Shown here: one piece after another, positions 1 through 34,892 of the stretch | Layout of the letters: every line of letters starts with the position of its first letter | Numbering within the stretch: the stretch's first letter is position 1 | Origin: an uncultured Boseongicola sp. | Lineage (GTDB): Bacteria; Pseudomonadota; Alphaproteobacteria; Rhodobacterales; Rhodobacteraceae | Assembly (NCBI GenBank): GCA_938016355.1 | Contig: CALLWO010000023.1 | Location: 1 to 34,892, forward strand | Length of the DNA: 34,892 nucleotides | Direction: 5' to 3' | Made by a program: the position numbers and the translations under genes | Notes under the pieces: generated by a model | The model's database searches: none | Told to the model about the DNA's origin: nothing | Seen by the model: only the letters and a program-made list of their open reading frames with translations

Positions 1-1
1 T

Positions 2-1471
2 TTGGTTTCACGCATCACTCCCCCCCGGACATCCAATCAAAATACGGACCTGTTCGGTGACGCATTGGTGTTTTTGGTGCGCAACGAAACATTGATTGAC
101 GCAAATGTTCCGGGGCGGCTTTTTCTAGATTTGGGTGCCGATAATAGTTCGGATATTTCCGCACTAAAACAGAAGCTTAGCGTCTACTTCGATGATGTTG
201 ACAAGCTGCTTTGCCCGGGCACAACAGGTGATATTTGCAATAAATATTCTCGCGATCGGTCGGTTCAGGCGGTTTGTGAAGCTACTGGCGACACGCAACG
301 TATTACCGTTCAGAGCCTGCAAACCAATGTCCCAATGATTGGCGACATTCATCGACAAGCCGCCCTTGATTCTGAACTTGAAACGTTACGAAAAGCCACC
401 GAATCGGCGCCTTACCTTGTGTGGCGAGAAAATGCAGATGGCACCCCAATTTGGGTTAACGCAGCTTACCACAGCGCTGTTCAACGTGTTCTTGGACCAG
501 ATGCCGCTGCGTCTTGGCCTCTGCCCCGAATTTTTACGGCGCTTGAAAGAAAGTCTCACTGTCGTGTTTCACTTAAGCAGCATGATAGCGACGACATTGA
601 TTGGTTTGAGTGTCATCAGGTTCCGTTAGGGGACGGCACCCTGTTTACTGCTTTTGATGCGAATTCTGCGGTGCGTGCCGAAGTGCAACTCAAGGACTTC
701 ATGCAAACACTGACCAAAACGTTCGCACAATTGACTACAGGGTTGGCTATATTTGACCGGTCGCGAAATATTGCCCTGTTCAACCCCGCACTTACAGAAC
801 TGACAAAACTGCCTGTCGAATTTCTGGCGAGCCGTCCAAGTCTGGTCGAATTTCTCGATAAGCTTCGCGAGAATCGAATGATGCCCGAACCCAAGGACTA
901 TCAGGCATGGCGCAAATCCCTCGCGGCGCTGGAAGCAGCAGCCGTTGATGGTTCATACTCCGAGAACTGGTCGCTGCCCGGAAACTTGACCTATCGCGTG
1001 ACGGGCCGTCCGCACCCGGACGGCGCAATTGCATTTCTGTTCGAGGACATCAGCGCGGAAATCTCTCTCACCAGGCATTTCCGACGTGAACTTGAGACAA
1101 GCCAATCGATGCTGGACAATCTCGAAGACGCGACCGTGCTGTTTTCTGCCAATGGTCAGTTGCTTCAATCTAACCGCGCATATCGAAGCCTTTGGAGCGT
1201 TGATCCTGATGCTGTGTTGGCGGAAATTGACGTCGTCGATGCAAGTCGAACATGGCTTGAGAAAACATTGCCGACGCCGGTTTGGGGTGACTTTCGCCAA
1301 TATGCGCAAGACCAAAACGATCGGCTTGAGTGGTCAGCTTCCGCAAGCCTTCGAGACGGTCGGCAAATGGAATGCAAATTCATCCCAATGGCCGGTGGTG
1401 GGACGCAGGTAATTTTCCGGCTCCAAACGAGCGCGGACGCCAGCGATATAGAGATGCTCAAGGCCATTTAA
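2..1471 (+). CDS. PAS-domain sensor protein, DivL-like, no kinase domain (5' partial)
   Basis: The frame is open to the left edge, so the true start is probably outside the window; 489 codons are visible. The protein is soluble and made of PAS-like units: one near residues 117-220, a clearer one near 245-355 (a GLAIFDRSRNIALFNPAL stretch followed by an EFLDKLRENRMMPEPKDYQAWR-type segment) and a third near 367-480 starting at a DNLEDATVLF stretch. The second unit resembles the PAS region of DivL, the alphaproteobacterial protein that controls the CckA-ChpT-CtrA cell-cycle relay. The protein stops right after the last PAS unit, with no DHp helix and no N, G1 or G2 boxes of a histidine kinase ATPase, and tsaE begins 42 nt later, so there is no room for one. 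The DivL assignment is inference from PAS character and its position before tsaE. A generic PAS signalling protein is the alternative. Confidence 0.6.
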   Translation: MVSRITPPRTSNQNTDLFGDALVFLVRNETLIDANVPGRLFLDLGADNSSDISALKQKLSVYFDDVDKLLCPGTTGDICNKYSRDRSVQAVCEATGDTQRITVQSLQTNVPMIGDIHRQAALDSELETLRKATESAPYLVWRENADGTPIWVNAAYHSAVQRVLGPDAAASWPLPRIFTALERKSHCRVSLKQHDSDDIDWFECHQVPLGDGTLFTAFDANSAVRAEVQLKDFMQTLTKTFAQLTTGLAIFDRSRNIALFNPALTELTKLPVEFLASRPSLVEFLDKLRENRMMPEPKDYQAWRKSLAALEAAAVDGSYSENWSLPGNLTYRVTGRPHPDGAIAFLFEDISAEISLTRHFRRELETSQSMLDNLEDATVLFSANGQLLQSNRAYRSLWSVDPDAVLAEIDVVDASRTWLEKTLPTPVWGDFRQYAQDQNDRLEWSASASLRDGRQMECKFIPMAGGGTQVIFRLQTSADASDIEMLKAI

Positions 1472-1513
1472 TCTCGCCTTGCGGCCATTTCTCTAGCCAT
1501 ACAGAATGGCGGA

Positions 1514-1987
1514 ATGCAGCCAAGAGATACGGTAAAAATCCAACTCGAGAATGCCGAGGCTACGGCAGCGATTGCCCGCAGGATTGCCCCGCATCTTGTT
1601 GCTGGCGACTGCCTGCTTTTGTCTGGCTCAATTGGTGCAGGAAAAACGCATTTCGCACGTGCGCTGATCCAAACCCGTCTGGCCGCGGTCGGTTTGTGGG
1701 AAGATGTACCGTCCCCCACGTTCACCCTTGTTCAGACCTATGACGATACACATTGCGAGATCTGGCACGCCGACCTTTATCGCCTTACTGGCCCAGATGA
1801 ATTGCAGGAACTTGGAATTGACGATGCTTTCAAAACTGCGATCACGCTCATCGAATGGCCGGATCGAATGGCCGATATGCGCCCCGATCAGGCTCTGGAA
1901 ATTCATCTGGAAGTATCAGGTTCCGGTCGCCTTTTGACGGTCGCGTGGGATGATCCACGGATTGCTGTAATCGAGGATTTTCAATGA
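1514..1987 (+). CDS. tsaE: tRNA t6A biosynthesis ATPase TsaE
   Basis: TsaE is the P-loop ATPase that works with TsaB and TsaD to place threonylcarbamoyl on A37 of ANN-decoding tRNAs in the cytoplasm. The 157-residue protein has the usual family length. The Walker A motif GSIGAGKT lies at residues 38-45, followed by the family SPTFTLVQTY segment near 66-75, HADLYRL near 90 and LIEWPDRM near 117. The ATG at 1514 gives the normal N-terminus, though its Shine-Dalgarno is weak. The stop overlaps the amgK start by 4 nt (ATGA), so the two are translationally coupled. No tsaB or tsaD gene is in the window. Confidence 0.95.
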   Translation: MQPRDTVKIQLENAEATAAIARRIAPHLVAGDCLLLSGSIGAGKTHFARALIQTRLAAVGLWEDVPSPTFTLVQTYDDTHCEIWHADLYRLTGPDELQELGIDDAFKTAITLIEWPDRMADMRPDQALEIHLEVSGSGRLLTVAWDDPRIAVIEDFQ

Positions 1988-2952
1988 ACGCCCGTGCCCA
2001 AGATATGGCGGCGTTTTTGGCTGAAACAGAATGGAGGGGTGCTGTTTTCGAACGTGTGGCCGGTGATCTGTCATCACGTTCGTATCACCGATTGACCCGG
2101 TCCGGTGGATACTCAGCGATTTTGATGGACGCGCCTGACCGTGATGGATCGACCGCTAATTTTTTAATGATGGCGAAATGGTTGATCGAGCAAGGCCTCT
2201 CCGCCCCGCGCGTTTTGGCGGCAAGTATTGAGGCGGGATTTCTTTTGTTGGAAGATTTCGGCGACGCAAAGCTTTCGGATTTGATCCAAAGTGACCCGAA
2301 CCTTCAGTCGTCGGCCTACCGACTTTGTGTGGATGCCTTGCTCGCGATTCAAAAGGCCCCTGCGCCTGAATTGAGTTGTCCGACGGCCAAATCGCTTGTC
2401 GACGCAACCCGGCTGGTAGACGACTGGTATCCAGACGCTGATAGAGACGCTTTGGAGGAATTTCGGCCGGTTCTTGAAGAGCGCCTTTATGAAATTCTTC
2501 AGCAGGAAGAGCCCGCCCTTTCGCTACGCGATTTCCACGCGGATAATATCATTTGGTTGTCTGCACGAGATGGTTTCCGAAAGCTTGGGTTGCTCGATTT
2601 TCAGGACGCATTTCTGACGCACCCGAGCTATGATTTAATGTCTCTCCTGACGGACGCCCGGGTTGATGTCCCTTCGAGTATTCAGCGCGAGACGATAGCC
2701 TATTTTGCAAATCAAACGCGCCAAAACGAAGGAGCCGTAACGGCGCAAGTGGCGATACTTGGGGCCCAACGAAACTTGCGTATCTTGGGCATTTTCCATC
2801 GGGCAGCTTTAAGAGATGACAAGTTTCACCACACGCCTAAAATTCCTCGTGTTTACAAACATTTACAGAAATGCGTTTTGCACCCAGTGTTTGAAGGAAA
2901 AGGCGCGAAATTGATGCAAGCGCTGCCTGCCCCCGAGAGCGCAACTGCATGA
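1984..2952 (+). CDS. amgK: N-acetylmuramate/N-acetylglucosamine 1-kinase AmgK (phosphotransferase family)
   Basis: This 322-residue protein has the aminoglycoside-phosphotransferase fold. The catalytic loop is RDFHADNIIW near residues 182-191 and the metal-binding motif LLDFQDAF near 202-209. In the cell-wall recycling bypass known from Pseudomonas and Caulobacter, AmgK phosphorylates the anomeric carbon of N-acetylmuramic acid (and GlcNAc), and MurU then makes UDP-MurNAc. The next gene here is a MurU-type nucleotidyltransferase overlapping by 4 nt, which supports that role over antibiotic resistance. It overlaps tsaE by 4 nt upstream. The family is certain; the substrate is inferred from the pairing. 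Confidence 0.88.
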   Translation: MNARAQDMAAFLAETEWRGAVFERVAGDLSSRSYHRLTRSGGYSAILMDAPDRDGSTANFLMMAKWLIEQGLSAPRVLAASIEAGFLLLEDFGDAKLSDLIQSDPNLQSSAYRLCVDALLAIQKAPAPELSCPTAKSLVDATRLVDDWYPDADRDALEEFRPVLEERLYEILQQEEPALSLRDFHADNIIWLSARDGFRKLGLLDFQDAFLTHPSYDLMSLLTDARVDVPSSIQRETIAYFANQTRQNEGAVTAQVAILGAQRNLRILGIFHRAALRDDKFHHTPKIPRVYKHLQKCVLHPVFEGKGAKLMQALPAPESATA

Positions 2953-3632
2953 AGAGACCCAGCCTTAGCCTTATGATTTTCTGCGCCGGACTTGGGACGC
3001 GAATGGGAGAGTTAACAAGCACGAGGCCTAAACCGATGCTTGACGTTGGTGGTCAAACGCTGATTGACCGCGCCGTCAATCTTGGGCGGGAGGCCGGTGT
3101 CGAAGAAATAGTTGCTAACACACATTATCTCCCGAACGTTATGGAGCCGACGCTTCGTCGTCTCGGCGTAGAATTCCGGCGCGAAAGCCCGGACATTCTC
3201 GAGACGGGTGGCGGATTGAAGGCTCTGCGGTGTGATCTGACCGACCCCACGATCACTCTGAATCCCGACGCGCTGTTTTTTGGGCCAAATCCGATTGATT
3301 TACTCCTGGATAGCTGGGACGCTTCATTAGACGCGCTTTTACTGTTGGTTCCGATCGCACACACGCATGCCCGCTCCGGTCCCGGCGACTTTTCCATGAG
3401 AGATGGAGTGATCAAACGTGGAGGCCCTATGGTATATACCGGCGCGCAAATCATTCGCACCGAACGGTTGGATCGCATTAGGTCCCATTCCTTTTCGCTC
3501 AATGTTTTCTGGGATCAGTTGCTGAAGCTCGGCGGAGTCAAGGGCGTCACTTATCCCGGCGAATGGTGCGATGTCGGAACTCCTGACGCGCTCGAAACTG
3601 CCCGAACGCTCGTGAAAGTCCACGATGTTTGA
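2949..3632 (+). CDS. murU: N-acetylmuramate-1-phosphate uridylyltransferase MurU (nucleotidyltransferase)
   Basis: A 227-residue NTP-transferase-fold enzyme. The nucleotide-binding signature CAGLGTRM is at residues 12-19, followed by TRPKPML (25-31) with the conserved lysine, an ETGGGLK segment near 80, and a closing GEWCDVGTPD motif near 200-210. Position 12 is Cys where Ala is more usual. MurU converts MurNAc-1-phosphate and UTP to UDP-MurNAc, bypassing de novo synthesis and so the fosfomycin-sensitive MurA step. It overlaps amgK by 4 nt and addB by 8 nt. A sugar-1-phosphate transferase with another substrate is possible on sequence alone; the amgK partner makes MurU the best call. Confidence 0.87.
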   Translation: MKRPSLSLMIFCAGLGTRMGELTSTRPKPMLDVGGQTLIDRAVNLGREAGVEEIVANTHYLPNVMEPTLRRLGVEFRRESPDILETGGGLKALRCDLTDPTITLNPDALFFGPNPIDLLLDSWDASLDALLLLVPIAHTHARSGPGDFSMRDGVIKRGGPMVYTGAQIIRTERLDRIRSHSFSLNVFWDQLLKLGGVKGVTYPGEWCDVGTPDALETARTLVKVHDV

Positions 3633-6597
3633 ACCGTTGGCGCACCCGCGTGTCTTTGGAGTACCGCCCGGCGCGGATTTTCCGGCGCAATTGGCCAAGC
3701 ACATATGTAGATCTTACAACGGCCGACCGCCCGAAGACTTGGCGCGCGTACAGATTATCGTGAACACGCAAAGAATGCGGCGGCGCTTGACCGAACTCTT
3801 TTCGCGCGGTCGCGCTCGCCTGCATCCTCGGATCAACCTCGTCTCCGAGGTCGCAGATCTGGTGCCTTGGGCGGATATCCCGCCTTTGAGATCCCCTCTG
3901 CATCGCAAAATCGAGTTTTCGCGCCTGATATTGCCGCTTCTTTCTGGAGACACGCCTTTGGCGCCCCGATCGGCAGTTTACGATCTCGCTGATAGCCTCG
4001 CCGGTCTTCTGGACGAAATGCATAGCGAGGGCGTCCGTCCGGAGGAGGTCATTTCTTTAGATACGGGTGAGCATTCGCTTCATTGGCAGCGTTCGCAGGC
4101 GTTCTTAAAGATTGTTCAACAATATTTGGCTCTTTCCGCAGACACTTTTGCCGATCCGGAGCAAAGACGCGCCTTTGCCACCGACGCAATTATTGCTCAT
4201 TGGACGGAAAGCCCGCCTGAAAATCCGATTATTCTTGCGGGCTCCACCGGCTCTCGCGGAACGACATTTCGGCTAATGGAAGCGGTCGCGCGTTTGCCGC
4301 AAGGGGCGGTGGTTTTACCCGGCTTCGACCACAACATGCCCCTGCCCGTTTGGAGTATGCTCCAAGACGACGCTGGCGCTGAGGATCACCCACAATTCAG
4401 GTTCGCAAAGTTTCTTGCGGAACTTGGTATTTCAAAAGACGGTGTTGAAACGTGGCCTGCCGACGCGCCCGATTCAGATCGCAATGCTCTGATTTCGTTG
4501 GCTTTGCGCCCGGCTCCGGTAACTAGCCAGTGGCGCAACGAAGGGCCTGGATTGGGTGATCTCAACACCGCAACCAGATCTTTTTCGTTGATCGAAGCGC
4601 CGCAACCTAGAGATGAAGCGATGGCGATCGCTTTGGCGCTGCGCGAAGCGGTTGAAGAGAACATCACCGCCGCCCTGATCACCCCGGACCGCACACTTGG
4701 CCGACGTGTGGCGGCCGCACTTGGCCGTTGGAACATTATTCCCGACGACAGTGGCGGCCAGCCGCTTTCTTTGACGCCGCCCGGACGGTTCTTGCGTCAA
4801 GTTGCCGGTATGATTGGTCAACAGGTTAAGTCAGAAACACTGATCGCCTTGCTGAAGCATCCACTTTGCTTCACGGGCTCAAACTCAGAATTTCGCGGCA
4901 CACACGTCCTGGAAACTCTTGAGCTGGAAATTTTCTTGCGGCGCAAATCGGTTGCATTTGTCGATGCCGGCGTTCTTGAGGCCTTTTCGATGAAGGCCAA
5001 GGCGCGCGTCGAATGGATTAATTGGGTGTTGGCGCTGGTTGAAACGCTGCGTGAGACACCAGCAGAGACGCTTGACGCGTGTCATATACATCTTATCAGA
5101 ACCGCTGAAGAAATCTCGAATGCGCCTGATGGCCTTGGCGAACTTTGGGAAAAGGAGAACGGTCGGATCGCGTGGATGGCATGCGAAGCGCTTTCCGATC
5201 AGGCTATCGCGAACACGCCGATTTCGTTCGCGGATTATGCAAAACTTCTCGATCAAACGCTTATGGAGGATGGCGCGCGCGTCACTGAAGGTCTTCATCC
5301 CGGCGTGATGATCTGGGGAACTCTTGAGGCCCGAGTACAAGGCGCAGATTTGGTCATCCTTGGCGGGCTGAACGAAGGTACTTGGCCTTCTCGGCCCGGA
5401 CCCGACCCTTGGCTAAGCAGGCAAATGCGGCGGGATACCGGGTTACTGTCGCCAGAGCGAGAGATTGGATTGGCGGCACATGATTTTCAGCAAGCGGCGG
5501 GCGCAAAGCGTGTGATCCTTTCGCGTGCCAAGCGCGACGACGAGGCAGAGGCCGTGCCCGCGCGGTGGATCAACCGACTTACCAACTTGCTCGAAGGTCT
5601 GCCCGATCAGAATGGGCCTGAAGCGCTTGAACAAATGCGCAGTCGCGGGAATTTCTATCTCGATGTCGCCACCGCGCTGGATATGCCGGACGGCGCGCCA
5701 AGCCCTGTCACGCGTACGGCCCCTGCCCCGGCGCCGCACGTGCGCCCCAAATCGTTTTCGGTGACCGAGATTGAAAGACTTATCCGGGATCCCTTCTCTC
5801 TTTATGCAAAGCACGTGCTGAAGCTTTCAGCTCTACGGCCTCTTCGTCCCGAGCCCGACGCTGCTTTCCGAGGCGAAGTTTTTCACAAGATAATGGAGCG
5901 TTTTGTCAACGAATGTGCCTTTGACAGCGTTGAGCGCACGGAAGAAGACCTTCTAAGTATTGCCCGAGACGTCCTTGGTGAGCGCGTCCCCTGGCCCGCT
6001 GTTCAAACACTTTGGTTCGGCCGTATCGAAGGCGCCGCAGGTCGACTTGCAGCAAATGAGTTTGCCCGACGAGCCGCGATATCGCGGGGCGAGACCGAGA
6101 TCTATGGAAGAACGAAGCTTCCCGGCACACCTTTTGAACTGCACGGAAAAGCAGATCGAATAGATCAGCTGATTAGCGGCGGTCTTGCGATCTATGACTA
6201 CAAATCCGGGTCTGCCCCCACCTTGGAGCAAGTCCGTTTCTATCAGCGACAGTTGTCCCTTGAGGCTGTCATGGCAGAACTTGGCGCGTTTGAAGAGTTT
6301 GGCAAGCGCACGGTTGAGCGACTGGAGTTTCTTGGGCTTGGTCGCAACGGAGAAGATCGAGTTGTCCCGCTCGACATCTATGAATCGACAAGAAAACCGA
6401 AGTTTACGGCAGATTTTCGAACGTCGACCGTTCAAGCCGAACTGGCTCGGTTGCTACAGCATTTTAATCAGGCGGCACACGGATACATGCCGCGCCGTGC
6501 AATGGAAAAGATGCGTTTTGATGGAGATTTCGACCATTTGGCGCGTTTTGGCGAATGGGATGAGACCGACCCTATTGAAACGGTGAACGTGCCATGA
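3625..6597 (+). CDS. addB: Double-strand break repair protein AddB (nuclease/helicase-like subunit)
   Basis: AddB is the second subunit of AddAB, which takes the place of RecBCD in alphaproteobacteria: it resects double-strand ends and loads RecA at recombination hotspots. The 990-residue length fits the alphaproteobacterial form. The N-terminal half is a degenerate helicase-like region. A conserved LGGLNEGTWPSRPGPDPWLSR-type segment, seen in inactivated UvrD-like domains, lies near residues 575-595. The C-terminal PD-(D/E)XK nuclease domain has an IYDYKSG motif near residues 855-861. The start lies inside the end of murU (8-nt overlap) and the end overlaps addA by 4 nt, so expression is coupled. 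Confidence 0.95.
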   Translation: MFEPLAHPRVFGVPPGADFPAQLAKHICRSYNGRPPEDLARVQIIVNTQRMRRRLTELFSRGRARLHPRINLVSEVADLVPWADIPPLRSPLHRKIEFSRLILPLLSGDTPLAPRSAVYDLADSLAGLLDEMHSEGVRPEEVISLDTGEHSLHWQRSQAFLKIVQQYLALSADTFADPEQRRAFATDAIIAHWTESPPENPIILAGSTGSRGTTFRLMEAVARLPQGAVVLPGFDHNMPLPVWSMLQDDAGAEDHPQFRFAKFLAELGISKDGVETWPADAPDSDRNALISLALRPAPVTSQWRNEGPGLGDLNTATRSFSLIEAPQPRDEAMAIALALREAVEENITAALITPDRTLGRRVAAALGRWNIIPDDSGGQPLSLTPPGRFLRQVAGMIGQQVKSETLIALLKHPLCFTGSNSEFRGTHVLETLELEIFLRRKSVAFVDAGVLEAFSMKAKARVEWINWVLALVETLRETPAETLDACHIHLIRTAEEISNAPDGLGELWEKENGRIAWMACEALSDQAIANTPISFADYAKLLDQTLMEDGARVTEGLHPGVMIWGTLEARVQGADLVILGGLNEGTWPSRPGPDPWLSRQMRRDTGLLSPEREIGLAAHDFQQAAGAKRVILSRAKRDDEAEAVPARWINRLTNLLEGLPDQNGPEALEQMRSRGNFYLDVATALDMPDGAPSPVTRTAPAPAPHVRPKSFSVTEIERLIRDPFSLYAKHVLKLSALRPLRPEPDAAFRGEVFHKIMERFVNECAFDSVERTEEDLLSIARDVLGERVPWPAVQTLWFGRIEGAAGRLAANEFARRAAISRGETEIYGRTKLPGTPFELHGKADRIDQLISGGLAIYDYKSGSAPTLEQVRFYQRQLSLEAVMAELGAFEEFGKRTVERLEFLGLGRNGEDRVVPLDIYESTRKPKFTADFRTSTVQAELARLLQHFNQAAHGYMPRRAMEKMRFDGDFDHLARFGEWDETDPIETVNVP

Positions 6598-9500
6598 GTT
6601 CTATGAACGAAGCCACGCGCGATCAAATCATCGCCTCAGATCCTGCCGCGTCCACTTGGCTATCCGCAAATGCCGGTTCGGGAAAAACACGGGTCCTTAC
6701 TGATCGCGTGGCGCGTCTTTTACTTCGAAACGTAAATCCACAGCGCATTCTGTGCCTGACTTACACCAAGGCCGCAGCCAGCGAGATGCAGAACCGGCTG
6801 TTCAAGCGTCTCGGCGCTTGGGCGATGCTAGATGATCGGGCGCTCTCCGAACAACTTCGCGAATTGGGAGAAATAGAAGACATCAACCTTGATCAAGCCC
6901 GCACATTGTTTGCGCGCGCGATTGAAACGCCCGGTGGGTTGAAAATTCAGACGATCCATTCTTTCTGTTCGGCTTTGCTTCGCCAATTCCCGCTTGAGGC
7001 CGGGGTTTCCCCTCAGTTCCGAGAGCTCGATGAGATCGGCCAAAGGCATTTGATTGACGACGTGCTGGACGAGATGGTTTTGGGTGGCACGAAAAGCGTC
7101 TCTAAATTGGCGTCTTTTTACAGCGGCGAGGCCTTTTCCGCGATTGCCGCGAGTGTCGCAGGCAACGCTTCGAAGTTCGCGGAGACAGGGCGACAAGCGA
7201 TTTTCGCGCAGTTTGGCGTGGCGACATCCCTCACGAAAGAAGGTCTTGTTGAGCAAACGATTGAGCCCGATGACCTTGAATTTCTCTCCTCTTTATCACC
7301 AACGCTAAGGAATGATGGCAAGCAAAGCGACCAAAAGCTGGCGCTGACGTTTGACCGGCTTCCCAATTTGACGCACGCGGACGCTTTTGATCTTTTGGTG
7401 GAGGTCTTTTCGTATGGCTCTAAGGCAGCTGACAGTTTCGGACCCAAAGTTGGGAATCTAATAACGGTTGGGCTTCGAAAAGGTTTACTCGACGATAGGA
7501 TGGATCGCTTTGATGGCATCGTCGAACGCATTGGGTCCCAGAAACGCCTATTGTTACAATTGGATGCCGCCGAGAAAACATGGGCGCTGTGCGACTTTGC
7601 CAGTGACTTCATTCCGGCTTATTCGGAAGCGAAAGCGTCTCGCGCCGTCCTCGATTTTGACGACCTGATCAATCGCGCCAAAGATTTGCTGACGAATACT
7701 GCGCTTGCATGGGTTCTCTACCGACTTGATGGCGGCATTGACCATATTCTTGTGGACGAAGCCCAGGACACTAGCCCAACGCAATGGCGCGTGATTGACG
7801 CTTTGGCGGCTGAAATTACGGCGGGCAAGGGCGCGCGGAGCGATACGCCGCGGTCGTTGTTTGTCGTTGGAGACAAAAAACAGTCGATTTATAGCTTTCA
7901 AGGGGCGGACGCGCGCGAATTTGACGCCATGTCTGAGCATTTCAAGGATCGATTGCGCGACGGTCCAACGATGCATGAACGCAGCCTTAGGTATTCCTTT
8001 CGATCTTCGCCCGCAATTTTGAACGTTGTCGACGAATTGTTTCAGGGTGAATACGCAAATGGGCTTGGGGATGACATCGAACACAAGGCGTTTCGATCCT
8101 CCCTGCCCGGCCGTGTGGATGTTTGGGATCCTGTGCCTGTACCAGATGATTTAGAAGAGACGGAATGGCACGATCCTGTGGATCGCCAGACCTCAAACGC
8201 ACCCTCTGTTACGCTTGCAAGGCAGATTGCAGCATCCATCGAGGAAATGATCAAAACAGGCTCTATTCCAGGGGAAAGCGACGATACCCGCTGCGACGAG
8301 AATGGATTTAGACCGATTACGCCCGGCGATATTTTGATACTGGTTCAAGGACGCGGAGCCTTATTCGACAACATCATTCGCGAATGCAAGAAGCTTGATC
8401 TGCCTATTGCTGGTGCGGACAGGCTGAAGGTGAATGCGGAGCTCGCTGTGCGTGATCTTTTGGCGCTTTTGTCATTCCTCGCGTTGCAAGATGACGACTT
8501 GTCGTTGGCGACAACATTGCGATCTCCGATTTTCGGATGGAATGACGGTGCGCTCTATAAGCTTGCCCATGGTCGGCCCGGACGGCTTTGGCAACAGTTG
8601 CGGGAACGCCGTGAAGAATACCCCGTCGAGATTGCCGTTTTGGATGATTTGCGTTCAAAGAGCGACTTTCTACGCCCGTATGAGCTTCTTGAGAGAATTC
8701 TGGTTCACCACAGTGGCCGGAAAGCATTGATGGCGCGCTTAGGGCCTGAAGCCGAGGATGGGATTAACGAACTCCTCAATCAGGCGCTGTCATATGAGCG
8801 GACGGAAGTCCCAAGTTTGACAGGATTTTTGAACCGTGCACAATCCGAAGATATTGTTATCAAAAGGCAATCTGACACTTCCAGTGGTCTTATCCGAGTG
8901 ATGACCGTGCACGGCGCGAAGGGGCTTGAGGCGCCAATTGTGTTTCTTCCAGACACGATCGGAGGTGGGAACATTAAGCTTGGATCGTTTGTAATGGATG
9001 AAAACGATCATCCTATGTGGAACTTGTCCGAGGAAGCCGCGCCAGACGCTCTCAAAGATGCGAAGGAACTACGGTCTTCAGCAAGCAAAGAAGAGCGTCA
9101 GAGGCTTCTCTATGTTGCGCTGACTCGTGCGAAAACGTGGTTGGTTGTCTGCGGCGCGGCCATAAAGACGAAGCCGACTATTGATTGGCACACGCCAGTT
9201 GCCGAGGCTGTAGCGGCCCTTGGCTCCCGCCCAATTGCAAACCAAGAAATTGAAGGGGCGCGTTATGAATTTGGAGACTGGCAGACGGCAGAACGTCACG
9301 AATCCCTTGGTTTAGAGACGATTCCCAGTGTAACTCCGGAGTTTGCTAGAACTTCCGTTGGCATGCCTCCAAGCCGAGTGCGGCCAATCAATCCATCCAG
9401 GCTTGAGGGGGAAAAGATTGTCTCGAATGGTACATCAGGACTTTCTCAAGAAGAGGCGCTGGGATTCGGAACCGATGTTCACAAACTGCTTGAGGTCTTG

Positions 9501-9941
9501 CCGCACTGTGATCCTGAAACTTGGGAGGCCGTCGCATCTCGGATCGTAAAAACTAGTAATGCCGCCATTGCGGTCGATGCTGCGCGCGGCGTCATTCGTG
9601 CTTTTCCGGACTTGTTTGCCTCGAACACATTAGGCGAAGTCGCACTTTCGGCCTATCTCTCCAGCATGGACATGCCAATGGAGGGCATGGTCGATCGCCT
9701 TGTGATCACAAATGACCGAGTGCGGCTGATCGACTTCAAAACCAACTCTGTCGTTCCAGATAAAGAAGACGAAATACCGCTCGGAATTTTGCGGCAGATG
9801 GGCGTTTATCTTGAAGCGGCCGAGCAAATTTGGCCTGATAAAGAGATTTCACTCGAAATCGTCTGGACAAACGACCCACGCATTATGGTGGTATCACACG
9901 GCATCGTGAGGACTGCCGTAACTTCTGCCACTACATCTTGA
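6594..9941 (+). CDS. addA: Double-strand break repair helicase AddA
   Basis: This is the motor and nuclease subunit of AddAB, a 1,115-residue UvrD-family helicase with a C-terminal nuclease. Visible helicase motifs are Walker A NAGSGKT near residues 25-31, motif Ia LTYTKAAASEM near 56, Walker B ILVDEAQDTSPTQW near 384-397, GDKKQSIYSFQGA near 424, MTVHGAKGLEAP near 770 and RLLYVALTRAKTW near 837. The C-terminus carries the nuclease motif VRLIDFKTNS near 1043-1052. It overlaps addB by 4 nt (ATGA). A second in-frame ATG at 6603 would remove three residues and cannot be excluded as the start. It is the last gene of the dense operon; trxA follows after 60 nt. Confidence 0.96.
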   Translation: MSSMNEATRDQIIASDPAASTWLSANAGSGKTRVLTDRVARLLLRNVNPQRILCLTYTKAAASEMQNRLFKRLGAWAMLDDRALSEQLRELGEIEDINLDQARTLFARAIETPGGLKIQTIHSFCSALLRQFPLEAGVSPQFRELDEIGQRHLIDDVLDEMVLGGTKSVSKLASFYSGEAFSAIAASVAGNASKFAETGRQAIFAQFGVATSLTKEGLVEQTIEPDDLEFLSSLSPTLRNDGKQSDQKLALTFDRLPNLTHADAFDLLVEVFSYGSKAADSFGPKVGNLITVGLRKGLLDDRMDRFDGIVERIGSQKRLLLQLDAAEKTWALCDFASDFIPAYSEAKASRAVLDFDDLINRAKDLLTNTALAWVLYRLDGGIDHILVDEAQDTSPTQWRVIDALAAEITAGKGARSDTPRSLFVVGDKKQSIYSFQGADAREFDAMSEHFKDRLRDGPTMHERSLRYSFRSSPAILNVVDELFQGEYANGLGDDIEHKAFRSSLPGRVDVWDPVPVPDDLEETEWHDPVDRQTSNAPSVTLARQIAASIEEMIKTGSIPGESDDTRCDENGFRPITPGDILILVQGRGALFDNIIRECKKLDLPIAGADRLKVNAELAVRDLLALLSFLALQDDDLSLATTLRSPIFGWNDGALYKLAHGRPGRLWQQLRERREEYPVEIAVLDDLRSKSDFLRPYELLERILVHHSGRKALMARLGPEAEDGINELLNQALSYERTEVPSLTGFLNRAQSEDIVIKRQSDTSSGLIRVMTVHGAKGLEAPIVFLPDTIGGGNIKLGSFVMDENDHPMWNLSEEAAPDALKDAKELRSSASKEERQRLLYVALTRAKTWLVVCGAAIKTKPTIDWHTPVAEAVAALGSRPIANQEIEGARYEFGDWQTAERHESLGLETIPSVTPEFARTSVGMPPSRVRPINPSRLEGEKIVSNGTSGLSQEEALGFGTDVHKLLEVLPHCDPETWEAVASRIVKTSNAAIAVDAARGVIRAFPDLFASNTLGEVALSAYLSSMDMPMEGMVDRLVITNDRVRLIDFKTNSVVPDKEDEIPLGILRQMGVYLEAAEQIWPDKEISLEIVWTNDPRIMVVSHGIVRTAVTSATTS

Positions 9942-9991
9942 CGTTTGCGATAGGCGTTCATAGTTTCACGGTCTCGCAAATGCACCGCAAT

Positions 9992-9995
9992 GGAG
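9992..9995 (+). promoter_or_regulatory. Ribosome binding site deciding the trxA start
   Basis: GGAG lies 6 nt before the ATG at 10002, ideal spacing. An ATG at 9990 overlaps this motif and has no Shine-Dalgarno of its own, so 10002 is the likely start. Confidence 0.75.
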
Positions 9996-10001
9996 ACTGA
10001 C

Positions 10002-10322
10002 ATGGCAACCGTAGCTGTCACTGACGACACGTTCGAGACCGAGGTCCGCCAGTCGGATGTTCCGGTCGTAGTAGATTTCTGGGCCGAATGGTGCGGCCCG
10101 TGCAAAATGATTGGCCCGGCTCTGGAAGAGCTGAGCGACGAATATGGCGCCGACGTCAAAATCGTTAAGGTCAACGTGGATGAAAACCCGAATTCGCCAG
10201 CGCAGCTGGGTGTTCGCGGCATCCCCGCATTGTTTTTGTTCAAAGGTGGTGAGGTTGTATCCAATAAAACCGGCGCCGCACCAAAAGCAGCTCTAAAGGG
10301 CTGGATCGACGAGTCGATCTGA
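10002..10322 (+). CDS. trxA: Thioredoxin TrxA
   Basis: A 106-residue cytoplasmic disulfide reductase of the standard length for TrxA. The active site WCGPC is at residues 30-34, the cis-proline segment RGIPALFLF is near 72-80, and the fold is otherwise complete. The ATG at 10002 is chosen because GGAG sits 6 nt upstream and it gives the usual [11 protein letters not shown] start; an in-frame ATG at 9990 would add four residues but overlaps the ribosome binding site. The gene lies 60 nt downstream of addA and is followed by a strong hairpin terminator. It could be read from the addA operon or from its own promoter in that gap, where I see no convincing -35/-10 pair. Confidence 0.97.
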
Positions 10323-10344
10323 TATTTTTGACAAAGAGATTTTG

Positions 10345-10378
10345 AAGGCCGCCATGAATTTGGCGGCCTTTTCTTTAT
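10345..10378 (+). terminator. trxA: Rho-independent terminator after trxA
   Basis: A perfect 9-bp GC-rich stem (AAGGCCGCC at 10345-10353 pairing with GGCGGCCTT at 10362-10370) with an 8-nt loop is followed by a T-rich tail (TTCTTTATT). It starts 23 nt after the trxA stop codon and separates trxA from hslVU. Confidence 0.9.
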
Positions 10379-10409
10379 TCGCAAGTCGGCCGTAACGAGC
10401 TACCGGTCC

Positions 10410-10439
10410 CTTGCAGTCTGCTGCGACGGCAATCATATA
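10410..10439 (+). promoter_or_regulatory. hslV: Candidate promoter for hslVU, possibly heat-shock sigma (RpoH)
   Basis: CTTGCA at 10410-10415 and CATATA at 10434-10439 are separated by 18 nt. The CTTG core suits the alphaproteobacterial RpoH consensus (CTTG, 17-18 nt, then a C-rich/TAT -10), and hslVU is a classic heat-shock operon. It is also a passable sigma-70 promoter (TTGCAG, 17 nt, CATATA). It lies 33 nt before the hslV ATG. Seen by eye only. Confidence 0.4.
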
Positions 10440-10457
10440 CGCTCGAGTTGATGCCGG

Positions 10458-10463
10458 AAGGAG
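10458..10463 (+). promoter_or_regulatory. hslV: Ribosome binding site deciding the hslV start
   Basis: AAGGAG is 8 nt upstream of the ATG at 10472. Earlier in-frame TTG (10448) and ATG (10451) codons precede or abut this motif and are unlikely starts. Confidence 0.8.
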
Positions 10464-10471
10464 AAACCAGA

Positions 10472-11029
10472 ATGGCAGACGATCAGTTTCCGGGATGGCA
10501 CGGCACCACGATCATTGGCGTCCGCAAAGGCGGTAAAGTTGTGATCGCTGGCGACGGGCAGGTGAGCTTGGGCCAAACCGTGATTAAAGGCACCGCGCGC
10601 AAGGTTCGACGACTTAGCCCCGGTGGCAACGACATCGTTGCTGGATTTGCGGGATCAACTGCGGATGCCTTTACGCTACTTGAACGCCTCGAAGCAAAGC
10701 TGGAAGCGACGCCCGGGCAACTGCAACGCGCGGCTGTCGAGCTTGCGAAAGACTGGAGAACCGACAAGTACCTTCAGAAGCTGGAAGCAATGCTGATCGT
10801 TACCGACGGAACAGAGCTGTATGTCGTAACCGGGGCAGGGGACGTTCTTGAGCCGGAACACGATGTGACGGCAATTGGATCCGGCGGCAATTATGCGCTG
10901 GCTGCTGGACGCGCACTTATGGATTCAGACCTCGACGCCGAAGATGTGGCACGCAAAGCCATGGCAATCGCATCCGACATCTGCGTTTACACCAACGGCA
11001 ACCTTACTGTGGAAAGCCTGCCCAAATGA
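10472..11029 (+). CDS. hslV: ATP-dependent protease subunit HslV (ClpQ)
   Basis: The proteolytic dodecamer of the HslUV (ClpYQ) protease. From the ATG at 10472 the protein has 185 residues. The N-terminus [11 protein letters not shown] is removed to expose the catalytic threonine T12 of the TTI..VR motif, the N-terminal nucleophile typical of HslV. The conserved segments [13 protein letters not shown] and [16 protein letters not shown] are present. The AAGGAG motif 8 nt upstream fixes the start. The stop overlaps hslU by 4 nt. It is likely heat-inducible from the candidate promoter at 10410-10439. Confidence 0.97.
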
Positions 11030-12336
11030 CTGACCTGACACCGCGCGAGATCGTCTCGGAACTTGATCGTTTCATTATCGGCCAGAAGGACGCGAAGAGG
11101 GCCGTTGCTGTTGCGCTTCGCAATCGTTGGCGACGCAAGCAACTTTCTGATGATCTGCGGGACGAGGTTTATCCCAAAAACATCCTGATGATCGGGCCAA
11201 CAGGCGTTGGTAAGACCGAAATCTCACGGCGGCTGGCCAAGCTTGCAAAAGCTCCTTTTTTGAAAGTTGAGGCGACCAAGTTCACAGAGGTTGGTTATGT
11301 TGGACGCGACGTTGAGCAGATTATTCGCGATCTGGTCGAAGCCGCTATAACGATGACCCGTGAACTGATGCGTGACGACGTTAAAGCAAAGGCACATCAA
11401 GCGGCCGAAGACCGCGTTATTGCGGCTGTCGCCGGGGAAAATGCGCGGGAACAAACGCTGCAGATGTTTCGCGACAAGCTAAAGCGTGGCGAGCTTGATG
11501 ATACGGTAATTGAGCTTGAGATGACCGATCAGACGAACCCTTTTCAGGGAATGGAAATTCCTGGAATGCCGCCGGGGCAGGGTGGAATGGCAATGGATCT
11601 GGGGTCACTCTTCGGCAAAGGTTTCGGTGGTCGCAAAGTAAAGAAGCGCATGACCGTCGCGCAAAGTTACGAGATTTTGATTGGTGAAGAGGCAGACAAG
11701 CTTCTTGATGATGAAACCGTGACCAAGGCCGCTTTGGAAGCGGTTCAGCAAAGTGGGATCGTGTTTCTTGACGAGATCGACAAGGTAACCGCGCGATCAG
11801 AAGCGCGTGGTGCAGACGTTTCCCGCGAAGGCGTGCAGCGTGATCTCTTGCCCTTGATCGAAGGCACAACCGTAAGCACGAAATATGGTCCGGTGAAAAC
11901 CGATCATATATTGTTTATCGCGTCCGGCGCATTTCACATCGCAAAGCCATCTGATCTGCTTCCGGAATTGCAGGGCCGATTGCCTATCCGCGTGAACCTT
12001 CGTGCGCTTACAGAGGAAGATTTTGTTCGTATCCTGACCGAAACGGACAACGCATTGACCCGGCAATATACGGCGTTGATGGGAACAGAAGACGTGACTG
12101 TCTCCTTCACAGATAACGGCATCGCCGCGCTCGCAAAAATCGCAGCGGATGTGAACCAAAGCGTTGAAAACATTGGCGCACGACGCCTTTATACGGTGTT
12201 GGAGCGTGTTTTTGAGGAACTGAGCTTCACCGCTCCTGATCGTGGGGGTGAGGACGTCGTCATCGACAAAAGCTTCGTCGACGAGAACCTTGGTGAGCTC
12301 ACAAAAAGTTCCGATATGAGCCGCTATATGCTTTAA
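11026..12336 (+). CDS. hslU: ATP-dependent protease ATPase subunit HslU (ClpY)
   Basis: The AAA+ unfoldase that feeds substrates to HslV; 436 residues, normal for the family. Walker A GPTGVGKT is at residues 57-64 and Walker B IVFLDEID near 245-252. Between them is the family-specific I domain (roughly 110-235), here with a Met/Gly/Pro-rich insert ([19 protein letters not shown]) common in alphaproteobacterial HslU. The C-terminus ends in SRYML, matching the HslU tail that docks into HslV pockets and activates the protease. It is coupled to hslV by an ATGA overlap. Confidence 0.97.
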
Positions 12337-12431
12337 GCTTCTTGGCGCCGCGCCTTCCGAACGCGCGCCCGTTTGGATTCGTCTTTCAGTTTGTCCTTCA
12401 CATTCGGGACAAAGGGGCAGAAAGACGCATC

Positions 12432-13652
12432 ATGCCTCTTGCTGAATTCATCAGGTCAAACGGTCGGTTTTTGACCGCTGGCGTCGTCATTTCATTTTCG
12501 TCCAGCTATGGGCAAACGTTCTTCGTTTCGATCTTTGCGGCGCAGATCATGGCGTTTTATGGTTTGACCGACGGTGAATGGGGTGCGGTTTATACCATTG
12601 CCACCACTGTCTCCGCGGCGGTCATGTTTTGGGCCGGCGCGACCGTCGATCATTTTCGTGTGCGAAAACTTGCCTGGTTCGTCGTTCCTGGGCTGGCGCT
12701 GACCTGCGCACTTATGGCTGTGAACACCTGGGTGATCGGACTGACGCTCATTGTCTTTCTTCTGAGGTTTCTAGGGCAGGGGATGATGAGCCATTTGGCC
12801 ATCACTTCGATGGCCCGGTGGTTTGTCGCGCGACGCGGCTTGGCACTTTCAATATCCGCACTGGGGTTTGCGATCGGCACCTCTGTATTCCCAATCCTAT
12901 TTGCGTATCTGCTTGATCATTTCGACTGGCGTGTGTTGTGGTTGCTTGCATCAGGGCTACTGCTTTTAACGTTTCCACTGATTTTGTGGCTTTTGGCCGC
13001 TGAGCGAACGCCGCAATCGCTCGCAAAGGAATCAACCGTCACGGGCATGGACAACCAACATTGGTCGCGACGCGATGTTCTGCGATCGCCGTTCTTTTGG
13101 TTGCTTTTGCCCATGTTACTCGGCCCACCTGCATGGGGGACGGCACTTTTCTTTCAGCAAGTTCACATTGCAGACGTGAAGGGTTTTTCCCTCGTCGAAT
13201 ACTTGTCGTTGATTCCGCTGCTGACAGGCGTCTCTGTCGTTGTAATGCTTATTTCAGGCCAGCTGATTGACCGCTTCGGCACGCCTGTGTTGATAAAGCT
13301 CTATCTCGTCCCATACATACTCGCGTTCATTGTCATCTCGGTCGCCGAGAGCTTGTTTCTTGTTGCTTTTGGAATGATGCTTTTCGGGGTTGGCGCTGGC
13401 ATCCAGTCAACCGTCCCGACCGCGTTTTGGGCTGAGTTTTTCGGAACCAAGCATATTGGAGCAATCAAAGCGATCTCGACAAGCGTAATGGTTTTCGGAT
13501 CTGCGATTGGACCGGGGATTTCTGGCGCGCTGATCGACCTTGGCTACGATTTCCCAACACAAATGATTGCTTATGCACTTTATTTTGTCGTCGCCGGCGC
13601 AATGGTTTGGGTTGCCGTTGACCGCGCAAAGATGCGTCTACCTGCGACGTAA
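12432..13652 (+). CDS. MFS transporter
   Basis: A hydrophobic protein of 406 residues with about 12 predicted membrane helices, matching the major facilitator superfamily: a WAGATVDHFRVRK loop after helix 2 near residue 70, a central hydrophilic loop near 190-210, and a second GQLIDRFG copy of the loop-2/3 motif in the C-terminal half near 275-282. The ATG at 12432 (MPLAEFIRSNGRF) is chosen over a TTG at 12342, whose extra 30 residues look like non-coding sequence; the Shine-Dalgarno is poor (AAGGGG about 15 nt upstream). It is a single gene after hslU and converges on smr, with the last 15 nt of the two genes overlapping. The substrate cannot be predicted. Confidence 0.88.
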   Translation: MPLAEFIRSNGRFLTAGVVISFSSSYGQTFFVSIFAAQIMAFYGLTDGEWGAVYTIATTVSAAVMFWAGATVDHFRVRKLAWFVVPGLALTCALMAVNTWVIGLTLIVFLLRFLGQGMMSHLAITSMARWFVARRGLALSISALGFAIGTSVFPILFAYLLDHFDWRVLWLLASGLLLLTFPLILWLLAAERTPQSLAKESTVTGMDNQHWSRRDVLRSPFFWLLLPMLLGPPAWGTALFFQQVHIADVKGFSLVEYLSLIPLLTGVSVVVMLISGQLIDRFGTPVLIKLYLVPYILAFIVISVAESLFLVAFGMMLFGVGAGIQSTVPTAFWAEFFGTKHIGAIKAISTSVMVFGSAIGPGISGALIDLGYDFPTQMIAYALYFVVAGAMVWVAVDRAKMRLPAT

Positions 13653-14240
13653 ATAGACGTATAGTGCACCGGACCCACCATGGCGCTGATGGGCTTGCGC
13701 GACCTGCAGCACAACTGGCTTCAGTGGCGCCATAGAAAGCCATTGAGGAACCTGATGCTTGAGTACGCCGGTGCGGGTCGGGATCGGTCCCGTTTCATCT
13801 GAAACACGCCCTTTTCCTGTAATCACAAGAACCAGCCGTTTCCCTTCGCCGTGCGACGACAGAATAAAGCGCATCAACGCGGAATGCGCTGACGCAACTG
13901 TCATTCCATGCAAATCAAGACGCCCTTCCGGCGAAGACTTACCGCGAGACATCTTTTGGAATTTTTTCCGGTCCATTTGCACAGGTTGCTGCGCGAGCTC
14001 CTGAGCAAGCCCTTTGCTCAGATTGTTCCGGGGCAGAGCGGTATCGGACGTTGCGCCAATCTCAAATTGTGGGATCGGCTTTGAATTCGGTGAGTGAGAT
14101 TTGGTCTCAAGCGGCAACTTTTTCAGCTTGTCCGTCTTCGCCAGAGCGCTGCGGTTTTCCAGCGGAGTCGCCGTTTTGGCAACCCGCTGCCAAAGCCGCT
14201 CTTCTTCTGCGCTCAGGTTGCGGTTGGTTCGGCGCTTCAT
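13638..14240 (-). CDS. Smr-domain protein (MutS2 C-terminal-like)
   Basis: A 200-residue protein with a charged, low-complexity N-terminal half and a C-terminal Smr domain: LDLHG at residues 108-112, TGKG at 141-144 and HGGSGALYVYLRR near 186-198. Stand-alone Smr proteins are DNA or RNA endonucleases or nucleic-acid binders, for example E. coli SmrA and SmrB; SmrB cleaves mRNA at collided ribosomes. Which role applies here cannot be told. It is the last gene of the tim44-like gene-mltA-smr cluster, starting 3 nt after mltA. Its 3' end overlaps the convergent MFS gene by 15 nt. Confidence 0.88.
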   Translation of the reverse strand: MKRRTNRNLSAEEERLWQRVAKTATPLENRSALAKTDKLKKLPLETKSHSPNSKPIPQFEIGATSDTALPRNNLSKGLAQELAQQPVQMDRKKFQKMSRGKSSPEGRLDLHGMTVASAHSALMRFILSSHGEGKRLVLVITGKGRVSDETGPIPTRTGVLKHQVPQWLSMAPLKPVVLQVAQAHQRHGGSGALYVYLRRR

Positions 14241-14243
14241 GAT

Positions 14244-15263
14244 CTATTGGCCTTCAACGCGCGCCAACGCCTCTTCGATTGGCAAAAGCACGACAATCCG
14301 CCCCCCATCCCGAATGCGCCCGGCAATCCGACCGGCCTCGGCGCCAGAGCCGTAGAAAATGTCACCGCGTTGGGCCCCTTTGATCGCGGAGCCAGTGTCT
14401 TGAGCCACCATCAATCGCCGCATCGGCAACTTGCCGTCCTTTTCGAGCCATACCGGCGCGCCCAACGGAACAAAGTCTGGATCGACGGCCAGCGTCCGGC
14501 CCGCGGTCACAGACCTATTCATTGCGCCAAGCGGCCCCTTGTCCGAAGGCACTCGGGAGACTTCCCGGAAGAACACGTAGGATGGGTTGTGCCACAACAA
14601 TGATGGGCCGGCGTTTGGGTTTTGTTTTACCCAACGTCGGATCGTCGCGGCTGAAACCTGATGTGCGTCAAAGATCCCGCGGCGAACGAGCTCTTTACCG
14701 ATAGAGCGATACGGGTGGCCGTTTTTGCCGCCATAGCCAACCCGAATGGTCTCGCCGTTTTCTAACTTAATTCGGCCGGAGCCTTGTATTTGAAGGAAGA
14801 ACTTATCGACCGGGTCCGCAAGCCACGCGATCTCCAGGCCGCGACCCTCTAGCACTTGCGAAGTTTCAATTTCTTGCCGGGTGAGCCAAGGCGCCCCGTT
14901 CGGAGCATCCGAAGGCCTCTGATACAACGGGTATCGAAACCGGCCGCTCTTGGTGCGGGCGCCTTTCAGCTCGGGTTCGAAATAGCCTGTGAAAAGTGCG
15001 TCATTCCCGTCTGAGATCAGAACCGGACGAAAAAACGTCTCGAAAAAGCTCTGGGCGTCGCTGCCTTTGTTGGCAATGGCGCAAAGTGCGGGCCAATCGC
15101 CATCTTTCAGGTCACCGCAGGTTTCCCGAAAAACAGCGCGCGCTGTTGCATGATCGTCCTCTTCCCAGCCGTTCAGATCAGCCCAGTCAAGCAGGCGTGT
15201 TTCTGCGAAAGCTGCGGATGTCATGGCCGCCAAAACAAAGACCGCGCCAACCCAGTGCATCAT
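14244..15263 (-). CDS. mltA: Membrane-bound lytic murein transglycosylase A (MltA)
   Basis: A periplasmic lytic transglycosylase that cleaves the MurNAc-GlcNAc bond of peptidoglycan to give 1,6-anhydromuropeptides. The 339-residue protein starts with a Sec signal (hydrophobic 4-18, cleavage after AFA at residue 20) without a lipobox, so it is probably a soluble periplasmic form. The MltA domain includes LFTGYFEPELKG near 92, FFLQIQGSGRIKLENG near 153 and GKNGHPYRSIGKEL near 175. The C-terminal 3D domain has the Asp-bearing AVDPDFVPLGAPVW and AQDTGSAIKGAQRGDIFYGSG segments (about 255-303). Its products feed recycling, to which amgK and murU belong. It overlaps the tim44-like gene by 4 nt. Confidence 0.94.
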   Translation of the reverse strand: MMHWVGAVFVLAAMTSAAFAETRLLDWADLNGWEEDDHATARAVFRETCGDLKDGDWPALCAIANKGSDAQSFFETFFRPVLISDGNDALFTGYFEPELKGARTKSGRFRYPLYQRPSDAPNGAPWLTRQEIETSQVLEGRGLEIAWLADPVDKFFLQIQGSGRIKLENGETIRVGYGGKNGHPYRSIGKELVRRGIFDAHQVSAATIRRWVKQNPNAGPSLLWHNPSYVFFREVSRVPSDKGPLGAMNRSVTAGRTLAVDPDFVPLGAPVWLEKDGKLPMRRLMVAQDTGSAIKGAQRGDIFYGSGAEAGRIAGRIRDGGRIVVLLPIEEALARVEGQ

Positions 15264-15919
15264 TCACCGGTTGCGACCAGCTGCCAGTTCGGATCATCCA
15301 CGCCCATTTTCCGGGCAAAGGTCCAAATGTCACGCTGACGCTTGATTTCATTCGGATTGCCTTCAACAATTTCGCCGTCGCTGTCTCGAACGACAGAGGT
15401 GAGCTCGCCCACAAATTTTACAGTAAGTTCGCCTTCGGCTGTGTCGCGATCAAACTCTGCGCTCTTAAGTGCAATTTCGCGCACACCGACAAAGTTGGCT
15501 TCGACGGTAAGGCCTTCTTCTTCACGCCGATCAATAACAGATTGGAATGTTTCCGCGACTTCATCAGAAAGGAAGCCGCGAATATCGGTCAGATCGCCTT
15601 TTTCGAAATCCATCAGGATCATTTCGTACGCGCCGCGCGCGCCTTCAAGAAAATCACCGACGCCAAAGCCGGGCTCCGCCATTTTCATAGCGGCTAGGGC
15701 TTTTGCGCTGCTCGATCCGTCCTCAACGTGATCTGTGATGTCGCGGTCTGGACCGCCTTCAATCACATCAAACTCGGGCCGACCAACGCGACGGTTCGGC
15801 GTTCCCCCTGTGACAGGCGGCTTTTCGAAACCGTCCCGTGTTCCAAGAACGCTTCGCAGCCTCAGGATCAAAAATACAGCGATGCCAGCCAGTACCAGAA
15901 GTTGAATCATTGAATTCAT
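15260..15919 (-). CDS. Tim44-like domain membrane protein
   Basis: A 219-residue protein with one N-terminal membrane segment (about residues 4-22) and a C-terminal Tim44-like domain (about 80-215) with ARGAYEMILMDFEKGDLTDIRGFLSDEVAETF and a closing RDIWTFARKMGVDDPNWQLVATGE segment. The domain is shared with mitochondrial Tim44 and alphaproteobacterial TimA-type proteins. Its bacterial role is not established; it may help envelope-protein assembly. The gene leads the cluster with mltA and smr and is divergent from fxsA across a 106-nt gap. The ATG at 15919 is preceded by a GAGAGA stretch. An internal ATG at codon 4 is possible. Confidence 0.88.
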   Translation of the reverse strand: MNSMIQLLVLAGIAVFLILRLRSVLGTRDGFEKPPVTGGTPNRRVGRPEFDVIEGGPDRDITDHVEDGSSSAKALAAMKMAEPGFGVGDFLEGARGAYEMILMDFEKGDLTDIRGFLSDEVAETFQSVIDRREEEGLTVEANFVGVREIALKSAEFDRDTAEGELTVKFVGELTSVVRDSDGEIVEGNPNEIKRQRDIWTFARKMGVDDPNWQLVATGE

Positions 15920-16025
15920 TTTTGTCTCTCAAAAAGCGAATACTTGGGTTTCCGCGCGTTAGAGCACATATGTAGGGCGGAGGAAGGGTCGAGTCTACCG
16001 GCGGCCCTGCGATGAAGAGGTTCAA
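15920..16025. other. Divergent intergenic region between the tim44-like gene and fxsA
   Basis: This 106-nt gap must hold the promoters for both divergent units. I see no high-scoring -35/-10 pair. AAGAGG just before 16026 is the fxsA ribosome binding site. Confidence 0.4.
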
Positions 16026-16502
16026 ATGCCACTGTTTCTCGTATTTTTGATCGTTCCGTTGATCGAGATCGCCCTGTTTATTCAAATTGGCGGTCTGATC
16101 GGTCTTTGGGCAACGCTTTTGATTGTAATTTTAACAGCGCTTTTGGGCACAATTCTTGTGCGAAGTCAGGGCGCTGCCGTCCTGAATCAGCTTCGGGGCA
16201 CATTTGAACAGCTCTCAGATCCGACAGAGCCGCTTGCCCACGGTGCAATGGTTTTATTTTCCGGCGCATTGTTGCTGACCCCGGGATTTTTCACAGATGC
16301 CGTCGGTTTTGCGTTGTTGGTTCCGGGCATCCGCTCTGCGGTGTTTCGTTATTTGCGGGCAAGGGTCAACGTCCAAACCATGCAGTTTGGCCAACCGCCG
16401 AATTCGCAGTCAACAAACGGCGATCCGAACACAATCGATGCGGAATACGAAGATTTGGACGCTCCTCAGCCCAAAGGGCCCTCTGGATGGACGCGGCATT
16501 GA
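16026..16502 (+). CDS. fxsA: FxsA family membrane protein
   Basis: A 158-residue inner-membrane protein. It has the FxsA core: an N-terminal hydrophobic pair (about 2-45, with the conserved LIEIALFIQIGG stretch and a TALLGTILVRSQG segment) and a further hydrophobic helix near 75-105 (GALLLTPGFFTDAVGFALLVPGIR). The tail of about 50 residues is hydrophilic and acidic. E. coli FxsA (YtfQ/SuxA locus type) is known for relieving F-plasmid exclusion of phage T7; the normal cellular role is unknown. It is followed by secB after 61 nt on the same strand. Confidence 0.9.
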   Translation: MPLFLVFLIVPLIEIALFIQIGGLIGLWATLLIVILTALLGTILVRSQGAAVLNQLRGTFEQLSDPTEPLAHGAMVLFSGALLLTPGFFTDAVGFALLVPGIRSAVFRYLRARVNVQTMQFGQPPNSQSTNGDPNTIDAEYEDLDAPQPKGPSGWTRH

Positions 16503-16563
16503 GGGTTGGCCTGAGCTCTGTTAGACGAAGCGCGATTTAATTTTCCGAGGAACGGAGCATTCC

Positions 16564-17061
16564 ATGGCCGAAAACGAAAACGGCGCCGCGCCAGCACAGC
16601 CAACGCCACCGCAAATGAAAGTTCTGGGGCAGTTCATCCGCGATCTTTCATTTGAGAATATTGTCTCGCGCAAACCAATACAGGGCGAAGTACAGCCCGA
16701 TATTCAGGTGCAAGTTGCGCTCGATGCCAAAAAGCGCGGCGAGAACCAGTACGAGGTCCTCTCAAAGTACAACATTACATCGAAGAATAAGGGCAGCGAA
16801 GACACGCTTTTCCTTCTTGAAGTCGAATATGGTGGCCTGTTTCAGATCGAGAACGTGCCCGACGATCAGATGCACCCCTTTCTATTGATCGAGTGTCCCC
16901 GCATGGTGTTCCCGTTTGTTCGTCGTCTTGTGAGCGATGTGACACGCGACGGTGGCTTCCCGCCGCTTAATCTCGACAACATCGACTTCATTGCGCTTTA
17001 CCGTCAGAATCTGATGCAGCGACAGCAGGCCGCTAAAGAAGAAGCGCCTAAGGTCAGCTAA
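16564..17061 (+). CDS. secB: Protein-export chaperone SecB
   Basis: The homotetrameric cytosolic chaperone that holds precursor proteins unfolded and passes them to SecA. At 165 residues it has family length, an acidic character, and the conserved stretches [12 protein letters not shown] (about 21-32), [16 protein letters not shown] (about 83-98) and [29 protein letters not shown] (about 107-135). The ribosome binding site is GAGGAACGGAG before 16564. Its last 8 nt overlap the end of the convergent dnaQ. Confidence 0.97.
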
Positions 17062-17746
17062 AACGCTTCCATAAAGCTTTTTCGCCCATGGCTTCGACAA
17101 AGGCGCCATGGGCGCTCGCTTCATCCTCACTTAGGCGAGGCGGGAGTGGGTTTGGACGCGCACCGATCATGCGATTTTCGACTGTCGTGCTGCTCGCCGT
17201 CTTTTCGGGCGTCGCGCCAAGCACCAAATCGGGCTGACGGCCTCCGATCATCTCCAAATAGACTTCGGCAAGAATTTCGCTGTCCAGCAGTGCGCCGTGC
17301 AGCGTGCGCGCCGAATTGTCTATCCCATAGCGGCGACACAAGGCATCGAGTGAGGCTGGCGATCCGGGGAATTTTCGTCGTGCGATTTCCAGAGTATCGA
17401 TTGCGCGCTCCCATGGAATTGGGGTTTTGTTGACCCAGCCGAGCTCGGCGTTCAAAAACTTCATGTCGAATGCGGCGTTATGGATGACCAGTTTTGCGTC
17501 GCCAATGAAATCAAGGAAGTCTTGCGCTATAGATTTGAAGAGCGGCTTATCTTTCAAGAAATCGTCACCGAGCCCGTGCACCTCAAATGCCTCTTTGGGC
17601 ATCGCGCGTTCCGGGTTGATGTATTGATGGTACGTGTTTCCGGTTGGCACATGGCGTATGAGCTCCACCGCTCCAATCTCAACAATTCTATCGCCGGATG
17701 TGGGATCAAACCCGGTGGTTTCTGTGTCGAGAACGATTTCACGCAT
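17054..17746 (-). CDS. dnaQ: DNA polymerase III epsilon subunit, 3'-5' proofreading exonuclease
   Basis: The proofreading subunit of the replicative polymerase, of the DEDDh family, with all catalytic residues visible: D7 and E9 in the ExoI motif [10 protein letters not shown]94 in [10 protein letters not shown] (ExoII), and H150/D155 in HGALLDSE (ExoIII). The 230-residue length fits. The C-terminal 40 residues beyond the exonuclease are expected to bind the alpha subunit, and the DEASAHGAF segment precedes the end. It is the last gene of the maf-aroE-coaE-dnaQ operon, overlapping coaE by 8 nt, and converges on secB with an 8-nt tail overlap. Confidence 0.96.
17083..17114. repeat. Inverted repeat downstream of secB, inside the dnaQ 3' end
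   Basis: CGCCCATGG (17083-17091) and CCATGGGCG (17106-17114) form a perfect 9-bp stem with a 14-nt loop. It starts 22 nt after the secB stop and lies inside the dnaQ reading frame. No T-run follows on either strand, so it is not a standard terminator; it could stabilise the secB mRNA 3' end or be codon coincidence. Confidence 0.4.
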
Positions 17747-18338
17747 GACGTAACTTATTCCTAATTCCGTTCAGAATGTATTGAACGCTTTGGCGGGCAC
17801 CCTCAAGGGATGTCGTTTCGATCACGTAGTCAGCGCGGGCGCGTTTTTCTCTATCTGGCATTTGCTTGGACAAAATGAGAGCGAGCTTAGCTTCGGTCAT
17901 TCCCTCTCGAGCCAAAACGCGCTTCCTTTGGGTTTCTTCCGGGGCAGACACAACAACGACCGTGTCGCATTGGTTTTCGCTGCCTGTTTCAAAAAGAAGC
18001 GGGATGTCCACCAGCACAATGTCGCTTGTTTGCGAGGTAATAAATTGGTTTCGATCGTCTTGAACCAAAGGATGCACGAGACGCTCGATCTGAACCAACG
18101 CGCCTTCGGTTTTGGCGATCCATGCGCTCAGCTTGCTTCGGTCCACTGCACCGTCTTCAACAGCGCTTGGGCAGATTTTCTTGATCTCAGACACTGCCGC
18201 CCCGCCCTTAGAATAAAGCTTGTGGACAGCATCATCCGCGCTCCACACCGGAATTCCGTGTTCGGCAAACATATCGGCCGTCGTGGATTTTCCCATCCCG
18301 ATCGAGCCGGTCAAGCCGATGATAAAGGGGCGGGTCAC
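17739..18338 (-). CDS. coaE: Dephospho-CoA kinase
   Basis: Catalyses the last step of coenzyme A synthesis, ATP-dependent phosphorylation of the 3'-hydroxyl of dephospho-CoA. The 199-residue protein has Walker [10 protein letters not shown] at residues 11-19, the substrate-binding [10 protein letters not shown] segment near 34-43, [11 protein letters not shown] near 108-118 and the lid segment [37 protein letters not shown]. It overlaps aroE by 4 nt and dnaQ by 8 nt. The grouping with aroE, maf and dnaQ is typical of alphaproteobacterial origin regions. Confidence 0.96.
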
Positions 18339-19165
18339 TTCAATATTGCATTTCGGAGCGCGTCATCTACTTCCGGGCGCAATCCGAACCAGCGCTCAAA
18401 TCCGGGCACGGCCTGATGCAACAACATGCCAAGACCATCGACGGTTCGGCAACCAGCCGCTCGAGCGTGAGCAAGAAGCTTGGTTTCCAGAGGTGTGTAT
18501 ACCAGATCGTTGACAACCGCGTCTTTTGAAATCGCATCCAGCGGCAAACGCATTTCCGGCTTTCCGACCATCCCCAGAGAGCTTGTGTTTACAATTGTCG
18601 CCGCGCCCTCAAACATATTTCCGGCTTGAACCCAATCAACAACGGTGACTTTCGTGCCAAATTCTTGGCGAAGCCCGTCCGCTCTGGTCTTCGTTCTATT
18701 CGTCAATCGAATTTCATTTACACCCACGTCGATGAGGGACGCGATTATCGCGCGTGCTGCGCCGCCTGCGCCGATAACAGCGGCCGGGCCGCTCGTTGGC
18801 TCCCAATCCGGTGCGCCTTGTCGCAAGTTTTCGACGAACCCGTAACCATCTGTGTTGTCCGCGTGAATCTTACCGTCTTTGCGAAAAATGAGTGTGTTTG
18901 CGGCCCCAATCAACGCCGCGCGATCCGTCACAAGGTCAGCGATCCCTAGAACCAGTTCTTTATGAGGGATCGTCACGTTCAAACCCACAAACCCCATCTT
19001 TGGAAGGGTCCGGATAACATCTTCCAAATCACCGGCGGCGACATTCATCGGTATATAATGGCCCCGGATTCCATACCGCCGTAGCCAATGGCCATGCAGC
19101 ATCGGAGATTTGGAATGGCCAATCGGGGATCCGATCACACCTGCCAGGGGAATAGCGTCCGTCAT
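18335..19165 (-). CDS. aroE: Shikimate dehydrogenase (NADP+)
   Basis: Reduces 3-dehydroshikimate to shikimate in aromatic amino acid synthesis. The 276-residue protein shows [14 protein letters not shown] (12-25) for substrate binding, NVTIPHKE with catalytic K69, NTDGYG with D106, and the NADP-binding GAGGAARAI (132-140) followed by [10 protein letters not shown] with the expected 2'-phosphate-binding Arg. The C-terminal [15 protein letters not shown] segment is present. Complete; overlaps maf and coaE by 4 nt each. Confidence 0.97.
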
Positions 19166-19758
19166 CCGTCCAAAGTGCCGCGCAATGTCAGATAGGACAA
19201 GAGCTCAAGCAGCGGGAGACCCAGTACGTTGAAATAATCGCCTTCTATCCGACTAAAAAGGCGCGCGCCTTCCTCTTCCAGCTTATAAGAACCAACGCTG
19301 TGCTGGATGCTGTGCCAGTTTCGCTCAACGTAATCAGCCAGGTACGCATCGGACGCCGTGTGCATCATAAGTCGAACTTGGCCTACATGCCTCCAGACTG
19401 GTTTCGCGTTTTCATAGATGACCGCTGCAGACAACAGCGCGTGGCGTTTGCCACGTAGCGCTGTAAGCTGCGACAGCGCTTCTCCCTTCGACTTCGGTTT
19501 CGAAAGAATTGACTCTTCAAAACTCAAAACCTGATCGCATCCAAGAACAAGCGCTTGAGGATGCTTCGCGGACGTACGCCGGGCCTTCGTTTCCGCAAGT
19601 GCGTCCGCGATGTCTCTGGCGCTTGCGCTCTCGTGGATGAGAGAATTTTTAATACTTTCTTCATCTATTCGGGCTGGAATAACATCGATAGAGACGCCTG
19701 CCTGGCGAAGAAGATTTGCCCGGATTTCGGATCCAGAAGCCAGGATGAGATCGCTCAT
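19162..19758 (-). CDS. maf: Maf family nucleotide pyrophosphatase
   Basis: Maf proteins hydrolyse non-canonical or modified nucleoside triphosphates (dTTP/UTP/m7GTP types by subfamily) and affect septation when overproduced. The 198-residue protein begins LILASGSEIRANLL (the family has ASxSPRR, so the Pro-Arg is Glu-Ile here), then LGCDQVLSFEESILSKPKS, the HSVGSYKLEEEGARLFSRIEGDYFNVLGLPL signature and a closing hydrophobic helix. Substrate subfamily is uncertain, but the deviation from SPRR resembles the YceF/m7GTP group more than the dTTP/UTP group. It is first in the minus-strand operon and starts at the edge of the candidate origin. Confidence 0.93.
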   Translation of the reverse strand: MSDLILASGSEIRANLLRQAGVSIDVIPARIDEESIKNSLIHESASARDIADALAETKARRTSAKHPQALVLGCDQVLSFEESILSKPKSKGEALSQLTALRGKRHALLSAAVIYENAKPVWRHVGQVRLMMHTASDAYLADYVERNWHSIQHSVGSYKLEEEGARLFSRIEGDYFNVLGLPLLELLSYLTLRGTLDG

Positions 19759-19811
19759 GGTGTGGACGGCCTTGTGGGTAACAACGTGTGAAGATTAAGC
19801 ACAAGTCGTGG

Positions 19812-19820
19812 TTATCCTCA
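19812..19820 (+). promoter_or_regulatory. DnaA-box-like 9-mer
   Basis: TTATCCTCA, one mismatch to TTATCCACA (position 7). Confidence 0.5.
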
Positions 19821-19840
19821 AACCAACGCTCGGTCGTCGG

Positions 19841-19854
19841 TGTTTCGTGAAACC
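19841..19854. promoter_or_regulatory. Shortened parS-like palindrome in the origin region
   Basis: TGTTTCGTGAAACC equals the parS palindrome with the central AC missing and the last base changed, so the GTTTC and GAAAC arms are 2 nt apart instead of 4. The altered half-site spacing makes ParB binding doubtful. It may be a decayed parS or chance. Confidence 0.3.
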
Positions 19855-19874
19855 ATGCTTATTTTGTCTGACGT

Positions 19875-19891
19875 TTATCCACCGTGCATAA
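19875..19891. promoter_or_regulatory. Pair of face-to-face DnaA-box-like 9-mers
   Basis: TTATCCACC on plus (19875-19883) meets TTATGCACG on minus (19883-19891), sharing one base and giving a near-perfect 17-nt inverted arrangement. Each is one mismatch from the degenerate box TTWTNCACA. Confidence 0.55.
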
Positions 19892-19941
19892 CGCTTGCCA
19901 ACAGGGTGTGTGCTCTTTGGTTATCGCGGATTTTCCCGAAG

Positions 19942-19950
19942 TTATCAACA
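19942..19950 (+). promoter_or_regulatory. DnaA-box-like 9-mer
   Basis: TTATCAACA, one mismatch to TTATCCACA (position 6). Confidence 0.5.
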
Positions 19951-20038
19951 GATATTGTTTGGCAAATTCTCCTATAAGATACTGTATCTATTCAGCAAAA
20001 ATCGTTCCCTTTTTATCTTCGCCGGCCTGTTCATAAAA

Positions 20039-20047
20039 TTATCCATA
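20039..20047 (+). promoter_or_regulatory. DnaA-box-like 9-mer
   Basis: TTATCCATA, one mismatch to TTATCCACA (position 8). A similar TTATCCATG (two mismatches) follows at 20083-20091. Confidence 0.5.
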
Positions 20048-20097
20048 GATGTATAGTCCGTGGGACAACTGACTAATTCCACTTATCCATGCCCTTA

Positions 20098-20139
20098 ACT
20101 ACAACATCATCTTTTCTTTTCTTCTTATATTAATTTAGG
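20098..20139. other. AT-rich tract, candidate DNA unwinding element
   Basis: A pyrimidine-rich CTTTTCTTTTCTTC run followed by TTATATTAATTTA, adjacent to the rightmost DnaA-like boxes and just before the hemJ ribosome binding site. It may serve as the duplex unwinding element and/or carry the hemJ -10 element. Confidence 0.45.
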
Positions 20140-20161
20140 AAGTCAGGAGGAGATCAAACCG

Positions 20162-20614
20162 ATGGCTGAGATACTTGGAACAATCTACCCTTGGGTAAAG
20201 GCGCTTCATGTGATCTCGGTGATCGCATGGATGGCGGGGTTGTTCTATCTTCCTCGGCTTTATGTGTACCACGCGGAACAAGTCGGTCAGGTGGGTGATA
20301 CACATACGCTGTTCCAGACGATGGAGTATAAGCTGCTTCGCGTCATCATGAATCCAGCGATGATTGCGACTTGGGTGTTCGGGCTTTTTTTGGTGGCGAC
20401 GCCGGGGGTCATTGATTGGTCTCAAATCTGGCCATGGACAAAGGCGGCGTCAGTCCTTGGGATGACCTGGTTCCACCATTGGTGCGGGCTGCGCCGAAAG
20501 GATTTTGCCGCTGGCAGCAATGCGCGTCCCGGGCGCTACTACCGATTGATGAACGAAGTTCCAACGGTGTTGCTGATTGTCATTGTTGTCTCTGTTATCG
20601 TTCGTCCCCTTTGA
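20162..20614 (+). CDS. hemJ: Protoporphyrinogen IX oxidase HemJ
   Basis: A 150-residue integral membrane protein with four hydrophobic segments, matching HemJ (formerly UPF0093/CopD-like), which oxidises protoporphyrinogen IX to protoporphyrin IX in many alphaproteobacteria and cyanobacteria. The conserved N-terminal WVKALHVISVIAWMAGLFYLPRLYVYH stretch carries K13 and the probable heme-ligand H16; the MEYKLLRVIMNPAM and WFHHWCGLRRKDFA segments follow. A strong AGGAGGAG lies 9 nt before the ATG. It is the first gene right of the candidate origin, followed by rho after a 120-nt leader. Confidence 0.93.
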   Translation: MAEILGTIYPWVKALHVISVIAWMAGLFYLPRLYVYHAEQVGQVGDTHTLFQTMEYKLLRVIMNPAMIATWVFGLFLVATPGVIDWSQIWPWTKAASVLGMTWFHHWCGLRRKDFAAGSNARPGRYYRLMNEVPTVLLIVIVVSVIVRPL

Positions 20615-20704
20615 TGCCCGTTGACTCGTGAGGGTCTGATCTCTAACTGTCAATTTCGGTAGCCGTCCTGGCTGCTTTGAACCTTCCAATTTGATTTATT
20701 GTCG

Positions 20705-20721
20705 TCCGGGATCTGCCCGGA
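20705..20721 (+). promoter_or_regulatory. rho: Hairpin immediately upstream of the rho ribosome binding site
   Basis: TCCGGG (20705-20710) pairs with CCCGGA (20716-20721) across a 5-nt loop, ending 2 nt before the AGGGAAA ribosome binding site (20724-20730). The 120-nt gap 20615-20734 otherwise shows only weak promoter matches (TTGACT at 20621 without a good -10). rho is autoregulated in E. coli through its leader; a similar role here is inference. Confidence 0.4.
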
Positions 20722-20734
20722 TCAGGGAAATTCC

Positions 20735-22003
20735 ATGACCGATCGTCTGAACCTATCTGAACTGAAAGTGAAGTCTCCTAAAGAACTTCTGTCTATGGCG
20801 GAAGAGCTGGAGATTGAGAACGCATCGACGATGCGCAAGGGCGAGATGATGTTCTCGATCCTAAAGGAGCGCGCAGAAGAGGATTGGGTGATCGGAGGCG
20901 AGGGCGTTCTCGAGGTGCTACAGGACGGTTTTGGGTTCCTGCGCTCGCCAGAGGCAAACTATTTGCCTGGTCCAGATGACATTTACGTATCGCCAGAGAT
21001 GCTGCGAAAATTCGCACTTCGTACAGGCGATACCGTTGAGGGTGTTATTCGAGAGCCGAACGAGAATGAGCGTTATTTCGCGATGACCAAAGTTGAGAAG
21101 ATCAACTTCGAAGATCCCGAGAAAGCGCGTCACAAGGTTAGCTTTGACAACTTGACGCCGCTTTACCCCGACGAGCGCATGAATATGGAGATTGAAGATC
21201 CTACAATTAAGGATCGTTCAGCGCGTATCATTGATCTTGTCGCTCCCATCGGTAAAGGACAGCGCTCACTTATCGTTGCTCCACCACGTACCGGTAAGAC
21301 GGTGCTCCTACAGAATATTGCCCACTCGATCGAAACAAACCATCCCGAGTGTTATCTGATCGTTCTGTTGATCGACGAACGGCCTGAGGAAGTGACGGAC
21401 ATGCAGCGCTCTGTGAAGGGCGAAGTGGTGTCCTCTACTTTTGACGAGCCCGCAACGCGACACGTCGCTGTAAGCGACATGGTGATTGAAAAGGCAAAGC
21501 GCCTGGTGGAGCACAAACGCGATGTTGTGATCCTCCTCGATTCAATCACACGCCTCGGACGGGCCTTTAACACCGTGGTGCCGTCCTCTGGTAAAGTTCT
21601 GACCGGTGGTGTGGATGCAAACGCACTGCAGCGCCCAAAGCGCTTTTTCGGTGCGGCCCGGAACATTGAAGAGGGTGGATCGCTTACAATCATTGCGACT
21701 GCGCTCATCGACACGGGCAGCCGCATGGATGAAGTGATCTTTGAGGAATTCAAAGGAACGGGCAACAGCGAGATCGTGTTGGATCGTAAGGTCGCGGACA
21801 AACGCGTGTACCCGGCGATGGATATCCTGAAGTCCGGCACGCGTAAGGAAGATCTTTTGGTCGACAAGGTCGATCTCCAGAAAACCTTTGTTCTTCGCCG
21901 TATCCTGAATCCAATGGGGACTACGGATGCGATCGAGTTCTTGATTTCGAAGCTCAAGCAAACAAAGACAAATTCCGATTTCTTCGATTCTATGAACACG
22001 TGA
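20735..22003 (+). CDS. rho: Transcription termination factor Rho
   Basis: The hexameric RNA-dependent ATPase that terminates transcription. From the ATG at 20735 it has 422 residues, the usual length. It shows an N-terminal [29 protein letters not shown] helix-extended domain, the RNA-binding cold-shock-like segment [23 protein letters not shown] (about 64-86), Walker A APPRTGKT (about 182-189), Walker [11 protein letters not shown] and the Q/R-loop region [22 protein letters not shown]. An in-frame start at 20699 would add 12 residues with no family support; AGGGAAA at 20724 favours 20735. Confidence 0.97.
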
Positions 22004-22005
22004 TT

Positions 22006-22023
22006 TATTGATTTAAATCAATA
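22006..22023. promoter_or_regulatory. mnmE: Perfect AT-rich palindrome with FNR/FnrL-type box before mnmE
   Basis: TATTGATTTAAATCAATA is a perfect 18-bp palindrome starting 3 nt after rho and ending 8 nt before the mnmE ATG. Its core TTGATTTAAATCAA (22008-22021) equals the FNR/FnrL consensus TTGAT-N4-ATCAA. It also overlaps an IHF-consensus match, AATCAATAGGTTA (22016-22028). So close to the start codon, binding would more likely repress than activate. Function is inference. Confidence 0.45.
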
Positions 22024-22031
22024 GGTTAGTT

Positions 22032-23309
22032 ATGGATACGATCTTTGCTCTCGCGTCTGCGAGAGGTAAATCCGGCGTTGCCGTCATCCGTGTCTCGGGT
22101 CCCGATGCCAAAACGGCATTAGGACATATGTGCACGATACCTGAGCCGCGCCGTGCTGCACTTCGACGGCTGAGCTACAAGGGCGATTTCCTCGACGAAG
22201 CGCTCGTCATCGTCTTTGATGCGCCGGGCAGCTTTACCGGCGAGGATGTTGTAGAGATTCATACGCACGGATCAAATGCTTCGGTGGCTTCTGTTCTCAC
22301 TGCGTTGGCAGATATTTCTGGATTGCGTCAGGCCGACGCCGGAGAGTTCACGCGCCGTGCTTTGGAGAACGAGCAGCTTGATTTGGCGCAGATCGAAGGA
22401 TTGTCTGACCTCATCGAAGCAGAGACGGATGCTCAAAGACGTCAGGCGTTGCGCGTGTTTTCCGGCGCGCTCGGAGATATCGCTGAATCTTGGCGATCGG
22501 ACCTCATTCGGGCAGCAGCATTGCTAGAAGCGACTATTGATTTTGCTGACGAAGAGGTGCCTGTCGATGTGCTACCGGAAGTTAAGCAGCTAATTGCAAA
22601 GGTCGACAAAGGCCTGAACGCAGAGATTGCAGGGTCGCGCGCAGCAGAACGCATCCGCGACGGGTTTGAGGTAGCCATTATTGGTCCTCCGAATATAGGG
22701 AAATCTACGCTTTTGAACGCTCTCGCTGGTCGAGAGGCCGCGATCACATCAGATGTGGCAGGTACAACCCGGGATGTGATTGAGGTTCAGTTGGATTTGG
22801 CTGGCCTGCCAGTGACTTTCCTGGATACGGCCGGAATTCGGCAGACGGATGACAAAGTCGAGAACATCGGGATAGAACGTGCAACGGAGAGAGCCGAGCG
22901 CGCAGACCTGCGCATTTTCTTGTTGGAGCGTTCGGGTGACGAGGCCGTGCTCAAAGGCCATAGCGACGATCTGAAACTTGTCGCAAAGTCAGACATAAAT
23001 GAAATTGGTGATATTTCCGCGCTGACGGGCCATGGCATCGATGATCTTATTGATAGAGTTACCGGCGTTCTCGAGCAGAAAGCGGCAGGTGCGGGCGTCG
23101 CGATCCGCGCACGACATAGGGCTGCAATGATCTCGGCTTCCGCCAGCCTGAACAATGTAAACGCGCTTATCTCAAGCGATCTCGCTGGACCCGAGATCAT
23201 TGCAGAAGAGCTAAGAGTGGCAATAAGGGCGCTGGATACCCTTGTGGGTCGCGTAGACGTCGAGCATGTGTTAGGTGAAATATTCGCAAGTTTCTGCATT
23301 GGTAAATGA
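22032..23309 (+). CDS. mnmE: tRNA modification GTPase MnmE
   Basis: With MnmG it makes the 5-carboxymethylaminomethyl (or aminomethyl) modification of wobble uridine 34. The 425-residue protein has an N-terminal folate-binding domain starting at [23 protein letters not shown], a helical domain, and an inserted G domain with G1 GPPNIGKST (218-226), the switch segment [14 protein letters not shown]3 DTAGIR (about 264) and a short G4 region. The C-terminus FASFCIGK carries the invariant Cys of the CxGK motif. The ribosome binding site is weak (TAGGTTAG) and the palindrome at 22006-22023 sits just upstream. It ends 3 nt before the annotated mnmG start. Confidence 0.97.
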
Positions 23310-23312
23310 GGG

Positions 23313-25187
23313 GTGTTTCACGTGAAACATCGTGATTTCGATGTCATCGTTGTCGGCGGCGGTCACGCTGGAACCGAAGCCGCACATGCGGCGGCGCGCC
23401 GTGGCGCTCGCGTCGGACTGATCACTCTCAAAAAAAGCGACATCGGCGTCATGTCCTGCAATCCGGCCATTGGCGGATTGGGCAAAGGCCACCTTGTTCG
23501 CGAAATTGATGCGCTGGACGGCGTAATGGGGCGTGTTGCGGACGCGTCTGGTATTCAGTTTCGCCTTTTAAACCGTCGCAAAGGGCCTGCTGTGCAAGGG
23601 CCGCGGGCTCAAGCCGACCGCAATTTGTATCGCGCCGCCATGCAAATAGAGATGACAAGAAGCGCTCTGATCGAAATTGTAGAGGGCGAGGTCACTGACC
23701 TTATTCAGTCCGGCGATGCTGTTAGCGGCGTTACACTGAATGGTGGGCAGGCACTCCATGCCGCCGCCGTTATCCTCACAGCCGGAACCTTTCTGCGCGG
23801 GATCATCCATATTGGCGACAGCTCCCGACCAGGCGGAAGAATAGGGGACAAGCCTTCGGTTCGGCTGGCGGAAAGGATTGAAGATTTCGGGTTGGACCTT
23901 GGTCGGCTTAAGACAGGAACGCCTCCACGCCTTGTATCGAAAACGATCGATTGGGAGTCCTTGGAAGAACAGCCCGGCGATGATGAGCCTGTGTTCTTTT
24001 CGTTCATGTCAAATAGTGTTCAGGCAAGACAGGTGTCTTGCGGAATTACGCACACCAATCCTGAAACACACGAGATCATTCGCCAGAACATTTCTCGCTC
24101 AGCTATGTATGGCGGCCACATTGACGGCGTTGGACCAAGATATTGCCCATCAATAGAAGACAAGATCGTTAGATTTTCAGAGAAGCCTTCGCATCAGATT
24201 TTCCTGGAACCAGAAGGGCTTACGAGCGACCTCGTCTATCCCAACGGGATTTCGACATCGCTGCCCGAGGACGTACAGCACGACTATGTTCATTCTATCG
24301 CGGGCCTGGAGCGCGCCGAGATTGCCCAACCAGGCTATGCGATTGAGTATGACTATGTTGATCCGCGCGCATTAACGGCTCACCTCCGACTGAAGGACGT
24401 TCAGGGTCTTTACCTTGCTGGCCAGATCAACGGCACAACAGGCTACGAAGAGGCCGCAGCCCAAGGGCTGGTTGCTGGCCTGAATGCGGCTGGCAATGCA
24501 CTTGGGTTAGAGGATGCGAATTTTTCCCGCGACACCTCCTACATTGGCGTAATGGTCGATGACCTAATCACAAAGGGTGTCACAGAGCCCTATCGGATGT
24601 TCACTTCCCGCGCGGAATTCCGACTGTCACTCCGGGCGGACAATGCAGACCAACGTTTAACTGCATACGGGAGTTCGTTGGGCTGTGTAGGAGAGGAGCG
24701 CTCGCGGTCTTTTCATAAGAAAATGCAATTGCTCAATGACGGCAAGGCGCTTTTGGACAAAACCCTCATTACTCCAAACGAAGCATCAGATGTCGGAATT
24801 CGGATATCCAAGGACGGTGCGCGCCGCACGGCGACCGAACTCCTTTCGTTTGCCGATGTCGAATTCGACACACTTTGCGCCATACGCCCGGAATTGTCTG
24901 ATGTTTCTATCGAAACGCGAGATCAGCTCAAACGTGACGCGCTCTACGCCAATTACATTGTGCGGCAACAGAGAGATGTCGAGGCGCTTCGCAAGGACGA
25001 AGCACACGAAATCCCAGATGGCTTTGATTTTGCGTCGCTCAACGGGCTCAGCAACGAACTACGCCAGAAACTGCTGACCATACGCCCTAAAACATTAGGG
25101 CAAGCTGGTCGTGTTGAAGGCATGACGCCTGCCGCATTGACGCTTATCCTGGCCAAAATCAAGCAAAGCACTCGGAAAAGCGCGTGA
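23313..25187 (+). CDS. mnmG: tRNA uridine 5-carboxymethylaminomethyl modification enzyme MnmG (GidA)
   Basis: The FAD- and NADH-dependent partner of MnmE. From the GTG at 23313 it has 624 residues: the FAD dinucleotide fold [20 protein letters not shown] (10-29), the [22 protein letters not shown] signature near 50, GLKTGTPPR-type (here [10 protein letters not shown]) near 200, and the second signature [24 protein letters not shown] near 370. The first six codons, MFHVKH, are encoded by a perfect parS site. An alternative GTG at 23322 has TGAGGGG 8 nt upstream, better spacing than for 23313, and would start MKHRDFDV; either is acceptable. It overlaps rsmG by 4 nt. Confidence 0.97.
23314..23329. 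promoter_or_regulatory. parS centromere site 1, inside the mnmG start
   Basis: TGTTTCACGTGAAACA, a perfect match to the 16-bp chromosomal parS palindrome bound by ParB. It overlaps the mnmG start codon and codons 2-6 (FHVKH), about 3.3 kb from the candidate origin and 3.3 kb from parB. Confidence 0.95.
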
Positions 25188-25807
25188 CTCAAGGCCTTCA
25201 GCACTTTCAAGCTGCCACAGATGTTTCACGTGAAACATTGGAGAAACTACAAATATACGCCGAACTCCTTAAAAAGTGGACGAAGCGCATTAATCTCGTG
25301 TCTCCAAGCTCAATTCCAAACCTTTGGAGCCGTCATTTTTTGGATTCTGCTCAGATGCTTTCAATCACACAGGTTGAGGGCGACTATTGGGCTGATTTGG
25401 GGAGCGGTGGGGGTTTTCCAGGAGCGGTGATTGCCATTATGCGGTCTGACGCGCCGAAGGCCAGAACCACATTGGTGGAATCTGATCAGCGCAAAGCAAC
25501 GTTCCTGCGGACAGTTGCAAGAGAAACCGGCATTGAGATGGAAGTGATCTGTGAGCGTATAGAGAACGTCTCGCCTCTAAACTGTGATGTGCTTACAGCG
25601 CGCGCGCTTGCTCCGCTCAATACGTTGTTGGAATATACGCAGCGCCATCGAGCGACGGGTGGAGCCGCTATGTTTCTAAAGGGCGAAAAGGCGATGGCCG
25701 AGGTTGCAGAAGCGCGAAAATCGTGGTCATTCGAATGCGAGAGATTTGGAAGCAAAACAGATCCCAATGCCAACATTCTATTGATCGGAGCGATTGAGAG
25801 TGTCTGA
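25184..25807 (+). CDS. rsmG: 16S rRNA (guanine-N7)-methyltransferase RsmG (GidB)
   Basis: Methylates N7 of G527 (E. coli numbering) in 16S rRNA; loss gives low-level streptomycin resistance in several bacteria. At 207 residues it fits the family. A helical N-terminus leads to [16 protein letters not shown] (about 29-44), the SAM-binding [15 protein letters not shown] motif (about 70-84) and the [17 protein letters not shown] motif (about 99-115). Residues 14-18 (VSRET) are encoded by the second perfect parS. It overlaps mnmG by 4 nt and parA by 8 nt from the favoured GTG. Confidence 0.96.
25222..25237. promoter_or_regulatory. parS centromere site 2, inside rsmG
   Basis: A second perfect TGTTTCACGTGAAACA, 1,908 bp from the first. 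Here it is read in another frame and encodes VSRET of RsmG instead of FHVK of MnmG. Confidence 0.95.
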
Positions 25808-26609
25808 CCCAACGCGCCCACCGGGCCCGAGAATTATCTCAATTACAAACCAAAAAGGCGGTGTCGGAAAGACAACGACGACGATCAATCTTGGCGCTGC
25901 CTTGGCGGATGAAGGCTTCAATGTGCTCATTGTCGACCTTGATCCTCAAGGTAACGCGTCAACAGGACTGGGCATTGAAGTCGACGACCGTGACTTTACG
26001 ACCTACGACCTTTTGCTTGAAAGCGCAGATCTGCAGGACGTTATCAAAACAACAAATGTAGAGGGCCTATTGATCGCGCCGGCGACCATTGACCTAGCCT
26101 CCGCTGACATCGAAATGATGGCGTCCGAAAAACGCAGCTTCTTGCTCTTTGATGCGCTTCGGCAGCCCAAAATGGATGTCTACGAGCTGGACTTCATCCT
26201 CATAGACTGCCCGCCGTCCCTTAGCCTTCTAACGGTAAATGCGATGGTAGCCTCCCATTCTGTTCTGATCCCTCTTCAGAGCGAGTTCTTTGCGTTAGAA
26301 GGGCTCTCGCAGCTGATGTTGTCGGTTCGTGAGGTTCGCCAATCTGCAAACAGCGATCTGCGCATCGAGGGTATTGTCCTGACGATGTTTGATGGCCGTA
26401 ACAATCTCAGCCTTCAAGTCGATGCCGATGCAAGGGAAACACTGGGAGAGCTCGTCTTTAAGACTGTTATCCCACGAAACGTTCGTGTATCGGAGGCTCC
26501 ATCTTTCGCCATGCCGGTAATTTCATATGATCCAGGCTCAAAAGGCAGCCAGGCCTATCGCGCTTTGGCACAAGAGATGGTAGAGAGACTGAAACAAACC
26601 GCATCATAG
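25800..26609 (+). CDS. parA: Chromosome partitioning ATPase ParA (Soj)
   Basis: The Walker-type ATPase that moves ParB-parS complexes apart over the nucleoid. From the GTG at 25800 it has 269 residues: deviant Walker A KGGVGKTT (19-26), LIVDLDPQGNASTGLG (about 43-58) and Walker B FILIDCPPSLSLLTVNAM (about 130-147). There is no long N-terminal HTH, so this is a chromosomal rather than plasmid P1-type ParA. GGAG at 25787-25790 lies 9 nt before GTG 25800 but only 3 nt before an in-frame TTG at 25794, which favours GTG. Overlaps rsmG by 8 nt. Confidence 0.97.
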   Translation: MSDPTRPPGPRIISITNQKGGVGKTTTTINLGAALADEGFNVLIVDLDPQGNASTGLGIEVDDRDFTTYDLLLESADLQDVIKTTNVEGLLIAPATIDLASADIEMMASEKRSFLLFDALRQPKMDVYELDFILIDCPPSLSLLTVNAMVASHSVLIPLQSEFFALEGLSQLMLSVREVRQSANSDLRIEGIVLTMFDGRNNLSLQVDADARETLGELVFKTVIPRNVRVSEAPSFAMPVISYDPGSKGSQAYRALAQEMVERLKQTAS

Positions 26610-26618
26610 GGTAGGCCG

Positions 26619-27530
26619 ATGGCACAGGCAAAATCAGATCGTAGAGGACTCGGCCGAGGGCTTTCGGCGTTGATGGCTGACGTCGATCCCGTTCCAGCGC
26701 GTTCCGGCACAGATGCAAAGGCCCGCAAGTCGGAAACTTTAATCCCGATCGCCCGTATTTCCCCAAATCCGGATCAGCCGCGCAGAACCTTTACCGAAGA
26801 CGCGTTAAGCGAACTGTCCGCATCGATCAAAGAAAAAGGCATAATTCAGCCGCTTATTCTTCGTCGTAATCCACGGGATGCGGACGGGTATGAGATCGTT
26901 GCCGGCGAACGGCGGTGGCGCGCCGCGCAGCGCGCCCAGCTTCACGAAGTGCCCGCAATTGTCCGCGAACTGGACGATACCGAAGTTCTTGAAATTGCTA
27001 TTATCGAGAACATTCAGCGGGCTGACCTGAACGCGGTGGAAGAGGCCGCAGGTTATCGGCAGTTGATGGATCGCTTTGGCCATACACAGGAAAAACTTGC
27101 CGAAGCTTTGGGGAAAAGCCGGAGCCACATCGCGAACCTGATGCGCCTTCTCACTTTACCGGAAACCGTGCTTGAGATGCTTCGCGACGGCCGGTTATCC
27201 GCCGGACATGCGCGCGCGCTAGTAACGTCCAAGGATCCGACTGCCCTCGCTGAACACGTAGTGAAAAAGGGTCTATCCGTTCGTCAAACCGAAGCGCTGG
27301 CAAAGAATGGTGCGGGTCCGAAACCTACAAACCAGAATGAGGCCCCAGTCAAAGACGCCGACACGAAGGCATTGGAGAAAGATCTGGCGGCCGCACTTGG
27401 AATGAAGGTGGCCATCGACCATCCCGGCGGCTCTAAATCAGGCAGCCTGACTATTCGATATAAAGATTTGGACCAGCTTGACGAAATTTGCCGACGGCTC
27501 TCGGTAACAACGGGTGCGGGTGAGATTTAG
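26619..27530 (+). CDS. parB: Chromosome partitioning protein ParB (Spo0J)
   Basis: A CTP-dependent DNA clamp that loads at parS and spreads. The 303-residue protein has the N-terminal GLGRGLSALM segment (10-19) that stimulates ParA, the CTP-binding domain with GERRWRA (96-102) and ENIQRADLN (130-138), an HTH with LGKSRSHIANLMRLL (about 163-177), the SAGHARALV segment, and a C-terminal dimerisation domain (about 250-303). It follows parA by 9 nt. Its last 4 nt overlap the end of the convergent hemW. Confidence 0.97.
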   Translation: MAQAKSDRRGLGRGLSALMADVDPVPARSGTDAKARKSETLIPIARISPNPDQPRRTFTEDALSELSASIKEKGIIQPLILRRNPRDADGYEIVAGERRWRAAQRAQLHEVPAIVRELDDTEVLEIAIIENIQRADLNAVEEAAGYRQLMDRFGHTQEKLAEALGKSRSHIANLMRLLTLPETVLEMLRDGRLSAGHARALVTSKDPTALAEHVVKKGLSVRQTEALAKNGAGPKPTNQNEAPVKDADTKALEKDLAAALGMKVAIDHPGGSKSGSLTIRYKDLDQLDEICRRLSVTTGAGEI

Positions 27531-28663
27531 GTCAATAGTTCCTTAAGTATTGTATTGAGCAGCGGGCGCCCGGCGCGCGTTGTTCGAATATACTTGTCAT
27601 CAGCTTCAAGCAAATCGTTTTCAGCTAAACTATTGATATAAATAACTTTATCGTCACAATTCTTTACAAGATCACGCTCGACACCCTCTCGCAGGCGAAG
27701 CCCCATCAGCAATCGTTCGGTTTTGTGGTCTGAAAGAGAAATCATTTCGCGAGTGTCGCTGCCAGCCTTTGTGCCAACGGCAGACAGCCATTCAGAGGGC
27801 GCATCAACGGCCTTTGTTGCGTGTCGATGACCATCGATCGACAACCGACCATGGGCGCCGGGGCCAACGCCAACCCAATCGCCGCCACTCCAATAGATCA
27901 TGTTATGACGAGATTCAGCCTCAGGTTTTGCGTGATTTGAGATCTCGTAAGCTGGCATCGACGCTGCTTCTGTCATGTCTTGTGTCAGGTGAAACATGTC
28001 AGCGCCCAGGTCGTCGTCCGGCAACCCGCGAAGCAATCCGCGCTCGAACCGATCCCCAAACGCCGTGCCACCTTCAATCGTCAATTGGTATAGCGAAATG
28101 TGGTCAGCCGCGAGCGCCAGCGCGGCATTCAATTCAGATTCCCAATCCGCTAACGACTGGTTCTGTCGCGCGTAAATCAAGTCGAACGACACTCGCCCAA
28201 AGGTTTCCCGCGCCAACTCAAACGCCCGACGACCTTCCTCCGCTGAATGCAAACGCCCCAGCGCCTTCAGATCGGGGTCGTTCAAGGCCTGAAGGCCGAC
28301 GGATACCCGGTTAATGCCTGCCGACCGGAATCCATGAAACCTAGCGGCCTCAACCGATGTCGGATTGGCCTCAAGTGTGATTTCAATGTCGTTTGAAAAG
28401 GTCCACGCGGTTTGCGCGGCATCGATCACGCGGGCCACAGATTTTGGCGCCATTAAGCTCGGTGTGCCGCCGCCAAAAAAGATACTATCAAGCTGCCGCG
28501 GGCCGGTAACTTGGGCATAACGCTCAATTTCCGAGACGAGGGCGTTGGCCCAAACGTCGTGATCGACGCTCGCTGCAACATGACTATTAAAGTCGCAATA
28601 GGGACACTTCGCTTGGCAAAACGGCCAATGGACATAAAGCCCGAAACCACGGTCCGTGTTCAT
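27527..28663 (-). CDS. hemW: Heme chaperone HemW (radical SAM, HemN-like)
   Basis: A 378-residue radical SAM protein. The cluster motif is C16-x3-C20-x2-C23 in HWPFCQAKCPYCDF, followed by FFGGGTPSLM (about 63-72) and EANPTSVE (about 100-107). The length and the short N-terminus without the extra HemN motifs indicate HemW, which binds heme and inserts it into target proteins, rather than coproporphyrinogen dehydrogenase HemN. It is last in the rph-rdgB-hemW operon and overlaps rdgB by 4 nt. A 2-mismatch parS-like sequence lies inside it at 27981-27996. Confidence 0.93.
   Translation of the reverse strand: MNTDRGFGLYVHWPFCQAKCPYCDFNSHVAASVDHDVWANALVSEIERYAQVTGPRQLDSIFFGGGTPSLMAPKSVARVIDAAQTAWTFSNDIEITLEANPTSVEAARFHGFRSAGINRVSVGLQALNDPDLKALGRLHSAEEGRRAFELARETFGRVSFDLIYARQNQSLADWESELNAALALAADHISLYQLTIEGGTAFGDRFERGLLRGLPDDDLGADMFHLTQDMTEAASMPAYEISNHAKPEAESRHNMIYWSGGDWVGVGPGAHGRLSIDGHRHATKAVDAPSEWLSAVGTKAGSDTREMISLSDHKTERLLMGLRLREGVERDLVKNCDDKVIYINSLAENDLLEADDKYIRTTRAGRPLLNTILKELLT
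27981..27996. promoter_or_regulatory. Degenerate parS-like site inside hemW
   Basis: TGTGTCAGGTGAAACA differs from parS at two of 16 positions (4 and 8), leaving the right half-site intact. On the coding strand it encodes FHLTQ. The position-8 change breaks the central CG, so binding would be weakened. Possible accessory site; not proven. Confidence 0.35.
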
Positions 28664-29268
28664 TTCCCAAAAACAACCGACAATTTCTTAAATGCATCGG
28701 CCCGGTGGCTGATTTTGTTCTTTTCCCAGCGATCCATCTCGCCGAATGTCACGTCGTAACCAACCGGCTGGAACACCGGATCATAGCCATGGCCAAGCGC
28801 GCCTCGCATCGGCCAAACGACCTGTCCTTCCATCCGGCCTTCAAAGACTTCGTCGTGTCCGTCGGGCCATGCCAAAACAAACGTACAACAGAACCGCGCC
28901 ACTCGAGGATTAGAGGCGCCAACTGCCTCCAACTCCTCGTGGGTCCGCCGCATCGCCATTTCAAAGTCGCGGCCATTCGGTGTTTCGGCCCAATCAGCCG
29001 TGTAAACCCCGGGCGCGCCGCCTAGCGCATCAATTTCAATACCAGAATCATCGGCGAGCGCTGGCAAACCCGTGGCTTTTACCGCCGCATGCGCTTTGAT
29101 CCGGGCATTCTCAATAAATGTCACCCCGTCTTCCACCGGCTCATCCAGTCCAGCCTCAGCTGCACCGACAACAGAAATTCCATAGTCCTTCAATAGATCA
29201 GCGACTTCCTCAAGCTTCCCGGAATTGTGGGTCGCGACGAGAAGGCGATCTCCATTGAATAAACGCAT
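28660..29268 (-). CDS. rdgB: XTP/dITP diphosphatase (RdgB/HAM1 family)
   Basis: Hydrolyses deaminated purine triphosphates (dITP, XTP) to monophosphates, keeping them out of DNA and RNA. The 202-residue protein has the signature LLVATHNSGKLEEVADLL (9-26), GVTFIENARIKAHAAVKATGLPALADDSGIEIDALGGAPGVYTADWA (about 48-95) with the catalytic Asp, and the C-terminal YDPVFQPVG and KNKISHRADAFKKL segments. Its ATG shares one base with the rph stop (TGATG), and its end overlaps hemW by 4 nt. Confidence 0.96.
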   Translation of the reverse strand: MRLFNGDRLLVATHNSGKLEEVADLLKDYGISVVGAAEAGLDEPVEDGVTFIENARIKAHAAVKATGLPALADDSGIEIDALGGAPGVYTADWAETPNGRDFEMAMRRTHEELEAVGASNPRVARFCCTFVLAWPDGHDEVFEGRMEGQVVWPMRGALGHGYDPVFQPVGYDVTFGEMDRWEKNKISHRADAFKKLSVVFGK

Positions 29269-29978
29269 CAGGCAAGCGCCGCGTTCTGCGCTTCGATTAA
29301 TTCGGAAGAACCTTTCGCCGCCAGATCAAGCAGGTCGCTCATCTGTTCTCGCGTGAATGTTGACCCCTCGGCTGACATTTGTACTTCAATCAGGCGATCA
29401 CTGCCGAGCATCACGAAATTTCCGTCAACACCCGCCTCGCTGTCCTCCGGGTAATCGAGATCAAGAACTGCCTGTCCCGCATATATCCCGCACGACACAG
29501 CAGAGACGTGATCGATGATTGGATCCGAACTGATCATTCCAGACTTCAAAAGCTTGTTCACAGCAAGACGCAATGCGATCCAGCCGCCGGTAATCGACGC
29601 GCAACGGGTTCCGCCGTCTGCTTGGATTACGTCACAATCGACGACGATCTGGCGCTCTCCTAAGGCGGGCCGATCCACGCAAGCGCGAAGGCTGCGACCG
29701 ATAAGCCTTTGAATTTCTTGCGTTCTTCCTGACTGCCCGTTCTTGGCTTCGCGGCGACTCCGCGTGTGGGTCGCGCGAGGCAACATCCCGTATTCCGCCG
29801 TCACCCACCCAAGCCCGGAATTTTTCATCCAAGGGGGTACGCGCTCATCTATTGATGCGGTGCAAAGAACGTGTGTGTCACCACAGCGGATCAGACATGA
29901 TCCCTCTGCGTGACGTGTGACGCCCGTTTCGATTGAAACAACGCGCATTTCGCTTACATCACGGCCGGAAGGACGCAT
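29268..29978 (-). CDS. rph: Ribonuclease PH
   Basis: A phosphate-dependent 3'-5' exoribonuclease that trims tRNA 3' ends. At 236 residues it is full length (unlike the frameshifted E. coli K-12 copy). It shows [53 protein letters not shown] (about 58-98), the [24 protein letters not shown] phosphate-binding region (about 113-136) and [19 protein letters not shown] (about 172-190). GAGG lies 6 nt before the ATG at 29978. First gene of the rph-rdgB-hemW operon, divergent from hrcA. Confidence 0.97.
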
Positions 29979-30007
29979 GGAGTACCTCGCTTGAAAATTG
30001 TCTGCGG

Positions 30008-30036
30008 TTGATAGTCGCCCCGTGCAGCCCCATCAA
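30008..30036 (-). promoter_or_regulatory. rph: Candidate sigma-70 promoter for rph-rdgB-hemW
   Basis: On the minus strand, TTGATG (30031-30036) and TATCAA (30008-30013) are 17 nt apart, 30 nt upstream of the rph start. Good spacing, moderate match. Confidence 0.4.
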
Positions 30037-30042
30037 CCCCGA

Positions 30043-30070
30043 TTGACGTTTCGTGCGCTTTGCCTTTAAT
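30043..30070 (+). promoter_or_regulatory. hrcA: Candidate promoter for hrcA-grpE
   Basis: TTGACG (30043-30048) and TTTAAT (30065-30070) are 16 nt apart, 27 nt upstream of the hrcA ATG. No CIRCE operator (TTAGCACTC-N9-GAGTGCTAA) is present here, so HrcA does not obviously control its own gene. Confidence 0.4.
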
Positions 30071-30097
30071 TGCATCGCCCCCAAGGTCGTGACGTAA

Positions 30098-31165
30098 ATG
30101 AGTGACGCAGCCGAACTACTAAGCCAAATGAACGAGCGCTCGCGCGAAGTGTTTCGCCGCGTCGTTGAAAGCTATCTGGATTCCGGCGATCCGGTCGGTT
30201 CGCGAACTCTGACGCGAGAGATGACTGAAAAGGTCAGCGCCGCGACGATCCGAAATGTTATGCAGGATCTGGAATTTCTTGGCCTCTTGGATTCCCCGCA
30301 TGTGTCAGCCGGACGCATCCCCACGCAACTCGGATTGCGGATGTTTGTCGACGGTCTTTTGGAAGTTGGCGATCTTTCAGATTCGGATCGAGAGGCAATC
30401 AACGGTTCGCTTGGGAGCAAGGAAAGCGATGTAAGCGGTCTTCTCGATCGCGTTGGCTCCGCGCTATCTGGCGCGACGCACGGTGCTAGCCTGGTATTAA
30501 CGCCAAAACATGAAGCCCCTGTAAAACACATCGACTTCGTTAATCTTGGCCCGGACCGCGCGATTGTTGTCCTTGTCTTTGCCGACGGCCATGTCGAAAA
30601 CCGTGTGTTTACGCCGCCAGTCGGGCAGACGCCAAGCTCAATGCGAGAAGCGGCAAACTTTCTTAATGCCATTATCCAAGGCCACACACTTTCCGAGCTT
30701 GGTTCCGTGGTTGCACGCGAGATTGCAGCGCGGCGTCAAGAGTTGGACGGGTTGGCGCGCGCGCTTGTCGAAAGTGGCGGCGCGGTTTGGGAAAACGAAG
30801 GCGCGACATACGAACGCCTGATTGTTCGTGGCCGCTCCAATCTGCTTGAAGGCAGCACCGAAGAAGAGCTTGATCGCGTTCGTTCGCTTTTCGATGACCT
30901 TGAACGCAAGCGCGACATTGCCGAGTTTCTCGAGCTTGCCGAAGGCGGCGACGGCGTGCGAATTTTCATCGGCTCAGAGAACAAACTTTTCTCACTTTCG
31001 GGTTCCTCTTTGGTTGTATCTCCCTATATGAACGCGGATCGAAAGATTATCGGAGCGGTCGGGGTAATCGGACCCACCCGATTGAACTATGGACGCATTG
31101 TGCCAATCGTAGATTATACAGCCCAGCTTGTTGGGCGCCTGATTTCAGATCGAGGACAAGGATGA
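30098..31165 (+). CDS. hrcA: Heat-inducible transcription repressor HrcA
   Basis: The repressor that binds CIRCE operators in front of groESL (and in some bacteria dnaK) and needs GroEL to stay active. The 355-residue protein has an N-terminal winged helix (about 10-85) with SGDPVGSRTLTREMTEKVSAATIRNVMQDLEFLGLLDSPHVSAGRIPTQLGLRMFVDGLL, a GAF-like middle part and a C-terminal VIGPTRLNYGRIVPIVDYTAQLVGRLI segment. Start ATG 30098 is weakly preceded by AAGG. grpE overlaps by 4 nt. Confidence 0.97.
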   Translation: MSDAAELLSQMNERSREVFRRVVESYLDSGDPVGSRTLTREMTEKVSAATIRNVMQDLEFLGLLDSPHVSAGRIPTQLGLRMFVDGLLEVGDLSDSDREAINGSLGSKESDVSGLLDRVGSALSGATHGASLVLTPKHEAPVKHIDFVNLGPDRAIVVLVFADGHVENRVFTPPVGQTPSSMREAANFLNAIIQGHTLSELGSVVAREIAARRQELDGLARALVESGGAVWENEGATYERLIVRGRSNLLEGSTEEELDRVRSLFDDLERKRDIAEFLELAEGGDGVRIFIGSENKLFSLSGSSLVVSPYMNADRKIIGAVGVIGPTRLNYGRIVPIVDYTAQLVGRLISDRGQG

Positions 31166-31719
31166 ACGACCCAGACGCAAAGAAGCCGGCGGCAGACGAA
31201 GATCTCATCGACATTGATAGCCCCGAAGCGTTGGAAGACCCGTCTGATGACGAGCGTATTTTTGAACTTGAAGCGGAGCGGGACGCGTTTCGCGACAAAT
31301 TCATGCGCGCGCTGGCAGACGCAGAAAATTCGCGAAAGCGCTCCGAGCGGGATCGTCGCGAGGCCGAACAGTATGGCGGGTCGCGTCTTGCCCGTGATCT
31401 GCTCCCCGTATTCGACAATATGAAGCGCGCGATTGAAGCCATTCCCGAGGAAAGCCGGGAAACCAACAAGGCGGTCATCGAAGGCGTAGAGTTGACGATG
31501 CGCGAGCTTGTCAGTGTTTTCAAAAAACACGGCATTTTCCCGATTTCACCGGAAGTTGGCGACAAGTTTGACCCTCAACTTCACGAGGCGATGTTTGAAG
31601 CACCGCTCCCTGGCACTCGGGCAGGCGAAATCATTCAGGTGAGCGCTGACGGGTTCATGCTACACGACAGACTTCTTCGCCCTGCAAAAGTCGGTGTCAG
31701 CTCCACCCCCGCAAGCTGA
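31162..31719 (+). CDS. grpE: Nucleotide exchange factor GrpE
   Basis: Releases ADP from DnaK in the Hsp70 cycle. The 185-residue protein has an acidic disordered N-terminus, a long coiled-coil helix (about 30-75, with FELEAERDAFRDKFMRALADAENSRKRSERDRREAEQYG) and the C-terminal beta domain with KHGIFPISPEVGDKFDPQLHEAMFEAPLPGTRAGEIIQVSADGFMLHDRLLRPAKVGVS. It is coupled to hrcA by a 4-nt overlap; no dnaK or dnaJ follows. The convergent mutS ends 13 nt away. Confidence 0.97.
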   Translation: MNDPDAKKPAADEDLIDIDSPEALEDPSDDERIFELEAERDAFRDKFMRALADAENSRKRSERDRREAEQYGGSRLARDLLPVFDNMKRAIEAIPEESRETNKAVIEGVELTMRELVSVFKKHGIFPISPEVGDKFDPQLHEAMFEAPLPGTRAGEIIQVSADGFMLHDRLLRPAKVGVSSTPAS

Positions 31720-31732
31720 CCTTCCTCAAAAA

Positions 31733-34390
31733 TTACTTCGCCGTTTTTTGAGACGCCAACGCCTTCAGGTCGTAAATGACCTGAAGGGCTTCTTTCGGGG
31801 TCATCTCGTCGGGCAAAAGATCTGCAATTTTCGTCTCTAATTCGGGCGATATCCCGGGTTTCTGGATGAAGGCCGGTGGTGCGGCCGAGAAGAGCGGAAG
31901 ATCGTCAATCAAGGCCTTTTGGCGGGCCCCGCCTTCGCGGTCACCCATTTCTAACGCCTCAAGAACGGCTCGCGCGCGCTCGATGACCGTTTCCGGTAAG
32001 CCCGCAAGCTTTGCGACCTGAACGCCATAACTCCGATCCGCGGCGCCTTTGCGAACTTCGTGCAGAAAAATAACGTCGCCTTCCCACTCTTTGACGGCAA
32101 CAGTGGCGTTCTGAACGCCCGCCATCTTGTCAGAAAGCTGCGTCATTTCATGGTAATGCGTCGCAAAGAGTGCCCGCGCGCAATTCGCATCGTGCAAATG
32201 TTCAAGAGTGGCCCAAGCGATCGAAAGACCGTCGTAAGTCGCAGTCCCGCGCCCGATTTCGTCAAGAATGACCAAAGCACGCTCGTCAGCTTGATTCAAA
32301 ATGGCAGCGGTTTCGACCATCTCGACCATAAATGTGGATCGGCCCCGGGCGAGATCGTCTGCCGCGCCCACGCGGCTGAAAAGCTGACTGACCAGCCCAA
32401 TGTGGGCGCTTTGGGCGGGAACAAAACTTCCAGCCTGAGCCAGCAGGGCGATCAATGCGTTTTGGCGTAAGAACGTCGATTTACCTGCCATGTTTGGGCC
32501 GGTCAGAAGCCAGATGAAGCCAGAGTCCTGTCCGCTCAGATCACAATCGTTGGCGATGAACTGCGCGCCATCCGTCTTGAGCGCGCGCTCAACAACCGGA
32601 TGGCGACCAGCAACGACTGCAAAACTCTTGCTTTCATCAACAATTGGCCGCACCCAGTCATCGCTCGCGGCAAGGGTTGCAAGTCCCGCAGTCAAATCAA
32701 GCTCCGCCAGCGATCTGGCCGCATCGCTGAGCTTCCCCGCGCCGGCCAATATAGACCCTTTCAGGCTTTCATAGAGACGCTTTTCGATCTCCAGGGCGCG
32801 CGACCCGGCATTTAGAATGCGTGTTTCGATCTCGCTCAGCTCAACGGTTGTAAAACGGACCGCACTTGCGGTCGTTTGCCGGTGAATGAACGTCTCACTC
32901 AAAGGCGGCGACAACATTCTCTCCGCATGCGTTGCTGTCACTTCGATAAAGTATCCAAGCACATTGTTATGCTTGATCTTCAACGCCGGAATGCCTGCCG
33001 TCTCGGCATAGCTGGCCTGAAACTCAGCAATGACGCTCCTGCCTTCATCGCGTAATTTGCGGACCTCATCGAGATCGTTGTCATAGCCGCTGGCAATAAA
33101 CCCACCATCGCGTGCCAAAATGGGAGGTTCGGCAACGAGCGAGGCGTCCAACAAAGACAGCAAATCATCAAACCCGGCCAATCGCTGAAGCGAAGCCGCC
33201 GTCAATTCTGGGAGATCGCCACTCAATTCTGAAGAAATCGCCTCAGATTGCGCCAAAGCATTACGGATTGCTGCCATATCCCTTGGGCCGCCACGATCGA
33301 GAGCCAGGCGGGAGATTGCCCTTTCGATATCCGGGCAACGCCGGAGCTTCTCTCTGAGATCCTCTCGAAACTCAATGTTAGACACAGCATGAGCAACAGC
33401 ATCGTGGCGGGTAGTTAAAACCGATATGTCACGCGAGGGAGACCCAATTCGGCGCTCCAAAAGACGCCCGCCGCCCGCCGTTACCGTTTTGTCTATCGCA
33501 GCAAGCAAAGAGCCGTCCCGCCCGCCGCTCAAAGAGCGTGTTAACTCAAGGTTTCGCCGCGTTGCCGCGTCGATTTGCATCGTACCGCCGTTTGATTCCT
33601 GAACAGGCGTGCGTAGATGCGGCAGCTTTCCTTTCTGGGTGAGTTCCAGATAGTCAAAAATCGCCCCCATTGCCGAGATCTCAGCACGCGAGAAAGCCCC
33701 GAACGGCTCGAGGCTTTTGACCTTGTAGTGATCCGTAAGCCTTCGGGTGGCGGCGTGGCTGTCAAATCCTCCTCCCGAAAGGGGCGTCAACGCAGCACCG
33801 GAATCAGTCACTAATTCGGAGAATTCGGCAAGCTTAGTCTCGGATACGAGAACCTCGGTCGGCAAAAGGCGAGCAAGCTCCGGGCCAACTTGGTTTGGCC
33901 GAACCGCAGTGGCGCGAAATTCGCCCGTTGATATGTCGACCCAAGCCAGCGCAGTCTCACCGCGAATGTCGGAAATCGCGGCAAGGAAATTGTGCTGTCG
34001 GGCTTCGAGCAGCGTCTCTTCGGTCAATGTGCCCGGCGTCACAAGACGGACGACGCCTCGCTTGACCACGGATTTCGAGCCGCGCTTCTTGGCTTCGGCA
34101 GGGTTTTCAAGCTGCTCGCAAACGGCAACCCGAAAGCCCTTCCGGATCAGCGTGAGCAGATAACCTTCTGCCGCGTGAACCGGAACCCCACACATCGGGA
34201 TGTCTTCGCCAAGATGCTTTCCGCGTTTGGTCAATGCGATATCTAGCGCCGCAGCAGCTGAAACCGCATCGTCAAAGAATAGCTCATAAAAATCGCCCAT
34301 CCGATAGAACAATAATGCGTTCGGATGGTCGGCCTTGATCTCTAAGAACTGCGCCATCATCGGGGTGACGGCGGCATTTGCGATGGTCAC
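31733..34390 (-). CDS. mutS: DNA mismatch repair protein MutS
   Basis: Recognises base mismatches and small loops and starts repair. The 885-residue protein is full length: the mismatch-reading F34-x-E36 in RMGDFYELF, a connector and lever region, the clamp, and the C-terminal ABC-type ATPase with Walker [10 protein letters not shown] (about 630-638), the signature segment [16 protein letters not shown], Walker [18 protein letters not shown] and the conserved ATHYHEM. The C-terminal [14 protein letters not shown] helix matches the tetramer/beta-clamp tail. The gene stands alone, convergent with grpE and divergent from maeB. Confidence 0.97.
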
Positions 34391-34453
34391 TGCTCACTCC
34401 CCCCAGAGTGTTTTGGTGAATCTAACGCTCAAGGCTCGGACGCGAAAGATCAA

Positions 34454-34492
34454 ATCCTTCTGCTTGCTCTTATGATCAGAGCGAATAAGGAT
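34454..34492 (+). promoter_or_regulatory. maeB: Nested inverted repeat in the maeB leader
   Basis: Outer arms ATCCTT (34454-34459) and AAGGAT (34487-34492) enclose inner arms GCTCT (34466-34470) and AGAGC (34478-34482). The structure ends 8 nt before the GGGAGGA ribosome binding site at 34501. No T-run follows, so it is not a terminator; the leader could be structured or an operator. The remainder of the 121-nt gap 34391-34511 shows no clear promoter. Confidence 0.3.
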
Positions 34493-34511
34493 GCGTTTCT
34501 GGGAGGACGCG

Positions 34512-34892
34512 ATGCCAAAACCAAAGTACACGCGCGAAGACGCTTTGAATTTCCACATGCACCCGACGCCGGGGAAATTTGAAATTCAGGCAACCGTACC
34601 AATGAACACACAGCGGGACCTTTCACTGGCCTATTCGCCGGGCGTCGCAGTTCCCTGCGAAGAAATCGCGGCAAACCCGGAAACAGCGTATGATTATACC
34701 AACAAGGGCAATCTGGTAGCCGTGATCTCCAATGGAACCGCGGTGCTCGGGCTGGGAAATCTTGGCGCACTTGGCTCCAAGCCGGTGATGGAAGGCAAGT
34801 CCGTCCTCTTTAAACGTTTTGCAGACGTAAACTCGATCGATATCGAACTTGATACCGAGGATGTTGACGCATTTTGCAACGCGGTGCGCCTG
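34512..34892 (+). CDS. maeB: NADP-dependent malic enzyme (3' partial)
   Basis: The frame opens with ATG at 34512 after GGGAGGA (34501-34507) and runs 127 codons to the window edge without a stop. The N-terminus [25 protein letters not shown], then [68 protein letters not shown], is the typical start of the MaeB-type malic enzyme, which decarboxylates malate to pyruvate with NADP+. Most alphaproteobacterial MaeB proteins carry a C-terminal phosphotransacetylase-like domain; that part lies beyond this window. DME/TME cofactor preference cannot be settled from this fragment. Confidence 0.93.

Follow-up and report, generated by a model that had tools for sequence, protein, structure and literature searches.

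Chromosomal origins of alphaproteobacteria are usually found next to hemE. The origin of Caulobacter crescentus, Cori, is placed between hemE and COG1806 in passages of two studies (PMC1914354, PMC4285127). For Rhodobacteraceae, the family to which the DNA described here belongs, passages of an earlier survey report oriCs of 101 members that were predicted with Ori-Finder and chosen by DnaA boxes, a local GC minimum, the GC-disparity minimum, and nearness to parAB (PMC6699656). The basal unwinding system (BUS) of Bacillus subtilis is composed, in passages of three papers, of DnaA boxes, a spacer, and DnaA-trios; DnaA held at the boxes grips the trios, whose consensus is 3'-GAT-5', on one strand (PMC8287927, PMC6669920, PMC10721633).

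The window, the whole stretch of 34,892 bp analysed here, corresponds to contig C23 in a draft assembly that totals 2.66 Mb (2,661,403 bp), is 80% complete, and is divided into 255 contigs. Its HemJ has its nearest named relatives in Rhodobacteraceae or Paracoccaceae, for example Nioella and Maritimibacter, with 72–76% identity among the best matches (best 80 of 590 stretches). The genes of the left part are ordered Smr, MltA, Tim44-like, fxsA, secB, dnaQ-like exonuclease, coaE, aroE, and maf (minus strand). After a gap of 403 bp, the right part continues with hemJ, rho, mnmE, mnmG, rsmG, parA, and parB (plus strand). The gap, at 19759..20161, is delimited by maf (19162..19758, minus strand; Pfam PF02545, E 8.1e-45) and hemJ (UPF0093; 20162..20614, plus strand; Pfam PF03653, E 1.2e-60), and rho follows at 20699..22003 on the plus strand (Pfam Rho domains). 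As stated in the preliminary description of this DNA, the gap is the only long gene-free stretch and its flanking genes face outwards. It is the longest between the 32 open reading frames taken as genes, with a runner-up of 125 bp, and its GC content is 0.42 (42%) compared to 0.54 for the whole window. Neither tRNAs nor Rfam matches were found within the window.

The gap resembles Cori, as presented in passages of the Caulobacter studies, in being intergenic, of similar size, and endowed with boxes unlike TTATCCACA and an AT-rich part (PMC1914354, PMC4285127). Unlike Cori, it is flanked by maf and hemJ instead of hemE. The hemE gene of the same genome is located on another contig (G000:C181:11049-12074). 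It is also distant from hemJ and rho in family relatives, namely in 31 of the 34 with an identified hemE; G004, G017, and G033 are the exceptions. The gap also differs from Cori in that neither the CtrA pattern TTAA-N7-TTAA, at up to one mismatch, nor the CcrM site GANTC occurs within it, and the presence of either kind of site was rejected for this reason. The zero count of GANTC in the gap is not significant, because 51 sites per 34.9 kb predict approximately 0.6 per 403 bp. Across the window (1–34892) GANTC is depleted, with 51 sites compared to 181 expected from shuffles, as might be expected for a CcrM-methylating alphaproteobacterium.

DnaA-box-like sites and GC skew at the maf–hemJ gap

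The maf–hemJ gap is very probably the chromosomal origin, oriC, as the preliminary description proposed; the cluster of DnaA boxes, the skew minima of relatives, and the enrichment of boxes upstream of hemJ argue for this assignment. Sequence alone could hardly make it firmer. Its 9-mers were compared to TTATCCACA on both strands and counted by mismatches. The gap contains five sites with one mismatch (four on the plus strand, one on the minus strand) and five with two (three plus, two minus), and a perfect TTATCCACA is absent from the entire window, in agreement with the four to six imperfect box-like 9-mers on both strands described before. Five of the seven sites of the window with at most one mismatch are in the gap. 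At up to two mismatches, the gap holds ten sites, and the best non-overlapping 403-bp stretch of the window holds five. The draft genome contains 293 sites with at most one mismatch in 2,661,403 bp, and therefore approximately 0.043 (0.04) are expected in the gap, where five form a cluster beyond chance. For the gap, the Poisson probability of at least five sites is about 1e-9; multiplied by the number of such stretches, it becomes about 8e-6. No 403-bp stretch with more than two sites of at most one mismatch was found in 40 origin-free 20-kb samples (800 kb) from each of two relatives.

HemJ matches were present in 52 of 61 genomes, and loci were taken from the best 30, the window's own included. 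The 26 of these with maf were scanned for boxes, and 24 were aligned, two being left out for a gap of 1.2 kb. The set of named relatives comprises 80 loci, the best 80 of 590 stretches, in 67 of which maf is divergent from hemJ and within 600 bp of it; maf is farther away in three and absent from the locus in ten. In these best 80 of 590, sites with at most one mismatch number 209 in the 460 bp upstream of hemJ, a count that uses all 80 loci though L139 has just 206 bp upstream. The remaining 461.5 kb contain 103, which corresponds to a 25-fold enrichment upstream of hemJ.

Locus L180, titled as a Verrucomicrobia MAG, has a rhodobacterial maf–gap–hemJ–rho arrangement with an element of 30.7 bits (described below), and is probably a binning error. 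Five of 36 family relatives, G002, G009, G011, G020, and G025 (L077–L080, L082), have only a remote HemJ match of 26–30% identity, and in them rho follows maf at the origin. The incomplete genomes G028 and G033 have no HemJ match.

The places of single boxes were compared among 64 relatives, which were drawn from the best 80 of 590 by a score above 15.3 bits for the conserved element described below and by sufficient upstream DNA; L137 was left out, as it shares a contig with G024. A box with at most two mismatches within 5 bp of the same offset was counted, with a mean background of 6.8 relatives. Closest to maf, the minus-strand box TTACCCACA (19773..19781, one mismatch) is matched in 10 of 64 relatives, a count close to background. 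The plus-strand site at 19795 (two mismatches) has none in the 64, and the offset of TTATCCTCA (19812..19820, plus strand, one mismatch) occurs in one and is not shared. Counts near background were also obtained for TTATCCACC (19875..19883, plus strand, one mismatch; 8 of 64), whose alignment columns contain box-like bases in several relatives, and for the minus-strand site at 19883 (two mismatches; 11 of 64). Only the offsets of 19942 and 20083 are clearly shared among the ten sites of the window. The former, TTATCAACA (19942..19950, plus strand, one mismatch), recurs in 21 of 64 relatives when two mismatches are allowed and in 16 when one is, and the latter, TTATCCATG (20083..20091, plus strand, two mismatches), which abuts the conserved element, in 29 and 14, respectively. 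The minus-strand site at 20028 (two mismatches) is matched in 0 of 64, TTATCCATA (20039..20047, plus strand, one mismatch) in seven, at background, and the plus-strand site at 20095 (two mismatches) in two. A minus-strand box near offset −43, present in 41 of 64 relatives, has no counterpart among the sites of the window. Single boxes thus turn over among the gaps of relatives. The conservation of the 9-mers, suggested earlier as a check, holds for their 25-fold enrichment in the best 80 of 590 loci, but the places of single boxes are only partly shared.

The imperfection of all boxes had been taken as a sign of either a low-affinity, cooperative origin or a box consensus particular to this lineage. 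In the latter case, the DnaA of the lineage would prefer a different 9-mer, for which the imperfect boxes would be perfect, and the lack of a perfect TTATCCACA in the window is what this would predict. However, the most enriched 6-mers of the 64 relatives' gaps, determined motif-free, are TTATCC, TATCCA, TCCACA, and CCACAG, and the lineage therefore has the usual consensus for its boxes. Perfect TTATCCACA occurs in 6 of 25 relatives' gaps, the other 19 being without it like the window. The DnaA of the same genome, a protein of 451 aa encoded on contig C1, carries SLPEIGRRFGGRDHTTVMH, the usual recognition helix, which resembles that of the E. coli protein. We rejected a different consensus on the k-mers of the 64 gaps and the usual DnaA helix, and regard it as extremely unlikely. 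The low-affinity, cooperative origin is a plausible reading of the boxes. The Caulobacter origin likewise depends on boxes deviating from TTATCCACA, according to passages of one study (PMC4285127).

GC skew was measured by sampling in relatives G003 and G013, since the genome of the window is too fragmented. In G003 (one contig of 3.56 Mb, 40 samples), the cumulative minimum is at the 3.42-Mb sample, the 3.51-Mb sample is positive, and the orthologous maf–hemJ gap is at approximately 3.477 Mb. In G013 (contig of 4.33 Mb), the minimum is the 1.08-Mb sample, the 1.19-Mb sample is positive, and the orthologous gap is at approximately 1.181 Mb. The maxima are at the 1.53-Mb (G003) and 3.35-Mb (G013) samples, and halfway round circles of the contigs' sizes, the opposite points would be at about 1.70 and 3.35 Mb; the G003 maximum is thus approximately 0.17 Mb from its opposite point. 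The G003 curve is noisy near the origin, as the 3.33-Mb sample is positive and the samples from 1 to 0.54 Mb show both signs, mostly near zero. Inside the window, the gap separates a mostly negative skew, which begins at about 13 kb, from a positive one that extends to about 24 kb. The sampled minima at the orthologous gap of both relatives bear out the skew check that was recommended with the first assignment.

DnaA boxes are also found at regulated promoters and at titration sites. The cluster could accordingly regulate maf or hemJ, or titrate DnaA, and replication could start at another place, such as dnaA. The coincidence of the gap with the skew minima of two relatives makes this very improbable. 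Furthermore, among the 100 of the 293 genome sites that were listed, no other 403-bp stretch contains more than two, and the dnaA match at C1:38768 is more than 3 kb from any site with at most one mismatch. An origin at dnaA was rejected for this lack of nearby boxes. The location of the maf–hemJ gap, its box enrichment, and the relatives' skew minimum are direct observations, and we regard the origin as an ordinary representative of a known type.

The preliminary description placed parS and parAB near the gap, as found here. Four matches with up to three mismatches to a 16-mer that we take to be the parS motif were found, compared to 0.16 expected. Two of them, both on the plus strand, are free of mismatches: one is at 23314..23329, at the start of the mechanically called mnmG reading frame, and the other at 25222..25237, inside rsmG, 38 bp into the gene. 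The plus-strand genes parA (25794..26609; Pfam AAA_31, ParA-type ATPase) and parB (26619..27530; Pfam ParB_N, HTH_ParB, and ParB_C) occupy 25794–27530. Two parS sites and parAB within about 7 kb of the gap, a directly observed arrangement, would fit a role in origin segregation.

Unstable DNA and a conserved element next to hemJ

The AT-rich tract reported beside the boxes corresponds to easily melted DNA, as no other 100 bp of the window are less stable than 20037–20137, and 19920–20020 rank fourth. Within the former, a very unstable duplex at 20097..20137, whose 40-bp nearest-neighbour stability (z 4.3) is the second lowest in the window, is a candidate DNA-unwinding element. Other very unstable AT-rich spots are at 27612–27672, near the 3' end of a HemN-like gene, and at 21978–22038, around the rho–mnmE junction. 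The AT-rich middle of the gap contains a weak IHF-like site (19975..19987, plus strand), which by eye agrees with the consensus at 6 of 9 positions. In the 64 relatives, IHF-like matches are concentrated near the offset of this site, with 33 forward-strand matches of at least 8 of 9 positions in the bins from −130 to −100 ahead of the element, and the alignment of relatives contains a shared block, ttTAAc..ttTgtt, near the IHF-like offset. The Cori IHF site TAACGCTCTGTT, as given in passages of the Caulobacter studies, resembles this block (PMC1914354, PMC4285127).

The alignment of 24 gaps contains, besides box-like blocks, a strongly shared block just before hemJ, CCTACA.cA.CAtCATCtTTT. This conserved edge element, GCCCTTAACTACAACATCATCTTTTCTTTTCTTC at 20091..20124 on the plus strand, was missed by the preliminary description and is, judging from the alignment and matrix scores, well conserved. 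Its family consensus is about CCTACAnnATCATCATCTTTTC. In a search with a 34-position weight matrix, from whose training the window was excluded, the element scores 30.4 bits, compared to 7.8 bits for the next non-overlapping site of the window and 15.3 bits for the best site in 800 kb of G003, a null derived from 40 samples of this one relative. Scores above 15.3 bits within 120 bp upstream of hemJ were obtained for 66 of 80 loci (best 80 of 590), a count that includes L137, whose sequence was in the matrix training, and perhaps other such loci. The 64 relatives were picked by element score and therefore provide no independent test of the element. The 14 of the best 80 of 590 loci below the null comprise, by their titles, Pseudoroseomonas (L202), Roseococcus (L206), and Roseomonas (L207), an alphaproteobacterial MAG (L205), and Amaricoccus (L203), as well as L159 and L173, in which hemE is inserted, and L144, L152, L164, L165, L166, L177, and L193, with 1.4 to 15.0 bits.

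The element is preceded by a DnaA box and continues into pyrimidine-rich, AT-rich, and very unstable DNA. In 53 of 64 loci, a box with at most two mismatches is no more than 5 bp away from offset −13, and its sequence is frequently TAATCCACA or TTATCCACAGGCC. In the copy of the window, CTACA at 20099 is followed by two ATC repeats (20106–20111). In the titles, abstract beginnings, and passages covered from the open-licence PMC literature, no description of the element or of a maf–hemJ origin was found. The main text of the survey of 101 origins mentions neither hemE nor maf, and its passages describe no edge element (PMC6699656). The element is the part of this origin with some novelty, and we do not claim that it is unpublished.

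Being located 21–64 bp upstream of hemJ in the loci above the null (best 80 of 590), the element could be a promoter or 5'-leader control of hemJ, outside origin function, with the rest of the gap still serving as oriC. The weak matches where hemE intervenes (5.3 bits in L159, 10.6 bits in L173, at most 3.1 bits in G004, L019) agree with such a role. However, in all five loci that contain maf and rho without a close hemJ, the best match of the locus is in the maf–rho gap. These five family members score 33.9, 21.3, 20.2, 18.4, and 10.8 bits, four of them above 15.3, and the same gaps contain one to five boxes each, with none elsewhere in the locus. The presence of both element and boxes in a maf–rho gap without a close hemJ therefore speaks for the origin. 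A sixth genome with rho, G033 (L084), has neither a close hemJ nor maf in the locus, and its best score of 14.4 bits is uninformative. The box clusters of L159 and L173 are upstream of hemE, with the weak match just past the last box, and weak sub-null matches upstream of hemE were also found in other families (10.1 bits in L032, 8.0 and 13.1 bits in L033, 1.8 bits in L035). In the family member G004, where hemE precedes hemJ, boxes are upstream of hemE and no element match exceeds 3.1 bits. We rejected control of hemJ as improbable, mainly on the five maf–rho loci; this rejection is less certain than the assignment of the origin, because the hemE cases yield only sub-null matches.

As a part of the origin, the edge element is possibly an unwinding module similar to the DnaA-trio arrangement of BUS, for which a DnaA box, a spacer of at most 16 bp, and at least three trios with a middle A are needed. 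It shares with BUS, as described in passages on the latter, the order of box, short spacer, trinucleotide-rich tract, and unstable DNA (PMC8287927, PMC6669920, PMC10721633). Box and tract are shared among relatives. Unlike in BUS, the shared repeat is ATC on the plus strand, which is 3'-TAG-5' on the other strand and not 3'-GAT-5'. A consensus trio would result only from the CTA before the ATC repeat, and ATC keeps the required middle A. The repeat may be a variant trio, belong to another register, or be bound by a different protein. The ATC ATC TTT of the window, whose element has just two ATC repeats, would give three middle-A trios on the other strand, but register and strand are a matter of reading, and T-rich DNA fits easily. 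It is possible, if rather doubtful, that Rhodobacteraceae origins use a lineage-specific unwinding code, in which CCTACAnnATCATCATCTTTTC follows the last box and the trios are 3'-TAG-5' instead of the 3'-GAT-5' of Bacillus. The DnaA of the family would then grip a different base pair at this position, or another origin protein would bind the tract.

Putative initiation mechanism and its meaning

From the arrangement of these features, we infer the binding of DnaA, IHF, and ParB, the order of events, and the use of the element as the place of strand opening. ATP-DnaA would cooperatively occupy the spread of mostly one-mismatch boxes, and an IHF-like bend in the AT-rich middle would join the boxes of the left, maf-proximal side with those of the right. 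DnaA anchored at the 20083 box would extend over the element at 20091–20124 onto one strand. The unstable pyrimidine-rich DNA before hemJ would thereby be opened by DnaA, followed by helicase loading. ParB may spread from the two parS sites 3–5 kb away and help to separate the copied origins. The conservation of the element among relatives is observed directly, and its function in this scheme is conjectural.

The analysis provides a base-level map of a Rhodobacteraceae origin that is independent of hemE, the landmark relied on in other Alphaproteobacteria. Used in combination with maf, hemJ, and rho, the element could aid the finding of origins in fragmented genomes, with the qualification that 14 of 80 loci (best 80 of 590) are without a clear match. 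Should the element prove to be where unwinding occurs, it would represent a natural variant of the DnaA-trio rule, testable by a few base changes.
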